Positions 1 through 64,000 of a stretch of 64,000 nt of DNA are shown one piece after another (within the stretch, counting starts at the first letter, position 1; each line of letters begins with the position of its first letter). The notes beneath the pieces are model-generated. The model was not told the origin of the DNA, searched no databases, and saw nothing but the letters and a program-made list of their open reading frames with translations. Source of the stretch: Pedobacter kyungheensis (lineage in GTDB: Bacteria; Bacteroidota; Bacteroidia; Sphingobacteriales; Sphingobacteriaceae); assembly GCF_000812965.1 (NCBI RefSeq), contig NZ_JSYN01000028.1, positions 1-64,000 of the forward strand. Direction: 5' to 3'. The translations under genes and the position numbers were made by a program.

Positions 1-467
1 CCATAATAATAGGCCCTCAATGCCTGAATTTCTATTTAAGCCCGAAGCATAGCAAAGTCAAAGGACCGTATCCCTAAATAGGTCTTCACACCTAGGATTG
101 CAGTTGGATCACCTCTGAATTGCGATATCTTTAAATATAAAACAAACCTAATGGATTGTAAGGGTTTAGTGCCGGTTTTTAACTGGTGCCGGAGCGCAGC
201 GCAGCCCTGAAAAGCCCGACCCTTTCCCGATTTTTCATCGGTAAAGGGTAACGCCCAAATTAGTTAGCAGTTGGCAATGCACTAAAACTGTATGAGCGTC
301 AGGTTGCTTCATCGTATTCTGTAATGCTGCCTTAACAACGCGACATTTTTTCAGTATAAAACACTAAAAATCAGCAATTTAGTCATTAAAAATAATTCCA
401 TACCGACAAAATTTCCGATTCTGAAAATCAAAATGGCTATGGCATTTGTTTTGACCTTAAAGGGAAT
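1..467. other. Gene-free stretch upstream of clpB
   Basis: No convincing gene is seen on either strand. The stretch from about 160 to 260 is GC-rich relative to its surroundings and can fold (see hairpin at 219-249). The last 100 bases are AT-rich and should hold the clpB promoter, but I cannot pick out a clear TAnnTTTG element. No CIRCE-type heat-shock inverted repeat (TTAGCACTC...GAGTGCTAA) is present. Confidence 0.6.
219..249. repeat. Imperfect hairpin in clpB upstream region
   Basis: The arms ACCCTTT (219-225) and AAAGGGT (243-249) pair perfectly. After one mismatch, CCGAT (227-231) pairs with ATCGG (237-241) around a five-base loop. There is no T-run, so it is not a simple intrinsic terminator. 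It may be part of a dispersed intergenic element; that is inference. Confidence 0.5.
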
Positions 468-3068
468 ATGAACTTCAACAATTTTACCATAAAAGCCCAG
501 GAAGCAGTTCAACAGGCTTCTGCAATAGCCCAGGGCAACCAGCAACAGGCTATTGAAACAGCACACCTGCTTAAAGGTTTGCTTACTGTTGATGAAAACG
601 TAGTTTCTTATGTATTAAAGAAGCTTAACGTTAACCTGAATACCTTAAATCAAAACCTTGATGCGGAGATTGCCAAATTCCCGAAAGTGAGCGGAAGCAA
701 TGTCTATCTGTCATCAAATGCCAATAGCGCTTTACAGAAAGCACAAACCTTTTTAAAAGAATTTAAAGACGAATTTGTTTCGGTTGAGCACTTATTATTG
801 GGCATTTTAGCTGTAAACGATTCTGTTTCGAAATTATTAAAAGAACAGGGCGTTAACGAAAAAGACCTTAAAAAAGCCATTATCGAGTTGCGTGGCGATA
901 ACCGCGTGACCGATCAAAATGCCGAAGCCACTTATCAGGCTTTGAGTAAATATGCCCGGAATTTAAACGAATATGCCGAGAGTGGAAAACTGGATCCGGT
1001 AATTGGCCGTGATGAAGAAATCCGCCGGGTGATTCAGATTTTATCGCGCCGGACCAAAAACAACCCGATTTTAATCGGTGAGCCTGGTGTGGGTAAAACG
1101 GCGATTGCCGAAGGTATTGCTTTCAGGATTATAAAAGGAGATGTACCCGAAAACCTGAAAAGCAAAACCGTGTATTCGCTGGATATGGGTGCTTTAATTG
1201 CCGGTGCAAAATATAAAGGCGAGTTTGAAGAACGCCTGAAAGCCGTTGTTAAAGAAGTTACCCAAAGTGATGGCGATATCATCCTGTTTATTGATGAGAT
1301 CCATACGCTGGTTGGTGCGGGTGGTGGCGAAGGTGCTATGGATGCCGCAAACATTTTAAAACCGGCTTTGGCTCGTGGCGAATTAAGGGCCATAGGTGCA
1401 ACTACTTTGGATGAATACCAGAAATACCTGGAGAAAGATAAAGCTCTTGAACGCCGTTTCCAAAAGGTAATGGTTGAGGAGCCTGATACCCAGGATGCCA
1501 TTTCGATCCTCCGTGGATTGAAAGAACGTTACGAAACCCACCACAAAGTGCGGATTAAAGACGAAGCCATTATTGCTGCCGTAGAAATGAGTCAAAGGTA
1601 TATTGCCGACCGTTTCTTACCCGATAAAGCTATCGATTTAATGGACGAGGCTGCTTCTAAGCTTCGCATGGAAATGGATAGCGTACCCGAAAATGTGGAT
1701 GCGCTAGAACGCGAAATTATGCGTCTGGAGATTGAACGCGAAGCCATTAAACGTGAAAAAGACGATAGAAAAGTTAAAGAGCTATCAGAAGAAATTGCCA
1801 ACTTATCGGCCGAACGCGATGAGTTTAAAGCCAAATGGCAAGGAGAAAAAGATTTAGTTGATGCGGTAAACAATCAGATTGAGCAGATTGAACACTATAA
1901 ATTGGAAGCCGAGCAGGCCGAACGTGCCGGAGATTATGGTAAAGTTGCCGAAATCCGTTACGGAAAAATTAAAGAAGCACAAGATAAGGTTGAACAGTTA
2001 AAAGCCGATTTAGAAAGCCAGCAAAGTGACAGCCGCATGTTGAAAGAAGAAGTTACAGCTGATGACATTGCAGGTGTAGTTGGCCGCTGGACAGGCATTC
2101 CGGTTACTAAACTGATTGCCAGCGAACGCGAAAAACTGCTGAATTTAGAAAATGAGCTGCATCAGCGTGTGGCTGGTCAAGACGAAGCTATTGAAGCCAT
2201 TTCTGATGCAATCCGCCGCTCGCGTGCCGGTTTGCAGGATAAACGTAAGCCAATTGGTTCATTCATATTTCTAGGTACTACCGGTGTGGGTAAAACCGAA
2301 TTGGCCAAAGCGTTGGCTGAGTTTTTATTTAACGATGAAAATGCTTTGACCCGTATTGACATGAGTGAATACCAGGAACGCCACGCGGTTTCGCGTTTAA
2401 TTGGTGCGCCTCCGGGATATGTAGGTTACGATGAGGGCGGACAACTGACTGAAGCTGTAAGGCGGAAACCTTACTCGGTAGTATTGCTTGATGAGATTGA
2501 AAAAGCGCACCCTGATGTGTTTAACATCCTGTTGCAGGTACTGGATGATGGCCGTTTAACTGATAATAAAGGCAGGACGGTAAACTTTAAAAATACCATC
2601 ATCATCATGACCTCTAATATTGGTGCACACTTGATTCAGGATAATTTCAAAAACTTAAGTGATGAAAACCGTGATGAAGTGATTGCCAAAACCAAAAATG
2701 AGTTGTTTGAAGTGTTGAAACAAACCATTCGTCCGGAGTTTTTAAACCGTATTGATGAGTTGATTATGTTTACCCCGTTGAACCGCAGCGAAATCAGGAA
2801 TATTGTAAGCCTGCAGTTTAAACAGGTGCAACATACCCTGGCCGAGATGGGCATTGAAATGGAAGCGAGCGACGAAGCTTTAGATTGGTTGGCGCAACTG
2901 GGCTACGACCCGCAGTTTGGGGCAAGACCACTGAAAAGGGTTATTCAGAAAAGAATCTTAAACGAGCTGTCGAAAGAGATATTGGCGGGCAAGGTAGATA
3001 AAGACAGTAAAATTAAGTTAGATATGTTCGATCATAATTTTGTGTTCCTGAACCAAAAGGCAGATTAA
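468..3068 (+). CDS. clpB: ATP-dependent chaperone ClpB
   Basis: Cytoplasmic AAA+ disaggregase that works with DnaK/DnaJ/GrpE to pull proteins out of aggregates through a hexameric pore. The 866-residue length is normal. Domains in order: N-terminal Clp repeat domain (about 1-145), first AAA+ module with Walker A GEPGVGKT at 204-211 and Walker B ILFIDEIH, coiled-coil middle domain (about 400-530, charged E/K/R heptads), second AAA+ module with Walker A GTTGVGKT at 603-610 and [11 protein letters not shown], then the small C-terminal domain. The coiled-coil middle domain separates ClpB from ClpA/ClpC. ATG start follows a purine-rich AAAGGGA. The gene stands alone and ends at a strong terminator 15 bases after the stop. 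Confidence 0.98.
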
Positions 3069-3080
3069 AACATAGTAATC

Positions 3081-3116
3081 AAAATCCCATAGATTAACTT
3101 CTATGGGATTTTTTTA
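3081..3116 (+). terminator. Intrinsic terminator after clpB
   Basis: AAATCCCATAGA pairs with TCTATGGGATTT around a short loop and is followed by a T-run. It lies 13 bases after the clpB stop codon. Confidence 0.9.
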
Positions 3117-3614
3117 TTTAAGATATAAGTTATTTAAAAATAAAAAGCACTCATCTCATTTAGATAAAATTCTCCTTTTGAGCTACGCTTCGTCATTATT
3201 GACAATACTTTAGATCACCCATAAATTAATGGCTCATGCATTTCCAACCAGCAAGGCCAAAGCACTGTTTCTCCGTTTTACTTTAATCCGGCCTAATAAA
3301 TTTTTCGGACTTTACTGCCTCCTCCGTCGCACCGACTTCGAAAGAAAAATTTTCAGCCGGCATTTTTTGTTTCTTTTTGATGCCAAAAAGAAAGAGCCCT
3401 TCGGCGGCGGCAAGCCGAGGCAAGGATGAGCGGGTAGGCAAAATAATCAATTGCAGAATTCATTGATTTTTATGCAATGACTTTAAATAGAAGTAACGAT
3501 TGCGTAATATACCCAGGTTAAAAATGTTCATTAAAGTAACTAACATGATAGTTTCATTTCTTGCTTTTTGTTTCAATAATGATTATTATTGATTACACAC
3601 AAAAACACAACATA
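3117..3614. other. Gene-free stretch with a hairpin-bearing repeat-like segment
   Basis: A short open frame at 3229-3429 has a composition unlike a protein and no recognisable domain, so I do not call it. The segment about 3225-3440 is denser in G+C than its flanks, contains a perfect hairpin at 3370-3393 and ends in a GC-rich run with CGGC/GCCG pairing. It resembles dispersed intergenic elements of Sphingobacteriaceae; that is recollection, not a search result. Confidence 0.45.
3370..3393. repeat. Perfect 10-bp-stem hairpin
   Basis: TTTCTTTTTG (3370-3379) and CAAAAAGAAA (3384-3393) are exact reverse complements around a four-base loop. No gene ends nearby, so a terminator role is unlikely; more likely part of a dispersed palindromic repeat. 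Confidence 0.6.
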
Positions 3615-4268
3615 ATGAAACCTAAATTAATCATCATGGCGCTGCTATGCGCCGTCAGTTGGCGCTGTTATGCCCAAACTGAAAAGGGAACAGGCTTTGC
3701 CGGCCTCAGCGTAAGCTTTGGCACTTCTAAACAAAACAGTTCGGCCCCAAGCCTCAACACCTTTACCGTAACTCCACGAGGAGGTTATTTTTTAGCCAAT
3801 AACCTGGCTATTGGCCTCGAGCTCCCTTTAAACCTTTCCAAATTACGTGGCGAAAGCTACATTTCATGGGATGAAGAAGATGGCCGCTACGAAGACCGTT
3901 ATGGCCCGAAAGAATTTAGCTTTGGCTTTTCTCCTTTTCTGCGCAAATATGTAGATGTAAAAGATCATTTTAAGTTCTTTATGCAGGCCAATCTGTTGCT
4001 TCAGGTTAACACTTTTAACCGGATTGATGAGGAAGGCTATTTAATTAAGACCGATGCCAAGGTAAAAGGATATGGGGCTAGCTTAAGTCCGGGCTTTACT
4101 TATTCCCTATCCAACCACACCACGCTCGAGTTTTCGTTTCCGATTGTAACGTTCTTTCATCAGAATTACTATGCTTCCGAATCGCTGTACAATTACGATA
4201 AGACCAATAACCTGAGACTGGCCTTACAGAACTTCACCCCTACATTTACCGTAAATTATCACTTTTAA
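3615..4268 (+). CDS. Secreted outer-membrane beta-barrel protein
   Basis: Predicted 217-residue outer-membrane barrel of the OMP_b-brl type. The Sec signal peptide is MKPKLIIMALLCAVSWRCYA with Q at +1, typical for this phylum. The mature part alternates aromatic and polar residues in strand-like stretches (FSFGFSPFLRKY, FKFFMQANLLLQV, LSPGFTYSL) and ends in YHF, a C-terminal aromatic as recognised by the BAM machinery. I chose the ATG at 3615 because it places the signal peptide at the N terminus; a longer reading from 3561 would put 18 unlikely residues ahead of it. The next gene starts 9 bases after the stop, so the two are probably one operon. Ligand unknown. Confidence 0.85.
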   Translation: MKPKLIIMALLCAVSWRCYAQTEKGTGFAGLSVSFGTSKQNSSAPSLNTFTVTPRGGYFLANNLAIGLELPLNLSKLRGESYISWDEEDGRYEDRYGPKEFSFGFSPFLRKYVDVKDHFKFFMQANLLLQVNTFNRIDEEGYLIKTDAKVKGYGASLSPGFTYSLSNHTTLEFSFPIVTFFHQNYYASESLYNYDKTNNLRLALQNFTPTFTVNYHF

Positions 4269-4277
4269 CGCTTCATT

Positions 4278-4898
4278 ATGAAAAACATATCGAACCCTAC
4301 CATAAATGGCTTAAAAATATTAAGCTGCTTGTTTTTAACTGTCCTTACTATAAACACAAAGGCACAGGAGGTAAAATATTTTAAAAGTATTTTTCCGGAA
4401 GAGGACGGAAAGGTTAAATCAATTGGCAATACCCAATTCGAATACTATCGCAGTATCTTTCCGGAGGAAAATGGCAAAATTAAATCCATTGGCGATACCA
4501 AATTTGAGTACAACCGAAGTATTTTCCCTGAAGAGAATGGAAAATTAAAATCTGTTGGCAACAAAACCGTAACCTATTACAGAAGTATTTTCCCGGAAGA
4601 AAACGGAAAGATCAAATCGATTGGTGATATTGAATTTACCTATTACAGAAGTATTTTCGACGAAGAAAATGGTAAAGTAAAATCAATAGGCAATACCAAA
4701 GTAGAATACTACAGAAGCATTTTTCCGGAAGAAAATGGTAAAATCAAATCTATTGGCGGAGCTCAGATCGAGTATCACCGCAGTATTTTTCCTGAAGAAA
4801 ATGGTAAACTCAAATCCATTTCAGGCCAAACCGGCAGTAATTTTATCTCCTCGCCTATTGAGCTCTATCAGTTTATTATGCAAGAGAATGCTAAATAA
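4278..4898 (+). CDS. Secreted protein of seven 22-residue repeats
   Basis: 206 residues. Signal peptide about 1-29 ending TKA, Q at +1. Residues 35-188 are seven head-to-tail copies of a 22-residue unit with consensus YRSIFPEENGKIKSIGDTKF plus EY; the acidic-Asn-Gly turn (EENGK) and the SIG turn are invariant or nearly so. An 18-residue non-repeat tail follows (ending QFIMQENAK). I do not recognise the family. The short period, regular turns and alternating hydrophobic positions suggest a beta-solenoid or stacked-hairpin fold, but that is inference. It lies 9 bases after the upstream barrel gene, so the two may act together at the envelope. Confidence 0.8.
   Translation: MKNISNPTINGLKILSCLFLTVLTINTKAQEVKYFKSIFPEEDGKVKSIGNTQFEYYRSIFPEENGKIKSIGDTKFEYNRSIFPEENGKLKSVGNKTVTYYRSIFPEENGKIKSIGDIEFTYYRSIFDEENGKVKSIGNTKVEYYRSIFPEENGKIKSIGGAQIEYHRSIFPEENGKLKSISGQTGSNFISSPIELYQFIMQENAK
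4380..4841 (+). repeat. Seven tandem 66-bp coding repeats
   Basis: These encode the seven 22-residue units of the preceding gene. Copies differ mostly at third codon positions while the protein stays nearly constant, which points to selection on the protein rather than very recent DNA amplification. Confidence 0.85.
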
Positions 4899-4914
4899 TC
4901 ATAAAAACAAACTC

Positions 4915-4950
4915 AATATCCGGTATTCAGTTCGACCGGATATTTTTATT
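4915..4950 (+). terminator. Intrinsic terminator of the two-gene barrel/repeat operon
   Basis: AATATCCGGT (4915-4924) pairs exactly with ACCGGATATT (4935-4944) around a ten-base loop, followed by a T-rich tail. Confidence 0.88.
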
Positions 4951-5040
4951 TTCTGATTATCAATCGCTTAACAATTATTTAACTAAAAAATTAGTTTTAT
5001 ATCATTTTTTTAGTTTATAATTGAATACACAAAAACACAA

Positions 5041-5697
5041 ATGAAAATGAAAAAACAATTATTACTTGCTGCTATGGCAGTTGGAATGTCGCTGTCTGCG
5101 TTTTCCCAAACAAAAGGTACAAATGCGCTAAGCTTTGGTGTAAACACTTACACAAACAAAAGCAAGGATAACAGCTACCAGGGAATCAATTACGAGAACA
5201 AAACTCAAAACAATACTTTTACACTGGGCTATGGCTATTTCTTTAAAGATAATAGCAAATTTGGATTGGATTTAACCTATGGGCTCAATAAATATAGTAA
5301 TACCAACAATTCTGAGCAACAACAAAAAAGCTATGGCGGAAATTTAAACTATCAACATTACTTCCCTATAGTAAAAACACTTTTCGCCTATGCAGGCGGT
5401 AGAGCTGGTTACACCCATAGTAAGACAGAAAACTCAAACACAAATCCATCTTATCCACAGACTAGCACCAATATTGGGAATCAATATAATGTTGGTGCTT
5501 ATGGCGGCATTACCTGGTTTATATCTAAAAGGTTTGCCTTAGAAACTTCTTTATTGAGTGCAGATTTTAGTTATAGCAAAACAAAGCAAACAGAATCAAC
5601 AAATCAAAGTTACTACTCAAACGAAAACACAAATTTCAATTTAAATACACAAGGCTTTATCAATAACCTTGGCTTTAAGATTTATATCCTATTTTAA
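5041..5697 (+). CDS. Outer-membrane beta-barrel protein
   Basis: 218 residues; signal peptide MKMKKQLLLAAMAVGMSLSAFS with Q at +1. The mature sequence is rich in Asn, Thr, Ser and Tyr with repeating strand-like patterns (FTLGYGYFFKDN, AYAGGRAGYTHS, YGGITWFISKRF) and ends in IYILF, an aromatic C terminus as in BAM substrates. Fits the porin-family/OMP_b-brl group, probably an eight-stranded barrel. Start could also be the second Met, two residues in; the signal peptide works either way. It is transcribed alone between two terminators. Specific function unknown. Confidence 0.82.
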   Translation: MKMKKQLLLAAMAVGMSLSAFSQTKGTNALSFGVNTYTNKSKDNSYQGINYENKTQNNTFTLGYGYFFKDNSKFGLDLTYGLNKYSNTNNSEQQQKSYGGNLNYQHYFPIVKTLFAYAGGRAGYTHSKTENSNTNPSYPQTSTNIGNQYNVGAYGGITWFISKRFALETSLLSADFSYSKTKQTESTNQSYYSNENTNFNLNTQGFINNLGFKIYILF

Positions 5698-5720
5698 CCT
5701 CAAAATCTCAATCAAAACAA

Positions 5721-5750
5721 AAAATCCCATCAGTGATGGGATTTTTTTGT
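5721..5750. terminator. Bidirectional terminator between convergent genes
   Basis: AAAATCCCAT (5721-5730) and ATGGGATTTT (5736-5745) pair around a short loop, with T-runs on both strands. It serves the barrel gene on the plus strand and the MFS gene on the minus strand. Confidence 0.85.
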
Positions 5751-5751
5751 T

Positions 5752-6954
5752 TTATTTCTTTTTGGTTTCGATATTAGGAAGGAAACCGGTGAGCAAACCG
5801 ATCAATGGCAAAAATGCACACACATTAAATACATATTCAATACTGGTAGAATCGGCCAGTTTACCTAAAAGCGCCGACCCTATCCCACCCATACCAAAGG
5901 CAAAGCCAAAAAACAAACCGGCTACCAGGCCAACTTTACCCGGAATAAGCTCTTGCGCATATACCAGTATAGCCGAAAATGCCGAAGCTAAAATCATCCC
6001 AATGGGTACAATTAAAACGCCTATCCAGAACAAGCTGGCATAAGGTAACAATAAAGCAAAGGGCGCAGTTCCTAAAATAGAAGCCCAGATTACATATTTC
6101 CGGCCTATTTTATCGCCAATTGGTCCGCCCAATAAGGTTCCGGCAGCTACCGAAAATAAAAATACAAACAGGTAAACCTGCGAAGTTTGTACCGAAACAT
6201 GGAATTTATCAATTAAATAAAAGGTAAAATAATTGGTTAAACTGGCCATGTAAAAGTATTTAGAGAAAATCAACAGCAATAAAATACATACCGAAAAGAT
6301 AACCTTGGTTCTCGAAAACTGATTAACAACGGTCTGAATATTAACTTTTTTACTTCTTGAAAGCATAAAACCTTTATACCAGTTGCCTACATAAGTTAAT
6401 ATGATGATGGCTAAAAGGGCAATAACTGAAAACCAAACTACACTAAACTGTCCATAAGGTACAATAATCCAGGCCGCCAACAATGGACCTAAAGAGCTGC
6501 CTGCATTGCCACCTAACTGAAAAACAGATTGTGCCAGGCCTCTCTTCCCTCCTGATGCGGCATGCGCCATACGCGAAGCTTCAGGATGAAAAATAGAAGA
6601 ACCAATACCGATAAAACAAACCGATAACAAGATGGTATAAAAGTGCGTGGATTGCGAAAGCGACACCAAACCAATTAGCGTAAAGCCCATACCAACGGCA
6701 AGCGAATAAGGTTGTGGTTTTTTATCGGTATACAAGCCCACAAAAGGTTGCAGTAAAGAAGCCGCCAGCTGAAATGTTAGTGTAATGAGTCCAATTTGCG
6801 AGAAACTAAGCTGATAGCTGGTTTTAATGATGGGGTAAATTGCCGGAATGAGCGACTGAATGGTATCATTTAAAAGGTGCGAGAAACTTAAAGCAAACAG
6901 GATCGGAAAAACAGTTTTTTCAATAATGGCTGTGGTAGAGGTATTTTCGGTCAT
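5752..6954 (-). CDS. fsr: MFS transporter, fosmidomycin-resistance (Fsr) type
   Basis: 400-residue major-facilitator exporter of the inner membrane with about 12 hydrophobic segments. The segment GIGSSIFHPEASRMAH (about residues 116-131), followed by GLAQSVFQLGGNAGSSLGP, is characteristic of the Fsr subfamily, which exports fosmidomycin and possibly other compounds; the natural substrate here is unknown. ATG start at 6954 lies about 20 bases downstream of a TATTTTTG promoter element. The gene is convergent with the upstream barrel gene and divergent from the astacin gene. Confidence 0.85.
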   Translation of the reverse strand: MTENTSTTAIIEKTVFPILFALSFSHLLNDTIQSLIPAIYPIIKTSYQLSFSQIGLITLTFQLAASLLQPFVGLYTDKKPQPYSLAVGMGFTLIGLVSLSQSTHFYTILLSVCFIGIGSSIFHPEASRMAHAASGGKRGLAQSVFQLGGNAGSSLGPLLAAWIIVPYGQFSVVWFSVIALLAIIILTYVGNWYKGFMLSRSKKVNIQTVVNQFSRTKVIFSVCILLLLIFSKYFYMASLTNYFTFYLIDKFHVSVQTSQVYLFVFLFSVAAGTLLGGPIGDKIGRKYVIWASILGTAPFALLLPYASLFWIGVLIVPIGMILASAFSAILVYAQELIPGKVGLVAGLFFGFAFGMGGIGSALLGKLADSTSIEYVFNVCAFLPLIGLLTGFLPNIETKKK

Positions 6955-6974
6955 AGCAAAATGTTATTATGCGC

Positions 6975-6982
6975 CAAAAATA
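6975..6982 (-). promoter_or_regulatory. Candidate -7 element TATTTTTG for the Fsr-type gene
   Basis: On the minus strand this is an exact match to the Bacteroidota -7 consensus TAnnTTTG. Transcription would start about 14 bases before the ATG. I see no clear TTTG at the -33 position. Confidence 0.5.
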
Positions 6983-7219
6983 AGGATTATATTTTTATAC
7001 CATGTTTCACTGAATCAGACACTTGCCCTTTACAAATTTGAATAGGGAAATTTAAATACATCAAAGTAAATATTAAAATACAACTATATTTGGTTAAAAT
7101 ACTACTAAACGGCCGCATATTTTCTATATAATTTCGAAATAGCCTTTAACTTTAAAAACATAATAAACTATATACCAACGCACTACCATCATTTTATAAC
7201 CAAATACAACCTAAACCTT

Positions 7220-8521
7220 ATGAAAACAAACAAAATTAAGATCAGGCTGGCGTTATGCCTGGCCACTGGTATTATGCTTACCATTTTTAGCTGTAAGAAA
7301 GTAAATGAAACAAATTCCGTTCCCGATAAAAGCCGTCCGGATCAAACCTATACTTTTACTATAGATGGGAACAAAATCATCATCAAGGAAATTAACGGGA
7401 TATACTATTTTGCTGATGATATTACACTTAGCCCACAGCAATTTAACCTCTTAAAAGCAAACAGCAATAAATCGTTATCGACTACCGAAAGGGGGCTGAT
7501 TATCAACAACCTGGTAAAAAGATGGACCAACGGAATTGTTTACTATGACCTTACCGGCCTGGGTGCAGATACTTCTTGGACATTAAAAGCTATGCAGAAC
7601 ATTTCGAGGGTATCGCCAGTTGTTTTTATCAAGAGAACAAATCAGGCCAATTACATCAATTTTGTAAAAGGTAGTGGAAACAGCTCATCAGTGGGCATGG
7701 TTGGCGGTGCCCAAAACCTCAATATATACAATTACAATTATCCGGGTATATTGATGCACGAAATATTCCATGCGCTGGGTATAAACCACGAACAGTGCCG
7801 GCCCGATCGCGACAGCTATGCTATTTTTTACCCTGAAAATGTTCCTGACGATAAAGAGTTTAATTTCAATAAACTATCGGCCAGTAGCAATACTACAGTT
7901 GGTTCATTCGATTTCGAATCGATTATGATGTATGAGCCTTATGCTTTCTCCAACACTGGCCAGCCCAGCATAACCAAACTGGATGGTTCGACTTATCAAT
8001 CCAGTTACCCCACAAGTAATTTAACTCCCAGCGATATTGCTGCAGTGAACCAGATGTACAGTGGTTTTACCTATGTAGGCTTACCTGCCAATACCAATTA
8101 TGAAATTGCAACGGCCCTTGACAACAATAAACTCCTTAACGTATCGGGTGGCTCGTCAAGTGATGGTGCGCAAATCATTCTTTATACTGACGGTAATTCG
8201 AACAATGCGCGGTGGAGTGTAAGCAAAAATGCAGAGGGTTATTACCAGCTATCGCCTTTAAATGCGCCTGGTAAAGTACTTACCGTAGTAGGTGCCGCTA
8301 TTGCCAACGGTACTAAACTCGAAATAAGAACCAATAGCAATGCCACCGCCCAGCAATTTAACATTATTCCGGTAGAAGGCGGTTATTATACGCTATCACC
8401 ACGCAATGTGCCTTCAAAAAATGTTGATGTACCAGGTAGCAATACAGCCAACAGTACTTTACTTAACATCTGGTCGGAAGGCGGTGGAAATAACCAGAAA
8501 TTTAAATTCAACACTTTTTAA
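7220..8521 (+). CDS. Astacin-type (M12A) metalloprotease lipoprotein with C-terminal ricin domain
   Basis: 433 residues. Lipoprotein signal ending IFSC, then a spacer. The zinc motif HEIFHALGINHEQCRPDRD starts at His180 and matches the astacin signature HExxHxxGxxHExxRxDRD; the Met-turn SIMMYEP lies at 234-240. The astacin catalytic domain spans about 95-285. From about 293 to the end is a ricin-type beta-trefoil (repeated blocks around NARWSV, AQQFNI and NNQKFKF), usually carbohydrate binding. The expected role is a cell-surface endopeptidase tethered to, or recognising, a glycan or glycoprotein. Flanked by the divergent Fsr-type gene and a downstream terminator, so monocistronic. Confidence 0.92.
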   Translation: MKTNKIKIRLALCLATGIMLTIFSCKKVNETNSVPDKSRPDQTYTFTIDGNKIIIKEINGIYYFADDITLSPQQFNLLKANSNKSLSTTERGLIINNLVKRWTNGIVYYDLTGLGADTSWTLKAMQNISRVSPVVFIKRTNQANYINFVKGSGNSSSVGMVGGAQNLNIYNYNYPGILMHEIFHALGINHEQCRPDRDSYAIFYPENVPDDKEFNFNKLSASSNTTVGSFDFESIMMYEPYAFSNTGQPSITKLDGSTYQSSYPTSNLTPSDIAAVNQMYSGFTYVGLPANTNYEIATALDNNKLLNVSGGSSSDGAQIILYTDGNSNNARWSVSKNAEGYYQLSPLNAPGKVLTVVGAAIANGTKLEIRTNSNATAQQFNIIPVEGGYYTLSPRNVPSKNVDVPGSNTANSTLLNIWSEGGGNNQKFKFNTF

Positions 8522-8545
8522 TTTAATCAAATCCTAAAATGATGG

Positions 8546-8581
8546 AAAAAGCAAACGGGTGGGTATCCGTTTGCTTTTTTT
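8546..8581 (+). terminator. Intrinsic terminator after the astacin gene
   Basis: AAAAGCAAACGG pairs with CCGTTTGCTTTT around an eight-base loop, followed by a T-run. Confidence 0.9.
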
Positions 8582-8706
8582 CATTTAAGCCCACCTCTCC
8601 TGCTCAACTGCCAGATGAATTAAAAAAACTGCCAGATTGTACCATTTAAAAGTCTGACATTTATACAAAAAAAGTCAGATTGTCAATTTGTCATAGCCAA
8701 AAAATT

Positions 8707-8722
8707 AATCAATCGATTGATT
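8707..8722. promoter_or_regulatory. Perfect 16-bp palindrome AATCAATCGATTGATT
   Basis: An exact palindrome about 120 bases upstream of the sigma-54-like element. It could be an operator or activator site for the barrel gene; no factor can be named. Confidence 0.35.
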
Positions 8723-8827
8723 TTTAGTCACACGAAAATAATATTGAGTTAACACTAAACTTACATCTAACTATAAATTAAGGGGTTGACATAAAACTGA
8801 TTTTTTGATGACTTAAAGGAAGTTTTT

Positions 8828-8843
8828 TGGCACAAGTGTTGAC
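8828..8843 (+). promoter_or_regulatory. Sigma-54 (RpoN)-like promoter
   Basis: TGGCAC at 8828-8833, a five-base spacer, then TTGAC at 8839-8843. The RpoN consensus is TGGCAC-N5-TTGC(A/T), so the -24 box and spacing match and the -12 box differs at its C. Expected transcription start is near 8855, about 65 bases before the ATG of the barrel gene. Confidence 0.5.
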
Positions 8844-8919
8844 TTTTAGGCAAATATAGTCAGACATTAAAATAGTAAAACTGGCTATATTTTTAACACA
8901 AAATATAATTAATAAAACA

Positions 8920-9528
8920 ATGAAAAAACTATTATTATCATTAGTAGCAGTAGCAGGTTTAGCTTTTGGTGCAAAAGCACAAACTGAAAAAGGAAAATTT
9001 ATTTTAGGCGGTAATGTTGGTTTTAATTCAACCAAAGTAGAAGGTGCTGCTAAATCTGATATCGACTTTAGCGTAATCCCAAGTGTTGGTTATTTTGTAG
9101 GCAACAACTTTGCCATCGGTACTGGTGTAGGTTACACTTATGCTAAAACTGTAAGTGGTGCAGCTCCACACCAAATTGGTGCTTTCCAGGTTTCGCCTTT
9201 TGGCCGTTACTATGTTGGTTTATCAGAGCAATTTAAATTCTTCGGACAATTATCAGTTCCTATGGCTTTCGGTACCGTAAAAGCAGTTGATGCTAACGGC
9301 GATACAGGTGCTAAAGTAGGTACTACTACTTCAATCGGTGTAAACATTGCTCCGGGTTTTGCTTTCTTCCCAACCAAAAGAATCGGTATCGAAGTATCGG
9401 TTAACGGTTTAGGTTATGCAAACAACCAAATCAAAGCTGAAGCAACTGGTGCAAAAACTACCACCAACTCTTTCGGTTTAGAAGCTAATACTTTCGCGCC
9501 AAAATTAGGTGTACAGTTCCACTTTTAA
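8920..9528 (+). CDS. Outer-membrane beta-barrel protein, probably highly expressed
   Basis: 202 residues; signal peptide MKKLLLSLVAVAGLAFGAKA with Q at +1. Eight strand-like segments (GKFILGGNVGFN, FAIGTGVGYTYA, QVSPFGRYYVG, KFFGQLSVPMAFG, IGVNIAPGFAFF and others) and a final GVQFHF fit an eight-stranded OMP_b-brl barrel. It shares layout and motifs (QTEKG after the signal; SPFxRxYV; FKFFxQ; PGF) with the barrel encoded at 3615-4268, so the two are paralogues. Biased codon use (GGT, GCT, ACT rich) and the long regulatory region suggest high, controlled expression. Ligand unknown. Confidence 0.88.
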   Translation: MKKLLLSLVAVAGLAFGAKAQTEKGKFILGGNVGFNSTKVEGAAKSDIDFSVIPSVGYFVGNNFAIGTGVGYTYAKTVSGAAPHQIGAFQVSPFGRYYVGLSEQFKFFGQLSVPMAFGTVKAVDANGDTGAKVGTTTSIGVNIAPGFAFFPTKRIGIEVSVNGLGYANNQIKAEATGAKTTTNSFGLEANTFAPKLGVQFHF

Positions 9529-9573
9529 TTAAATCCTTCCGGCAGGAAGTATTTAACTAATGACTTTTTTTCG

Positions 9574-9610
9574 AAAAGCGCCCCGTATACCAACGGGGCG
9601 CTTTTTGTTT
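9574..9610. terminator. Strong terminator between convergent genes
   Basis: AAAAGCGCCCCGT (9574-9586) pairs over 13 bp with ACGGGGCGCTTTT (9593-9605) around a six-base loop, then a T-run. Its end overlaps the stop codon of the minus-strand M28 gene, which it may also terminate. Confidence 0.9.
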
Positions 9611-11261
9611 ATTTCTTTTCTCTAATGGCTTTAAATTCCGAGCCTGTTTTCCACTTTGGAAAGGTATCTTCATTGCTTAAACGGTAACCCAAATCAAAAA
9701 GCATCCGTACATCTGCTACAATACCCGATAAATCCCAGGTTTTGGCATCAAAATTATCCTGTGGTGAGTGGTAGCGCATTTTGGTAAAATCAGCCACCTG
9801 TTTTAATCCCCATTCCCTGCCATGCTTAACATTATCTACACCAGAACCCGTAAATAAAGCCGGAACACCAACTTTAGCCAGGTTAAAATGATCGGAACGG
9901 TAATACAGGCCAGATGATGGAACGGGATCGGGAACAATTACCCTTCCCTGTTTTTTAGCAGCTTCGGCCGCATAATCTTCGAGTTCTGACTGACCAAAAC
10001 CATACACCACAATATCTTTGGTTTTACCAGCTATCCCCATCATGTCCATATTGATATTGGCAACCGTTTTAGCCAGCGGAAAAACCGGATGTTTGGCATA
10101 GAATTCAGAACCCAATAAACCCTGCTCTTCTGCAGTATAGGAAATAAATAAGATGGTGCGCTCAGGATTTTTGGGCAGTTTTTTAAAAGCTGAGGCAATT
10201 TCGAATAACGAAGCCACTCCGGTGGCATTATCAACTGCACCATTGTAAATCGAATCGCCTTTAACTTTTTCGCCTATCCCTAAATGATCCCAATGGGCTG
10301 AATAAATAATGGCTTCATCATTACGCTTGTTGCCCGGTATAGTGGCCAATACATTATAAGTGACCGACTTTTTAATGGTGTTTTTAACCTTAAGTGAAGT
10401 GGTAACATTTAAATCAACAGCCTTAAACCCTTTTTTACGCGCGCTTAAAGCCAGCTGATCGAAGGATTTTCCATCCAGTGCAAAAAGCTGCCTCGCTTTG
10501 TCTAAAGTAATCCAGCCTTCAACCACTGCCCTGTTCATGCCATTATCGGCCGATTGGAGATTGAGTTTGGATTTAGACCAGCCGCTTCTTACTACTGTCC
10601 AGGGATAAGCAGCAGGCTCGGTATCGTGTACAATAATAATCCCTGTAGCGCCTTGTCTGGCAGCCTCTTCAAATTTATAGGTCCAGCGGCCGTAATAAGT
10701 CATATTTTTGCCTTTAAACAAGGTCGAATCGGCAAATCCCGGATCGTTAATCAGTACTACTACGGTTTTTCCTTTCACATCTAAACCGGCATAATCATTC
10801 CAGCCATATTCGGGTGCAACAATACCGTAGCCGGCAAAAACCAAAGGCGAATTGCTAATGCTTACCTCCTCCTGCACGCGCCTTGTACCTGCAACAAAAT
10901 CGGTTAAATAATTTAGCGCAAGCGAAGTTGTTTTCCCTTTCAATACCATTTTATCTTCAGGCACCGATTTGATCTCAACCATGGGTACTTCCTGAAAATA
11001 ACTTCCGTTATTGCCGGGTGCTAATCCCAGTTGCTCAAACTGTGCCTTTAAATAGTTAATGGTTTTGGTTTCGCCCTCGGTAAAGGGTTTTCTTCCCTGC
11101 AAACTATCGGCAGCAATAACCGAAAGGTATTGTGTTAAACTGCCATCATTAATGGCTTTTATGGCTAAAGAATCAGCAGAAACAGCGGCTGTTTTTGTCT
11201 CTTGCCTGCAGGACGCGAAAAATAAGAGCGCACAAACCGAAAACAAACATGATTTTTTCAT
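9609..11261 (-). CDS. M28 family metallopeptidase lipoprotein with PA domain
   Basis: 550 residues. Lipoprotein signal ending FFASC (Cys18). A protease-associated (PA) insert occupies about 135-260. The M28 core carries two-zinc ligands: His323 and Asp325 in AHWDHLG, Asp344 in AVDNATG, the Glu pair at 378-379 (TAEEQG), Asp in NMDMMG and a late His in YRSDHFN. The family removes N-terminal residues from peptides; this one would act in the periplasm or at the surface. A 52-base gap separates it from the upstream S8 gene on the same strand, so co-transcription is possible but not certain. Confidence 0.92.
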   Translation of the reverse strand: MKKSCLFSVCALLFFASCRQETKTAAVSADSLAIKAINDGSLTQYLSVIAADSLQGRKPFTEGETKTINYLKAQFEQLGLAPGNNGSYFQEVPMVEIKSVPEDKMVLKGKTTSLALNYLTDFVAGTRRVQEEVSISNSPLVFAGYGIVAPEYGWNDYAGLDVKGKTVVVLINDPGFADSTLFKGKNMTYYGRWTYKFEEAARQGATGIIIVHDTEPAAYPWTVVRSGWSKSKLNLQSADNGMNRAVVEGWITLDKARQLFALDGKSFDQLALSARKKGFKAVDLNVTTSLKVKNTIKKSVTYNVLATIPGNKRNDEAIIYSAHWDHLGIGEKVKGDSIYNGAVDNATGVASLFEIASAFKKLPKNPERTILFISYTAEEQGLLGSEFYAKHPVFPLAKTVANINMDMMGIAGKTKDIVVYGFGQSELEDYAAEAAKKQGRVIVPDPVPSSGLYYRSDHFNLAKVGVPALFTGSGVDNVKHGREWGLKQVADFTKMRYHSPQDNFDAKTWDLSGIVADVRMLFDLGYRLSNEDTFPKWKTGSEFKAIREKK

Positions 11262-11313
11262 ATTAAGATGTTATTTTCTGAAAAATACGAAGAAATAGGG
11301 AGAATATGATCAG

Positions 11314-14139
11314 TTACCTCTTTATCAACTTGAACTTCTTAACCTGCTGTCCATCCTGTACAATTACCCCTACATATACACCGGTTGCCAATGCATTTAA
11401 CCCGAAGCGGTTAGTGCTGGATGCTTTTTCATCAAAAACCTTTTGCCCCAGCATATTGTAAACAGATAGATTATAATCTTTAAAAGAACCACTTAAAATG
11501 GTAAGGTAATCGCTTACCGGATTGGGATAAAAAGAAAAATCGTTCTCTTTAAGGAATACCGCGGAAGCGAGATCGCTGCTATACTTACCGTTGGCGGTTT
11601 CGAAGGTAACCCGGTAAAACTGGATCCCCAGTTTGGGGTTTTCGTCCAAAATACTGTAATCCAGTTGATTTTGAACGGGCTGTGTTTGTTTTAAAACCGT
11701 ATAGGTATTTACGCCCGTCTGTTTCTCCCAAATGATGTTCCTGATATCGAGCGTGGTGCCAATGCTCAGGTCGAGTCTGATTTTATCGTCGCTGGTATTA
11801 TTGGCCGATAAACTCCTTACATAACAGGCAACCCCCTGCTGGGTATAATCGATGGTATAGGTCTTTAACCCTGTAAAATTAGTTCCGTTGGCAGCTACAG
11901 CGAAATATTTACTGTTTACCTTAGCCATTTCAAGCTTGATTAAAGTATCAGTTACGTTTAAAACGGGCGACAATACATTGTTAACCAAATTGTAAACGGT
12001 ATAATCTTTTGCGCCAGGCTGTGGATTCCAGTTTAAAACAATGCCATCGTTGCATACATAGCCTACTCTCAATATGCGGGGGCTCGAAATTGTAAAAGTT
12101 GGACTCAAAATCACATTGCCTTCTACTTCCATTTTTAAAATGGCTTTGGCAAAACGATCTGGTGCATTCCAGTTATACAATCCCCTGCTTAGATCAACAC
12201 CTGCGGCGATAGTTTCCCAGGTTTTACCCTCATCATAACTTATAGATAAATTGCCCGATTGGGAATTATAGGTATTATCCCAACGGAAATAATTGTTTTC
12301 ACCGGCAAAAAAACTGCCTTCTTTTTCGGGCGTGATGAAAGTAAAGGTATTTTTAAGCCTGTAGCTATAGGCCAAAGCAAAGTTCTGCTGGCTGCCCTGT
12401 GTAATTCTATCCCCTTTTACGTGAATCTTAAAACTACCAGCCGCCGGATTTTCTAAAGTAACCTGCTGAATGTTGTTAACTAAATCGGCCTTACGCTCTG
12501 CTGCTGCAGAAAGTGAATTTAAATTGGCCGCAGCATTTAAAACCCATGGTAAGGTCAGGCTACCACCTGGGTTTTCGAGGCTCAGATCTAAACCATTTAC
12601 CAGGCCCTGTGCAGCATTTACTACCGCAGCCGGATCGTTCCATACCAGCGTAATTTTAACTTCAGCAACATTGGCCGGTATAGTTATAGGAGTAACCAAA
12701 TCCTGGGCTTTGGCTACCGTATAAACAGCCACCCTGTTCTCATCCAACGTTTTTAGCGCCTGGGCTACATTTAATTTACCATAGCCGTATACATAATCTA
12801 CGTGTGGCGTTCCTAAATCGTCGGCAGCATTAATTAAAGTTGCTTTAATAAGCGAGGCTGAAGGGGCCTTTTTAAATTTCTGGTGATAAAATTGCTCCAA
12901 AAGAATCACTGATCCACTGGTAATGGCAGCAGAACCGGATGTACCATCTTCTCCCAAAGATACCAGCTCGGGTTTTACACGTCCATCGTAAGCCGGCCCC
13001 TTGCTACTTAAATTTTCAGCAACATTTTCGCGGTTTATTCCCCCAATAACCAATACGTTTTTGGCCTGTTTAAAATTCCCCGTTAAATTAGCCCTGGCGG
13101 TTATACCCTGATAAAAGCCTGCAGATGGCGTTTGTGTACCACTATTCCCTGCCGAAAAAACATGGATTAAAGTATCGGTTTCAAAAACCTGCTTATCGTA
13201 TGCAGCAGCTTCAATACCGTAGTTATTATCGATACCCACACCATACGAATGGTTTTGAACGCGGATTTGAAACTTATTTAAATCGGCCGGCAAATCGGGC
13301 AGTAGATTATCGAAACTCGAAAAAGCCAGCTTTGCTTTGGGTGCCGCGCCCAGGCCACGGATAAATGAGTTACCATTGCCAATGGCTAAAGTTGCCATGG
13401 TAGTGGCATGCGCAGTAGCTTTGCCCGTAAGTGTAGCTCCGGGCACTGTTTTACCCAAAATATCGAGATCGGTTACATCGTACATGTCTTCTTTAAGTGA
13501 AAGGTTAATGCCCGTTCCGTCAATGCCCGGGAACAGGCTATGCGCGTTGGCTATCTGGTTGAGGCCCAAATCTAAACCATTAATTACTACTTCGGTTTTT
13601 GCCTGTGATACAATATCTGCATACAATACCTCATCGTAAGCTAAAACCTCTTGTAAGTCATCAGGTGAGATATAAACGGTGCAGATATTGTTATCCTTAT
13701 CAACCGATTTAACCTTTAAATTTTTGAGAAAAGCCGGTGAAACAGCTAAATTTTTAACAGCCAGTCTAACCAGTAACGAATCGCTTTTTTTGCTGTTTTT
13801 ATTCAGCAGTTTCATTAACCCATCGCTTACCTTCCACAAACCACTGGCTACCCCCTGGTAAACAAGACTCGGTGCAAGCGCTGAAACTGCACTTTTCTCT
13901 GCAATAAAGTAGTCGCCGGCGAGTTTCTTTTTGGGCTTTAACAATTGAATTTCACTTGCGGTTAGGGCATGGTTAAACCTGACTAATAACAGTTCATTTG
14001 GCTGCAATAATTCGATATTGCCTTTTGCAGAAAGAAATTTTTGAAAATTTTTATCTACTCCACCAGGTTGTGACTGTGCGTTTAAAGCACCTACACAAAG
14101 ACATAATAATATAACTAAAAATACAGGACTGACTTTCAA
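11314..14139 (-). CDS. Subtilisin-like S8 peptidase with T9SS type A sorting domain
   Basis: 941 residues, secreted. Signal peptide about 1-21 (GALNA, Q at +1). The S8 domain spans about 190-465: His244 in TAHATT, oxyanion Asn332 in SAGNSG, nucleophile Ser401 in GTSGSAA. The canonical GxGVxVAVxD position for the catalytic Asp holds Glu217, with Asp218 next to it. Beta-rich modules follow to about 860, then a type A sorting domain (about 868-941: FYPNPVSDYL, MLGQKVF, ALATGVYVG, KKFKLIKR), the signal for T9SS export and cell-surface anchoring. The start is TTG at 14139: no ATG lies upstream in frame and this codon places the signal peptide correctly. Confidence 0.9.
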   Translation of the reverse strand: MKVSPVFLVILLCLCVGALNAQSQPGGVDKNFQKFLSAKGNIELLQPNELLLVRFNHALTASEIQLLKPKKKLAGDYFIAEKSAVSALAPSLVYQGVASGLWKVSDGLMKLLNKNSKKSDSLLVRLAVKNLAVSPAFLKNLKVKSVDKDNNICTVYISPDDLQEVLAYDEVLYADIVSQAKTEVVINGLDLGLNQIANAHSLFPGIDGTGINLSLKEDMYDVTDLDILGKTVPGATLTGKATAHATTMATLAIGNGNSFIRGLGAAPKAKLAFSSFDNLLPDLPADLNKFQIRVQNHSYGVGIDNNYGIEAAAYDKQVFETDTLIHVFSAGNSGTQTPSAGFYQGITARANLTGNFKQAKNVLVIGGINRENVAENLSSKGPAYDGRVKPELVSLGEDGTSGSAAITSGSVILLEQFYHQKFKKAPSASLIKATLINAADDLGTPHVDYVYGYGKLNVAQALKTLDENRVAVYTVAKAQDLVTPITIPANVAEVKITLVWNDPAAVVNAAQGLVNGLDLSLENPGGSLTLPWVLNAAANLNSLSAAAERKADLVNNIQQVTLENPAAGSFKIHVKGDRITQGSQQNFALAYSYRLKNTFTFITPEKEGSFFAGENNYFRWDNTYNSQSGNLSISYDEGKTWETIAAGVDLSRGLYNWNAPDRFAKAILKMEVEGNVILSPTFTISSPRILRVGYVCNDGIVLNWNPQPGAKDYTVYNLVNNVLSPVLNVTDTLIKLEMAKVNSKYFAVAANGTNFTGLKTYTIDYTQQGVACYVRSLSANNTSDDKIRLDLSIGTTLDIRNIIWEKQTGVNTYTVLKQTQPVQNQLDYSILDENPKLGIQFYRVTFETANGKYSSDLASAVFLKENDFSFYPNPVSDYLTILSGSFKDYNLSVYNMLGQKVFDEKASSTNRFGLNALATGVYVGVIVQDGQQVKKFKLIKR

Positions 14140-14262
14140 GAATTATTTTATTGTAAAATTTTGCTTACATCGCAATTCTTCTCTAAATTAGTATTTATAA
14201 GGTAATTAGCAAACATTATTAACTAACTTATTTTAATCATTATTCATTTAAACCTAACAAAA

Positions 14263-15099
14263 ATGAAAAACGCCAAATTTTTATCATTAGCAGCCGCGTG
14301 CCTGCTATTCACTACTTTATACTCTTGTAAGAGTAATAATACAGAAAACGCAGTAGAGAATAAAACTGATATTTCGAACAATACCCTGGCACAAGTAAAA
14401 ACGCTGGGCTTTAGCACTGATAATATCCGTAAAGTAGAGGGTGGTTATTTAGTTGAAGGTGATATCTTTTTAACAGAAGATAATTTAACTGAGGTTTCTA
14501 CAGATGCGAATCTGAATATTGCTGAAACCGAGCAATACAGAACCACAAACCTGGTTAAATCTTTGCCACGTGTAATCACCGTATCGGTTACCAACCTGCC
14601 TCAGGTTTATAGTGATGCGGTTAATACCATGATTTCGCGCTATAATTCTTTAGGCCTGCGTATTACTTTCCAGAGAGCAGCTACAGGATCAAAAGGTAAC
14701 ATTGATGTAGTTGGTTTTAACGAAGGCCCTAGCGGGGGTTTCATCACTTTAGGTTCGGCCGGTTTCCCAACGTCTTCAGGTAATCCTTACAATCAGATCA
14801 AAATGAATACCAACGAAGCGGCTTATGGCAGCAACCCGAATTTATTGTACCTGGCTTCAGTGATCCAGCACGAAGTTGGCCACTGCATTGGTTTCCGCCA
14901 TACCGATTACATGAACCGTGCCTTTAGTTGCGGCTCAAGTGGTGCCGGTAACGAAGGTAAATCGACTGTTGGTGCGGTAAGGATTCCGGGTACCCCTTCT
15001 CAACCTGATGCAGCTTCATTTATGTTGGCCTGCTCTAATGGCGGTAACCGTACCTTTAATGCAAACGACGTAATTGCAGTAAACTACCTTTACAAGTAA
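14263..15099 (+). CDS. M57-type (HEIGH) zinc metalloprotease lipoprotein
   Basis: 278 residues; lipoprotein signal ending LYSC, then a Ser/Asn-rich spacer. The zinc site HEVGHCIGFRH (His203, Glu204, His207, His213) with the following TDY fits the dual-action HEIGH metallopeptidase family (M57, a metzincin-like group). A C-terminal block with C-G-S-S-G-A-G and a second Cys follows. Expected to act at the outer surface. Divergent from the S8 gene across a 123-base AT-rich gap and ended by a strong terminator; thus one of four peptidase genes in a row. Confidence 0.9.
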   Translation: MKNAKFLSLAAACLLFTTLYSCKSNNTENAVENKTDISNNTLAQVKTLGFSTDNIRKVEGGYLVEGDIFLTEDNLTEVSTDANLNIAETEQYRTTNLVKSLPRVITVSVTNLPQVYSDAVNTMISRYNSLGLRITFQRAATGSKGNIDVVGFNEGPSGGFITLGSAGFPTSSGNPYNQIKMNTNEAAYGSNPNLLYLASVIQHEVGHCIGFRHTDYMNRAFSCGSSGAGNEGKSTVGAVRIPGTPSQPDAASFMLACSNGGNRTFNANDVIAVNYLYK

Positions 15100-15127
15100 A
15101 AATCAGATCAGATCAGCTAATTACCTT

Positions 15128-15160
15128 AAAGGTTCCGGATATATTCCGGAACCTTTTTTG
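15128..15160 (+). terminator. Intrinsic terminator after the M57 gene
   Basis: AAAGGTTCCGGA pairs over 12 bp with TCCGGAACCTTT around a five-base loop and runs into Ts. Confidence 0.9.
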
Positions 15161-15170
15161 TTTTTGATAT

Positions 15171-15193
15171 ATGGTTTGTGTGACACAAACCAT
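15171..15193. repeat. Perfect 11-bp-arm palindrome between convergent genes
   Basis: ATGGTTTGTGT (15171-15181) and ACACAAACCAT (15183-15193) are exact reverse complements with one central base. It lies between the M57 terminator and the end of the S9 gene and has no T-run on the minus side. Role unknown; could be the core of a second termination structure or a protein site. Confidence 0.5.
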
Positions 15194-15221
15194 GGCTCAT
15201 AAAAATTCAAAAACAAAAACC

Positions 15222-17729
15222 TTATTTTCCGTTTTGTTCAATATCACGGTCCATTTCTACCAGATCCACGTCAGCTGGGGTAGAAAAATCGCCAATTAAA
15301 TATTTGTTAAAATGGTCGGCCAGTTTCCAGAATGCATATTCGGTCATATCGCCAAAACCATGACGTTGCCCCGGAATAAGCAAGAAATCGAAACGTTTAC
15401 CGGCTTTCATTAAAGCATTAGCCACACGGATAGAGTTCGCCGGATGTACGTTGTTATCCACATCACCGTGCATCAATAACAAATGTCCTTTAAGGTTCTT
15501 AGCCAGATCAGGGTTTTTATCAATGCTGTATTTAAATGAAGTATCGCCTTTTAACGAGATAGTTTCTTTTACACCATGGTGTTTCTCACTCCACCAGCGG
15601 TTGTAAATGCTGTTATCGTGGTTACCCGCATTTGAAACAGCCGCCTTAAAGAAATCGGGGTAAACCAACATGGCAGCTGTAGACATAAATCCACCACCCG
15701 AATGACCGGTAATGCCCACTCTCGATTCGTCAATAAAAGCATATTTTGAAGCCAGTTGTTCAACAGCAGTTTTCTTATCGGCTAAGCCATAATCGCGCAG
15801 GTTTCCGTAACCATAGGTATGGTACCATTTAGAACGCGAAGGATTACCGCCACGGTTACCTACTGTAATTACAATGTAGCCAAACTGCGCCAAACGCTCG
15901 GTACGGTCCATACTTTTGCTAAAGGCTTTGTTTACCGCCTCTGTTTGTGGTCCAGGGTACACATACTCGATGATCGGGTATTTTTTATTCGGATCGAAAT
16001 CGAAGGGCTTATACATTACACCGTACAAATCGGTTATGCCATCATCAGCCTTAACCTTAAAAGGCTCAGGAAATTTATAACCGGCAGCCATTAGCAATGA
16101 AAGATCGGTAGTTTCTAACTCCATTACTTTCCGGCCTGCACCATCATACAAGGTCGATTTAGGTACCGTATTTACCCTCGAATAGTTATCAACGAAAAAT
16201 GAATTGTTATCGTTCATGTTAATGGCATGGTCGAAATCGCCTGCATTTAACAGCTTCATGTTCGACCCATCGAAATTGATGCTGTATAAATGTAAATAGT
16301 AAGGATCTTCTTTCCCCTCCCGGCCATTTGCAGTAAAATAAAGCACACGCTTTTTCTCGTCGATATTTACAATACTTTCGCAGTGGAAAGCGCCTTTGGT
16401 AATCTGGTTTTTCAGCTTTCCATTTTCATCAAAAAGATAAAAATGTGCCCAACCATCACGCTCGCTCCAGTGAATCAACTCTTTACCATCGTTTACCAAA
16501 CCCGGACGGTTTACTTCAACGTAGGTATTAAAACGCTCGTCAATTAATGGTGTAACTTTACCGGTAGCAATATCAACGGTACCGATATCAATGCGCTTTA
16601 AATCGCGACTGGTGCGCGAAAAATAGAAACGGTTATCGTTACCCAGCCAAACCGACGGGCGGAATTCGTTATCGCGATCTTTATTTAAGGCAGGTTTGCT
16701 CCACACCGAAATACTTTGATCTTTAAACGCCGAAACATTGAGTTTTTTGTAGGTTTTTGCATTAAAATCAAACAACAATACTTCATCCTGAGGGGCCTCT
16801 GCCTCACCCGGCATCTGGTATTTATAAGTTTCTAAAGTTGGGCGGCCAGGTGTAACACTGTTAATTACCCAAAGATCTTTCACCTTGCGCGAATCGGTAC
16901 GATCTAACACAAAATACTTCGAATTTGGCGACCAAAGCACATAAGCTCCCCGACGTTTTTTATTATTTTTCTCGTTCTCTACGTTATTTTCGCCATCGCC
17001 ATCGCTTCCGTACGAGTAAAATTTAACGCCATCTTTGGTTAACTGGTGCTCTACAATGGTGCTATCATCTTCATTTTTAACTGCTTTTTTGTAGTTCTCT
17101 TTATCCATCCAATACAAATTGTAATTGCGCGAAAAGATAATCGCCGACGAATCAGGCGCTACCGAACCCCAGCCTGGTTTTGGTTTAGGTCTGCTGAAGT
17201 TAGGGATCTCAGTTAATTTCGCTGTAGCCAGGTCGTATTTAAAAGAATAGATTTTCTTCTGCAATGAATCGGCCGCTTTTTTATCCTTGCGGTCTTTTTT
17301 CAGTTCATCAACCGTACTTTTAACTTCGAAAGAAATGCTTTTTTCATCGGCTGCAAACTTCAGGTTCTCTAAAGGCAGGTGCTCGGCATCAAATGGATCG
17401 CGTACAATTAACGTAATATCTGCAGCCAGTTTGGCATTATCGAACATTACTTTTTTGCTTTTGGCAGCGGCATCAACCAGGTACCAGAATTTGCCTTTTG
17501 GGCTTTCGAAAGTGTACCAGAAACGGTTACTTAGTTTTAACCAATGTGGATCTACCGCAGTAGAATATACCATTTTCTTCAGCTTATTTGGCGAAAAACG
17601 CGAAGCAAGCTGATAATTTGCTTTAGGTTGCGGCTGAGTATTTTCGGTAATGGTAAATGTTTTGGTTTGTGCGGCAACAGTTAGCGACAAAAACTGCGCG
17701 CAAACAAGTAGTTTGTAAAGTTTATTCAT
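15222..17729 (-). CDS. S9 family (dipeptidyl-peptidase IV-like) serine peptidase
   Basis: 835 residues, exported: signal peptide MNKLYKLLVCAQFLSLTVAA with Q at +1. The N-terminal two thirds are a DPP-IV-type beta-propeller (repeated WSPNSKYF/VWLGNDNRFYFS-like blades); the C-terminal alpha/beta hydrolase carries Ser677 in GHSGGG, Asp758 in HGDVDNNV and His790 in RHGFG. Family members release dipeptides from the N terminus of peptides and would act in the periplasm on products of the neighbouring endopeptidases. The nucleophile motif is GHSGGG rather than the GWSYGG of classical DPP-IV, so substrate preference may differ. Confidence 0.92.
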   Translation of the reverse strand: MNKLYKLLVCAQFLSLTVAAQTKTFTITENTQPQPKANYQLASRFSPNKLKKMVYSTAVDPHWLKLSNRFWYTFESPKGKFWYLVDAAAKSKKVMFDNAKLAADITLIVRDPFDAEHLPLENLKFAADEKSISFEVKSTVDELKKDRKDKKAADSLQKKIYSFKYDLATAKLTEIPNFSRPKPKPGWGSVAPDSSAIIFSRNYNLYWMDKENYKKAVKNEDDSTIVEHQLTKDGVKFYSYGSDGDGENNVENEKNNKKRRGAYVLWSPNSKYFVLDRTDSRKVKDLWVINSVTPGRPTLETYKYQMPGEAEAPQDEVLLFDFNAKTYKKLNVSAFKDQSISVWSKPALNKDRDNEFRPSVWLGNDNRFYFSRTSRDLKRIDIGTVDIATGKVTPLIDERFNTYVEVNRPGLVNDGKELIHWSERDGWAHFYLFDENGKLKNQITKGAFHCESIVNIDEKKRVLYFTANGREGKEDPYYLHLYSINFDGSNMKLLNAGDFDHAINMNDNNSFFVDNYSRVNTVPKSTLYDGAGRKVMELETTDLSLLMAAGYKFPEPFKVKADDGITDLYGVMYKPFDFDPNKKYPIIEYVYPGPQTEAVNKAFSKSMDRTERLAQFGYIVITVGNRGGNPSRSKWYHTYGYGNLRDYGLADKKTAVEQLASKYAFIDESRVGITGHSGGGFMSTAAMLVYPDFFKAAVSNAGNHDNSIYNRWWSEKHHGVKETISLKGDTSFKYSIDKNPDLAKNLKGHLLLMHGDVDNNVHPANSIRVANALMKAGKRFDFLLIPGQRHGFGDMTEYAFWKLADHFNKYLIGDFSTPADVDLVEMDRDIEQNGK

Positions 17730-17851
17730 GAATAATGGTTTGGAGCGGCTAAATTATTTAATTAAAGCCGATTAAGCTGTTTAATTTTGTAATAAATACG
17801 ATAGTTTATTTAAATATCAAGCCCACACAAATAATTATCAACAACATTACA

Positions 17852-17887
17852 TTTGATATAAAATAACTAAGGGATTTTATAGTTTTG
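17852..17887 (+). promoter_or_regulatory. Candidate promoter of the first deacetylase gene
   Basis: -7 element TAGTTTTG at 17880-17887 (exact TAnnTTTG) with a TTTG at 17852-17855 as a possible -33 box; the 24-base spacing is at the long end. Start of transcription would fall about 12 bases before the ATG at 17906. Confidence 0.5.
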
Positions 17888-17905
17888 CAAGCATATATAA
17901 TAACT

Positions 17906-18787
17906 ATGAAATACAGCCTACTAACGCTAATTACAGCAGGTGCTATCCTATTCGCCAGCTGCCAATCTAAATCGCAAACAGAGAGTTCAACAGGAAAAGA
18001 TTCGACTGGTAAAACAGTGCAAACCACTGCAAATACCGGAGCTGCTGCCGTTGATGTATCGAAAATAAAAGTGGCTGATGCCAAAACCATCTTAGCCCGC
18101 AAACAAGTACCTATTTTGTGTTACCACCAGGTGAGAAACTGGAAACCTACTGATGGAAAAGTGGGTAAAGATTATATCGTAGAAATCCAGAATTTCAAAG
18201 ATCAGATGAAAATGCTGGCCGACAGTGGTTACCACACCATTCTGCCCGATCAGCTTTATGCTTACCTGAACACAGGTGCGGCCTTGCCAAGCAAACCCAT
18301 CATGTTAACTTTTGATGATACCGACATGGACCAATTTACAATTGTACGTCCGACCTTAGATAAGCTAGGCTTTAAAGCAGTTTATTTTATCATGACGGTT
18401 TCGATTGGCCGTAAGGGTAAATTTGTAGATTACATGACTAAGGAGCAGATTAAACAACTTGCTGACGAAGGCAATGTGATTGGCAGCCATACTTACGACC
18501 ATAAAAACTTTAAAAAATATGCTGGTAAAGACTGGGAAGAGCAACTGGATAAACCAACCAAAAAACTGGAAGAGATTACAGGCAAAAAAATGACTGAATT
18601 TGCTTACCCATTTGGTTTATGGAATGCAGAAGGTATTCCTGAATTGAAAAAACGCGGTTTCAGAATGGCTTATCAGCTTTCTACCAAACGTGATGAAAAA
18701 GATCCTTTGTTTACCATCCGCAGAATTATTGCAAGCGGTTACTGGTCGCCAAAAACATTGAGCAACAGCATTAAAAACAGCTTTTAA
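17906..18787 (+). CDS. Polysaccharide deacetylase (NodB) lipoprotein, copy 1
   Basis: 293 residues. Lipoprotein signal ending FASC (Cys19), then a Ser/Thr-rich linker. The NodB (CE4) domain has motif 1 TFDD (Asp137, Asp138), motif 2 HTYDH (His195, His199) and motif 3 AYPFG (about 233-237). CE4 enzymes remove acetyl groups from peptidoglycan or other N-acetyl glycans in a metal-dependent reaction. ATG 17906 is preferred to an upstream in-frame codon because it opens the lipoprotein signal. A close paralogue starts 13 bases downstream, so the two form an operon. Confidence 0.9.
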   Translation: MKYSLLTLITAGAILFASCQSKSQTESSTGKDSTGKTVQTTANTGAAAVDVSKIKVADAKTILARKQVPILCYHQVRNWKPTDGKVGKDYIVEIQNFKDQMKMLADSGYHTILPDQLYAYLNTGAALPSKPIMLTFDDTDMDQFTIVRPTLDKLGFKAVYFIMTVSIGRKGKFVDYMTKEQIKQLADEGNVIGSHTYDHKNFKKYAGKDWEEQLDKPTKKLEEITGKKMTEFAYPFGLWNAEGIPELKKRGFRMAYQLSTKRDEKDPLFTIRRIIASGYWSPKTLSNSIKNSF

Positions 18788-18800
18788 CTGCATAAGGAAC

Positions 18801-19664
18801 ATGAAAAATTTTCTGCTCTACGGCGCGCTTTCTTGTGTATTATTTGCTTCATGCCAGCCATCGAACGCAGCAAAGGAAAAACCTGCCGCAAAAACGGCTA
18901 CTGAAGCGGCTAAAACAGATTCGGTAAATACAAAACCTGCTGATGCGAAAACGATCCTCGCCCGGCGGGAAGTACCGGTTTTGTGTTATCACCAGATTAG
19001 AAACACCACAGCGAGCGACAGCAAAAGGGCACACGATGACATTATAGCGCCAGATAAATTCAGGGAACACATGAAAATGCTGGCCGATAGTGGTTATCAC
19101 TCTATTTTACCCGATCAGTTGTACGATTATCTGGTTTATGGCGCCAAATTACCGGAGAAACCCATTATGATTACTTTCGATGATACCGATGAAGATCAGT
19201 TTACGGTGGGCAACACCACACTGAAAAAACATGGTTTCAAGGGTGTTTATTTTATCATGACGGTATCAATCGGTAGAAAAGGGCGCATTAATTATATGAC
19301 CAAAGAGCAGATTAAACAACTCTCTGACGAAGGAAATACCATTGCCAGTCATACCTACGACCATAAAAACTTTGCCCAGTTTACGGATGCAGACTGGAAA
19401 ACCCAGATTGATGAACCCACAAAAAAGCTGGAAGAAATTACAGGCAAAAAAGTGGAATATTTCGCCTATCCTTATGGCGTGTACAAAGCGGCAAACCTGC
19501 ATAAACTGAAAGAACACGGATTTAAGGCCGCTTTTATTTTATCGACTGCGCGCGATGAAAACTATCCGTTGTTGACCATCAGAAGGATAATTGACCCGGG
19601 AAGATATACCGCAAAAAACCTGTATTACAGCATTAACAAGAGCTTTAATAAAACAAAACCTTAG
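18801..19664 (+). CDS. Polysaccharide deacetylase (NodB) lipoprotein, copy 2
   Basis: 287 residues; lipoprotein signal ending FASC (Cys18) and an Ala/Lys-rich linker. The NodB motifs are TFDD (Asp127, Asp128), HTYDH (His184, His188) and AYPYG. It is closely similar to the gene just upstream through most of the mature region (shared blocks such as DAKTILAR, LADSGYH, FIMTVSIGRKG, SHTYDHKNF), while signal and linker differ. This is a tandem duplication with both active sites kept. Surface or periplasmic glycan deacetylation is the expected role; the substrate is not evident. Confidence 0.9.
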   Translation: MKNFLLYGALSCVLFASCQPSNAAKEKPAAKTATEAAKTDSVNTKPADAKTILARREVPVLCYHQIRNTTASDSKRAHDDIIAPDKFREHMKMLADSGYHSILPDQLYDYLVYGAKLPEKPIMITFDDTDEDQFTVGNTTLKKHGFKGVYFIMTVSIGRKGRINYMTKEQIKQLSDEGNTIASHTYDHKNFAQFTDADWKTQIDEPTKKLEEITGKKVEYFAYPYGVYKAANLHKLKEHGFKAAFILSTARDENYPLLTIRRIIDPGRYTAKNLYYSINKSFNKTKP

Positions 19665-19702
19665 TTTCGACTGTAAGTTATAAGCGAATTAATTGTTGCT
19701 TT

Positions 19703-20869
19703 ATGAAATATCTTATCCCTTTTTGCCTTTTCGGATTGCTGATTGCATCGGCTTGTAACAACCCTAAAAACAATACAAACAGTACGGAAAATACTGACAG
19801 TACCCAAACGACCAAAACCGCTTTACCTGAAAACTTTTACAAACGTTTAACAGGTACAATTGACGGTAAAACAGTGGTGGTAAACCTGCAAAAAGTAAAT
19901 GGCGAATATGATGGAAACTATTATTACGATGGTTCATGGCTCAATTTGGCCAGCGATACCTTAATTGGAGCAGATAGTGTAGTGTTGCGCGAGAACAGTT
20001 TTTACGATTATTACTTCGACCAGAACGCCAAACAGCCCCACTTTTCTTTAAAATGGACCGGTAACGCATTTAAAGGTACCTGGGAAAGTGGAAATAAAAC
20101 CAAACAACATCCGGTTTTACTAACAGAGGCATATCCCGAAGGTAGTTACGAATTTATAGCCGGTATTTATCAGGATTCGGCAAAGGCTTTTGCCAACAAA
20201 GCCAAATCGCCTTCGGCACAAATCAGCTTCGAATACTTACAAGCTAAAAAGCAGGATGATCAGAGCATCTGGTTAGATAATCAGCTTAAACAGATAGTTG
20301 GTATTAAAAACAATGCAAACCGCGAAACTGGCTTTAAAACTATCGCACAGGCCTACTTTAAAGATTATGTTAGCGAAGTGGCCGACCAGCAAAAAAATGG
20401 CAGGACTGACGATTTTGAAGCCTGGATGAATTATACCAATAACAGCCAGCAAAGTATAAGTTTTAATGGCAATGGCTATGTGGTAATCGATTTTCTGGCT
20501 GATAGTTACACTGGTGGAGCCCATGGTAATTACAGCAGTACCATGTATTGCTTAGACGTGCAGAGCAAAAAGCAAATGACTTTAAGCGATGTAGTTAAAA
20601 TTGACAGCAATACCTTACAGCGCATTGTAGAAAAAAACTTCAGAAAAGAATACAATGTTAAAGCTAACGATGCCCTTAACTCGGTTTTGTTTGATAATTT
20701 TTTAAAGCCTAACAAAAACTTTTACTTCAATAGCAGCGGGCTTGCTTTTATGTACAACCCTTACGAAGTTGCCAGCTATGCGCAGGGGCAGATTGTGGTA
20801 TTTATTCCTTTTGCTGAACTCAAACCTTATCTGGTGCCAACTTTTGTTACAAGAATGGGGTTGAAATAA
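19703..20869 (+). CDS. DUF3298 (RsiV-like) domain lipoprotein
   Basis: 388 residues; lipoprotein signal ending IASAC, then a Thr/Ser/Asn linker. The C-terminal half has the DUF4163/DUF3298 layout with the diagnostic YTGGAHGN segment (about 272-279), LSDVVK and the final VVFIPFAELKPYL block. In RsiV this fold binds lysozyme; other members are of unknown function. The N-terminal half looks beta-rich (LTGTIDGKTVVVNLQKV, GNAFKGTWES) and resembles no domain I can name. It lies 38 bases after a gene for glycan deacetylation, which would fit a link to lysozyme or cell-wall sensing, but that is inference. Confidence 0.82.
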   Translation: MKYLIPFCLFGLLIASACNNPKNNTNSTENTDSTQTTKTALPENFYKRLTGTIDGKTVVVNLQKVNGEYDGNYYYDGSWLNLASDTLIGADSVVLRENSFYDYYFDQNAKQPHFSLKWTGNAFKGTWESGNKTKQHPVLLTEAYPEGSYEFIAGIYQDSAKAFANKAKSPSAQISFEYLQAKKQDDQSIWLDNQLKQIVGIKNNANRETGFKTIAQAYFKDYVSEVADQQKNGRTDDFEAWMNYTNNSQQSISFNGNGYVVIDFLADSYTGGAHGNYSSTMYCLDVQSKKQMTLSDVVKIDSNTLQRIVEKNFRKEYNVKANDALNSVLFDNFLKPNKNFYFNSSGLAFMYNPYEVASYAQGQIVVFIPFAELKPYLVPTFVTRMGLK

Positions 20870-20954
20870 ATTTCACTGCTGTATTGCATTAAAACGCTTA
20901 ATTATAACGCACGCGTTAGAAATGGGTGTGAGCATAAATGAAAACTGCACACTG

Positions 20955-21298
20955 CAAACTGACAACTGATAACTTCTGCGCCTATCACCTTAAATCAGCG
21001 GGAAAAACATTAATACAATGGTTCCCGCAGATTACGCGGATTAACGCAGAGTTTAAAATTTGAATCTTTTTTTACCCACTTCAAACTGACAACTGATAAC
21101 TTCTGCGCCTATCACCTTAAATCAGCGGGAAAAACATTAATACAATGGTTCCCGCAGATTACGCGGATTAACGCAGAGTTTAAAATTTGAATCTTTTTTT
21201 ACCCACTTCAAACTGACAACTGACAACTGATAATTTCTGTGCTTATTTTCTTAAATCAGCGGGAGAAATAAATAAAGTGCTTACCGCAGTGTTTGAGC
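20955..21298. repeat. Perfect 127-bp tandem duplication with degenerate third copy
   Basis: Copies at 20955-21081 and 21082-21208 read as identical. A third, diverged partial copy runs from 21209 to about 21298. Each unit holds an inverted pair, AATCAGCGGGAA and TTCCCGCAGATT (one mismatch), followed by ACGCGGATTAACGCAGAG, a word common in Bacteroidota intergenic repeats. Identity of two copies implies a recent duplication. A related word (AAATCTGCGGGAAAAAC) appears near 60479. Confidence 0.9.
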
Positions 21299-21338
21299 AG
21301 ATCCTTTGACAAAATCAGGATGAAAATCAATATTTAGA

Positions 21339-21604
21339 TATAATTATACCCTCAAAGCGTATATCATTTGGCTAAAAGACTATAATTATCACCTCAAAGC
21401 ATATATCATTTAGCTAAAAGACTATAATTATCACCTCGGAGCATATATCGTCTAGCTAAAAGATTATAATTATCACCTCGGAGCATATATCGTCTAGCTA
21501 AAAGACTATAATTATCACCTCAAAGCATATATCATTTGATCAAAAGACTATAATTATCACCTCGGAGCATATATCATCTAGCTAAAAGATTATAATTATC
21601 ACCT
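21339..21604. repeat. 42-bp tandem array, six full units plus partial
   Basis: TATAATTAT recurs at 21339, 21381, 21423, 21465, 21507, 21549 and 21591, an exact 42-base period. Units come in two flavours: CTCAAAGCATATATCATTT and CTCGGAGCATATATCGTCT, each followed by AGCTAAAAGA(C/T). There are no unique spacers and no coding frame. The array ends about 40 bases from the 3' end of the Gre-like gene. Confidence 0.92.
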
Positions 21605-21641
21605 GGGCGAATTGAATGTTTAAGCTCAAAGCTTAAATTTA

Positions 21642-22094
21642 CTATAAAATATCTTTCACCAAATACTCCTTGCCATTAAACTTAAAACTTTCGCCTATGG
21701 CTTTTCCAATCAGCAATTTACCAATAGGCGATGCCTGCGATACCGCAAAGAATTTCTGTCCGTCTACATTTAATTCGCCCGCACTAATGCTGATGTAAAA
21801 ATTACCTTCAGAAGTTAATACCACACTTCCATTTTTGACCAGTTTAGCTGGTTCTACATTTTCAAGCAGTTGCAAGGCTATTTTCTGTTGCCCCGCTTCG
21901 TACAACAACTTACTGTTACGGTCCATTTCCTGCTGCATCATTTCGCGTGTAGTTTCATATTTATCGCCCGCGCTGCTCTTGGTATCATCGTTTGATGCCT
22001 GACGCGCCTGCTCCATGGAATAGGTGATATTCTCAATCCTATTTTGAATAAAAGTTAAACACAATTGAAATAAATTCGACTTTAAAGCAGACAT
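21642..22094 (-). CDS. GreA/GreB-like transcription elongation factor domain protein
   Basis: 150 residues. The N-terminal part is a predicted antiparallel coiled coil (about 5-80, EQARQASNDDTKSSAGDKYET and on) and the C-terminal part a Gre-type FKBP-like domain (about 85-150: PAKLVKNGSVVLT, PIGKLLIGKAIGESF, KEYLVKDIL). Gre factors enter the RNA polymerase secondary channel and rescue backtracked complexes; here the coiled coil is shorter than in GreA (about 158 residues in all) and the acidic tip is not obvious, so cleavage activity is uncertain. The ATG at 22094 is chosen over longer readings, whose extra 77 residues overlap the neighbouring gene in another frame. Confidence 0.75.
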   Translation of the reverse strand: MSALKSNLFQLCLTFIQNRIENITYSMEQARQASNDDTKSSAGDKYETTREMMQQEMDRNSKLLYEAGQQKIALQLLENVEPAKLVKNGSVVLTSEGNFYISISAGELNVDGQKFFAVSQASPIGKLLIGKAIGESFKFNGKEYLVKDIL

Positions 22095-22141
22095 AATGCG
22101 AAATGTAATAATATAAAATGGATGAAGGGAAATGAACGGAT

Positions 22142-22486
22142 TTACTTTCGAAAGGCAAAAGCCTGCGCCAGAATGGATTCTATTTTTGCTTTGGGAATAT
22201 CTTCCAGCTGGTTGATTAATAAAATCTTCATTCGGGCTCTTTTCTCTTGCAGTAAATCTTCGTGTTCGATGTGTTTTCCATCTACCAAACCAATATAAGG
22301 CTGATGGAGTTTTTTGTGCACCCAAAGATAGCAGAACATTTTTCCTTTATGGTAATAAAAAGGCATGCCATATTTCCAATGTTCTGTAATACCGGTATAA
22401 CCTGTTAAAAGCGACCTTAAATACTGCAGGCAACTTTTAACAGGCTCGTTTTTCTGTTCGAAATACTGATCGAGTGGATTTAGCAT
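22142..22486 (-). CDS. DUF1801 domain protein
   Basis: 114 residues from the ATG at 22486 (MLNPLDQYFEQK). The pattern of an early helix, then HWKYGMPFYYHKGKMFCYLWVHKK and a C-terminal helical pair, is that of DUF1801 (YdhG-like) proteins, small cytosolic proteins without a settled function. A longer start at 22540 adds 18 basic residues that are not typical. It lies 47 bases upstream of the Gre-like gene on the same strand. Confidence 0.75.
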   Translation of the reverse strand: MLNPLDQYFEQKNEPVKSCLQYLRSLLTGYTGITEHWKYGMPFYYHKGKMFCYLWVHKKLHQPYIGLVDGKHIEHEDLLQEKRARMKILLINQLEDIPKAKIESILAQAFAFRK

Positions 22487-22593
22487 TGTTTTCCTTTTTA
22501 TAGAACCAATATTTCGTCTAAATTGAAGAAATCCCTTCAATTAGCAAAAGACTTTCTTAACGAAACTCCCAACTCAAAACTTGAATCTCAAAA

Positions 22594-23169
22594 CTACTGC
22601 TCAATCCAACTCACCTTTTCGGACATTGGCCCACGGTTTGGCGTCCAGGGTTTTTCGTTGTGATAGCCCATGTAGAACAATCCGATGCATTTCTCGTTTG
22701 CTTTCAGGTTTAAAAAATCGTCCAGATCATCAATAAGCGGTGGCGAACTCCAGTAAGCGCCAACTTTTAAACTTTCAGCAGTTATGGCCATATTTTGTAC
22801 GGCACAGGCGACAGCTGCCAGTTCTTCCCATTCAGGTATTTTGCCGCTCACCTGCATGTTAATGGCAATAATACAATCGGCCTGACCTGTTTTCTCCGCA
22901 AAACTATCGTATTTTTTCTGCAAAAACTGTTGCGGGCTAACCAGGGCTTTATACAAGCGCCCCAATTCTTCACCTAATCTGGCTAAACCTGCTTTCCTGA
23001 TTACCACAAAACGCCAGGGTTCTGTTAATTTATGGGTTGGCGCATAATTGGCAGTTTCTAAAATCTGGTTAATCACTTCAACCGGAATTTCCTTTTTAAT
23101 ATAACTGGCCGGAAAAATACTGCGGCGCTCTTTTATAACTTTTGATACAATTTCGTAATTAGTGCTCAT
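22594..23169 (-). CDS. Nitroreductase family protein
   Basis: 191 residues. FMN-dependent oxidoreductase fold: the N-terminal RRSIF segment (phosphate-binding Arg pair in KERRS), NYAPTHKLTEPWRFVVI, and the dimer/FMN segment near the C terminus (GLFYMGYHNEKPW). The family reduces nitro compounds, quinones or enones with NAD(P)H. Cytosolic, no signal. Physiological substrate unknown. Confidence 0.88.
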   Translation of the reverse strand: MSTNYEIVSKVIKERRSIFPASYIKKEIPVEVINQILETANYAPTHKLTEPWRFVVIRKAGLARLGEELGRLYKALVSPQQFLQKKYDSFAEKTGQADCIIAINMQVSGKIPEWEELAAVACAVQNMAITAESLKVGAYWSSPPLIDDLDDFLNLKANEKCIGLFYMGYHNEKPWTPNRGPMSEKVSWIEQ

Positions 23170-23339
23170 CTGGTAAATATAAGGTAAAAGGCATGAGGTT
23201 TAAGGTTTAAGGTCAAAATGCTTAAAGGTTTGACTTTTTATCAACCAAAAATATAGCGGAAAGATTAAAGACTAAAGCAAAAAGACCCAAGCTGAGTACT
23301 TGCTACTTGATTCTCCATACTTAACGCTCTATACCCAAT

Positions 23340-23915
23340 TTACTTGATTCTCTGTACCCTGCTCCCTGCCAACTGCTTCCTGATTTGTTTAACCTTAGCA
23401 AAAAAAGCAATACTTTCTTTATCGACTAAAAAATCCATAGTCTCCATGAGTTCGTCTTTAATCCACTCGTGCTTGGTATTCAAATTAGCGAGGATATTTA
23501 AGCAGTGCGATTTAATGGCAACAGGCACCTTTTCGTCAATTAACCAGCTAAAAACCACTTCTACCAAATGATCGGTATCATAATCACGAATAATTTCTTT
23601 TATTTCAGGCGAAGCATTTTTCTTTGTCATAAAAGCCAGGATTTTGACGAAATGCCTGAGGGCTGAAAAATTGTTTTGCTGTGGAAATTTCTCCAGAAAA
23701 TAAAGCGTGTGCCGCAAAAAGCGATCCTGGTGATTGCTATATACGTTTTCTAAAATCCAGGCTGCCCTGAAACCAATTTGTTCATCTTTATAGAAACTGA
23801 TATCAATTAAATCTTTAACCGAAAAAGTATCTTCAGATGCAATAGCGGCCAGTTTTTCTACCTTATTCTTTTGCAGGGTGGTTTTGATGGTTTCGAGTAG
23901 CGGATGGTTTTCCAT
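23340..23915 (-). CDS. Conserved all-helical (HEAT-like) protein
   Basis: 191 residues, cytosolic. Sequence is a run of paired amphipathic helices (FRAAWILENVY, ALRHFVKILAFMT, HLVEVVFSWLID, AIKSHCLNILANL), the pattern of HEAT/ARM-like solenoids, with no catalytic motif. I do not recognise a named family; related proteins in this group have sometimes been labelled adenylosuccinate lyase, but nothing here supports that. Likely a protein-binding scaffold, by fold only. Confidence 0.65.
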   Translation of the reverse strand: MENHPLLETIKTTLQKNKVEKLAAIASEDTFSVKDLIDISFYKDEQIGFRAAWILENVYSNHQDRFLRHTLYFLEKFPQQNNFSALRHFVKILAFMTKKNASPEIKEIIRDYDTDHLVEVVFSWLIDEKVPVAIKSHCLNILANLNTKHEWIKDELMETMDFLVDKESIAFFAKVKQIRKQLAGSRVQRIK

Positions 23916-23984
23916 GAGGCTAAAATAAATGTTTTGCTACAGATTAACAGATAAAACCTTATTGTTTATCTAGCGAGTTCAATA

Positions 23985-24066
23985 CCTCCACACCTTAAAC
24001 CCTCCTACCTTCCAGCCTTCAACCTTCAACCTTTCATCCTTCCATCCTTTCCAGCCTCAACCTTTT
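23985..24066. repeat. Pyrimidine-rich low-complexity tract
   Basis: Between 24001 and 24060 the plus strand has only 2 G in 60 bases and 47 pyrimidines, built from near-repeats of CCTTCAACC and CCTTCCATCC. It lies directly upstream of the ABC-F promoter. Confidence 0.7.
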
Positions 24067-24070
24067 TGAC

Positions 24071-24078
24071 TATCTTTG
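24071..24078 (+). promoter_or_regulatory. -7 element TATCTTTG of the ABC-F gene
   Basis: Exact match to TAnnTTTG followed by C, the most common form in Bacteroidota. Transcription would start near 24085, leaving a leader of about 14 bases before the ATG at 24099, which supports that start codon. Confidence 0.65.
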
Positions 24079-24098
24079 CGCCTTATTTCAATTATAGC

Positions 24099-25721
24099 AT
24101 GATTTCAGTTTCTAATTTATCGTTACGATACGGCAAACGCACATTATTTGAGGATGTTAACTTAAAATTTACCCAGGGCAACTGTTATGGTGTAATTGGG
24201 GCTAACGGTGCAGGTAAATCTACTTTTCTAAAAATTTTATCAGGAGAAGTTAGCCAAACTTCGGGCAGTGTTGCTTTTACTCCGGGCGAAAGAATGGCGG
24301 TTTTAAAACAGAACCACTACGAATTTGATGAGTTTTCGGTATTAGAAACAGTAATGATTGGTCATAAAGAACTTTATGCCATCATGAAAGAAAAAGATGC
24401 CATTTACATGAAAGAAGATTTTTCTGAAAAAGATGGCGAACGTGCGGGTGAACTGGAAAATCTTTTTGCGGAGATGGATGGCTGGAACATGGAAAGCAAT
24501 GCAGCAACGCTTTTAAGCAATTTGGGTATTACAGAAGAAAACCACTATAAATTGCTGAAAGAGCTTGATAACACGCAAAAAGTACGTGTGTTATTGGCGC
24601 AGGCTTTATTTGGCAATCCTGATATTTTATTACTGGATGAGCCTACCAACGATTTGGACATCGAAACCATCGCCTGGTTAGAGAACTTTTTAGCCGATTA
24701 CCAGAATATTGTATTGGTTGTATCGCACGACAGGCACTTCCTGGATGCGGTTTGTACGCATATTGTGGATATCGATTTTGCTAAAATGAGTATCTACACC
24801 GGTAACTACACTTTCTGGTACGAATCAAGTCAGCTGGCGTTAAAACAACGTAGCGACCAGAACAAGAAAATGGAAGATAAGGTTAAGGAGTTGCAGGAAT
24901 TTATCCGCAGGTTTAGTGCAAATGCTTCGAAATCAAAACAGGCAACTTCGCGTAAAAAAGCTTTAGATAAGATTGATATTACCGAGATTAAGGCATCGAG
25001 CCGTAAATATCCGGCCATTATTTTCAATAATACAGGTCGTGAGGCTGGTGACCAGATTTTACAGGTAGAAAACTTAGGTAAAAGCGGAAATGACGGTGTA
25101 TTATTCGATAAAATCACTTTCATGGTAAATAAGGGCGATAAGATTGCCGTTTTATCACAAAACAGTTTGGCTACTGCAGCATTTTACGATGTGTTAACCG
25201 GCCGCGATGCTGAGCATAAAGGTGAATTTAAATGGGGTGTTACCATCAGTACGGCCGATATCCCTAACGATAACTCTGAATACTTTGCAGGAAAAGACGA
25301 AAACCTGGTTGATTGGTTGCGTGAATACTCTGGCACTGATGCCGATGAGCAATTTGTACGCAGCTTTTTAGGCCGTATGCTATTTTCGGGCGAGGAAGTA
25401 TTGAAAAACGTTAAAGTATTATCGGGAGGTGAGAAAATGCGTTGTATGTTTTCGAGAATGATGCTACAACAAGCCAACTTACTAATGTTTGATGAGCCAA
25501 CCAACCACCTTGACTTAGAATCGATTGAGGCATTAAACAACGGTATGAAAGATTTTAAAGGCACGATTTTGTTTACTTCACGAGATCACCAGTTAACCGA
25601 AACTGTTGCTAACAGGATTATCGAAATTACACCAAAAGGTACTATTGATAAGTTAATGACTTACGATGAATACATTAACAATGCGGATGTTGCCAAACTT
25701 CGCGAAGAAATGTATTCGTAA
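24099..25721 (+). CDS. ABC-F family ATPase, YbiT-like
   Basis: 540 residues, two ABC modules without membrane segments: a soluble ABC-F protein expected to act on ribosomes. Module 1: Walker A GANGAGKST at 34-42, Walker B LLLDEPTND, switch SHD at 209-211. The linker (about 240-300) includes RRFSANASKSKQATSR, typical of the YbiT group. Module 2: signature LSGGE at 441-445, Walker B MFDEPTNH. Departures: signature 1 reads LDNTQ (156-160), Walker A 2 is lost (SQNSLATAA near 353-361), and switch 2 reads SRD (494-496). So the site formed by Walker A 1 and signature 2 is intact while the other is degenerate. Start ATG 24099 is backed by the promoter position. Confidence 0.9.
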   Translation: MISVSNLSLRYGKRTLFEDVNLKFTQGNCYGVIGANGAGKSTFLKILSGEVSQTSGSVAFTPGERMAVLKQNHYEFDEFSVLETVMIGHKELYAIMKEKDAIYMKEDFSEKDGERAGELENLFAEMDGWNMESNAATLLSNLGITEENHYKLLKELDNTQKVRVLLAQALFGNPDILLLDEPTNDLDIETIAWLENFLADYQNIVLVVSHDRHFLDAVCTHIVDIDFAKMSIYTGNYTFWYESSQLALKQRSDQNKKMEDKVKELQEFIRRFSANASKSKQATSRKKALDKIDITEIKASSRKYPAIIFNNTGREAGDQILQVENLGKSGNDGVLFDKITFMVNKGDKIAVLSQNSLATAAFYDVLTGRDAEHKGEFKWGVTISTADIPNDNSEYFAGKDENLVDWLREYSGTDADEQFVRSFLGRMLFSGEEVLKNVKVLSGGEKMRCMFSRMMLQQANLLMFDEPTNHLDLESIEALNNGMKDFKGTILFTSRDHQLTETVANRIIEITPKGTIDKLMTYDEYINNADVAKLREEMYS

Positions 25722-25744
25722 GAACATCGAAAATATACGTAATG

Positions 25745-25780
25745 AGCCGCCCCGAAAAACCGGGGCGGCTTTTCTTTTTT
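25745..25780 (+). terminator. Intrinsic terminator after the ABC-F gene
   Basis: AGCCGCCCCG (25745-25754) pairs exactly with CGGGGCGGCT (25761-25770) around AAAAAC, followed by a T-rich run. Confidence 0.92.
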
Positions 25781-25889
25781 AAAAAATATCCATCCGCTGT
25801 AGCGTTTTCATTGCCTTAATCGTTTTACAAGAAAAAAGCGTTAATGGCCATTAACCAATTTTATTAAAAAATTGATTTAAAACATTAAA

Positions 25890-26585
25890 ATGAAAACTAA
25901 TTTGAAAAACTTCGGTATCACTACTAAAATTATTTTCGCTCTCCTGGCAATCACAATAACCATAACAGCCTGTAAAAAAGACTTTAACAATGATCCTATT
26001 GAGGCCGCCGGTATTGGCTTCGTACACGCATCACCAGGAACTGCTGCTTTAGATTTTGTACTCGACAACCAAAAAATAAACAGCTTTACTTATACCAAAG
26101 ATTTAGGCTATTATGCGGCTTATCCGGGTACCAGATTGGTTGGCGTAGCTAAAAAAGATTCGTTAAAATATTTAACTACCACTACTGCCACTTTAAAATC
26201 GGGCTCTTTTTACTCTGTTTTTGTGGTTGACACCTTAAAATCGACAAAACTGTTAGTATTGGAAGACGATTTAAAAGCACCTGAAACTGATAAGGCTAAA
26301 GTTCGTTTCGTAAACTTAAGTCCGGGTTCAAGTCCATTCGATTTAGCTGTTGCCGGTACTGATGCACCTTTATTTACCGCCAAAGCATTTAAAGAATTTA
26401 CCCCTTTTACCAGCATTGCACCTAACGACAGCTACACTTTCCAGTTAAAACAAGGTGGAACAGTTAAAGTTAGTTTGCCAGCTGTAAAAATTGAAAAAGG
26501 AAAAATTTATACCATCTGGGCTAAAGGATTATCATCTAAAACCGATAGCACCGGAGTTGGCTTGTCAGTTATGACCAATAAATAA
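25890..26585 (+). CDS. DUF4397 domain lipoprotein
   Basis: 231 residues. Lipoprotein signal ending ITAC followed by KKD. Two similar immunoglobulin-like halves: GFVHASPGTAALDFVLDNQ with LGYYAAYPGTRLVGV, then VRFVNLSPGSSPFDLAVAG with KEFTPFTSIAPNDSY. This (V/F)xxSPG...DxxV pattern and the doublet are diagnostic of DUF4397, a family of surface-exposed beta-sandwich proteins of unknown function. It is transcribed alone and ends in a hairpin. Confidence 0.88.
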   Translation: MKTNLKNFGITTKIIFALLAITITITACKKDFNNDPIEAAGIGFVHASPGTAALDFVLDNQKINSFTYTKDLGYYAAYPGTRLVGVAKKDSLKYLTTTTATLKSGSFYSVFVVDTLKSTKLLVLEDDLKAPETDKAKVRFVNLSPGSSPFDLAVAGTDAPLFTAKAFKEFTPFTSIAPNDSYTFQLKQGGTVKVSLPAVKIEKGKIYTIWAKGLSSKTDSTGVGLSVMTNK

Positions 26586-26606
26586 TCTACCTACCTGTGG
26601 AAACTG

Positions 26607-26647
26607 AAAATAACACTGCACAAACTTTTGCGCGGTGTTATTTTCTT
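26607..26647 (+). terminator. Terminator after the DUF4397 gene
   Basis: AATAACAC and GTGTTATT pair, extended inward by GC and G-T pairs, and are followed by TTTTC. Its tail runs into the candidate promoter of the sigma factor gene. Confidence 0.7.
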
Positions 26648-26654
26648 AAATTTG
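26647..26654 (+). promoter_or_regulatory. Candidate -7 element TAAATTTG of the sigma factor gene
   Basis: Exact TAnnTTTG; the nearest upstream TTTG (26627-26630) is only 16 bases away, shorter than usual and inside the preceding terminator stem. Confidence 0.4.
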
Positions 26655-26699
26655 AAAAATTAATCATGATAAACCTTTAATTAATAGTCCTTTACAGGG

Positions 26700-27284
26700 G
26701 TGGTAAAAAAAATACTCAGTTTTGAGGAAATTTTAAAAGGCTGTGTAAAAAACGACAATGGCTGTAAAGAAATGATGTATAAATCATTTTATGGCTATTT
26801 AATGGGCATTATTTTAAGGTATACCAAGAACCCTTCGGATAGCGAAGAGCTTGTAAATGACACTTTTATCAAAATTTTCAAGCACGTTGGCACTTTCAAA
26901 GCCCCGAAAAACCCCGAAGAATTACAGCGTTCGTTTAAAGGCTGGATTGCGCAGATTGCCTCGCGCACGGCTATAGATAAAATACGGAGTTCAAAAATTC
27001 AGTTTTATGTTGATGATCTGGCAGAACACGAACATCCGGTTACCCAGGTTTCGGTTGCTTCCGAGCTGCATGTTAATGATATTTTGAACTTACTAAATCA
27101 CTTACCAGATACGCAGAGACTGGTATTTAACTTATATGAAATTGAAGGTTTTGCACACGATGAGATATCGAAAATGCTAAATATACCAGAAAGTTCGAGC
27201 CGTGTTTACCTTACACGCTCCAAAAATAAGTTACGTACCCTTTACCTAAATACCTTGGTTAATTCATATGAAAAAAATGGATAA
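26700..27284 (+). CDS. ECF-type RNA polymerase sigma factor
   Basis: 194 residues. Region 2 (about 25-95) contains the helix GIILRYTKNPSDSEELVNDTF and WIAQIASRTAIDKIR; region 4 (about 130-185) contains LPDTQRLVFNLYEIEGFAHDEI and a helix-turn-helix SKMLNIPESSSRVYLTRSKNKLR. Extracytoplasmic-function sigma factor of the Bacteroidota type. GTG at 26700 is the only good start: no in-frame ATG lies before region 2. The next gene starts inside its 3' end (17-base overlap), so the pair is translationally coupled. Confidence 0.9.
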   Translation: MVKKILSFEEILKGCVKNDNGCKEMMYKSFYGYLMGIILRYTKNPSDSEELVNDTFIKIFKHVGTFKAPKNPEELQRSFKGWIAQIASRTAIDKIRSSKIQFYVDDLAEHEHPVTQVSVASELHVNDILNLLNHLPDTQRLVFNLYEIEGFAHDEISKMLNIPESSSRVYLTRSKNKLRTLYLNTLVNSYEKNG

Positions 27285-28518
27285 GGAATTAATTGAGCAT
27301 ATCAAATCACAGCTTCAAAGCCACGAGGAACATTATCCTGCGGGGGCATGGGAGCGCTTTTCAGGAACAGAGGAGAAAAAACGGCGCATTGCTTTTTGGC
27401 CGTTATGGGCTGCTGCTGCCTTAATTTTTGTATTTGGAGGCGTATTTTTTGCGCTTAATAACCAGGATCAGAAAAATGGTATCGCTGCAGTTAAACCTCA
27501 GTTAAAACAACTTCAGCAAGCGGATACTAAACCAGCAATTGATAAAAATGCAACCATTAAAGAAAATGCTACTCCGGTAACCAACCTGAATGATAAGAAT
27601 GCATCAATTTTAGCCAGCAGCAAACCTGTTCAAAATACAGGTACCACAAAGCCCGTAACCACTGAAAACACCAGTTTTACACTGCAACAAGCTACTAATG
27701 AAATTGAATTAACGAATGTTAATTTGCTAGAAAATACCCTTAAAGGCATTAATCTGGCGGGTTCTTCGTTTAAACCTATCGATATTTTAAATACGCAGAA
27801 AAAAACTGCACCTGCTCCTGCTCAGACACCAAAAATGAGGTTTGAGGATTTACTGGCGCAGGATAGCCGCGACAATCAAAATAAACCCGTTACAAAAGCT
27901 GGTCAGCCATCTAAATGGACACCAGATGTTTATGTAGCCCCTGCCATGGGGAATGACAATAAGGTAACCATGAATTATGGTGTATCCTTATCATACGCCA
28001 TTGCCAATAAATTATCAATCAGTTCTGGTGTTTCTTATGCTTCGATTAGCACTACCGAATCACTCAATGCCCAGGCACCACAAAGCTTATCGGGCAAAAA
28101 TTTATCTTCAGTTGATGCTAAAGTTCGAGGAATAAACATTCCTTTAGAGTTAAAATATAACATTAGCGATAAACTTTATACCGGCATAGGGGTTTCGGCC
28201 TTAGCCGTAATTAACAATAGCCAGCAGAATAATTATATCGTAAACCAGGTGCAAAATGTTTCCTATTCAACGGCAAATGGTCTGGCCGATTCGAAAATGT
28301 TGATTGTACAGGAAAAAACAACCGAACCGCAGCCTGAAAACAATTTAGATCCGGATAAGTACATTGGTTTTTACAATTTCTCGTTAGGTTATAAGCAAAA
28401 AATTTCGAAAAAGAACAACATTGCCATTGAGCCTTTTTTAAGATTGCCAATGAAAACTTTCTCTAAAGAAAACCTGAATCTGACCAACGGCGGCTTGCGT
28501 TTAAAGATAGATTTTTAA
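27268..28518 (+). CDS. Membrane-anchored protein with C-terminal beta-barrel domain, partner of the ECF sigma
   Basis: 416 residues. Cytoplasmic N-terminus about 1-42 (MDKELIEHIKSQLQSHEEHYPAGAWERF, resembling the short anti-sigma region found in this position in other Bacteroidota), one membrane helix about 43-63 (FWPLWAAAALIFVFGGVFFAL), a Lys/Thr/Pro-rich spacer to about 210, then strand-rich OMP_b-brl-like sequence (YVAPAMGNDN, MNYGVSLSYAIANKLSISSGVSYAS, RGINIPLELKYNIS, NGGLRLKIDF). It overlaps the sigma gene and is probably its regulator or a membrane-spanning sensor; whether the barrel reaches the outer membrane is unclear. A second Met at codon 4 is an alternative start. Confidence 0.78.
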   Translation: MKKMDKELIEHIKSQLQSHEEHYPAGAWERFSGTEEKKRRIAFWPLWAAAALIFVFGGVFFALNNQDQKNGIAAVKPQLKQLQQADTKPAIDKNATIKENATPVTNLNDKNASILASSKPVQNTGTTKPVTTENTSFTLQQATNEIELTNVNLLENTLKGINLAGSSFKPIDILNTQKKTAPAPAQTPKMRFEDLLAQDSRDNQNKPVTKAGQPSKWTPDVYVAPAMGNDNKVTMNYGVSLSYAIANKLSISSGVSYASISTTESLNAQAPQSLSGKNLSSVDAKVRGINIPLELKYNISDKLYTGIGVSALAVINNSQQNNYIVNQVQNVSYSTANGLADSKMLIVQEKTTEPQPENNLDPDKYIGFYNFSLGYKQKISKKNNIAIEPFLRLPMKTFSKENLNLTNGGLRLKIDF

Positions 28519-28537
28519 CCAATCGTTTAATATTTGT

Positions 28538-28545
28538 TATATTTG
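28538..28545 (+). promoter_or_regulatory. Candidate -7 element TATATTTG of the Uma2 gene
   Basis: Exact TAnnTTTG. It would give a leader of only about 6 bases before the ATG at 28558. No clear -33 TTTG. Confidence 0.4.
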
Positions 28546-28557
28546 GTTAACGCCACT

Positions 28558-29187
28558 ATGAAAAATATTAAACCATACCCAACCGAAGAGGAACTCCCTC
28601 CTATCCAAACCGTTAACGAGGTAGATTTTTCTGCATACTACAGTTATGCAGATTACATGCGTTTTGAATTTGAAGAGCGTTTGGAAATTATTAAAGGGCG
28701 CATCTTTAGCATGAGCCCTGGCCCTAACCGGATTCATCAAAAAATATCCGGACAAATATTTGGTCCTATTTATAATGTTCTAAAAGGTCACCAATGCGAA
28801 GTATATAGTGCACCTTTTGATGTCCGACTGGCCAAGAAAACACAGGCCGATAAAGAAGTATTTACTGTTGTGCAACCCGATATTGTGGTGGTTTGCGATC
28901 AAAGCAAGCTAGATAATCGTGGCTGCATCGGTGCACCCGATATTGTGGTAGAGATTTTATCGCCAGGTAACAATAAAAAAGAGCTGATCAATAAATATGA
29001 AGTTTATGAGGAGGCCGGTGTTAAAGAGTACTGGATCGTGAGCCCTGAGGATAAAAGTTTTTTCAGGTATATACTGGATGATCAGGGTAAATTTCAGCCT
29101 ACCAAACTACTCACTGTTGGAGAGGAAGTGACCACCAGCATTTTACCTGGCTTAACCCTTGTGCTTGAAGAGATTTTTGAGGATTAA
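28558..29187 (+). CDS. Uma2 family (DUF820) PD-(D/E)XK nuclease-fold protein
   Basis: 209 residues from the ATG at 28558; earlier in-frame codons lie inside the promoter. The family core is visible: YSYADYMRF, FEERLEIIKGRIFSMSPGP, then VVQPDIVVVCD, GAPDIVVEILSPGN and YEEAGVKEYWIVSPE. The Asp of QPDIVV, Glu of VVEILSP and Lys of VKEYW mark the presumed active site of the PD-(D/E)XK fold. Function in cells is unknown; members are frequent in cyanobacteria and Bacteroidota and are often linked to mobile or variable loci. Confidence 0.88.
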   Translation: MKNIKPYPTEEELPPIQTVNEVDFSAYYSYADYMRFEFEERLEIIKGRIFSMSPGPNRIHQKISGQIFGPIYNVLKGHQCEVYSAPFDVRLAKKTQADKEVFTVVQPDIVVVCDQSKLDNRGCIGAPDIVVEILSPGNNKKELINKYEVYEEAGVKEYWIVSPEDKSFFRYILDDQGKFQPTKLLTVGEEVTTSILPGLTLVLEEIFED

Positions 29188-29202
29188 AGGTGGATATCAA
29201 CG

Positions 29203-29252
29203 AAAGAAGTCAAGTTTGAATGGCAAAGTTGCTATTTAAACTTGACTTCTTT
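29203..29252. terminator. Long perfect inverted repeat between convergent genes
   Basis: AAAGAAGTCAAGTTT (29203-29217) and AAACTTGACTTCTTT (29238-29252) match over 15 bp. It lies between the ends of the Uma2 and slyD genes and probably terminates both, although the T-tract is short. Confidence 0.65.
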
Positions 29253-29271
29253 GAAATCGTTTATTTATAAC

Positions 29272-29778
29272 TTAGTGACCTGAGTGACCATCAGCACCAT
29301 GAGCGTGACCATGAGCCAACTCATCCTGAGTAGCTTCACGTACATTTAAAATCACACCGTTAAATACCAGGTTTTTACCTGCCATTGGGTGGTTTAAATC
29401 TACAGAAACGGTATCTTCATGCACAGCAGTAACACCTGCTCTGAACTGGTTACCATTGTTATCCTGCAAAGGAATTACGTCGCCAACATTAGGCAATTCG
29501 CCACCAGCTTCGGTAAACATCGTTTTAGGCAAATCGGCAAAAGCTCCCGGATCAATAGCACCGTAACCATCTTCAGCAGATAATTCGAAACCATATTCAT
29601 CACCAGTTTTTAAACCAGCAAGGTGCTCTTCAAATTTAGGCAACATCATGCCTACGCCATATAAAAATACTAAAGGATTTTCCTGATCAGCTTTTTCTAC
29701 AAAAACCTGTTGTCCTTCTTCGTTAGTAGTATGCAATTCGTAAGTTAATGCAACTACTGAGTTTGGTGAAATATTCAT
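29272..29778 (-). CDS. slyD: SlyD-type FKBP peptidyl-prolyl isomerase
   Basis: 168 residues. An FKBP domain with an IF insert: VALTYELHTTNEEGQQVF, NPLVFLYGVGMMLPKFEEHLAGLKTGDEYGF, the insert-in-flap region DGYGAIDPGAF...VTAVHEDTVSVDLNHPMAGKNLVF, then a His-rich tail (HGHAHGADGHSGH), typical of SlyD, which catalyses proline isomerisation, holds folding proteins and binds nickel through the tail. It lies 10 bases after the thioredoxin-domain gene on the same strand, so both are likely one transcript. Confidence 0.92.
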   Translation of the reverse strand: MNISPNSVVALTYELHTTNEEGQQVFVEKADQENPLVFLYGVGMMLPKFEEHLAGLKTGDEYGFELSAEDGYGAIDPGAFADLPKTMFTEAGGELPNVGDVIPLQDNNGNQFRAGVTAVHEDTVSVDLNHPMAGKNLVFNGVILNVREATQDELAHGHAHGADGHSGH

Positions 29779-29788
29779 CTATTTTTCT

Positions 29789-31798
29789 TTATTGTATGTG
29801 CGTTAATGCTTCCTCAACAGTGTTAACCGGCAACTGGCATACTTTATTTCGGCAAATATAAACTTTTGTTTCATTGCTTTGCTTACCTTTTAACAGCGGC
29901 AGGTTACTTTTTGTTCCACCCAATACAATTTTGTTTGGAATATAATGTCCGCTTAATGCTAATTTAACTACTTCGGTTTCTAATCCGGTAATGGCAATTT
30001 CGTTTATGCTATAAACCTCGTTTAACAATTGTATGGCCCAGTTCGAATAGGCCGAACCATAAGTTTTAATTTTTGGTTCTACTGCAGCCAGCATTGATGT
30101 AGCCTTTTCGGTATAGTTTTCCAGATCAAAAAGCAGTCCAAGTTTTTTAAGGTTTTGCGCCATGGCAGAGTTCGAAGCCGGAATTACGTTATCCATCACT
30201 TCATGCTTGCGGGCAATTAAGCCCTCTCCTGCTGCTGGTGTATAAAAAAACATGGGTGAATCGATATCAGCGAAGTTCGCCAATACATAATCGCTCAGCA
30301 ATTTGGCTTCTTCCAGCCACTTTTCATCAAAATCATATTCGTACAGGGCAATTAAGGCTTCGATTAAAAAAGCATAATCATCAAGGAAGCCTGTAATAGA
30401 AGCTTTTCCGTTTTTGTAGTTGCGGTATAAACCACTGTCTTCTGATCGCAGCTTAGTTAAAATAAACCGGGCTGCAGCCGAAGCCTTTTCGTAATAAGGT
30501 TGATGGTTTAAAACCGTGGCTGCATCGGCCAGGGCCTTAATCATCATGCCATTCCAGGCAGTTAGGCATTTATCATCTAAACCTGGCCTAATGCGTTTGC
30601 TCCGCTCAGTTAAAAGTTTAGCTTTAGCCGCCGCAACCTTATTGTACAAGGTTTCTGCATCAATCCCGAATTGTTGCATTAAGTCATCATCGCTGATGGT
30701 TTTACGCAAAATATTAGTTTGTTCTTCTTCCCAATTGCCTGCTTCGGTAACATTGTAATAGGCACCCAACAATTGTGCATCCTCACCCAAAACCGCATCA
30801 AATGCTGCTTTATCCCAAACATAAAACTTGCCTTCTACCCCTTCGCTATCTGCATCCAGGGCCGAAAAAAACAAACCATCAGCCGAAGTCATTTCGTTAA
30901 AAACCCATTCAATCGTTTCTGTTGCTATTTGCTTAAACAAATTGAACCTGGTGCACTGATAAGCTTCGGTATACAAACTGATTAACTGGGCATTATCGTA
31001 AAGCATTTTCTCAAAATGAGGCACATGCCATTTGTCATCAACCGAATAACGGGCAAAACCGCCACCAATCTGATCGTAAATACCTCCGCGCCCCATTTCT
31101 TCGAGCGTATGGCAAACTGCTGTAAAAACGGATTGATCGTCTTTTAGAAAGCCATAACGCAACAGAAAAACCCAGTTATTGGGCAAAGGAAATTTGGGTG
31201 CACGGTTATAACCTCCGTAACCCATATCGAAATGGCGTTTCCAGGGTTCGATAATCGCTGTTAAATGCTCGTTGGAATAATCTTCCTGATTAACTGCAGG
31301 AATTATCTTTTCACTTTCGCGAATACCCGAAGTTAACCTTTCGGCGTACTGAATAGCTTTATCGGGCTCATTTGCCCATAAGGCAGCCACATTCTCCAGG
31401 ATATTAATCCAGTCGTTTTTTCTAAAATAAGTACCGCCGTAAATCGGACGCTGATCGGGCAGGCAGATGCAGTTTAAAGGCCAGCCACCGCTACCGGTCA
31501 TCAGCTGGATAGCATACATGTAAATCTGATCAATATCCGGACGTTCTTCACGATCGATCTTAATGCACACAAAATGCCGGTTCATTACTTCGGCTACTTC
31601 GTGGTTTTCGAAACTTTCGCGTTCCATTACATGGCACCAATGGCAGGCCGAATAACCAATGCTTACCAAAATCAGTTTATTTTCGGCTTTGGCTTTTTCT
31701 AATGCTTCAGCCCCCCATTCGTACCAATTAACCGGGTTATGGGCATGCTGGAGCAAATAAGGTGATGATGCGTGGATTAAATTATTGGTTTCGGACAT
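29789..31798 (-). CDS. Thioredoxin-domain (DUF255/YyaL-type) protein
   Basis: 669 residues. N-terminal thioredoxin-like domain (about 5-165) with Cys52-H-W-Cys55 in [10 protein letters not shown] and the family signature [17 protein letters not shown]; the rest is an alpha/alpha six-hairpin-type barrel ([46 protein letters not shown]). Homologues in bacteria and animals (SPATA20) are of uncertain function, possibly redox-linked glycan or sugar chemistry. Length is normal. Cytosolic; leads an operon with slyD. Confidence 0.93.
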
Positions 31799-31924
31799 GG
31801 TATGAGCTGTAAAATGTAAGCCGGAAAATGAATTTATTTCGAGGCGTAAAGCTATTAATAATCTACAAACCTGTTTCTATTTAGTTTTTGTTTTTATACT
31901 TTAGGTGAGAAATCTAAATCAGGA

Positions 31925-32302
31925 ATGGAATCAACCACAAATAAGTTATTTACTGCCATCAGGGAGATTATTAACCAATCCCGGCTGAAAGTATTCCGTG
32001 CTGCAAATTCTGCATTACTGGAATCTTACTGGCAAATTGGAAAGCTTATTGTTGAGGACGAGCAACAAGGAAAACTGCGTGCTGATTATGGCAAATCAAC
32101 TTTAAAATATCTTTCAGCGCAATTGTCTGCAGAATTCGGTAAAGGTTTTGACGAAAGTAATCTCCGAAATATCAGAAGTTTTTACAACTCGTTTCCAATT
32201 CGTGACGCATTGCGTCACGAATTGAGCTGGACCCATTATAGGGTTCTATCCCGATTAGATTCTGATGAAAAAAGGAAATTTTACCTTAACGTTTTGAATT
32301 AG
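31925..32302 (+). pseudogene. YhcG (DUF1016) N-terminal fragment without nuclease domain
   Basis: 125 residues that match only the N-terminal DNA-binding/DUF1016 half of YhcG proteins (ANSALLESYWQIGKLIVEDEQ, ADYGKSTLKYLSAQLSAEFGKGFDESNLRNIRSFY, ELSWTHYRVLSRL). Full-length members have about 340-370 residues and carry a PD-(D/E)XK nuclease domain, which is missing here: after FYLNVLN comes a stop and, 17 bases on, the next gene. Either a truncated remnant or a stand-alone domain; the abrupt end favours a remnant. An exact palindrome (32197-32223) sits in the coding sequence. Confidence 0.75.
32197..32223. repeat. Perfect 13-bp-arm palindrome inside the YhcG fragment
   Basis: AATTCGTGACGCA (32197-32209) and TGCGTCACGAATT (32211-32223) are exact reverse complements around one T. 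It encodes IRDALRHEL and lies just before the conserved ELSWTHYR. Confidence 0.7.
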
Positions 32303-32319
32303 ATAATAAATAACAACCA

Positions 32320-33417
32320 ATGAAAATCACCCATACCGAAATATACCGTTTTAGTATCCCGATGGAGCCTTTTGTTATTGCAACCGGCACCATGCACTTT
32401 GCACAAAATGTACTGGTACGCATTTATACCGATACGGGCATTCATGGCATTGGCGAATGCTCGGCATTTCCGATGATTGTAGGCGAAACGCAGGAAACCT
32501 GCATTGCTATGGCTAAAGATTTTGCTGCCATTTTAAAAGGTAAAGATCCATTAGACATTCCGGAGCGGATGAATGATTTGCTCGGTTATGCCGACCACAA
32601 CAGCACCATTAAAAGCGCTTTTGATATGGCGCTGTTTGATATTGCTGCCAAAAATGCCGGTTTACCGCTCTACAAGTTTCTTGGCGGACAAAAACGGACG
32701 ATAGAAACCGATATGACCATAGGCATCGATACACCTGAAGGAATGGCCAATACAGCGCTAAAATATATAAACCAGGGTTGCCGAATCCTTAAAATTAAAC
32801 TGGGTAAAAACGTTCACGATGATATTGAACGGGTAAAACACATTCGAGAAGCTGTTGGCGAGGAGATTACCTTACGACTGGATGCCAACCAGGGCTGGAG
32901 CTTTGACGATGCGCTGTTTGCTTTAGGTGCACTGGAAAAATATAACATTGAATTTTGCGAACAACCCATGCGTACCTGGTACGACGATAAACTTCCTGAG
33001 CTCAACCTGAATTCGCCTATTAAATTAATGGCCGATGAAAGTTGTTACAACCACCACGATGCTCGAAAACTAATTAACAGTCAATCGACCACTTATTTAA
33101 ACATTAAATTTTCTAAATCTGGAGGCATACTCGAAGCGCAGAAAATACACGAAGAAGCACTGCAAACCGGTGTTAAATGCATGATTGGCAGCATGCTCGA
33201 AACCAGAATTGCTTTGAGTGCCAACCTCCACTTTGCCTATGCGAGTCCGAATGTAGAGTTTTTTGACCTGGATACGGCTTTATTGGGCCATTTGATTGAT
33301 CCGGTTGTTGGAGGCTTAACTTATAATGGCTATTTTTTAGATGTATCTGACGAAATTGGCATCGGTGCTGAAGCAGATGAGTTTTTCTTAGAGAAATGCG
33401 AAAGCTGGGTTGTGTAG
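32320..33417 (+). CDS. Dipeptide epimerase (L-Ala-D/L-Glu epimerase type)
   Basis: 365 residues, enolase superfamily. Capping domain about 1-125, then a beta/alpha barrel with KxK base motif LKIKL (Lys158, Lys160), metal ligands Asp188 (DANQGW), Glu214 (CEQPM) and Asp239 (ADES), and the second base Lys263 (NIKFSKSGG). The family epimerises the second residue of dipeptides, classically L-Ala-D-Glu from murein turnover. Together with the nearby GH25 lysozyme and M20 dipeptidase it would fit peptide recycling from cell walls. No obvious promoter; it may be read through from the YhcG fragment. Confidence 0.9.
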   Translation: MKITHTEIYRFSIPMEPFVIATGTMHFAQNVLVRIYTDTGIHGIGECSAFPMIVGETQETCIAMAKDFAAILKGKDPLDIPERMNDLLGYADHNSTIKSAFDMALFDIAAKNAGLPLYKFLGGQKRTIETDMTIGIDTPEGMANTALKYINQGCRILKIKLGKNVHDDIERVKHIREAVGEEITLRLDANQGWSFDDALFALGALEKYNIEFCEQPMRTWYDDKLPELNLNSPIKLMADESCYNHHDARKLINSQSTTYLNIKFSKSGGILEAQKIHEEALQTGVKCMIGSMLETRIALSANLHFAYASPNVEFFDLDTALLGHLIDPVVGGLTYNGYFLDVSDEIGIGAEADEFFLEKCESWVV

Positions 33418-33497
33418 TTTAACGCGTTTGGAGTTGTGCGTTTAGCGTTTGGGTCGATTAACCGATTTAAACAATTAACCGGTTAACCCTACGATAA

Positions 33498-34394
33498 TTA
33501 ACGAATCACTAGCTTACTCAGCGCAGTGCTATCACCATTAAAAGCATTAAAATCAACCACATGACCAATGCCATTAATTTTGGCTTTATCAGAATGCTGC
33601 CAGAATTTCCAGCGGCTATTGTCCAACCGTAATTTAGGTTGATAGTAGTGGGCAATCCACAAAGGATAATCGCTGAAATGCGTATCCAGATAATCTTCGT
33701 AAAACTTAAGCCCGGTGTAAATAATTGGCCTGACTTTCGTTTTCAGTTCTACATAATTTAGGAAATCGGCCAGTTCGGCGCGCATTTTTAATGGAGAAAC
33801 ACCATCTAATGATTCGATATCAACCACAGGAGGTAAATCACCTTTCTCTACATTCACTACTTGCAAAAAGAATTTAGCCTGTGTTTTACCATCTTTCCGC
33901 GGCCTGAAAAAGTGATAAGCGCCACAAATGATACCTGATTTTGGTGCTTCGCGCCAGTTGCGCTGAAAATAAGGATCGACCATCATAACACCTTCTGTAG
34001 CCTTGATAAAAGCAAAACTGATTCTTACCTCGTCTTCTTTCATCGATTGCACCAGCGGCCAGTTTATCTTGCCCTGATAATAAGAAACATCGATGCCATG
34101 AATGGTATATTTTTTAGGGATTTTGATGTTAAAACTCTCGTAAGTGCGGTAATTGGGATCTTGCCCCCAGTCTTTAACCCAACGCCATGTAGCTACAAAG
34201 CCTTTTAAAATATAGCCGTAATATAAAGGCGAAAGCAAAACCAGCAACAAAGCTGCAATGGCAATTTTAAGCTGTACCGGAATTTTAGTCTGCTTTTTTT
34301 TACTGGTCGCAGGTTTCCTCACGGCTGGTTTACGAACGGCAGGTTTACGGGTAACAGGCTTTTTGTTAATGGGGGCTTTTTTTTCTGGCGGCAT
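33498..34394 (-). CDS. GH25 lysozyme with basic tail and membrane anchor
   Basis: 298 residues from the ATG at 34394; a longer reading would use a TTG seven codons upstream. The cytoplasmic N-terminus (1-42) is made of KPVTRKPAVRKPAVRKPA-type repeats and lysines; one membrane helix spans about 43-62; the periplasmic GH25 domain covers about 98-298 with Asp102 (GIDVSYYQG), Asp192 and Glu194 (VVDIES), the conserved acidic residues of this muramidase fold. It would cleave the MurNAc-GlcNAc bond of peptidoglycan on the periplasmic side while anchored in the inner membrane. Confidence 0.9.
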   Translation of the reverse strand: MPPEKKAPINKKPVTRKPAVRKPAVRKPATSKKKQTKIPVQLKIAIAALLLVLLSPLYYGYILKGFVATWRWVKDWGQDPNYRTYESFNIKIPKKYTIHGIDVSYYQGKINWPLVQSMKEDEVRISFAFIKATEGVMMVDPYFQRNWREAPKSGIICGAYHFFRPRKDGKTQAKFFLQVVNVEKGDLPPVVDIESLDGVSPLKMRAELADFLNYVELKTKVRPIIYTGLKFYEDYLDTHFSDYPLWIAHYYQPKLRLDNSRWKFWQHSDKAKINGIGHVVDFNAFNGDSTALSKLVIR

Positions 34395-34535
34395 TGATTC
34401 GGGTTCCGGATGCAAATTTGTAAAAAATTACGCGATATTTTTCTCTCAACTTTTTTTAGTTCTGTAAATGATATGTAATTCAAATGATGAATTAATGATT
34501 AGGCTTTTGCTATTTTTACGGCATCCGGAAATACC

Positions 34536-35762
34536 ATGTTCAGACTCTTTTTTAATACCTACAAAGCATCATTTAGCGGCCTCAGTCGCGAAACCTGGTT
34601 ATTGAGCATTGTAATGATGTTTAACCGCTGTGGAAGCATGGCTGTTCCTTTTATGGGGCTTTATGTTACCCAAAGCCTGCACCGATCAGAAATGGATGCT
34701 GGCTTAATTATCACCTTGTTTGGCGTGGGTTCTATTTTAGGTTCTGCAACCGGTGGAAAATTAACCGATATGATCGGCTTCAGACCGGTGCAAATCCTTT
34801 CTTCGGTAATTGGCGGAATGCTGTTTATTTTATTTTCAACTATCACCCATTTTTCGACCCTCTGTATACTGGCAGTGGTAATCAGCTTTTTTTCTGAAGC
34901 TTTCAGGCCCGCCAATTTTACAGCTGTGGCCCATTATGCAAAAGAAAATACCATTACGCGCTCCTATTCATTAAACCGGCTCGCCGTAAACATTGGTTGG
35001 TCGGCAGGGATTAGTATGGCGGGTATTATTGCCTCCATTAACTATAAACTTTTATTTATTGTAGAAGGTTCGGTAAGTATATTGGTTGGACTTTCAATTT
35101 TGTTTTTATTACCGAAAGTGAAGGATTTTATTAAAAAAGCAAAAGAAACCCGCAGCAACATGGTTATTTTAAAACCCTGGGAAGATGGCTTTTATGTAAA
35201 ATTTATCCTATTAACTACCCTGTTTATTACCTGTGCTTTCTTAATGTTCAGGGTAGTGCCGGTATTTTTTAAAGAGGAATGGCATATCGACGAATTTGCC
35301 ATCGGAATCATTATTGGCTTAAACGGTGCAATTATTGCCTTATTCGAAATGATTATGATCAATAAAATCGAAAAGAAAAGGTCGCCCATGTTTTTCATCA
35401 TTATTGGCTCTGTTTTCTTTGCAGTATCGTATCTGTTGTTAAGCGCACCAATTATTTTTCATGTTATTTCGGCTGTGTTGACCATTGTAACCTTCACAAT
35501 TGGCGAAATGTTTGTGCTCCCCTTTATCAATACAGTAGTAATTAGCAGAAGCAATGAACACAACCGAGGCTTATATGCAGCAGGCTATACATTAAGCTGG
35601 TCTTGTGCACAGGTAGTAGGTCCGCTTGCTGGTTTTTATATTGCCAAACATGTGGGGTATAACTGGCTTTGGTTTGGATTGGCCTGTATCTTATTGCTTT
35701 GTGCCTATGGTTTTAGCGTACTGGATAAACGCCAGCAACAAGCTGTATTGAAAACAAATTAG
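34536..35762 (+). CDS. MFS transporter
   Basis: 408 residues with about 12 hydrophobic segments. The family motif between helices 2 and 3 reads GGKLTDMIGFRPV (loose match to GxLaDrxGrkx), and the second half starts after a basic loop near 205. Inner-membrane exporter or importer of unknown substrate; resembles multidrug-type MFS proteins. A TATTTTTA element at 34511-34518 (one mismatch to TAnnTTTG) may be its promoter. Divergent from the GH25 gene. Confidence 0.88.
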   Translation: MFRLFFNTYKASFSGLSRETWLLSIVMMFNRCGSMAVPFMGLYVTQSLHRSEMDAGLIITLFGVGSILGSATGGKLTDMIGFRPVQILSSVIGGMLFILFSTITHFSTLCILAVVISFFSEAFRPANFTAVAHYAKENTITRSYSLNRLAVNIGWSAGISMAGIIASINYKLLFIVEGSVSILVGLSILFLLPKVKDFIKKAKETRSNMVILKPWEDGFYVKFILLTTLFITCAFLMFRVVPVFFKEEWHIDEFAIGIIIGLNGAIIALFEMIMINKIEKKRSPMFFIIIGSVFFAVSYLLLSAPIIFHVISAVLTIVTFTIGEMFVLPFINTVVISRSNEHNRGLYAAGYTLSWSCAQVVGPLAGFYIAKHVGYNWLWFGLACILLLCAYGFSVLDKRQQQAVLKTN

Positions 35763-35793
35763 TTTACAGTTGGGAAATTGCCAACTGTAAACT
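35761..35793. terminator. Perfect inverted repeat between convergent genes
   Basis: AGTTTACAGTTGG (35761-35773) and CCAACTGTAAACT (35781-35793) match over 13 bp around a seven-base loop. The left arm overlaps the MFS stop codon. Likely bidirectional terminator, although it lacks a long T-run. Confidence 0.65.
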
Positions 35794-35815
35794 GAAAACT
35801 TTAAGCTGCAAAGAA

Positions 35816-36796
35816 TTACTTAAATTTTTGAGCCTTAACACCTTCTTTGGTAATCTTTACTGGTAAAATCATACCGTCTGCATCAAATTTCATTTCATCG
35901 ATACAGGTTTCGCGATGGTTTCCGTCAGTTTCTGTGAGTGGTCTGCGGTGGTAAACGATGTAATATTTATTCTTTTTCTCATTAATAATTAAAGAATGAT
36001 GCCCTGCCCCTCTTGCAATTGTTGCATCTTGCTGTAAAATTTTACCTACTCTTTTAAACGGACCAAATGGCGAATCGCTTACCGCGTAGGCTACGCAATA
36101 ATCTGGACCTGTCCAGCCGCCCTCGCTCCACATGAAATAGTATTTACCGTTTCTGATGAACATATATGGCCCCTCTACATAATTATCAGGCGTTATTTCT
36201 TTAAAGGTAGTTCCATCCGGGAAAGGCAGGAAACCCGTAAAATCTTGATTTAATTTGGCAATATTACAGTGTTTCCAGCCACCATAAATCAGGTAATATT
36301 GTCCGTCTTTATCTTTAAACACAAACTGATCAATAGGCTGAGCACCGTTATAAAACTTATCAACCAGTGGCTTACCTAAGTGATCTTTATATGGCCCTTC
36401 GGGCTTGTCGGCTACAGCTACTCCAATTCCACCAATTTCTTTATCGCTCTGAATATCGTTGGCCCCGAAAAATAAATAGTATTTTTTGTCTTTTTGTACA
36501 ATTGCCGGAGCCCACATGGCTTTATTGGCCCACTTAACCGCAGCAGTATCTAAAACATGAGGGTGTTTTTTCCAGTTTACCAAATCATCAGAAGAAAAAG
36601 CATCGATAAAAACCTGCTCTTTATACCTTGCCGAGTAGGTTGGATAAACCCAGTATTTATTGTTAAAAACAGCGGCCTCAGGATCGGCGTACCACCCGGG
36701 AAATATTGGATTTCCGGATTGCTTAATCGTTTTAGTATCCTGAGCAAAAGAAGCAAGCCCGGATAAAAGTAAAAGAGAAGAGAATAAATATTTCAT
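35816..36796 (-). CDS. Secreted glycoside hydrolase family 43 protein
   Basis: 326 residues; signal peptide MKYLFSSLLLLSGLASFA with Q at +1. Five-bladed propeller with the three GH43 acids in place: Asp38 in GWYADPE (base), Asp156 in PIDQFVF (pKa modulator) and Glu208 in VEGPYMF (acid). The family includes arabinofuranosidases, xylosidases and galactosidases; which linkage is cut cannot be told. Periplasmic. No SusCD partner or regulator next to it, so it is not part of a classic polysaccharide utilisation locus in this window. Confidence 0.92.
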   Translation of the reverse strand: MKYLFSSLLLLSGLASFAQDTKTIKQSGNPIFPGWYADPEAAVFNNKYWVYPTYSARYKEQVFIDAFSSDDLVNWKKHPHVLDTAAVKWANKAMWAPAIVQKDKKYYLFFGANDIQSDKEIGGIGVAVADKPEGPYKDHLGKPLVDKFYNGAQPIDQFVFKDKDGQYYLIYGGWKHCNIAKLNQDFTGFLPFPDGTTFKEITPDNYVEGPYMFIRNGKYYFMWSEGGWTGPDYCVAYAVSDSPFGPFKRVGKILQQDATIARGAGHHSLIINEKKNKYYIVYHRRPLTETDGNHRETCIDEMKFDADGMILPVKITKEGVKAQKFK

Positions 36797-37253
36797 GGGT
36801 ACAATTTAGAAAAAAAATCTGTTTAACCGCAAAGTACGCGAAGAAATGGCGCGAAGGACGCTGAGTTGAATGCATGTTTTAGGTAGTTATTAAAACATCA
36901 ACCACAGAGGGCATAGAGTTTTTCACAGAGAAGCACTGAGGTATATTGCTCAATACTTTCCTGATTAAAAAACTGAGATTATGGCATGCTCCAGAATGAC
37001 GTATTCAATAACGCATAACCTTATTCTTCTTGTACGCTATGTATTTTCTTTGTGTTCTTTGTGGTTTAAAAAAAAGCAGCATTCAGGTTCTGGAAACAAT
37101 TTGCAGCTTTAGCGGCCTTTGTGTTTCAATCTGCGTGCTTTCCGGTTAAAAAATAGTGTCTTTTTTTACCAACGACGGAATACAGACGCTGATTTTCAAA
37201 AAAAATCCCTGTTTAGCCAGGCCAAACAGGGATTACAGGAGCACGGAATAAGT
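36797..37253. other. Gene-free region with degenerate dispersed repeats
   Basis: No gene is seen. It holds words typical of Bacteroidota intergenic repeats: AACCGCAAAGTACGCGAAG near 36823, AACCACAGAGGGCATAGAG near 36900, CACAGAGAAGCACTGAGG near 36925, and the reverse-orientation word TTTGTGTTCTTTGTGGTTT near 37050, so the two sides form a long imperfect inverted pair. The family assignment is from memory. A terminator for the M20 gene closes the region. Confidence 0.6.
37195..37236 (-). terminator. Intrinsic terminator after the M20 gene
   Basis: AATCCCTGTTT (37204-37214) pairs exactly with AAACAGGGATT (37224-37234); on the minus strand the stem is followed by a run of Ts (37198-37205). Confidence 0.9.
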
Positions 37254-38624
37254 TTATTTACTTAATTCGGCAAAATACTTGTGGAATAAAGGCAGAGTTT
37301 CGATTCCTTTGTAGTAATTATAGATATCGTATTTCTCGTTTGGTGAGTGCAATGCATCGCTATCTAAACCGAAACCAAAAAGTACCGATTTAATACCCAA
37401 TACATCTTCAAATAAAGCCACAATTGGAATACTACCTCCGCCACGTGTTGGAATGGCCGTTTTACCGAAACTATCTTCGATAGCTTTTTCGGCGGCTTTG
37501 TAAGCTACGCTATCAGTTGGCGTTACCACAGGCTCGCCCCCGTGGTGCGGCGTAACTTTAACTTTTACATTTTTAGGTGCAATGCTTTCGAAATGTTTGG
37601 TAAAAATTTCAGCAATTTCTTCTGAGCTTTGGTTTGGCACCAAACGCATCGAAATTTTAGCATTGGCTTTACTTGGCAATACGGTTTTAGCCCCTTCGCC
37701 AATGTAACCACTCCAGATTCCGTTCACTTCTAATGTTGGGCGCGTTCCGGTACGCTCTAAGGTAGAATAACCTTTTTCGCCCCAAACTTCCTCAATATCA
37801 AGATCCTTTTTATATTCAGCCTCATCATAAGGTGCTGAATTTAAGGCTTTTTTCTCTTCGTCTGTTAATTCAACCACTTTATCGTAAAAAGCAGGAATGG
37901 TAATATGATTGTTTTCGTCGTGTAAAGAAGCAATCATTTTACACAAGATCGTTGCCGGGTTAGCCACTGCACCACCATAAACACCTGAGTGTAAATCGCG
38001 GTTTGGTCCTACTACTTCAACTTCCATGTACGCCAAGCCGCGTAAACCTGTTTCGATTGATGGGTGTTCCATGCTAATCATCGAAGTATCAGAAATTAAC
38101 ACTACATCGGCTTTTAAGCGCGCTGCATTTTCCTTTACGAAAATACCAAGATTTGCAGAACCTACCTCCTCTTCGCCTTCAATCATAAACTTAACGTTGC
38201 AAGCCAGGGTGTTGGTTTCCATCATCAGTTCGAAAGCTTTTACATGCATGTAAAACTGGCCTTTGTCATCGCAGGCACCACGGGCATAAATTTTACCATC
38301 ACGCACCGTTGGCTCGAAAGGAGGCGTATGCCACAATTCTAACGGATCGGCTGGTTGTACATCGTAGTGGCCATATATTAAAACAGTTGGTAAAGCAGCG
38401 TCAATAATTTTCTCGCCATAAACAATAGGATATCCGGCTGTTGGACAAATCTCTACGTTATCGGCTCCTGCATCCTTCAGTTTCTGTGCTACATAATCGG
38501 CAGTTTTTAAAACATCGCCTTTATATTTAGGATCGGCACTAACCGATGGAAAACGCAATAACTCAAACAATTCATCTAAAAAACGTTGTTTGTGCGTTTC
38601 TACGTATTTTTTAATTTCTTGCAT
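37254..38624 (-). CDS. M20 family dipeptidase
   Basis: 456 residues from the ATG at 38624, the start that fits the promoter just upstream. Two-zinc peptidase: His86 and Asp88 in YGHYDVQ, bridging Asp119 in GACDDKG, base and ligand Glu151/Glu152 in EGEEEVGS, Asp in LISDTS and a late His in DALHSPNE. The lid domain lies at about 195-350. Cytosolic, splits dipeptides or small peptides; related to carnosinase-like M20 enzymes. Monocistronic with its own promoter and terminator. Confidence 0.93.
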   Translation of the reverse strand: MQEIKKYVETHKQRFLDELFELLRFPSVSADPKYKGDVLKTADYVAQKLKDAGADNVEICPTAGYPIVYGEKIIDAALPTVLIYGHYDVQPADPLELWHTPPFEPTVRDGKIYARGACDDKGQFYMHVKAFELMMETNTLACNVKFMIEGEEEVGSANLGIFVKENAARLKADVVLISDTSMISMEHPSIETGLRGLAYMEVEVVGPNRDLHSGVYGGAVANPATILCKMIASLHDENNHITIPAFYDKVVELTDEEKKALNSAPYDEAEYKKDLDIEEVWGEKGYSTLERTGTRPTLEVNGIWSGYIGEGAKTVLPSKANAKISMRLVPNQSSEEIAEIFTKHFESIAPKNVKVKVTPHHGGEPVVTPTDSVAYKAAEKAIEDSFGKTAIPTRGGGSIPIVALFEDVLGIKSVLFGFGLDSDALHSPNEKYDIYNYYKGIETLPLFHKYFAELSK

Positions 38625-38641
38625 AACAAAATTAGTTTGGG

Positions 38642-38675
38642 CAAATATAGGTTTTACCAAATAAATGACACCAAA
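38642..38675 (-). promoter_or_regulatory. Promoter of the M20 gene
   Basis: On the minus strand: -33 box TTTG (38672-38675), a 22-base spacer, and -7 box TATATTTG (38642-38649), both exact. The start of transcription would be near 38635, about 11 bases before the ATG. Confidence 0.7.
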
Positions 38676-38881
38676 TACGGGCTAAATTATCGTTAGCTCA
38701 GGGTAAAACTAGCCAAATACGTAAGCATGTACTTTTTACTGCTTTAAACACGTCTGCCGGCGAATACAAAAAAATGGTTTATTGTTTGTAAAAAAGAAAT
38801 CAGAGGGTGTTATTTATATTTACTTTTTTGTACATTGCGCAAACAGATATCCTTAAACCTGCATAGAAAGAATTTTTGAAG

Positions 38882-39868
38882 ATGAAGCATAGTGCATTAG
38901 TATTTTTATCGCTGCTGCTACTGCTTTGTGTTTGTACCACCTCTTTTGCCCAAGCTCCGCCACCAAACCAAAACCCAACCCGCGTTAGCTGCCCCGAAGC
39001 CGCTCAATATTATTCGAAAGATAGTATCAACATTGTAACTTTTGGCGCTAGTACAGTTGAAGGCGTAAACGGGCAAGGTTTTCAAACCATGCTGAGAAAC
39101 AACTTTTTAAACTGTTATACCAATAAAATTGTAGATATAACCAACCATGGTATTGGCGGACAAACGACTTTTCAGGGTTTGCTTAGAATTGACAATGCCA
39201 TAAGTAACCGTACTGGCTTTATTGTGATAGACATGGGGATTAACGATGCTGTATCTATTGCACGAGGTAAAGGAAGTGTTGCCGAAACGATTGCCAATAT
39301 GCGGAGCTTTATTACCACCAGCATGAAACAAAAGTTAGTGCCTATTTTATGCACTTTACAAAATGTTGATGACCGCACGGATAAATTTAATGTTACCGTT
39401 AATACCAACATCAGAAGTATAAATACCGGATACAGACGCCTGGCAGCAGAATATAAAATTTACCTGGCCGATGTTAACGCAGCCATGAGAAGAGATTTCT
39501 CTTTATATCAGGATGCTTTCCACCCCAATGCACGAGGCTACCGGTTAGTAAGTTATGTAATTTTTGATACCATTAACAAAGCCATTTTCGATAAGTTTTT
39601 AAAGTTTACTGTTACCCAGAACTACCCCAACCCTGCTTCAATGCAAACCTTTATTGATGTGGTTTTACCTGAATCGGATAAAATTAACATCCAGATTTAC
39701 GATTTAATGGGCCGCCTGGTTAAAACAGTGGTAAACGAATACCTTAATACCGGTAAACATACTTTGGAAATCAATACGTCTACTTTTGTGCCTGGCATTT
39801 ATTTCTTTAAAATCTCTTCCGATTCAGGTCAGTACAACTCGGCCAAAAAGTTTATTGTGGCACGGTAA
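38882..39868 (+). CDS. SGNH/GDSL hydrolase with T9SS type A sorting domain
   Basis: 328 residues from the ATG at 38882. Signal peptide MKHSALVFLSLLLLLCVC then SFA with Q at +1. SGNH blocks: Ser57 in TFGAST (block I), Gly in GIGGQT (II), Asn121 in GINDA (III), Asp211 and His214 in DAFHPN (V). The C-terminal 80 residues are a type A sorting domain (NYPNPASMQTF, IYDLMGRLVKT, FVPGIYFFKI, KKFIVAR), so the enzyme should be secreted by T9SS and held at the surface. Probably an esterase acting on acetylated carbohydrate or lipid; substrate unknown. Confidence 0.92.
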   Translation: MKHSALVFLSLLLLLCVCTTSFAQAPPPNQNPTRVSCPEAAQYYSKDSINIVTFGASTVEGVNGQGFQTMLRNNFLNCYTNKIVDITNHGIGGQTTFQGLLRIDNAISNRTGFIVIDMGINDAVSIARGKGSVAETIANMRSFITTSMKQKLVPILCTLQNVDDRTDKFNVTVNTNIRSINTGYRRLAAEYKIYLADVNAAMRRDFSLYQDAFHPNARGYRLVSYVIFDTINKAIFDKFLKFTVTQNYPNPASMQTFIDVVLPESDKINIQIYDLMGRLVKTVVNEYLNTGKHTLEINTSTFVPGIYFFKISSDSGQYNSAKKFIVAR

Positions 39869-39923
39869 CAAAACAATTAATCAATAGTCACATAGCTGAT
39901 TAATTTGTTTCATATCTTTAACA

Positions 39924-40472
39924 ATGCCAACAGAAACTTTTACCAATGAGGTGATCGATATCAGCTCGCTACCGAAATACGAAGAAATAGCACTCCAACA
40001 TCCTCACTCCGATTATTGGAAAATTATTTGCATTAACTTATCCGTTTTTTTAGGTTTTATCGGAATCGGCGCCGTTATACTGTTGTTTTTTATCAACGAA
40101 ATCAGAACCCACGCCTTTTTAATAACGACCATCTATGTAACACTTGCCGTTATATTGTTCCTGTTATTTCGGGCCAGCTTTAAGAAAAGAGGATATGCCA
40201 TCCGTACACATGATGTAATCTACAAAAGCGGCATCATTGCCGAATCTACCACCATTGTACCTTTAAATAGGATCCAACATATCGAACTGAACGAAGGTAT
40301 TTTATCCAGAGTTTTTCATCTGGGATCGTTACAAATCTTTACCGCAGGCGGCCAAACCGGGCATATCCACATTTCGGGTATCCCGATTGAAACGGCAAAA
40401 AACATTAGGGATCTTTTATTAAAAAAACTGGATTTAACTGAAAATCAAACTACTGATCCAACAGCATCATGA
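39924..40472 (+). CDS. Bacterial PH domain membrane protein, YdbS-like
   Basis: 182 residues: two membrane helices (about 33-57 and 66-86) followed by one bPH2 domain (about 90-172: YAIRTHDVIYKSGIIAESTTI, PLNRIQHIELNEGILSRVFHLGSLQIFTAGG). This is the YdbS half of the YdbS/YdbT pair. Function is not settled. It overlaps the next gene by 4 bases (ATGA), as in homologous pairs, so they are translationally coupled. A TATCTTTA element ends about 5 bases before the start codon region, one base off the -7 consensus. Confidence 0.88.
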   Translation: MPTETFTNEVIDISSLPKYEEIALQHPHSDYWKIICINLSVFLGFIGIGAVILLFFINEIRTHAFLITTIYVTLAVILFLLFRASFKKRGYAIRTHDVIYKSGIIAESTTIVPLNRIQHIELNEGILSRVFHLGSLQIFTAGGQTGHIHISGIPIETAKNIRDLLLKKLDLTENQTTDPTAS

Positions 40473-41974
40473 ACAAGGATTTCAGTAAACCCCAGCGACA
40501 ATCGGCGGCAGGCATTATTGTAATGGCCACGCACACCTTTTTAAAGATTGTAAAAGCTAGTTTTTTCATTTTTGTTTTAGCTTTTATAAAAATGCCGCTC
40601 CACCAAATATTTTATGTTTTGGCAGGCGTAGCTTTGCTTTTAGTAATCAGTTTCTTTTTTGCCTACCTGTGGTATTTAAAATTCACCTTCTTTTTAGATA
40701 AAGAAAAACAGGAATTTGTGGTAAACAAGGGGATATTTAACCGCGATCAGGTTATTATACAACTCGATAAAATCCAGCAGGTTAACATCAACCAATCTAT
40801 CTTACAAAAAATTATAGGAGTTTATGGTTTAAAAATAGATACTGCAGGCGCACACGGCGAAGAAGTAAGTATCAGAGCGATTGACGAAACTTCAGCCTAT
40901 AACCTTAAATCACATTTACTCCATAAAAAAGTTACCATTGAAAACCAACCGGAAGCCGAAACAGCAGCCCAAATTACTGAAGAAACCCCGTTCTTAAAAA
41001 TAAGCTCGTGGACTTTATTTAAGGTTGGGCTCACTTCAAACTATGGGCAAAGCCTGGCACTGCTTGCAGCATTCTTTTATACTGTAATTTACGAAGGCAG
41101 ACAGTTATTAGATAGCCTTAAAATTGATAAAAATACCATAGAAAGTACCGTTACCGGCATGTTAACCATTGTAACTGCATTTATTTTAATTGGTGTACTA
41201 TTGCTGGTTTTACTGGTAATTAATATGGTGCGAACCTTTTACAAGTATTTTGAGCTGCAAATCAGTCAGCATAAAGATACCCTGCTCCTATCATCAGGTT
41301 TAATAGCCAAGAAAAATACACTGGTTAACCCAGCTAAGGTGCAAATTACCAAATACAGCCAAAACTATTTCCAGAAGAAGCTAAACCTGCTAAACGTAAG
41401 TTTAAAACAAGCACATTTTGGCGAGAGTAAAAAAGGGCACGAAATGCAGGGCAATACGATGGAAATTCCGGGTTGCAATACTCCTGAGCGAGATGAATTA
41501 CTGCGGATGATACTGGCCAAGCTCCCTGAATCAAACAAAACCTTTATCCCCGACTGGCGTTTTTTAAACCTGCCTATTTTTTTCAAGTTGGTTTTGCCTG
41601 TGGCCATTTTTATAATTATAGCCATAAATGTTCCAGAGATTAAACCTTTTATAAGCGCAGCAGCTATTTATTTAATTGCAGGTGTTGTTATGATTTACAT
41701 CAGCTACAAAAAGCACTGCATTTCGATAAGCGAAGAATTTGTTGTGAAAAAGAGTGGTATTTGGGATATTTCACATGAAATTATAACACCTGCTAAAATT
41801 CAGGCCATTACTACTTTTCAATATCCATGGCATAAAGGTGTAGATGTGGGTCATTTGTGCCTGCATACTGCTGCAGGGCAAATTCGATTTAAATATGGCA
41901 ATTATACCGAAATTAAAGAGATGGTAAACTATTGGTTGTACCAGGTTGAACATCACAACAAGAACTGGATGTAA
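40469..41974 (+). CDS. Bacterial PH domain membrane protein, YdbT-like
   Basis: 501 residues with three pairs of membrane helices (about 25-75, 190-250, 365-410), each followed by a bPH2 domain (FFLDKEKQEFVVNKGIFNRDQVIIQLDKIQQVNINQS; LQISQHKDTLLLSSGLIAKKNTLVNPAKVQ; ISISEEFVVKKSGIWDISHEIITPAKIQAI). This triple arrangement is YdbT. It forms an operon with the YdbS-like gene and is closed by a terminator. Confidence 0.88.
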   Translation: MNKDFSKPQRQSAAGIIVMATHTFLKIVKASFFIFVLAFIKMPLHQIFYVLAGVALLLVISFFFAYLWYLKFTFFLDKEKQEFVVNKGIFNRDQVIIQLDKIQQVNINQSILQKIIGVYGLKIDTAGAHGEEVSIRAIDETSAYNLKSHLLHKKVTIENQPEAETAAQITEETPFLKISSWTLFKVGLTSNYGQSLALLAAFFYTVIYEGRQLLDSLKIDKNTIESTVTGMLTIVTAFILIGVLLLVLLVINMVRTFYKYFELQISQHKDTLLLSSGLIAKKNTLVNPAKVQITKYSQNYFQKKLNLLNVSLKQAHFGESKKGHEMQGNTMEIPGCNTPERDELLRMILAKLPESNKTFIPDWRFLNLPIFFKLVLPVAIFIIIAINVPEIKPFISAAAIYLIAGVVMIYISYKKHCISISEEFVVKKSGIWDISHEIITPAKIQAITTFQYPWHKGVDVGHLCLHTAAGQIRFKYGNYTEIKEMVNYWLYQVEHHNKNWM

Positions 41975-41975
41975 T

Positions 41976-42018
41976 AAAAAACAGTTGCCCGGACTTAATA
42001 CCAGGCAACTGTTTTTGT
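41976..42018. terminator. Bidirectional terminator
   Basis: AAAAACAGTTGCC (41977-41989) pairs exactly with GGCAACTGTTTTT (42004-42016), with Ts on both strands; it separates the YdbT-like gene from the convergent NmrA-like gene. Confidence 0.88.
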
Positions 42019-42019
42019 G

Positions 42020-42904
42020 CTAATTATTGTAAGCAGCAGCAAACTCAGTGGCAAAATCCTGAAGGCTGGTACTGCCCAAAACCGGCCTGTTTTTGTAATA
42101 ATCTACAAAAAGCTTGTTACTTCTGATGGCATCGCCCATTTCTACGTAATTTTTGGCAATTTCTTCAGGTAAACCAGCGCCAGTCATGCCGTTAAATGCA
42201 TCTTCATCGCTAAATGCTATCCATGGCAATTCGGGTTTACCAACAACGGTTCCTAAAGCTTTAGCTACATCGGCAGGTGTGCTTTGATCGTCATTAGCTA
42301 CATATAATACACTTTTCCCGCTCAATTCACTTTCCAATGTTTCGGCCGCAACTTTTGCAATATGACGTGGGTGAACCAGCACTAATTTTGCATCGGCACC
42401 AAAGTTGGAACCTAAAATATTGGCATGTTTAACCATATCGATATTGGCCAGGAAATTAATGAAGAAATAACCTGCGCGTAAATGTTTAATGGCTACGCCA
42501 TCCAGTTGGGCAAAAGTATTTTCTACCTGGTGTAATCCGGCAATTGGTCCGGTTCCATCTGGCAAATCAGCACCTACACTGCTTAAATTCACCACTTTTT
42601 TAACACCCGATTGCTGAATGGCTGCAGCATAATTTTTACCGGTTTCGCTGATATAAGCCTTGAACTGAGGTGCAGAAAAATCTGGCGGTACCATGGTATA
42701 AATGGCATCGGCACCAGTAAAAGCAGCAGTTAAAAATGTGGTATCGGCCACGCTTCCAATCAGCGGAATAGCGCCCAATGCTTTAATGGCTTCGGCCCGA
42801 TCGGGATTGCTGCTGATAATTTTTACTTCGTGGCCTTTGGCTACTAAAATTTCGGCAAGTGGTTTGGTAATATTTCCTAACGATCCTGTTAATGTGATTT
42901 TCAT
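42020..42904 (-). CDS. NmrA-like NAD(P)-binding oxidoreductase/sensor
   Basis: 294 residues. Rossmann fold with a variant dinucleotide motif TGSLGNIT at 6-13 (family form TGxLGxxG), then ADAIYTMVPPDF, KKVVNLSSVGAD and HLRAGYFFINFL, as in NmrA/QOR2-type atypical short-chain dehydrogenases. It lacks the YxxxK of classical SDRs, as usual in the NmrA group. Likely quinone or azo reductase, or a redox sensor. It is divergent from an HxlR-type regulator across 81 bases, the arrangement expected for a target of that regulator. Confidence 0.85.
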   Translation of the reverse strand: MKITLTGSLGNITKPLAEILVAKGHEVKIISSNPDRAEAIKALGAIPLIGSVADTTFLTAAFTGADAIYTMVPPDFSAPQFKAYISETGKNYAAAIQQSGVKKVVNLSSVGADLPDGTGPIAGLHQVENTFAQLDGVAIKHLRAGYFFINFLANIDMVKHANILGSNFGADAKLVLVHPRHIAKVAAETLESELSGKSVLYVANDDQSTPADVAKALGTVVGKPELPWIAFSDEDAFNGMTGAGLPEEIAKNYVEMGDAIRSNKLFVDYYKNRPVLGSTSLQDFATEFAAAYNN

Positions 42905-42910
42905 GATATT

Positions 42911-42944
42911 TTGTTTTTAAATTATGGATACAAAGCTATATTTG
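42911..42944 (+). promoter_or_regulatory. Promoter of the HxlR-type regulator gene
   Basis: -7 element TATATTTG at 42937-42944 (exact), with TTG at 42911-42913 as -33 and a 23-base spacer. Its -7 box overlaps the -7 box of the opposite promoter by two bases. Confidence 0.65.
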
Positions 42945-42961
42945 TACTTACTTTTATACAA
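42931..42961 (-). promoter_or_regulatory. Promoter of the NmrA-like gene
   Basis: On the minus strand: -33 TTG (42959-42961), 20-base spacer, -7 TAGCTTTG (42931-42938), an exact TAnnTTTG. Expected start near 42924, about 20 bases before the ATG. Confidence 0.7.
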
Positions 42962-42969
42962 GTACTTAC
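42944..42969. promoter_or_regulatory. Candidate HxlR operator
   Basis: GTACTTAC occurs as a direct repeat at 42944-42951 and 42962-42969 (18-base period); read as an inverted repeat, GTACTT (42944-42949) and AAGTAC (42960-42965) flank ten bases. It lies between the -33 and -7 boxes of the NmrA-like promoter and over the start site of the regulator gene, so binding would block both. Confidence 0.6.
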
Positions 42970-42985
42970 CCCAAAGTATGTAACC

Positions 42986-43339
42986 ATGACAGCGATTAAA
43001 GAGAGTTCGACCAGAAATTTTAACAAGGGCGTGGCATTAACCAGCTGCCCCGTAACCTTTGTAATGGAAAAAATTGGCGGTTACTGGAAGCCTATTATTA
43101 TCTATCATTTAATGAGCGGGCCAAAACGCTACAGTGAACTGAAACGGGCCATTCCGCAGATTACCGAAAAAATGCTGATTCAGCATTTAAAACAGTTACA
43201 GGCCGATGATATTGTGTACCGGGATGCCCAAGCCGTTGTTCCTCCTGTTGTTACTTATAGCTTAACCAAACCTGGAGAAGATCTTTTTACCGTACTCGAC
43301 TCTATGGTAGATTGGGCAGTGAAAAATGGTTCGGTTTAA
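42986..43339 (+). CDS. HxlR/MarR-like winged helix transcriptional regulator
   Basis: 117 residues from the ATG at 42986, chosen because longer readings run through the promoter. HxlR signature: CPVTFVMEKIGGYWKPIIIYHLMSGPKRYSEL, then AIPQITEKMLIQHLKQLQADDIV (recognition helix) and the wing with PPVVTYSLTKPGEDL. The Cys near residue 21 is the redox-active position in this family (compare QorR, HypR). It probably represses the divergent NmrA-like gene and itself. Confidence 0.9.
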   Translation: MTAIKESSTRNFNKGVALTSCPVTFVMEKIGGYWKPIIIYHLMSGPKRYSELKRAIPQITEKMLIQHLKQLQADDIVYRDAQAVVPPVVTYSLTKPGEDLFTVLDSMVDWAVKNGSV

Positions 43340-43676
43340 ATCAGGAAATGCGATAAAATCGCTTATAAATTAGCACCGAAAGGCAACATTTACAGGCATT
43401 TGGATTTTAACACCGTTAATAGCAGCATAGGCTTAATTTACCTAAACCTTGGCGAAGCGGATACCGGCTCAGAGCAGAAGGCCTGCAGGCGTATGAGCGA
43501 AGCAAAGGACTATGGTTGCTATGAAAACCAAACCTGGCTTTTCTTAAAGATCAGCAAGCCTTTACCGGCATACAAAACCATGGTATATTGCTTGTTGCTG
43601 TGATATACAAGTTTTACTTTTCAAAGAAAATCAGGTTCTATTTCTCCACAAATTCAATAAAAAGCTTTTGATTTCT

Positions 43677-43684
43677 TATTTTTG
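43677..43684 (+). promoter_or_regulatory. -7 element TATTTTTG of pcrA
   Basis: Exact TAnnTTTG. Start of transcription near 43691, about 18 bases before the proposed TTG start codon. No clear -33 box. Confidence 0.55.
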
Positions 43685-43698
43685 AACCTCAAAAAAAT

Positions 43699-43703
43699 AG
43701 GAG
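43699..43703 (+). promoter_or_regulatory. Shine-Dalgarno AGGAG that fixes a TTG start
   Basis: AGGAG followed by five bases and TTG at 43709. A strong match to the anti-SD in a phylum where SD sequences are usually weak. Confidence 0.6.
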
Positions 43704-43708
43704 CCGAA

Positions 43709-46018
43709 TTGGATTATTTAGAAGGATTAAACCCGCAGCAAAGAGCTGCAGTAGAGAATACAAAAGGACCGGTAATGATTGTTGCAGGTGCCGGATCTGG
43801 TAAAACCCGCGTAATTACCTTCCGCGTGGCCCACCTTATCCAAACCGGTACCGATCCGTTTAACATATTGGTACTTACCTTTACCAACAAAGCGAGTAAA
43901 GATATGCGTGAGCGTATCAGTAAAGTGGTTGGCGCCGAAGCAAAAAACATCTGGATGGGAACCTTCCACTCTGTTTTTGCGAAAATTTTGCGTGTAGAGG
44001 CCGAAAAAATAGGCTATCCGAGCAATTTTACCATTTACGATACCGACGATACCAAGAGTGTAATCCGTGCGATCTTAAAAGAGATGCAGCTGGATGATAA
44101 ATTATATGCCCCGAATTTTGTTTATGGCCGCATTTCTTCGGCAAAAAACAACCTGATTTCGTGGGGCGAGTACCAGGCAAACGATCAGATCCAGGCCGAG
44201 GATATCCAGAATAAACGTCCGCTGTTAGGCCAGATTTACGAAACTTATGCTAAACGTTGTTTCAGGGCTGGTGCGATGGATTTTGACGATTTACTGTTTA
44301 AAACCAATATCCTCCTGAAAGAACACCCGGATGTACTGAATAAATACCAGCAAAAATTCAGATACCTGATGGTGGATGAGTACCAGGATACCAACTTTTC
44401 GCAGTACACTATCGTAAAAAAATTGGCGGCAGCTTATCAGAATATCTGTGTAGTGGGTGATGATGCGCAGAGTATCTATGCATTCCGTGGAGCCAATATC
44501 CAGAACATCTTAAATTTCGAACGCGATTATCCGGATTTAAAAGTATATAAGTTAGAGCAGAATTACCGCTCTACCCAAAATATTGTTGATGCAGCGAGCA
44601 GTATTATTGCCAACAATAAAAACCAGCTCGAAAAGAATGTATTTTCGGATAACGAACCCGGCGAACGCGTTAAGGTTTCGCGTGCTTTTACAGATAACGA
44701 AGAAGGTAAACTGGTAGCCGAAGCCATTATTCAGGAACGGACAAGCAAAGGACTTCATCATAGCGATTTTGCCATTTTGTACCGTACCAATGCCCAAAGC
44801 AGGGCCATGGAGGAAGGCTTACGGAAATTAAACATCCCTTATAAAATATTTGGTGGTCAGTCTTTCTACCAGCGTAAAGAGATTAAAGATTTAATTGCTT
44901 ACTTCCGTTTAACTTTTAATCCGAAGGATGAAGAAGCGATAAAAAGGGTAATTAACTATCCCAAACGTGGTATTGGCGATACCTCGGTAGATAAAATTAT
45001 TGTAGCTGCCGATCAGCATGGTAAAACCATGTGGGAGGTGATTGCCAATGCGCACATGTATGTAGATGGCCGTTTGGCTAACCAGCTTAACGATTTTGCT
45101 ACCATGGTACAAAGTTTTCAGGCCGAGGCCAAAAAACTTGATGCCTACGATGCGGCATTATTTATTGCCCAGCATGCGGGTATTTTAAAAGAATTGTATA
45201 CCGATGATAGTGTTGAGGGCCGCAGCCGTTACGAAAATATCCAGGAATTATTAAACGGTATTAAGGAATTTGCCGAACGTGAAGATATTGAGGAAAAAGG
45301 CCTCGAGATTTTTATGCAGGATGTTGCCCTTTTAACCAATGACGATAAAGACGGCGATAAAAACAAGGATAGTGTTTCGCTCATGACCATCCACTCATCA
45401 AAAGGATTGGAGTTTAAAAACGTATTTATAGTTGGTTTGGAAGAGAATCTTTTCCCTTCGCAAATGTCGCTAACCAACCGTACCGATTTAGAAGAGGAAC
45501 GCCGTTTGTTTTATGTGGCCATTACCCGAGCTGAGGTAAAACTAACCTTAACTTACGCTACTTCGCGTTATCGCTGGGGAACCCTAACCAACTGCGAACC
45601 AAGCCGTTTCATTAACGAAATTAACCCTAAGTTTTTAGAATTGGATGTTAAACCATCCAGATCGAATTCAATTGAAGGTAGTTTTGACGATGAACGCAAA
45701 ACCTGGACCTCACAGCCGCGCGATTTCTTTAGCAAGCCTAAACCAGCCGGTGCCGGTAATACAACGACTTCTACCCCTCCTGTACGCCCTAAAACCACTT
45801 CGCTTTTAGCTAAGGCACACGTACCCACACCTGGTTTTACACCATCACAGCCGCACGAATTTCAGAATGGCATGGAAGTAGAACACGAAAAATTCGGTTT
45901 TGGAAAGATCATCAGTTTAGAAGGATCGCTGCCAGATGTTAAGGCTACGGTATTTTTTCAGGGACTGGGCAATAAACAATTGTTGCTCAAGTTTGCGAAA
46001 TTAATGATTGTGAAGTAG
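43709..46018 (+). CDS. pcrA: ATP-dependent DNA helicase, UvrD/PcrA type
   Basis: 769 residues from the proposed TTG at 43709. Superfamily 1 helicase: Walker A AGAGSGKT at 26-33, Walker B/motif II VDEYQDTN, motif III GDDAQSIYAFRGA, motif IV QNYRST, motif V TIHSSKGLEF, motif VI VAITRAE. The C-terminal 50 residues (VEHEKFGFGKIISLEG...) form the Tudor-like RNA polymerase-interacting tail that marks PcrA/UvrD. It unwinds DNA in repair, replication restart and conflicts with transcription. An upstream TTG at 43682 would lie inside the promoter, so it is rejected; no in-frame ATG precedes Walker A. Confidence 0.95.
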   Translation: MDYLEGLNPQQRAAVENTKGPVMIVAGAGSGKTRVITFRVAHLIQTGTDPFNILVLTFTNKASKDMRERISKVVGAEAKNIWMGTFHSVFAKILRVEAEKIGYPSNFTIYDTDDTKSVIRAILKEMQLDDKLYAPNFVYGRISSAKNNLISWGEYQANDQIQAEDIQNKRPLLGQIYETYAKRCFRAGAMDFDDLLFKTNILLKEHPDVLNKYQQKFRYLMVDEYQDTNFSQYTIVKKLAAAYQNICVVGDDAQSIYAFRGANIQNILNFERDYPDLKVYKLEQNYRSTQNIVDAASSIIANNKNQLEKNVFSDNEPGERVKVSRAFTDNEEGKLVAEAIIQERTSKGLHHSDFAILYRTNAQSRAMEEGLRKLNIPYKIFGGQSFYQRKEIKDLIAYFRLTFNPKDEEAIKRVINYPKRGIGDTSVDKIIVAADQHGKTMWEVIANAHMYVDGRLANQLNDFATMVQSFQAEAKKLDAYDAALFIAQHAGILKELYTDDSVEGRSRYENIQELLNGIKEFAEREDIEEKGLEIFMQDVALLTNDDKDGDKNKDSVSLMTIHSSKGLEFKNVFIVGLEENLFPSQMSLTNRTDLEEERRLFYVAITRAEVKLTLTYATSRYRWGTLTNCEPSRFINEINPKFLELDVKPSRSNSIEGSFDDERKTWTSQPRDFFSKPKPAGAGNTTTSTPPVRPKTTSLLAKAHVPTPGFTPSQPHEFQNGMEVEHEKFGFGKIISLEGSLPDVKATVFFQGLGNKQLLLKFAKLMIVK

Positions 46019-46264
46019 TAAAAATCAACTATTAGTTAGTCAAACATAAGTTTGTCACGCTGAGCCTGTCGAAACGCTAGTTAACCATTTAACTGGTCCT
46101 TCGACAGGCTATTATTGACAGACCCTATAGAAAAATCGTCATTTCGACTGGAGCCGGCCGGTTCTTCACCGGTGGCGGAATGGAGAAATCTATTTCTATC
46201 TATGCAGATTTCTCGACTGCGTTGCACTCCGCTCGAAATGACGATCCCGAATAGACTTATACCT
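46019..46264. repeat. Dispersed inverted-repeat element(s)
   Basis: Two units. First: AGCCTGTCGAA (46063-46073) with TTCGACAGGCT (46100-46110). Second: ATCGTCATTTCGA (46135-46147) with TCGAAATGACGAT (46233-46245), and nested inside it GAGAAATCT (46183-46191) with AGATTTCTC (46206-46214). Such GTCATTTCGA/CCTGTCGAA units are familiar intergenic repeats of Bacteroidota genomes (from memory). Short open frames on both strands here are by-products of the palindromes. Confidence 0.8.
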
Positions 46265-46684
46265 CTACCAACCAGACCTATCTTCCAAAAACTCACCATT
46301 TTTAAGCTGCACCAACTGCCCGTTAGCTAAAGATTTAGCCGTTATATTCCAATCATCTTTAACTTCCGTAACCTCTACCAAACTACCAAAGGGGAAATCA
46401 TCTCCTTTATTATCGACAGTAATTTTAACTTTTTCGCCCACTTCCGGTTCTTTAAAAAACAATTGATTGCCAACAATATTTAAACCATTAATTTTTTCCA
46501 GATCAGCGATAAGGTATTTCCGGTAAGGCGATTGCGGATTTTGCGATATCAGTACAAAAGACTGTGTTTCCATTTCGTACTGAACCTGCATTTTGTAGAA
46601 AAACTTACCTCTGATTTTATCGCCCAGATAAATTTTATCACCCTGTGCTGTACGATAGCCTGTATAAAAAGATGTTATCTCCAT
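46265..46684 (-). CDS. Hypothetical protein, divergent from smc
   Basis: 139 residues, soluble, beta-rich. The start (FYTGYRTAQGDKIYLGDKIRGKF) loosely resembles YopX-type small domains and the end (GSLVEVTEVKDDWNITAKSLANGQLVQLKNGEF) looks like an SH3/KOW-like barrel. No catalytic motif. I do not recognise the family. A CATATTTG element at 46701-46708 on the minus strand (one mismatch to TAnnTTTG) could be its promoter; the smc promoter lies back to back with it. Confidence 0.65.
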   Translation of the reverse strand: MEITSFYTGYRTAQGDKIYLGDKIRGKFFYKMQVQYEMETQSFVLISQNPQSPYRKYLIADLEKINGLNIVGNQLFFKEPEVGEKVKITVDNKGDDFPFGSLVEVTEVKDDWNITAKSLANGQLVQLKNGEFLEDRSGW

Positions 46685-46719
46685 AAATTGATTCTACGAC
46701 CAAATATGGCTTATTTTTT

Positions 46720-46727
46720 TAAATTTG
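46720..46727 (+). promoter_or_regulatory. -7 element TAAATTTG of smc
   Basis: Exact TAnnTTTG; transcription start near 46734, leader about 50 bases. The closest TTG upstream is 29 bases away, too far for a good -33 box. Confidence 0.45.
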
Positions 46728-46786
46728 TTGCCCCGAAAGCCCAAAATTATCCTTAATATTGGGGTCGGTTTTTCCGAATACAAACC

Positions 46787-49700
46787 ATGCAACTTACCAA
46801 GTTAGAAATCAAGGGCTTCAAGAGCTTTGGCGATAAAGTAACCATCAACTTTAATGAAGGGGTTACGGCTATTGTGGGTCCTAATGGTTGTGGAAAATCG
46901 AATGTAATTGATGCCATGCGTTGGGTTTTGGGTGAACAAAGCACCAAAGCACTCCGATCAGAAAAGATGGAGAACATCATTTTCAATGGTACCAAAAACC
47001 GTAAACAGGCACAGCTTGCCGAAGTATCGCTTAGTTTCGATAATACGAAAAACATCTTACCTACTGCTTATTCGCAGGTTACCGTGACCCGAAAATTGTA
47101 CCGGAACGGTGATAGCGAATACCGCTTAAATGATGTACAGTGCCGGTTAAAAGATATTACCGACCTTTTTCTCGATACCGGGATTGGCTCCGATAGTTAC
47201 TCGATTATTGAGCTGAAAATGGTCGATGAAATTATTACCAATAAAGAGCATAGCCGCAGATCCTTGTTCGAAGAGGCATCGGGTATTTCGAAATATAAAC
47301 TCCGCAAAAGACAAACCTTTGGTAAACTAAAAGATACCGAAGCCGATTTAGAGCGTGTAGAAGATTTACTTTTCGAAATTGAAAAAAACCTGAAAACACT
47401 CGAAAACCAGGCGCGTAAAGCTGAACGCTATTATAAGCTGAAAGAACAGTACCGCGAGCTGAGTATACAGCTGGCTGCGCACCGTATTGCCTTTTTCCGT
47501 ACCGATTTAGGGGCACTCGAAACTCAGGAGCAGCAGCAAATGCTTAACCGAACCGAGTTGAGCACCAAAATAGATACCGGAGAGGCCGATTTGCAAAAAC
47601 TTAAGGTAGGCAGCATCAGTCAGGAGAAAAACCTTTCCGTGCAACAAAAGGCCACCAACGAGTTTGTTTCCAAAATACGTGCTTACGAGAGTGAAAAGAA
47701 AGTAAAGAACGAACAAATGCGTTTTTTACAGGAGAAAGAAACACGTTTATCGGGTGAGCTGGAAAAGGATAAAAACCAAGTTAACCACATTAAATACAAT
47801 ATTAAGCGCCTTAATGAGGAAATTTTAACCGAAACAGAGGTTTTTAACCGTCTCGAATCGGATTTAAAAGTGCTAAAATCGACTTTGGATACCCTCCGTG
47901 AGCAACAGCAAACTGAGAAAAACCGGATCGATAACCTCTTAAAATCGCTGAATGAGCTGCAAAGCACAGTTTATCAGTCGCAAAAGGAAATTGATATTTT
48001 TAACATCCAGAAAGATGCGCTGGTGCAGGAAACCAACCGCAATGTTGATGATACCGAAACCAAAACCTTAGAATTAAAAGCCTTTGACCATGCTTTGGCC
48101 GAGCTTGATATTCAGGTAAGGGAAAAGCAGGCAAACATTAAAAACCTTACCGAAGCAGAAGAAGTACTGAAAACCCAATTGGCCACTTCAGAAGCTAACC
48201 TGAGTTCGAATAAGGAAAAACTAACGGCAGAAAACCGGAAAAAAGATGCCAAACAAAACGAATACAACCTCACTAAATCACTGGTTGACAGTCTGGAAGG
48301 TTTTCCTGAATCTATCCGTTTCTTAAAAAAGAATACTTCTTTTGCCAAAACAGCCCTACTCCTCTCTGATATTCTATTCTGTAACGAAGATTACCGCATT
48401 GCGATAGAAAATTATCTGGAGCCGGTAATGAACCATTATGTGGTTGAGAAATATGCAGATGCCGTTGAGGCGATTAACCTCCTTACAGATGCCAGCCGTG
48501 GCCGAGCCAATTTCTTTATTTTAGAAAACATACCCGATAAAACCCCTAACCTGGCCGAACATGAGGGTTTGGTATCAGCTTTATCGGTAACTGAAGTAGA
48601 TAAAAAGTACCAGCATCTTTGCACTTTACTGTTGCAAAACGTGTATATCGCCGTTAACGAACAAGAAAGTCGTTTTAAAGCAACTCCGGGCGATGGCTTA
48701 ACCGTTTTGGCCAAAAACGGAAAATATGCGCAGACTAAATTCACTCTTGCAGGTGGATCTGTAGGTTTATTTGAGGGAAAAAGGATTGGTAGGGCCAAGA
48801 ATTTAGAAAATCTGGCGAAAGAAATTAAAGCTTCAGAATCGCTGATTAATAAATATAACGAAGCCATTAAAATGGAAACCGATCAGATTTTCAATTTGAA
48901 AGAAGCTTCAAAAATTAACCAGATTAGTGCTTTGCAACAGGAAATGAACCGTTTAAACAACGAGCATATTTCTGTTCAAACACGCCGCGATCAGTATCAG
49001 GAGTTTATTACGACCAGCGAAAACCGCAAAATAGATATCGCACAAAAAATTGTATCGATAGAAAAATCGCTTTCAGAAAAGTTGCCGGCATTGGTAGAGT
49101 TGCAGAAAAAACAGCAGCAAGACCATGTTAACCTGCAGGAACAACAACTTAATTACCAGGAAATTGCCGATCTGGTAAACGATAACGCTGGCAAATACAA
49201 TCAGGATAACCTCCGTTTTCACCAGCAACAAAACAAGTTGTCGGGTTTAGAAAAAGACCTCGATTATCGCTTTGTGCAGGAAGAAGCACTAAACAAACGC
49301 ATTGCCCAAAACGATAAAGAATTACAGGAAGCGCTTACCCAAATTACAGCCACCCTGCAGCACACCGACCTGAACGACGATACCCTTTTAGAAATGTATC
49401 AGCAGCGTGAGGAAATGGAAAAAGGGCTTGCTGAGGCAGAAAAAGAGTATTTCGAAATTAAAGGCAATATTAATCAGGTAGAAACTGATTTAACCAACAT
49501 CCGCAAAAACCGCGAAGAAACCGATTTCCTTTTAACTGAAATTAAGGATAAAAAGAATGCTTTAAAAATCGATCTGAATGCCTTAAAAGAACGTTTGGCA
49601 GTTGAATTCAACATTGATATCAATGATCTTTTAGAGACAGAGACCGAAATTGAAGCGCTGGAAAGCGAATTTGAAATCCGCCAGAAGGTAGAAAAAATGA

Positions 49701-50326
49701 AACGCCAGCTGGATGAATTTGGCGCCATCAACTCGATGGCCATGGAGGCCTTCAAAGAAATGGAAGAGCGCTATGTCTTTATCCAAAACCAGAAAAAAGA
49801 CCTTAATGCAGCCAAAACCGATCTTTTACAAACCATCAAAGAGATAGACGATACTGCAAAAGACAAATTTATGCAGGCCTTTACCCAGGCGCGCGAGCAT
49901 TTTATCGTGGTTTTCCGTTCTTTATTTAACGATGAAGACAGCTGCGACCTGATTTTATCCGACATCCACAATCCATTGGAAGCTGATATTGATATTGTTG
50001 CCCGTCCGAAAGGCAAAAGACCACTATCTATCAACCAGTTATCGGGTGGTGAAAAAACCTTAACTGCAACTGCCTTGCTGTTTTCGCTTTACCTGTTAAA
50101 GCCAGCCCCATTCTGTATTTTTGACGAGGTTGATGCACCGCTAGACGATACCAACATCGACAAATTCAACAATATTATCCGTAAATTTTCCGATCAGTCG
50201 CAGTTTATCATTGTATCGCATAATAAACGTACCATTGCCAGTACCGATATTATTTATGGCGTAACCATGGTAGAGCAGGGTGTTTCTCGCGTAGTTGCTG
50301 TCGATTTAAGAGAAGTAGCCGCGTAA
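46787..50326 (+). CDS. smc: Chromosome segregation protein SMC
   Basis: 1179 residues, normal for the family. N-terminal ATPase half with Walker A GPNGCGKSN near 31-39, a long coiled coil to about 500, the hinge (about 505-660: LEGFPESIRFLKKN, RIAIENYLEPVMNHYVV, GGSVGLFEG), the returning coiled coil, and the C-terminal half with signature LSGGEKT at about 1085 and Walker B CIFDEVDAPLDD near 1111-1120. It dimerises at the hinge and, with ScpA/ScpB, organises and separates chromosomes. No scp genes are nearby. Monocistronic. Confidence 0.97.
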   Translation: MQLTKLEIKGFKSFGDKVTINFNEGVTAIVGPNGCGKSNVIDAMRWVLGEQSTKALRSEKMENIIFNGTKNRKQAQLAEVSLSFDNTKNILPTAYSQVTVTRKLYRNGDSEYRLNDVQCRLKDITDLFLDTGIGSDSYSIIELKMVDEIITNKEHSRRSLFEEASGISKYKLRKRQTFGKLKDTEADLERVEDLLFEIEKNLKTLENQARKAERYYKLKEQYRELSIQLAAHRIAFFRTDLGALETQEQQQMLNRTELSTKIDTGEADLQKLKVGSISQEKNLSVQQKATNEFVSKIRAYESEKKVKNEQMRFLQEKETRLSGELEKDKNQVNHIKYNIKRLNEEILTETEVFNRLESDLKVLKSTLDTLREQQQTEKNRIDNLLKSLNELQSTVYQSQKEIDIFNIQKDALVQETNRNVDDTETKTLELKAFDHALAELDIQVREKQANIKNLTEAEEVLKTQLATSEANLSSNKEKLTAENRKKDAKQNEYNLTKSLVDSLEGFPESIRFLKKNTSFAKTALLLSDILFCNEDYRIAIENYLEPVMNHYVVEKYADAVEAINLLTDASRGRANFFILENIPDKTPNLAEHEGLVSALSVTEVDKKYQHLCTLLLQNVYIAVNEQESRFKATPGDGLTVLAKNGKYAQTKFTLAGGSVGLFEGKRIGRAKNLENLAKEIKASESLINKYNEAIKMETDQIFNLKEASKINQISALQQEMNRLNNEHISVQTRRDQYQEFITTSENRKIDIAQKIVSIEKSLSEKLPALVELQKKQQQDHVNLQEQQLNYQEIADLVNDNAGKYNQDNLRFHQQQNKLSGLEKDLDYRFVQEEALNKRIAQNDKELQEALTQITATLQHTDLNDDTLLEMYQQREEMEKGLAEAEKEYFEIKGNINQVETDLTNIRKNREETDFLLTEIKDKKNALKIDLNALKERLAVEFNIDINDLLETETEIEALESEFEIRQKVEKMKRQLDEFGAINSMAMEAFKEMEERYVFIQNQKKDLNAAKTDLLQTIKEIDDTAKDKFMQAFTQAREHFIVVFRSLFNDEDSCDLILSDIHNPLEADIDIVARPKGKRPLSINQLSGGEKTLTATALLFSLYLLKPAPFCIFDEVDAPLDDTNIDKFNNIIRKFSDQSQFIIVSHNKRTIASTDIIYGVTMVEQGVSRVVAVDLREVAA

Positions 50327-50699
50327 AAGCAAAAAGACCAAAACTAAGTCTACAAATTATAGCAGAGCAATCTTTTAAGCAATTTGAAAATGGAAGCAAC
50401 AACTTTTGGCGGCCTTGCGTCCTGCTGTTCACTATAGCCTCGCGAAAAGCTCGGTCTGCCGTTGCCATCAGGTTTATAAACGCAATACAGTGCTTTTAAC
50501 AACGTTTTCCTTGCTATACGCCAATAATTAATAATCTTTAAAAACATATACTGCGAGGCAATTTTAACCCGTTACTTTTTCGATAGACAACCAGGTATAT
50601 ACATTTGCGCCTTTCTTAGTGAAACAAGTAATATCTTCCTAAAAACCTCGTTTGAATAGCATAGCAAAAAATGTATATTTGTTATTATAACTTAAGGAT
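50327..50699. other. Gene-free stretch between smc and an antitoxin-like gene
   Basis: No supported gene. The segment about 50390-50545 has a shifted composition and overlapping short minus-strand frames without a recognisable domain; it resembles dispersed intergenic sequence rather than a gene. The right end contains a strong promoter (50651-50681). Confidence 0.5.
50651..50681 (+). promoter_or_regulatory. Consensus Bacteroidota promoter
   Basis: TTTG (50651-50654), a spacer of exactly 19 bases, then TATATTTG (50674-50681): the full TTTG-N19-TAnnTTTG form. Start near 50688, with an AAGGA-like site before the ATG at 50700. The best promoter match in the window. Confidence 0.8.
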
Positions 50700-50888
50700 A
50701 TGTTAGCCACTGTTAAAGGATATTACGAAAAGGGAAAGATTATCTTAAAGGAAAAACCTCCTGTTCAAACAAAGACAGAGGTGATTGTTACTTTCTTTAC
50801 AGAAGATAAACCAATTCTGACGAAAAGAGTACCTGGTGCACTGAAAGGCAAAATTTCTATTCCAGATAATTTTAACAATCCATTATAG
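50700..50888 (+). CDS. Short DUF2281-like/antitoxin-type protein, possibly truncated
   Basis: 62 residues: MLATVKGYYEKGKIILKEKPP, then TKTEVIVTFFTE and KRVPGALKGKISIPDNFNNPL. The N-terminal beta-hairpin (KGYYEKGKIIL) and the KGKISIPDNFNxPL tail match small AbrB-like/DUF2281 antitoxins, in which the tail normally continues with about 6-10 acidic residues (PLDDLKEYM-like). Here a stop follows NPL directly. No PIN-domain or other toxin gene follows. Either a trimmed orphan antitoxin or a lone DNA-binding protein. A very strong promoter precedes it. Confidence 0.7.
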   Translation: MLATVKGYYEKGKIILKEKPPVQTKTEVIVTFFTEDKPILTKRVPGALKGKISIPDNFNNPL

Positions 50889-50923
50889 TTTCACGGAAAT
50901 AATTCCAAATAATTTAAATACTA

Positions 50924-50951
50924 CGTCATTGCGAGGTACGAAGCAATCTTT
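50924..50951. repeat. Dispersed repeat word
   Basis: The word CGTCATTGCGAGGTACGAAG, continued by CAATCTTT, is a familiar intergenic repeat of Pedobacter-like genomes (from memory). The following bases (TTAGCC...GGCT) can fold. Confidence 0.5.
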
Positions 50952-51007
50952 TAGCCAATAAGGCTTAGCTAAAGTACGGGATCAACACGTCAACACCAGT
51001 TATAAAC

Positions 51008-51982
51008 ATGAAAATCCTCTATATCATTCCCTTAGCCATGATGCTAAGTTGTTGTTCATCAGTAAAGAACCAAAGTACAACTGGAAACGAAAAGCTTGAT
51101 ACCCAATTGTTAAAAGATGTAGAAGTATTGTCTTCAGATGCTTATCAGGGCCGGAAGACAGGTACGAAAGGGGCAGAAATGGCGCGGGCTTATATTATCG
51201 CACGTTTTCAGAAACTGGGTTTAAAATCCTATCCGCAACATGTAAACTATGCTCAGGAATTTACCTTTAACAGCAGAAACAGCGCCAAAGTAAACGGAAC
51301 CAACATTATTGGCTATATTCCAGGAAAAAGTAATAATGTAATCGTTGTTTCGGCACATTACGACCATTTAGGCGTAATTAAAGATGAGGTTTTTAACGGT
51401 GCCGACGATAATGCATCGGGTACGGCCGGATTGCTAAAAATTGCAGCCTATTACGCCAAAAACAAACCCAACAACACGATCATTTTCGCAGCTTTTGATG
51501 CCGAAGAAATGGGCTTACAGGGCGCGAAGGCCTTTGTAGCCAATCCTCCGGTACCGGTTAACACCATTGCCATTAACCTGAATATGGATATGATTAGCCA
51601 TAGTGATAAAGGCGAATTGTACGTGTGTGGCACTTTTAAGTATCCGGATTTAAAGCAATATATTGATACCACCCGAACCAATATTAAAGTAATTTTAGGG
51701 CACGATGACCCTAAACAAGGGCACGACGACTGGACCAACCAAAGCGATCAGGGTGCTTTTAATGCCAAAAACATCCCCTTCCTGTATTTTGGTGTAGAAG
51801 ATCATAAAGATTACCACAAAGCAACAGACGAGTATAGCACCATTACCCCAGCCTTTTTTAGTAAAGCAGCCGGTGTGGTATTGGATGTAGTAAAACGCAT
51901 TGATGCTCAATCTGGCTTGCAGCAATTACTTAAAGACAAAATGATTATGATGGATAACCCTCAAAAATCGCAGAAATTTTAA
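51008..51982 (+). CDS. M28 family aminopeptidase lipoprotein
   Basis: 324 residues; lipoprotein signal ending MMLSC (Cys15). Compact M28 domain without a PA insert: His117 and Asp119 in SAHYDHLG, Asp133 in GADDNASG, Glu166/Glu167 in DAEEMG, Asp in NMDMIS and a late His in KDYHKATDEYS. Zinc aminopeptidase of the periplasm or outer membrane. Shorter than, and only distantly similar to, the M28 protein encoded at 9609-11261. Followed by a terminator. Confidence 0.92.
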   Translation: MKILYIIPLAMMLSCCSSVKNQSTTGNEKLDTQLLKDVEVLSSDAYQGRKTGTKGAEMARAYIIARFQKLGLKSYPQHVNYAQEFTFNSRNSAKVNGTNIIGYIPGKSNNVIVVSAHYDHLGVIKDEVFNGADDNASGTAGLLKIAAYYAKNKPNNTIIFAAFDAEEMGLQGAKAFVANPPVPVNTIAINLNMDMISHSDKGELYVCGTFKYPDLKQYIDTTRTNIKVILGHDDPKQGHDDWTNQSDQGAFNAKNIPFLYFGVEDHKDYHKATDEYSTITPAFFSKAAGVVLDVVKRIDAQSGLQQLLKDKMIMMDNPQKSQKF

Positions 51983-52012
51983 TGCTGTAATTCGTTACCC
52001 TCCAAAAAGATT

Positions 52013-52039
52013 AAAACCTGCCCTAGTGCAGGTTTTTTT
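52013..52039 (+). terminator. Intrinsic terminator after the M28 gene
   Basis: AAAACCTGC (52013-52021) pairs with GCAGGTTTT (52028-52036) around six bases, then a T-run. Confidence 0.88.
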
Positions 52040-52097
52040 ATGCGCCAATATTTTCAAATAAAAATAATTAACTGATTATCAACTAATTAAAACAAAT

Positions 52098-52164
52098 ACT
52101 ATAAAAATAGTTTGAAAACTAGTTTTATAGTATTAACTTCATTTAAGCAAACTATAAAAATAGT
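52098..52164. promoter_or_regulatory. Three BlaI-type operator boxes
   Basis: ACTAT-N4-ATAGT occurs at 52098-52111 (exact), 52118-52131 (ACTAG variant on the left arm) and 52151-52164 (exact). The first two also form one large inverted repeat with 19-bp arms and one mismatch (52096-52114 with 52117-52135). The third ends five bases before the blaI ATG. The position fits autoregulation by the BlaI-like repressor. Confidence 0.7.
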
Positions 52165-52168
52165 TACC

Positions 52169-52540
52169 ATGATAAAAGAACTCACAAAAGCAGAAGAACA
52201 GATTATGCTTATCCTTTGGGAAATGGGCGAAGCCCTTGTAAAAGATGTAATTGAGAAGATGAACGAGCCCAAACCGGCTTACAATACGGTTTCAACGGTA
52301 ATCAGGGTTTTAGAAACCAAAGGCTTTGTCGATCATAAAGCCATTGGTAATACCTATATCTACTTCCCTATTATCAAAGAAACTGATTATAAACGCTTTG
52401 CTTTAAATAAAGTGATGAACAATTATTTCGAAAACTCTTACGAAAGTCTGGTTTCATTCCTGGTAAATGAAAAAAGTATGGGTACCAAAGAACTTGATGA
52501 AATTATTCAATTGGCCGAAAAACTTAAAAACAACAAGTGA
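52169..52540 (+). CDS. BlaI/MecI/CopY family repressor
   Basis: 123 residues from the ATG at 52169; longer readings run through the operator boxes. Winged-helix signature LTKAEEQIMLILWEMGEALVKDVIEKM, recognition helix AYNTVSTVIRVLETKGFV, wing IGNTYIYFPII, and the C-terminal dimerisation helices. It would repress its own operon until cleaved or displaced through the M56 sensor encoded next. Stop and next start overlap (TGATG), so the pair is translationally coupled. Confidence 0.93.
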   Translation: MIKELTKAEEQIMLILWEMGEALVKDVIEKMNEPKPAYNTVSTVIRVLETKGFVDHKAIGNTYIYFPIIKETDYKRFALNKVMNNYFENSYESLVSFLVNEKSMGTKELDEIIQLAEKLKNNK

Positions 52541-55062
52541 TGAACTGGTTATATTACTTACTCGAAGCCAATCTGTATCTCGTAATATTTTACGGTTTTT
52601 ACAGATTGTTCCTTCATCGCGAAACCTTTTACGGATTAAATAGAAGTTATTTAATTTTCAGCTCAATAGTGGCTTTTCTTCTTCCATTTTTTCAGCTCGG
52701 TTTCTTAAAAGCACCTGTAATCGAACAAATTACCGCAGCCCCCACCCCTGAAATGGTTGTCAGCCCAGTCATAGTGACAGAAAACCTGCCATTAGAAAGT
52801 TATCAGTCCAGTATCTTCACCATTGATAATGCGATTATCGCGATTTATAGTCTGGTGACTATTGTATTTCTGCTTAAAATGCTTTTCAACTTATCCAAAA
52901 TCATCAGTATGCGCAAACTACCATCTGTTAAACTGGATAATGGAGTCAAATTAATAGATCTAAAGGGTTCTAAAATAGCTTTTTCATTCTTCAAGCTCCT
53001 CTTTCTTGATCCTGATTTATCCGAAAAAAATACCATACTGAAACATGAACTGGTTCACATTAAACAAAAACATAGTTTGGATGTCTTGTTATTCGAAATC
53101 ATCCAAATCATCAACTGGTTTAACCCAATCGTTTATCTCGTTAAAAAAGATATTAAGTTAATTCACGAGTATCTGGCCGACGAAGAAACAACTAAGTACG
53201 ATGTAGAAAAATATCACTACGCCATGTTTTTGATCCAAAATTCAACTGGTATCCAAAACCTAACCTTAACTAACCAAATATTCAGTTCATCAATTTTAAA
53301 AAAGAGAATTAATATGTTAAACCAAAAGAAATCAGCGCGTTGGGCCAGGCTCAAACTGCTACTTGTGTTGCCAGTTACTGCAGGGATATTGTGTATTTCT
53401 ACCATGGCTTTTACAAAAGATTATGGTTTTGTGGACTTGATGCCAGAGGACTTATCTGGAAAAATTAGTCCTTTAGATAGCACAATAGTCAGGGAAATAC
53501 TCACAAAAAGTGAATTAGTTGCTACCAATCTAAATCCAATGCCCAACTCGACAGATAATGTACATATTGAAGCAAATACTAAAGATATGTTCGCCGTTTA
53601 TTTACACAATACTAAGACCGGTCAAAGCCTCATGGAATTAGATTGGAGTCTAATACCAAATGGTACAAATATTAAAGAAGGATACTGTTATAAAGGGACA
53701 AAAGAATTTTCTAAAATTGATAGTGCTATTAACATGGCAATACGACTAAAAAAAACATTAGCTACAGTAAAATATGGAGATTTGAGAAAAATTGAACTAA
53801 AAGATAATCAAAAATTAAAAAGCCAGCTTATAATGCAGGATAAAGGTATATTACCACCACCTGCCATTAGTAAAACATATTTTCCACCTTATAAAAGAGA
53901 TGGTAAATACAATTATGTTTCACTAGAGAAAAGGGTCGTAATTATCAATGGAAAGGAAATAGCAGATAAAAATAAGTTTTATGGTGCTGCAGACGCAACC
54001 GAGATCAAGTTTTTGAAGACAAAAGAAGCAACTGAAAAGTATGGCAAAACTAAAGGGCAATTTGGTGCAGTAGAAATTACAGGAAAAAACGTAGTTTTTT
54101 GTTTGCAGCCACCTATCGTAAAGAAAGATCAGATTAAGTTACCTCCATCTGTAGATAGTCAAACTTCTTTTTATCCAAAGAATGAGTATAGCAGTAAAAC
54201 TCAAAAAGCAGTGATGATTGATCAGAGGTATATCGTAATTAATGGCAAACCAATTACCGATAATAGCACTTTTTATGGTGTTAGGAATACAAATTCAGTA
54301 AAATATCTCAATCAATTGGCTGCTACAAAGAAATACGGCCAAGAAAAGGGCAAAAATGGAGCAGTAGAAATTACAGGAGATAATTTAATGTATTTAGCTA
54401 AGGTTTCTCCACCTCCGCTTCCAGTAGAAAGAGATACAACTAAAAAGAAAAAAATACAAAAGGTAATCATTAAGGGATATAAAAAAGCTATGGAAGTTAA
54501 AACGGTTGAAGGCTATCCCATTCAAACCAAAGACCAAACAACCAGCCTCAAGGCTGCTCCGCAATCTGATAAAAGCTTAAAAGAGGTAACCATTAAAGCC
54601 TTGGAGGTTAAAAAAGTACAGGGTTATCCGATTAAACAGAAAGATAAAACTATAGACATAAAACCAGCACCAAAATCTGATAAAAATTTAAAAGAAGTTA
54701 CGATTAAAGCTTACGAAAAAGCAATGGATGCAAAATCGGATGGTGAAATAAAGGAAATTAGGATAAAAGAGAGCCCAACAAAGGTAGATGAGAAGAAAGG
54801 ATCTAGAATGGTCCTTGAAATTCATCAAGATGAAATAATTAAGAGTAAAAATGACAAATTAAATGTTAGTATACCAGAAGGTGCTGCTGCCGAATTGACA
54901 ATTTACAACTCCACTTATGATAAAGCATTTTACCAAACTACTAATTACAAAAATGATTGGTATGCTAAAGAACTTCCAAACGGAAAGTATCCATACAACT
55001 TCGTATTCAGAAAAAATGGAAAGGTAGTTGGTGGAAAAAGTGGTTTTGTAGAGATCAAATAA
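52540..55062 (+). CDS. M56 (BlaR1-like) membrane metallopeptidase with duplicated TonB-plug-like modules
   Basis: 840 residues from the ATG at 52540. Membrane helices at about 1-20, 36-56, 100-122 and 268-288; zinc motif HELVH at 169-173 and a third ligand region (HEYLADEE) as in M56 peptidases. The last helix is followed by about 550 exported residues: two modules about 102 residues apart (from about 459 and 561), each reading VxINGKxIxDxxxFYG, then KYGxxKGxxGAVEITG, which resembles the plug segment of TonB-dependent receptors; then two copies of KxLKEVTIKA/GYPIxxKDxT (about 640-740) and a final beta domain. No penicillin-binding sensor domain is present. Signal sensed is unknown. Confidence 0.88.
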   Translation: MNWLYYLLEANLYLVIFYGFYRLFLHRETFYGLNRSYLIFSSIVAFLLPFFQLGFLKAPVIEQITAAPTPEMVVSPVIVTENLPLESYQSSIFTIDNAIIAIYSLVTIVFLLKMLFNLSKIISMRKLPSVKLDNGVKLIDLKGSKIAFSFFKLLFLDPDLSEKNTILKHELVHIKQKHSLDVLLFEIIQIINWFNPIVYLVKKDIKLIHEYLADEETTKYDVEKYHYAMFLIQNSTGIQNLTLTNQIFSSSILKKRINMLNQKKSARWARLKLLLVLPVTAGILCISTMAFTKDYGFVDLMPEDLSGKISPLDSTIVREILTKSELVATNLNPMPNSTDNVHIEANTKDMFAVYLHNTKTGQSLMELDWSLIPNGTNIKEGYCYKGTKEFSKIDSAINMAIRLKKTLATVKYGDLRKIELKDNQKLKSQLIMQDKGILPPPAISKTYFPPYKRDGKYNYVSLEKRVVIINGKEIADKNKFYGAADATEIKFLKTKEATEKYGKTKGQFGAVEITGKNVVFCLQPPIVKKDQIKLPPSVDSQTSFYPKNEYSSKTQKAVMIDQRYIVINGKPITDNSTFYGVRNTNSVKYLNQLAATKKYGQEKGKNGAVEITGDNLMYLAKVSPPPLPVERDTTKKKKIQKVIIKGYKKAMEVKTVEGYPIQTKDQTTSLKAAPQSDKSLKEVTIKALEVKKVQGYPIKQKDKTIDIKPAPKSDKNLKEVTIKAYEKAMDAKSDGEIKEIRIKESPTKVDEKKGSRMVLEIHQDEIIKSKNDKLNVSIPEGAAAELTIYNSTYDKAFYQTTNYKNDWYAKELPNGKYPYNFVFRKNGKVVGGKSGFVEIK

Positions 55063-55698
55063 CTACTGCGCCACGTATACCACGTATTTCGTTTCAAAGA
55101 AATCTTCCTCAAAATAAGCTGAAAGCGGATACAGTTCTGCTTTCAGTTTAGATTCCTTAATCTCTTCGGCCAAATCGCCACCTTTTAAATACAAAATACC
55201 GTTTGGAATGGCATTAAGCGATTCTTTCTTAAACTTGCCTTGTATCCAGGGATAAAACTCGCCCAGGCGCGTAACTGCTCTTGAGACAACGAAATTGAAT
55301 TTCTCTTTAACCTGCTCAGCCCTTAAATGGTCGGCACGCAGGTTTGTTAAACCCAGTGCGGCAGCAACTTCTTTAACCACCTTAATTTTTTTACCGATAG
55401 AATCGACCAGGTAAAATTGTGTTTCAGGAAATAAAATGGCTAGCGGAATACCCGGAAAGCCACCTCCAGTACCAACATCCAGCACCGACTCGCCCGCTTT
55501 AAACGTACAGATTTTAGCTATGCCCAATGAATGAAGCACATGACGTTCGTAGAGTTCTTCAATATCTTTTCTAGAAATTACATTGATCTGTGCATTCCAG
55601 AAACTATATAAATCAAACAACCGCGAAAACTGCTCGAGTTGTTTTTCGCTTAGGTCAGGAAAATATTTTAAAATGATATCTGGCTTTACATCAGGCAT
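55063..55698 (-). CDS. rsmG: 16S rRNA (guanine-N7)-methyltransferase RsmG
   Basis: 211 residues. Rossmann methyltransferase with SAM motif VLDVGTGGGFPGIPLAI (about 70-86), YLVDSIGKKIKVVKEV and FNFVVSRAVTRLGEF, all typical of RsmG (GidB), which adds m7G at position 527 of 16S rRNA. Length is normal. Its stop codon abuts the stop of the convergent M56 gene with no base between. Loss of RsmG gives low-level streptomycin resistance in other bacteria. Confidence 0.95.
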   Translation of the reverse strand: MPDVKPDIILKYFPDLSEKQLEQFSRLFDLYSFWNAQINVISRKDIEELYERHVLHSLGIAKICTFKAGESVLDVGTGGGFPGIPLAILFPETQFYLVDSIGKKIKVVKEVAAALGLTNLRADHLRAEQVKEKFNFVVSRAVTRLGEFYPWIQGKFKKESLNAIPNGILYLKGGDLAEEIKESKLKAELYPLSAYFEEDFFETKYVVYVAQ

Positions 55699-55723
55699 AT
55701 TGCAATTACTAAAGGATTATGAA

Positions 55724-56851
55724 CTATTTCCACTTTACATTTTTCTTCCCAAACATGGATAAAAATCCGTTCAGGATTAAAAACAAAAACAAAAGTATAT
55801 CTAAAATCGGGAACCACCAACGTAAATCGCCATAGTTTAACCGTTTAAGCAATTTTGGATAGATAAAACACCTGATGATGATGCTCAACACAAAGATTCC
55901 CAGGGCTACATACTGTGCTTCACGACTTAAAAACATACACCCCGCAAAAAAAGCGTAAAACAAAAACTGGAATACAATCTGAACCGTTAAAATAAACTTG
56001 TGTTTCGGTTTATATAACTTTCCAGCCCCGAAATGGCGTTTCTTTTGACGCAGGTAGCCTGCCCAGGTTTTATTAGGCTCGCTCCATACATGGCTATCGG
56101 GATGCAAGCGCACCTCCGTATTATAAGCGGTAGCATGTGCATTTACAAACAAATCATCATCGCCTGAAGGGATGTGCATGTGCGCTGCAAAGCCTTTATG
56201 CTTAAAGAAAAGCGATTTTTTGTAGGCCATATTTCGTCCAACCCCCATATAAGGCATGCCTTTTAGCGCAAAAGATAGGTAGTTAACTGCAGTAAAAAAG
56301 GTTTCGAAACGGATCAAAGCATTTAACAGGCTTCTCTTTTTCATGTAAGGCGAATAGCCCAATACAATTTCCGTCTGCTCATCAGCAGGTTGCTGCATAT
56401 CCATTAACCAGTTGCCCGATGCAGGCATACAATCGGCATCAGTAAATACCAGCCAGTCGTATTTAGCCGCTTTAATCCCCATCGTAACAGCGAACTTTTT
56501 GCCCGCAATAAATTTATCGTTATCTAAAATTTTAACTACTTTAAGGTTGTGATGCTGCTTTGCAAAAGTTTCTAAGAATTCTTCTGTACCATCCCACGAG
56601 CGATCGTTAACCACAACCACCTCAAATTCAGAGTAATCCTGTTCCAGCAAAACAGGCAGATATTGCTCCAGATTTGCAATTTCGTTGCGGGCGCAAACAA
56701 TTACACTAATGGGTTTTCTGGCCGATACAGGTACTTCTTCTATACTTACCCTGGCCAGCTTTAAATGAACAAACAGTACGTAATAAAGCTGAACTAAAAG
56801 GCAGAAGCCCAATATGGAGAGCAGAATAATTTCAAGCGGGGTTAATATCAC
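55724..56851 (-). CDS. Glycosyltransferase family 2, membrane protein
   Basis: 375 residues from the proposed GTG at 56851 (405 if started at 56941). One N-terminal membrane helix (LTPLEIILLSILGFCLLVQLYYVLF), GT-A domain about 40-260 with ISVIVCARNEIANL, VVVNDRSWDGT, the DXD-like FTDADCMPAS and a QxxRW-like segment, AGYLRQKKRHFGAG, then three C-terminal helices. A processive-type inner-membrane GT2 for lipid or polysaccharide building. I prefer the GTG because an AAATTTGCGCC element on the minus strand places the start about 17 bases upstream, like other leaders here; the longer start would reach the tgt promoter. Confidence 0.8.
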   Translation of the reverse strand: MILTPLEIILLSILGFCLLVQLYYVLFVHLKLARVSIEEVPVSARKPISVIVCARNEIANLEQYLPVLLEQDYSEFEVVVVNDRSWDGTEEFLETFAKQHHNLKVVKILDNDKFIAGKKFAVTMGIKAAKYDWLVFTDADCMPASGNWLMDMQQPADEQTEIVLGYSPYMKKRSLLNALIRFETFFTAVNYLSFALKGMPYMGVGRNMAYKKSLFFKHKGFAAHMHIPSGDDDLFVNAHATAYNTEVRLHPDSHVWSEPNKTWAGYLRQKKRHFGAGKLYKPKHKFILTVQIVFQFLFYAFFAGCMFLSREAQYVALGIFVLSIIIRCFIYPKLLKRLNYGDLRWWFPILDILLFLFLILNGFLSMFGKKNVKWK

Positions 56852-56906
56852 GATGGTAAAATAAATAGGCGCAAATTTCTCATTTTTAATCTGTAAAACA
56901 CTTTTA

Positions 56907-56915
56907 TGTGGATAA
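56907..56915. promoter_or_regulatory. DnaA-box consensus TGTGGATAA
   Basis: Exact reverse complement of TTATCCACA, between the glycosyltransferase gene and tgt. A single box is near what chance allows in a window of this size; no cluster is seen. Confidence 0.25.
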
Positions 56916-56948
56916 AAATTTAAACAAAAATATGACCCCATTTTTTGC

Positions 56949-56956
56949 TATTTTTG
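56949..56956 (+). promoter_or_regulatory. -7 element TATTTTTG of tgt
   Basis: Exact TAnnTTTG, followed by an AGAGGA ribosome site six bases before the ATG at 56981. Confidence 0.6.
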
Positions 56957-56980
56957 GCAGATTTTTGAAGAGGAAAATAT

Positions 56981-58111
56981 ATGAAATTTAGTTTACAGGC
57001 TAACGATCCACTATCTAAAGCCAGGGCCGGAACAGTAACCACTGCCCATGGCGAAATACAAACACCGATTTTTATGCCTGTGGGCACAGCCGGAACGGTA
57101 AAAGCCGTACACCAGCGCGAGCTTAAAGATGATATTGACGCAAAAATCATTCTCGGAAACACTTACCACCTTTATTTAAGACCAGGGCTTGATATCCTGG
57201 AGAAAGCAGGTGGCTTACATAAATTTATTGGCTGGGACCGCCCCATTTTGACTGATAGCGGTGGTTATCAGGTATATTCTTTAAGCAAAGTTCGCAAAAT
57301 TAAGGAAGAAGGTGTTACTTTCCGTTCGCATATCGATGGTTCAAAGCATCTTTTTACACCCGAATACGCCATGGATATTCAGCGTACCATTGGTGCCGAT
57401 ATCATTATGGCCTTTGACGAGTGTACCCCATACCCTTGCGATTACACTTACGCCGCAAACTCCATTAAAATGACGCACCGCTGGTTAGAGCGCTGCTGTA
57501 CCCATTTCGACAATACCCAGCCTAAATACGGCTTCGATCAAACACTCTTCCCTATTGTTCAGGGCTCTGTATATAAAGATTTGAGAATTAAATCGGCCGA
57601 ATTTATTGCCAGTATGAACCGTGAAGGCAATGCCATAGGCGGTTTATCGGTGGGTGAACCCGCTGAAGAAATGTACGCCATGACAGAAGTGGTATGCAAT
57701 ATATTACCAGCTGATAAACCACGTTATTTAATGGGCGTTGGGACTCCAATTAATATATTAGAGAATATAGCGCTGGGTATTGATATGTTTGATTGCGTAA
57801 TGCCGACCAGAAATGCAAGGAATGGCATGCTTTTTACCAGAAATGGAATCATTAACATCAGGAACAAAAAATGGGAGAATGATTTTTCTCCTTTGGATGC
57901 TGAAAGTGACCTGCATGCAGATCAGGTAACCACAAAAGCTTATTTAAGGCACCTGGTACACAGCAACGAAATGCTGGGCGCACAAATTGCAACCCTGCAT
58001 AACCTGCACTTCTATTTATGGCTGGTAAAACAAGCCAGAGAGAAGATTATTGCGGGCGAATTTTACGAGTGGAAAAACAAAATGGTTAAAGTATTAGGCA
58101 ATAAGCTATAA
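56981..58111 (+). CDS. tgt: Queuine tRNA-ribosyltransferase (TGT) lacking the zinc cysteines
   Basis: 376 residues, normal length. It swaps guanine-34 of GUN-anticodon tRNAs for preQ1 in queuosine synthesis. Family motifs: GNTYHLYLRPG, TDSGGYQVYSL (catalytic Asp), GGLSVGEP, the nucleophile Asp in MFDCVMPTRNARNG, and AYLRHL. In most bacterial TGTs three cysteines of ECDCxxC and a downstream His bind zinc; here the segment reads ESDLHAD (308-314), so the cysteine positions are Ser309, Leu311 and Asp314, while His340 in TLHNLHFY is kept. First gene of a tgt-permease-EamA operon with tight spacing (1 and 2 bases). Confidence 0.95.
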   Translation: MKFSLQANDPLSKARAGTVTTAHGEIQTPIFMPVGTAGTVKAVHQRELKDDIDAKIILGNTYHLYLRPGLDILEKAGGLHKFIGWDRPILTDSGGYQVYSLSKVRKIKEEGVTFRSHIDGSKHLFTPEYAMDIQRTIGADIIMAFDECTPYPCDYTYAANSIKMTHRWLERCCTHFDNTQPKYGFDQTLFPIVQGSVYKDLRIKSAEFIASMNREGNAIGGLSVGEPAEEMYAMTEVVCNILPADKPRYLMGVGTPINILENIALGIDMFDCVMPTRNARNGMLFTRNGIINIRNKKWENDFSPLDAESDLHADQVTTKAYLRHLVHSNEMLGAQIATLHNLHFYLWLVKQAREKIIAGEFYEWKNKMVKVLGNKL

Positions 58112-58112
58112 A

Positions 58113-59216
58113 ATGAACATCATCAAAGGCAACATTAAAATTATAGATCGGTACATTATCGGTAAATATCTGGGTACATTTATATATACACTGGCTATTT
58201 TCGTGATCATAATTGTAGTGTTCGACCTTTCTGAAAAGATGGACGATTTCATGAAGAGCGGACTTAGTTTCTGGGGCATCTTATCTAAATATTATGCAGG
58301 TTCTATCCCTTTTTACGTAAACATGCTCTCGCCGCTGATCAATTTTATTGCTGTAATTTTCTTTACCGCTAAAATGGCCGATCAAACAGAAATCGTACCC
58401 ATATTAAGTGGTGGGGTAAGCTTTAACCGCTTTTTATTCCCATATCTGGTATCTGCAAGCATCATTTTCTCTGCAAACCTATTATCGAATCTTTACATTT
58501 TACCCTACACCAATACGTTAAAAAACCGTTTCGAAAACACCTACGTAAAGCGTAACGACCCGTCAACAAAATCCAACATCCACATGAAACTGGATGATAA
58601 AACCTATATCTACATTGATAATTTCGACAACAAAACCAATTCGGGTTATCGCTTTTCACTGGATAATTTTAGTGGCGATGTGCTAACCAAAAAGATTGTT
58701 GCCGAAAACATTAAATGGGATTCGCTTAAGCGCAAATGGCAGTTAACCAATTATTCCATCCGCAAAATTGAGGGCTTAAAAGAGACTATGATTTATGGCA
58801 ATGGTAAGCTTAAAGACACTATATTAGATATGCGTCCGGATGATTTTTCGGCCTATGATAACGTGGTGCAAAACCTAACTACCAAAGAACTGTCGGACAA
58901 AATCAGGAAAGAAAAAATCCGCGGAACGGGCGTTATGAACGACCTCCAGTTTGAGCGTTACAAACGTTACCTGCACCCGCTGTCGGCCTTTGTACTTACG
59001 CTTATTGGTGTAGCCCTGTCGTCGCGTAAAGTGCGTGGAGGGGTTGGGGTATCATTGGGTATCGGCATCTTCATTAGCTTCGCTTATATCGTATTTAATC
59101 AGTTTACACAAATGTTCTCTACCAAGGGCGGATTACCTCCATTTGCGGCTGTAATTACACCTACCATATTCTTTGGCTTGCTGGGTTTTTACCTGCTTAG
59201 AAAAGCGCCAAAATAA
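58113..59216 (+). CDS. LptF/LptG family lipopolysaccharide permease
   Basis: 367 residues of the YjgP/YjgQ family: N-terminal helices (about 20-120, IIDRYIIGKYLGTFIYTLAIF, ILSGGVSFNRFLFPYL), a periplasmic beta-jellyroll (about 130-265, KLDDKTYIYIDNFD), and C-terminal helices (RYLHPLSAFVLTLIGVALSSRK onward). With LptB it pulls lipopolysaccharide from the inner membrane into the Lpt bridge. Which of the two paralogues (F or G) this is cannot be told. It starts one base after the tgt stop. Confidence 0.92.
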   Translation: MNIIKGNIKIIDRYIIGKYLGTFIYTLAIFVIIIVVFDLSEKMDDFMKSGLSFWGILSKYYAGSIPFYVNMLSPLINFIAVIFFTAKMADQTEIVPILSGGVSFNRFLFPYLVSASIIFSANLLSNLYILPYTNTLKNRFENTYVKRNDPSTKSNIHMKLDDKTYIYIDNFDNKTNSGYRFSLDNFSGDVLTKKIVAENIKWDSLKRKWQLTNYSIRKIEGLKETMIYGNGKLKDTILDMRPDDFSAYDNVVQNLTTKELSDKIRKEKIRGTGVMNDLQFERYKRYLHPLSAFVLTLIGVALSSRKVRGGVGVSLGIGIFISFAYIVFNQFTQMFSTKGGLPPFAAVITPTIFFGLLGFYLLRKAPK

Positions 59217-59218
59217 CA

Positions 59219-60097
59219 ATGGACGCTACCAAAAAGAACCTGCTCATCCTTCACCTTACTGTTTTTGTCTGGGGCTTTACCGGCGTACTGGGCAAGGTAA
59301 TTTCGATCGATGCTGTACCTATGGTTTGGTATCGGGTATTAATCGCTGCAGGCACACTTTTCGCCTGGTTTTTACTCACCAAAAAGAACATTAAAATCAG
59401 CAAAAAACAATTTATCCAGTTCTTTTTAACCGGAGCAATTGTAGCCATCCATTGGATATTTTTCTTCCATGCCATTAAAGTTTCTACGGTATCGGTAACG
59501 CTGGTATGCCTTTCTTCTTTCACTTTATTTACCGCTATTTTAGAACCGTTGATTAAAAAACAGCCGATACAAATGGGCGATATTTTAATCGGTTTACTGA
59601 TTATTTTAGGGATTTACATGATCTTTAAATTTGAAGGACAATATACCTTGGGCATCATTTTCGGACTACTTGCAGCTGTAGCTTCGAGCCTTTTTTCGAT
59701 CATCAATTCAACATTAGTTCAAAAAAGTGAGCCTTCAACTATTGGTTTTTATGAGTTATTGGGTGGCCTTTTCTGGATAACTTTATACCGCCTTTACGAT
59801 GGTTCTTTATTGAGCATGCACTTTAATTTAAATGCCAGCGACTGGTTTTATTTAGCTCTCCTGGGTACACTCTGTACATCGGTTGCCTACGTTGCAGGTG
59901 TATCGGTTATGCGCACTTTATCGGCCTTCAGGGTTGCCTTAATTACCAATTTAGAACCTGTTTATGGTATCCTGTTAGCATTCATTTTTTTCCAGAATAA
60001 AGAACAAATGACCGGAGGATTTTACATTGGCGCAACCATTATCCTGGGCTCAATCTTCCTTTACCCCATCTACAAAAAAAGAAAAAACAAGCTGTAA
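59219..60097 (+). CDS. EamA family (DMT) transporter
   Basis: 292 residues with ten hydrophobic segments in two EamA halves (about 8-140 and 150-285), each with the usual small-residue-rich helix pairs (FVWGFTGVLGKV, LGTLCTSVAYVAGVSVM, LEPVYGILLAFIFF). Drug/metabolite-type inner-membrane transporter; substrate unknown. Start two bases after the permease stop; last gene of the tgt operon. An inverted repeat 138 bases downstream may end the transcript. Confidence 0.9.
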   Translation: MDATKKNLLILHLTVFVWGFTGVLGKVISIDAVPMVWYRVLIAAGTLFAWFLLTKKNIKISKKQFIQFFLTGAIVAIHWIFFFHAIKVSTVSVTLVCLSSFTLFTAILEPLIKKQPIQMGDILIGLLIILGIYMIFKFEGQYTLGIIFGLLAAVASSLFSIINSTLVQKSEPSTIGFYELLGGLFWITLYRLYDGSLLSMHFNLNASDWFYLALLGTLCTSVAYVAGVSVMRTLSAFRVALITNLEPVYGILLAFIFFQNKEQMTGGFYIGATIILGSIFLYPIYKKRKNKL

Positions 60098-62696
60098 TTA
60101 TTAGCTGCACAAACCTAATTCTCTATCGATTTCATACCTTGAAAGAATACAATTTCTGTAGCATCAGTGCGGTACTATAAACTCAATTTACAGGAATAAA
60201 TCACGAGTATAAGGGAATGACTTACCTTATCTTTATCGCCTGATAAACCTATAAACGTTTAGGCTTAAACCTCCAAAAGTCAGGCGATATTATTTAGTCA
60301 AAACAAATATTATTGGGGTTTAAAATTTGAATTTTAGTCAGCAGTAAATGGTCAAAGTATGCCATAATACTGACTCAAAAAAAGATAAAAGTATTGCATC
60401 TTGACAATTCGAATCATGCTTAATACTTTAATTCATCAACGCTTATATACAGTCTTCAATCTGCGTACAGATCTGTTAAATCTGCGGGAAAAACTAAAAT
60501 GAATCTACCAAAGCAACTCAATAACCTTCTTAAATAACACGTATTATTGACAGAAAAAATTTCTGGCACAACGTATCAAATCAACCGGATCTAAATAAAC
60601 AACGTTATTCTAAAACGGCCAAACCGAAAGATAACTCTTAAGAATTCATTGATCCAAAAACATGTCTTTCACCTTTTTACTTAGAATAACAAAAACACTC
60701 AAGCAGCAAAAAAAACAAGCCGATAAACAACATAAATCTATGATCAGATAAGCAAAAAAAAGGGCATACCGATTCAGGCTTGAACAGCTATTTCTTCAAG
60801 CATAATCAGCAGTAAAAAAGCGGAAACAATAATATTTAATGATGCAGCTCAACTAAAATAAACCAGTATTAAAAAAAGCCAACATTCATCTGAACATCCT
60901 ATCCAAATTGATTAGAGAACAACAGCATTGGACTTAAAATACTAAACAATAAATCAAAACAACTACACATTACGCTTACCAATTAATGCCTTATTTTATT
61001 TAGCCATTTACAAAATAGCGACACATAAAGTGCTAAACAAAATATTAAGAATGCACGAATTTAACCATGTAAAACTTCGCACTAAAGAAGTAAAATACAA
61101 AAGAAAGAAGTGTTTAAAACAGGTCTGTGATTTCGATACAAACCGACAAAATAATCTACCTCAAAACTAAATCTGATCCTACATTCGAACCTTAGATATC
61201 ATTCAGAAATTACGATAAAAAAGACAATAAAAACCAGCAACAAAATAGCGCTAAAAACACACAAATAAGCACTCAAAAAAAAGCAAAAAAAACCACTCAT
61301 AAAAATCGTGAATAACAGCTATAAAACATAAGGAAAAGCTCAGGTTAGAAACCACAAAAACACAGTACAAAACAACACATTTTATACACATTAAATACAT
61401 CAAAATATTGGTCATTTGAGAGGCTATTCCTAAAAATAAATGGGCATTTCAACACCCAAAACAGAATGTACTACGGGCACAAATATTCCGATAAAAAACC
61501 TGCTATAAAAAGCATATCACTTATTTCATTATACCTTACCAATAAAATCTAAAAGCGTGGCATGTATAAGATTCAGAAAAAATCGATATGTAAAAAAGCT
61601 TTAATGAGTTCATCAAAAATCATTTTTTCCAGACAAAAGAGAACAAGATTACAAGTTAAAAATCGTACAAAATGAGGAACAAAAACACTCCCTTTCTGCA
61701 GTAAAAAAAGGGTATTTCATAGGTATTTGGTTAAAAAATCGCGCGAATCCATGCATGAGTTAAAAAACTTAAAAACGAGCCAAAAACAGCCTTAAAGCAG
61801 CAATAAAGGCACTTTTTCGCTTAAAAATAGCCTAATACAAAAAAAAGCAATAAAACCATCGAATGCGGTGAATATCGCAAGGAAATGGCATTACAAATTA
61901 AAATTTCGCTCAATTTTCGGCTTTATAGCACAGCAAAAATATACAATTTCAAAGGTCGATGAACTTTTCCGGACAAGAAATCTGACCTGTTTTTCCAGTT
62001 AAAAGTACTGATCAGAAGGTAAAATCGGCCTTAAAAACAACCTGATCAAAAAGGTAAAACTTCACCAAAAGCCGGTTCTTCATCCCAAAGTCTCAGACCC
62101 CAAACTTAAAATCACAGCTCAAACAGCGCTCAAAAACAACAGACATTTTGTCACCAACACAATAATTAATCTCCGGAACATAATCAGATAGTGCCTACAA
62201 AAAGTTAAAGTTCAGCATTAAATTGAGCAGCAAAACACAGGTTAACCCGAGAGCATTGTCAGACAAAAAGCACCTATTTTTAATCCTTATTCAAGTCTGA
62301 AATGACTGGATAAACCTTAGACTTAAGACCTCATTTCTACACTAAAAACAGGCTCACAAAAGTCGTATTCACGCTGATTTTCCCCACTTCTTTCAAGTAA
62401 AAAATTCCTCAATCAATTATATATTTTTCAAAATAGTGAGATTTTTTTTCGAAGAAAATCGATTAATAAGTGTAAATTAAACCGTCAAATTACAACAGAA
62501 ACAAAATGCTTTAATAACACCAATTAAGGCATATTTTTTGGAAAAATTTTTCAACAAAAATGATATTTAAACAATTTAAGTAAAAATCATTAACAATTAA
62601 AAATCAATATTTTAAAAACAAACAGTTAAATTAAAAGTTAACAATTTGAACAACTTAAAATTTTTGAAATACTAAATATTTTAGCATATAATTTAG
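60098..62696. other. 2.6-kb ORF-free, strand-asymmetric island
   Basis: No open frame of about 60 codons or more on either strand. The plus strand becomes strongly A-rich from about 60600: in 61201-61380 I count 104 A, 23 T, 35 C and 18 G. Short A-tracts of 4-8 bases are everywhere, stop codons fill all frames. Hairpins occur at the left end; a copy of the TCTGCGGGAAAAAC-type repeat word lies near 60480. From about 62400 the sequence is simply AT-rich and probably holds the promoter of the next gene. I see no tRNA, rRNA, known riboswitch or repeat array here. Confidence 0.8.
60235..60288. repeat. Inverted repeat downstream of the tgt operon
   Basis: ATCGCCTGA (60235-60243) and TCAGGCGAT (60280-60288) pair exactly; the palindrome TAAACGTTTA lies in the loop region. 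A second hairpin with a one-base bulge follows (AGTCAG 60337-60342 with CTGACT 60371-60376). May end the operon or belong to an RNA element. Confidence 0.5.
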
Positions 62697-64000
62697 ATGA
62701 ATTTAAAAAAAGCAAACAAAAAATTAATTATCAGCTATTTAAGTGCATTTAGTTTAAGTTTTATTTCACCATCGGTTTTTGGGCAGATTTTCAGCACTGC
62801 ACAAAACCCACTTAGTGTAAAATGGAACTACATTTTATCGGGCGGCTTTAAAATCATCTACCCGAGAGAACTTGAAAAAGAAGCCCAAAGAATGGCCAAT
62901 ACCCTACCCTATATCTACCCTAAAATCGGGCTGGGTTTAAGGCAGCAAAAAACGAGTATTCCACTCCTGCTACAGAACCGCGGAACAGTAGCAAATGGCT
63001 TTGTTCAGCTAGGGCCAAAGAAGTCTGAATTCTATGCTACCCCTCCACAGTTTTTCGATAGCCAGGACTGGCTTAACAACCTCGCCGTACACGAGCTCAG
63101 GCACATTGCGCAGTTTGACAAATTGACAGGAACGCAAGCACATCCCTTTCCAGCGCTGGTTTACTTCGCTTACTTTGGGGCAGCCATCCCCACCTGGTTT
63201 TTCGAGGGTGATGCCGTTGTGAACGAGACCGCACTGACCTACTCGGGACGAGGCCGGCAGCCCAATTGGATCATGCCTTACCGGGCCTCACTTTTAGAAG
63301 GCAAAAAAATCAGCTACAGTAAAGCCTATTTCGGATCGAACAAAGACGTTACTCCGGGCTACTACCAAACCGGTTATTTAATGGTAGCGAACATGAAAGA
63401 AAAATACGGGCAGTTTATTTCCGACAGCTTGCTGGGCGACATCAGGAAAAGGCCGTTAAGACCTTACCCTTTTTCGAACAGCTTAAAAAAATATACCGGA
63501 GCCAACACCCGAAAATATTTTCTGTCGGTGCAAGATCAGGTTACAGAAAAGTGGAAAATACAGGAGGAAAAATCGGCTACAGAAAGCTATACTAGTTTGA
63601 ACAAAAAAACTGCTTTGGCTACGAATTATTTTTTACCGGTAAGACTTAATGAAAAACAAATTTTAGCGCTCAAAGAAAGTAAAACTGATGCACGTTATTT
63701 TGTGATTATAAATGAGGATCAATCAGAAGAAAAATTGTTTGGAATCGGCTATCAGGAACAACCCTGGTTTAGCCTTAAAAACGGTACCCTGATCTGGGAT
63801 GAAATCCGTTATGACCCGCGATACAAACAGCGCAGCTACAGCGTTATTTGTTCTTACAACTTTCAGACTAAAAAATTCAAAAAATTAAGCAGTAAAAGCC
63901 GGCTCTTCTCGCCCAGCCTTTCAAACGATGGAAAGAAAATAATTGCAGCCAGTGTTGGATTAGAGAACCTGTTTAACCTGGTAGAACTTGACGCCTCAAC
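62697..64000 (+). CDS. Secreted zinc metalloprotease (HELRH), cut by window end
   Basis: Open from ATG 62697 to the window edge (434 codons seen, no stop). Signal peptide about 1-29 ending SVFG with Q at +1. The domain around HELRH (132-136) and the later WFFEGDAVVNE (168-177), with Glu170 or Glu177 as third ligand, is a gluzincin-type zinc site. Further on, blocks such as WFSLKNGTLIWDEIRYDP and RLFSPSLSNDGKKIIAAS look like TolB/WD40-type propeller blades, as in a Bacteroidota family that joins a peptidase domain to a propeller. Exported; substrate unknown. Confidence 0.85.
   Translation, partial: MNLKKANKKLIISYLSAFSLSFISPSVFGQIFSTAQNPLSVKWNYILSGGFKIIYPRELEKEAQRMANTLPYIYPKIGLGLRQQKTSIPLLLQNRGTVANGFVQLGPKKSEFYATPPQFFDSQDWLNNLAVHELRHIAQFDKLTGTQAHPFPALVYFAYFGAAIPTWFFEGDAVVNETALTYSGRGRQPNWIMPYRASLLEGKKISYSKAYFGSNKDVTPGYYQTGYLMVANMKEKYGQFISDSLLGDIRKRPLRPYPFSNSLKKYTGANTRKYFLSVQDQVTEKWKIQEEKSATESYTSLNKKTALATNYFLPVRLNEKQILALKESKTDARYFVIINEDQSEEKLFGIGYQEQPWFSLKNGTLIWDEIRYDPRYKQRSYSVICSYNFQTKKFKKLSSKSRLFSPSLSNDGKKIIAASVGLENLFNLVELDAS

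Follow-up and report, generated by a model that had tools for sequence, protein, structure and literature searches.

A BlaI/M56 Antirepressor-Type Pair of Pedobacter kyungheensis with a Candidate Sensor Resembling Parts of TonB-Dependent Receptors

Introduction

What does a BlaR1-type membrane protease perceive when its C-terminal tail carries pieces resembling those of a TonB-dependent receptor? The question was raised by an open reading frame of Pedobacter kyungheensis (52540..55062, + strand) that encodes an M56 (BlaR1-type) membrane protease of 840 amino acids. It is located in a window of 64,000 nucleotides, the whole stretch of DNA analysed here. In the BlaR1/MecR1 and BlaI/MecI systems of Staphylococcus (PDB 8exp) a BlaI-type repressor gene is coupled to an M56 zinc protease, as is the case here, and a C-terminal tail follows the last helix, as in the window M56 protein. 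However, the sensor of BlaR1/MecR1 is class-D beta-lactamase-like, while the tail of the window M56 protein is built from two plug halves, repeats similar to Ton boxes and an Ig-like domain.

Chu et al. 2007 reportedly described TonB proteins that are extended at the N-terminus by a MecR1-like part, so that M56 is joined to TonB_C. These proteins share with the one described here the combination of an M56 membrane part and a Ton-system domain, but the latter is TonB_C there and plug halves with Ton-box-like repeats here. No description of an M56 protein with plug modules or Ton boxes was found among the titles and abstract openings returned by searches of the open-access literature. As far as this literature search goes, plug halves and Ton boxes on M56 are new relative to the known M56-TonB_C combination.

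Results and Discussion

The blaI-m56 Locus

The window protein showed the features of an M56 antirepressor: an M56 domain, an HExxH zinc motif and membrane helices. Pfam assigned Peptidase_M56 at 7e-15, with four other families listed, all under their cut-off, and relatives were found encoded at 40 loci in other records. In the 40-sequence alignment H169, E170 and H173 of the zinc motif HELVH (residues 169-173; 53044..53058, + strand) were invariant. Hydropathy predicted helices at about residues 38-56, 98-116 and 273-291, the last of them encoded at 53356..53412 (+ strand). By analogy to BlaR1, the tail of about 550 residues beyond this helix is taken to be periplasmic. The resemblance to the staphylococcal proteins was distant, with 43.9 bits for the NCBIfam model blaR1_generic (cut-off 400 bits) and an E-value of only 0.12 for PDB 8exp in phmmer. 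The preceding gene (52169..52540, + strand) encodes a BlaI/MecI-type repressor starting with MIKELTKAEEQ (Penicillinase_R, 5.2e-31 in Pfam). The two genes overlap by a single base, the A of the M56 ATG. The mechanical listing lets the blaI frame begin earlier, at a TTG; the start taken here is 52169.

The BlaI/M56 pair as such would fit an ordinary beta-lactam sensor controlling resistance. We rejected beta-lactam sensing as highly improbable: the window M56 protein yielded no match to a transpeptidase or penicillin-binding family (Pfam, E ≤ 1), as the first-pass annotation had stated from the letters, and a survey of 50 M56 ORFs from elsewhere in the phylum yielded 20 families (E ≤ 0.01), none of them penicillin-binding. 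The exact dyad outside the locus, described below, also speaks against resistance control, as it lies 5' of an M23 peptidase gene. Given its Ton-like pieces and its predicted control of itself and of a cell-wall-cutting enzyme, both described below, the window M56 protein probably monitors the state of the cell envelope.

Two Modules Resembling the C-Terminal Half of the Plug

The exported part had been described as containing two copies of an INGKxIxD...KYGxxKGxxGAVEITG module that resembles the TonB-receptor plug. Both copies were recovered, module 1 at residues 459-520 (53914..54099, + strand; by module profile, profile-profile comparison and model) and module 2 at residues 557-618 (54208..54393, + strand; by module profile, profile-profile comparison and fold matches). 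They are 46% identical to each other (blastp E 2.7e-21). By profile, the module was found in 17 of the 42 M56 ORFs searched, or 16 of 40 without the window copy and one paralog, which is more than a chance similarity would give; locus L045 was dropped as no M56 ORF was obtained. Excluding two suspect stretches, these amount to 22 copies, from which a 22-copy profile was built. A possible third copy in the window protein (residues 363-427) was not counted. It was pulled in by iteration only, with 5.5 bits and an i-Evalue of 7.8e-4 against the 22-copy profile in a one-sequence search. Model confidence for residues 290-440 was mostly below 50.

Using hhalign, the 22-copy profile was compared with the C-terminal half of 14 SusC plugs from the same genome. 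The comparison gave a probability of 94.8 (E 5e-8), while the best of 60 column-permuted controls reached 2.2 (E 0.021) and the reversed profile 1.26 (E 0.042). Employed as a genome query, the module profile matched 77 of 81 genomes of the family (E ≤ 1e-3) and retrieved frames of M56 size and frames of 1000-1200 amino acids, the latter being the size of SusC receptors. The 30 loci fetched with it comprised 19 M56 frames, the window among them, 5 large frames, with more than 700 residues in the stretch and without HExxH, and 6 small frames. The AlphaFold model of module 2 had a mean pLDDT of 85.1. Foldseek placed TonB-dependent receptors at ranks 1-6 (E 0.11 to 2.2), and with the VIA aligner, run on 96 chains preselected by Foldseek, all 9 entries with Z ≥ 2 were TonB-dependent receptors (Z 3.4 to 2.0). 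Structural models devoid of similarity to the plug fold, which would have contradicted the annotation, were thus not what we obtained: receptors topped the fold rankings, at E ≥ 0.11 and Z ≤ 3.4.

Sequence comparison thus shows a real but remote homology between the modules and half of a TonB-receptor plug, the C-terminal one. Because of the remoteness, the Pfam Plug model misses the window M56 protein (no match at E ≤ 1). The plug resemblance originally proposed therefore has to be narrowed. It is carried by the profile-profile comparison with its controls, by the retrieval of receptor-size frames and, more weakly, by the fold ranking, but it extends to the C-terminal half only and escapes Pfam. 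Bacteroidota possess large numbers of TonB-dependent receptors, and 130 plug matches were counted in this genome (E ≤ 0.01). No other plug-domain gene was found in the 64-kb window; one is located on the same contig at 141971, outside the window.

Ton-Box-Like Repeats Follow the Modules

Two KEVTIKA and two GYPI repeats had been read from the tail, and both pairs are present, with KEVTIKA at residues 681 and 718. The corresponding LKEVTIK motifs comprise residues 680-686 (54577..54597, + strand) and 717-723 (54688..54708, + strand). In the SusC protein Bt1763, for comparison, the Ton box reads DEVVVTG (PMC7782687). A matrix made of 13 SusC Ton boxes from the same genome scored at least 6 bits in 16 of 41 M56 tails, with 1.36 expected from shuffles, versus 1 of 41 N-terminal parts; paralog L006 was excluded from the tail counts. 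Several of the strongest sites lie at most 7 residues from the C-terminus, for instance LREVVVIGYGA in L039. With this matrix the best site of the window protein, residues 717-723 with 7.1 bits, was not significant by itself (p 0.085). A second matrix of 7 boxes from other receptors of the genome, chosen by position, was built after the SusC matrix and hence represents a second try. It gave 15.6 bits for each of the two LKEVTIK motifs; the best score was reached by 1 of 2000 shuffles and both sites by 0 of 2000. When all 20 boxes were pooled, 39 of 2000 shuffles reached the best LKEVTIK site, and again 0 of 2000 reached both. Across 42 other ORFs of the window, the second matrix scored 9.6 bits at best, compared to 15.6 bits twice in the M56 protein.

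Residues 624-772, which surround both motifs, had a pLDDT below 50 and are taken as disordered on the basis of the model. At the level of sequence, the KEVTIKA repeats resemble the Ton boxes of receptors of this genome, as an LxEVxV-type strand motif in a flexible segment, and they may be bound by the TonB C-terminal domain. The window M56 protein thus has the C-terminal half of the plug and a Ton-box-like motif in common with SusC-type and other TonB-dependent receptors. In contrast to these, it possesses an inner-membrane anchor, half a plug only, and no beta-barrel; Pfam found no outer-membrane beta-barrel family in it (E ≤ 1). Furthermore, the Ton-box-like motifs stand after the plug modules, while in receptors they precede the plug.

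The C-Terminal Beta-Sandwich

The chain ends with a beta-sandwich (residues 734-840; 54739..55059, + strand), assigned by CHU_C in relatives and by fold match, the model of which is confident only from about residue 772. CHU_C (PF13585) matched 5 of 40 aligned M56 sequences (E ≤ 1) and did not match the window protein. Of these matches, L012, L016 and L031 exceeded the cut-off, and L008 fell short of it (23.0 versus 27 bits). With VIA, a substrate domain of the type IX secretion system (T9SS), 8glk_D, came first at Z 7.0, level with many FN3/Ig folds; further matches were the T9SS substrate domains 8glj_D and 8gl8_D and the mirolase C-terminal domain 8qb1. Judged by the model, residues 734-840 appear to resemble the C-terminal, CHU_C-like domains of T9SS substrates. 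This CHU_C-like domain could itself be the sensor, presenting a type IX secretion substrate signal and reporting T9SS status, as the CHU_C matches among the relatives and the substrate domains among the fold matches would allow. We consider this clearly unlikely, since the same fold matches are tied with ordinary FN3/Ig folds, Pfam detects no CHU_C in the window M56 protein and 35 of the 40 sequences lack a match.

Predicted BlaI Operator and Regulon

Upstream of blaI three operator dyads were predicted. The first (52097..52112, + strand) has one mismatch to AACTATAAAAATAGTT and the second (52117..52132, - strand) two, while the third (52150..52165, + strand) is an exact AACTATAAAAATAGTT and ends 3 bases 5' of the blaI start codon. 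A dyad with at most one mismatch was found 5' of blaI in all 40 orthologous loci, each of which has at least two dyads within three mismatches. None of the 5 paralogous blaI promoters contains a dyad within three mismatches. The degenerate dyad AACTANNNNNNTAGTT was found at 16 places versus 33 in the reversed control, and consequently the near-exact dyad alone was used. Likewise, the 14-base core ACTAYANAAATAGT with one mismatch yielded 27 matches versus 111 in the control, for which reason sites elsewhere with a single mismatch were not counted as targets. With zero mismatches the core occurs genome-wide at three places only, two in the window locus and one at position 190735 of contig C7. 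The latter lies 46 bases 5' of an M23 peptidase gene (Peptidase_M23, 8.3e-12), the product of which has an N-terminus resembling a signal peptide.

The M23 gene was present in 28 of 60 genomes of the genus, the source genome counted. One of these 28 loci (L237) was excluded as no start was obtained. Among the 27 promoters with a start found, 14 had a dyad with at most one mismatch, at a shuffled expectation of 0. These 14 belong to the source genome and the 13 closest orthologs, with a near-constant spacing of 41-46 bases to the start, while 2 of the 13 more distant orthologs had a dyad, at three mismatches. In L189 a different gene lies 5' of the M23 gene, and plain synteny therefore does not explain the dyad. 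The exact 16-mer dyad occurred in 27 of the 60 genus genomes. Thirty loci with an exact dyad were fetched: 21 were blaI loci (L211 by its M56 gene), 8 carried the M23 gene, and the remaining one (L209) had the dyad 50 bases 5' of a gene with CarbopepD_reg_2, a receptor-type N-terminal domain, as the sole such case among the 30. For the genome under study, sequence matching thus predicts a regulon of blaI-m56 itself plus the secreted M23 peptidase, with no further member.

Turnover of the Tail in Relatives, Paralogs and the Phylum

The tail varies among close relatives. Over residues 1-290 the window M56 protein shares 89% identity with L007, from Pedobacter borealis, and the same value holds for L008. 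Both plug modules are missing from L007, which instead terminates in a DUF1573 domain (29.3 bits, cut-off 26.1), and one module is present in L008. The modules were absent from 24 of the 40 homologous M56 ORFs (L029 and L034 being incomplete), while the dyad was kept at 40 of 40 loci, which makes the modules dispensable for the BlaI/M56 pair as such. TonB_C matched 6 of 40 aligned M56 sequences; when three of them were scanned singly, two were above and one below the cut-off. Other homologs have proline-rich tails.

The source genome contains 7 M56 matches and 6 BlaI genes above the cut-off. One paralog on contig C45 (L067) combines M56, TonB_C (78.8 bits) and Plug (35.3 bits, cut-off 23.9) in one chain. 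The small proteins that come after it have two Plug domains, two TonB_C domains and one TonB_C domain, and the last of these, the one with a single TonB_C, has a plug-like half, too. Two M56 paralogs on C12 carry Amidase_3. Receptor-like genes (PF14905) adjoin the M56 genes on C12 and C3, and the M56 gene on C5 adjoins a receptor-like gene with Plug at 23.6 bits, above the cut-off only together with its neighbours.

In other genomes of the phylum, 50 M56 ORFs were analysed by Pfam, excluding the G184 frame, which contains a stop, and five matches below the cut-off. TonB_C was found in 21, TonB_2 in 5, Plug in 5, CarbopepD_reg_2 in 2, CarboxypepD_reg in 2 and ExbD in 1. Twenty of these proteins, all from the class of the source genome, were scanned singly, which gave Plug in 5 (4 above the cut-off) and TonB_C in 2; by sequence, TonB_C on M56 is found mostly outside this class. 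The module and plug profiles matched 6 of the 50 ORFs, all from genomes of the same class. The remark in the first-pass annotation that plug-like tails on M56 proteins recur in Bacteroidota thus held up and can be extended to Ton-system tails in general, with TonB_C in 21 of 50, Plug in 5 of 50 and both on the C45 paralog. A BlaI gene was present at all 47 fetched phylum loci, in L283 and L298 at a distance of about 1.4 kb. For Porphyromonas gingivalis, a BlaI gene whose locus tag neighbours that of an M56 gene is listed among those that change with hemin (PMC10470040), which is too slight to weigh.

These tails permit a different explanation, in which the sensor reads peptidoglycan or general cell-wall stress, in spirit like BlaR1. 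The plug and Ton-box pieces would then have been borrowed as spacers or folding units that play no part in the Ton system, and wall repair would be the task of the M23 peptidase. The predicted M23 target, the Amidase_3 tails of two M56 paralogs in the same genome and the many proline-rich homologs that have no modules under the same dyad all agree with it. Against it stands the repeated occurrence on M56 tails of plug halves, TonB_C and Ton-box-like motifs, in some cases within one chain, and of CarboxypepD_reg in a few. Random borrowing is an unlikely source of such recurrence, and we regard the wall-stress explanation as a distinct though somewhat unlikely possibility.

Proposed Mechanism

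We tentatively favour, with a probability of roughly 0.4, that the window M56 protein is the antirepressor of a BlaI/M56 pair with a receptor-mimicking periplasmic sensor, which is engaged by the Ton system and induces its own pair plus the M23 peptidase. The sensor would consist of the two C-terminal plug halves, the predicted disordered stretch with two Ton-box-like strands and the C-terminal Ig-like domain, and would mimic the periplasm-facing part of a TonB-dependent receptor. BlaI bound to the three dyads would repress blaI-m56 and the distant gene of the secreted M23 peptidase. The tail might then be engaged by, or released from, the TonB C-terminal domain or another receptor-handling envelope protein. 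Either event would activate the zinc site of M56, BlaI would be cleaved, and the blaI-m56 pair together with the M23 murein endopeptidase would be induced.

The steps of this model differ in their footing. The domains and their homology, the dyads and the dyad conservation are results of sequence comparison. Cleavage of BlaI by the window M56 protein is inferred by analogy to BlaR1/MecR1, as treated in PMC7593790. Repression at the dyads and activity of the M23 protein are presumed. Contact with TonB-linked proteins, suggested by the annotation, and Ton engagement as the input are likewise conjectural, with the Ton-box-like repeats as a concrete handle. The strongest objection comes from the 24 of 40 homologs that lack the modules under a retained dyad: the input common to these proteins could be wider than Ton, or their tails could each follow a different partner. 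Further points against the model are the lack of another plug-domain gene in the window, the single gene with receptor-type domains among the 30 exact-dyad loci, the few dyads at the more distant M23 orthologs, the low scores of the individual fold matches, the non-significant score with the SusC matrix and the location of TonB_C on M56 mostly outside this class. Cell-surface signalling via TonB-dependent receptors (PMC7593790) also ties regulation to these receptors, but it differs in that sensing is done by the receptor and directed at anti-sigma factors, with no M56/BlaI pair.

A wider version of the proposal, which we consider somewhat unlikely, sees the BlaR1 family of Bacteroidota as a general sensor of envelope machines that operates via integrated decoys. 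Exchangeable Ton parts, namely TonB C-terminal domains, plug halves, Ton boxes, receptor N-terminal domains and ExbD, would read the load or the sabotage of TonB transport, and the answer would be peptidoglycan remodelling.

To our knowledge, it has so far been unexplained how Bacteroidota cells gauge their Ton capacity. With its receptor-like pieces, its defined dyad and the M23 gene as predicted target, the BlaI/M56 pair would open this question to tests in a laboratory strain of Pedobacter, and it would extend the role of the BlaR1 family beyond drug sensing to surveillance of the envelope.

Variation in the Putative Sensor Tails of M56 Proteases

The Pedobacter borealis M56 protein (L007) is a near relative of the window protein without its plug modules and carries a DUF1573 domain at its tail end (residues 551-639). 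DUF1573 versus plug modules is a sensor swap between near species. In the phylum census, counted for alignment A6 as a whole, ExbD matched one M56 protein (8.2e-10) and CarbopepD_reg_2 two.

Within P. kyungheensis, a paralogous gene encoding an M56-TonB_C-Plug protein (L067, G000:C45:44000-53500) is adjoined at 1756-4047 by three small, apparently secreted proteins, of which one (204 aa) has two Plug domains and no barrel, one (249 aa) two TonB_C domains, and one (236 aa) TonB_C plus a plug-like half. On another contig (L068, G000:C12:431000-446000, 5042-11827) a single BlaI gene precedes two M56 proteases, both with Amidase_3 tails, and a receptor-like outer-membrane gene; the second protease also gave a sub-threshold LptD_N match.

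Putative BlaI Operator Dyads

Among 30 loci with the exact BlaI dyad, only in L209 does it precede a receptor-type-domain gene (CarbopepD_reg_2; site at 1501, 50 bases upstream). Each paralogous blaI in L067-L070 and L115 is apparently preceded, as judged by eye, by its own distinct dyad, e.g., AACTAACCAATTAGTT and TACGATATATTCGTA, and the window-locus dyad was not found upstream of these genes within three mismatches. This suggests that the regulons are insulated.
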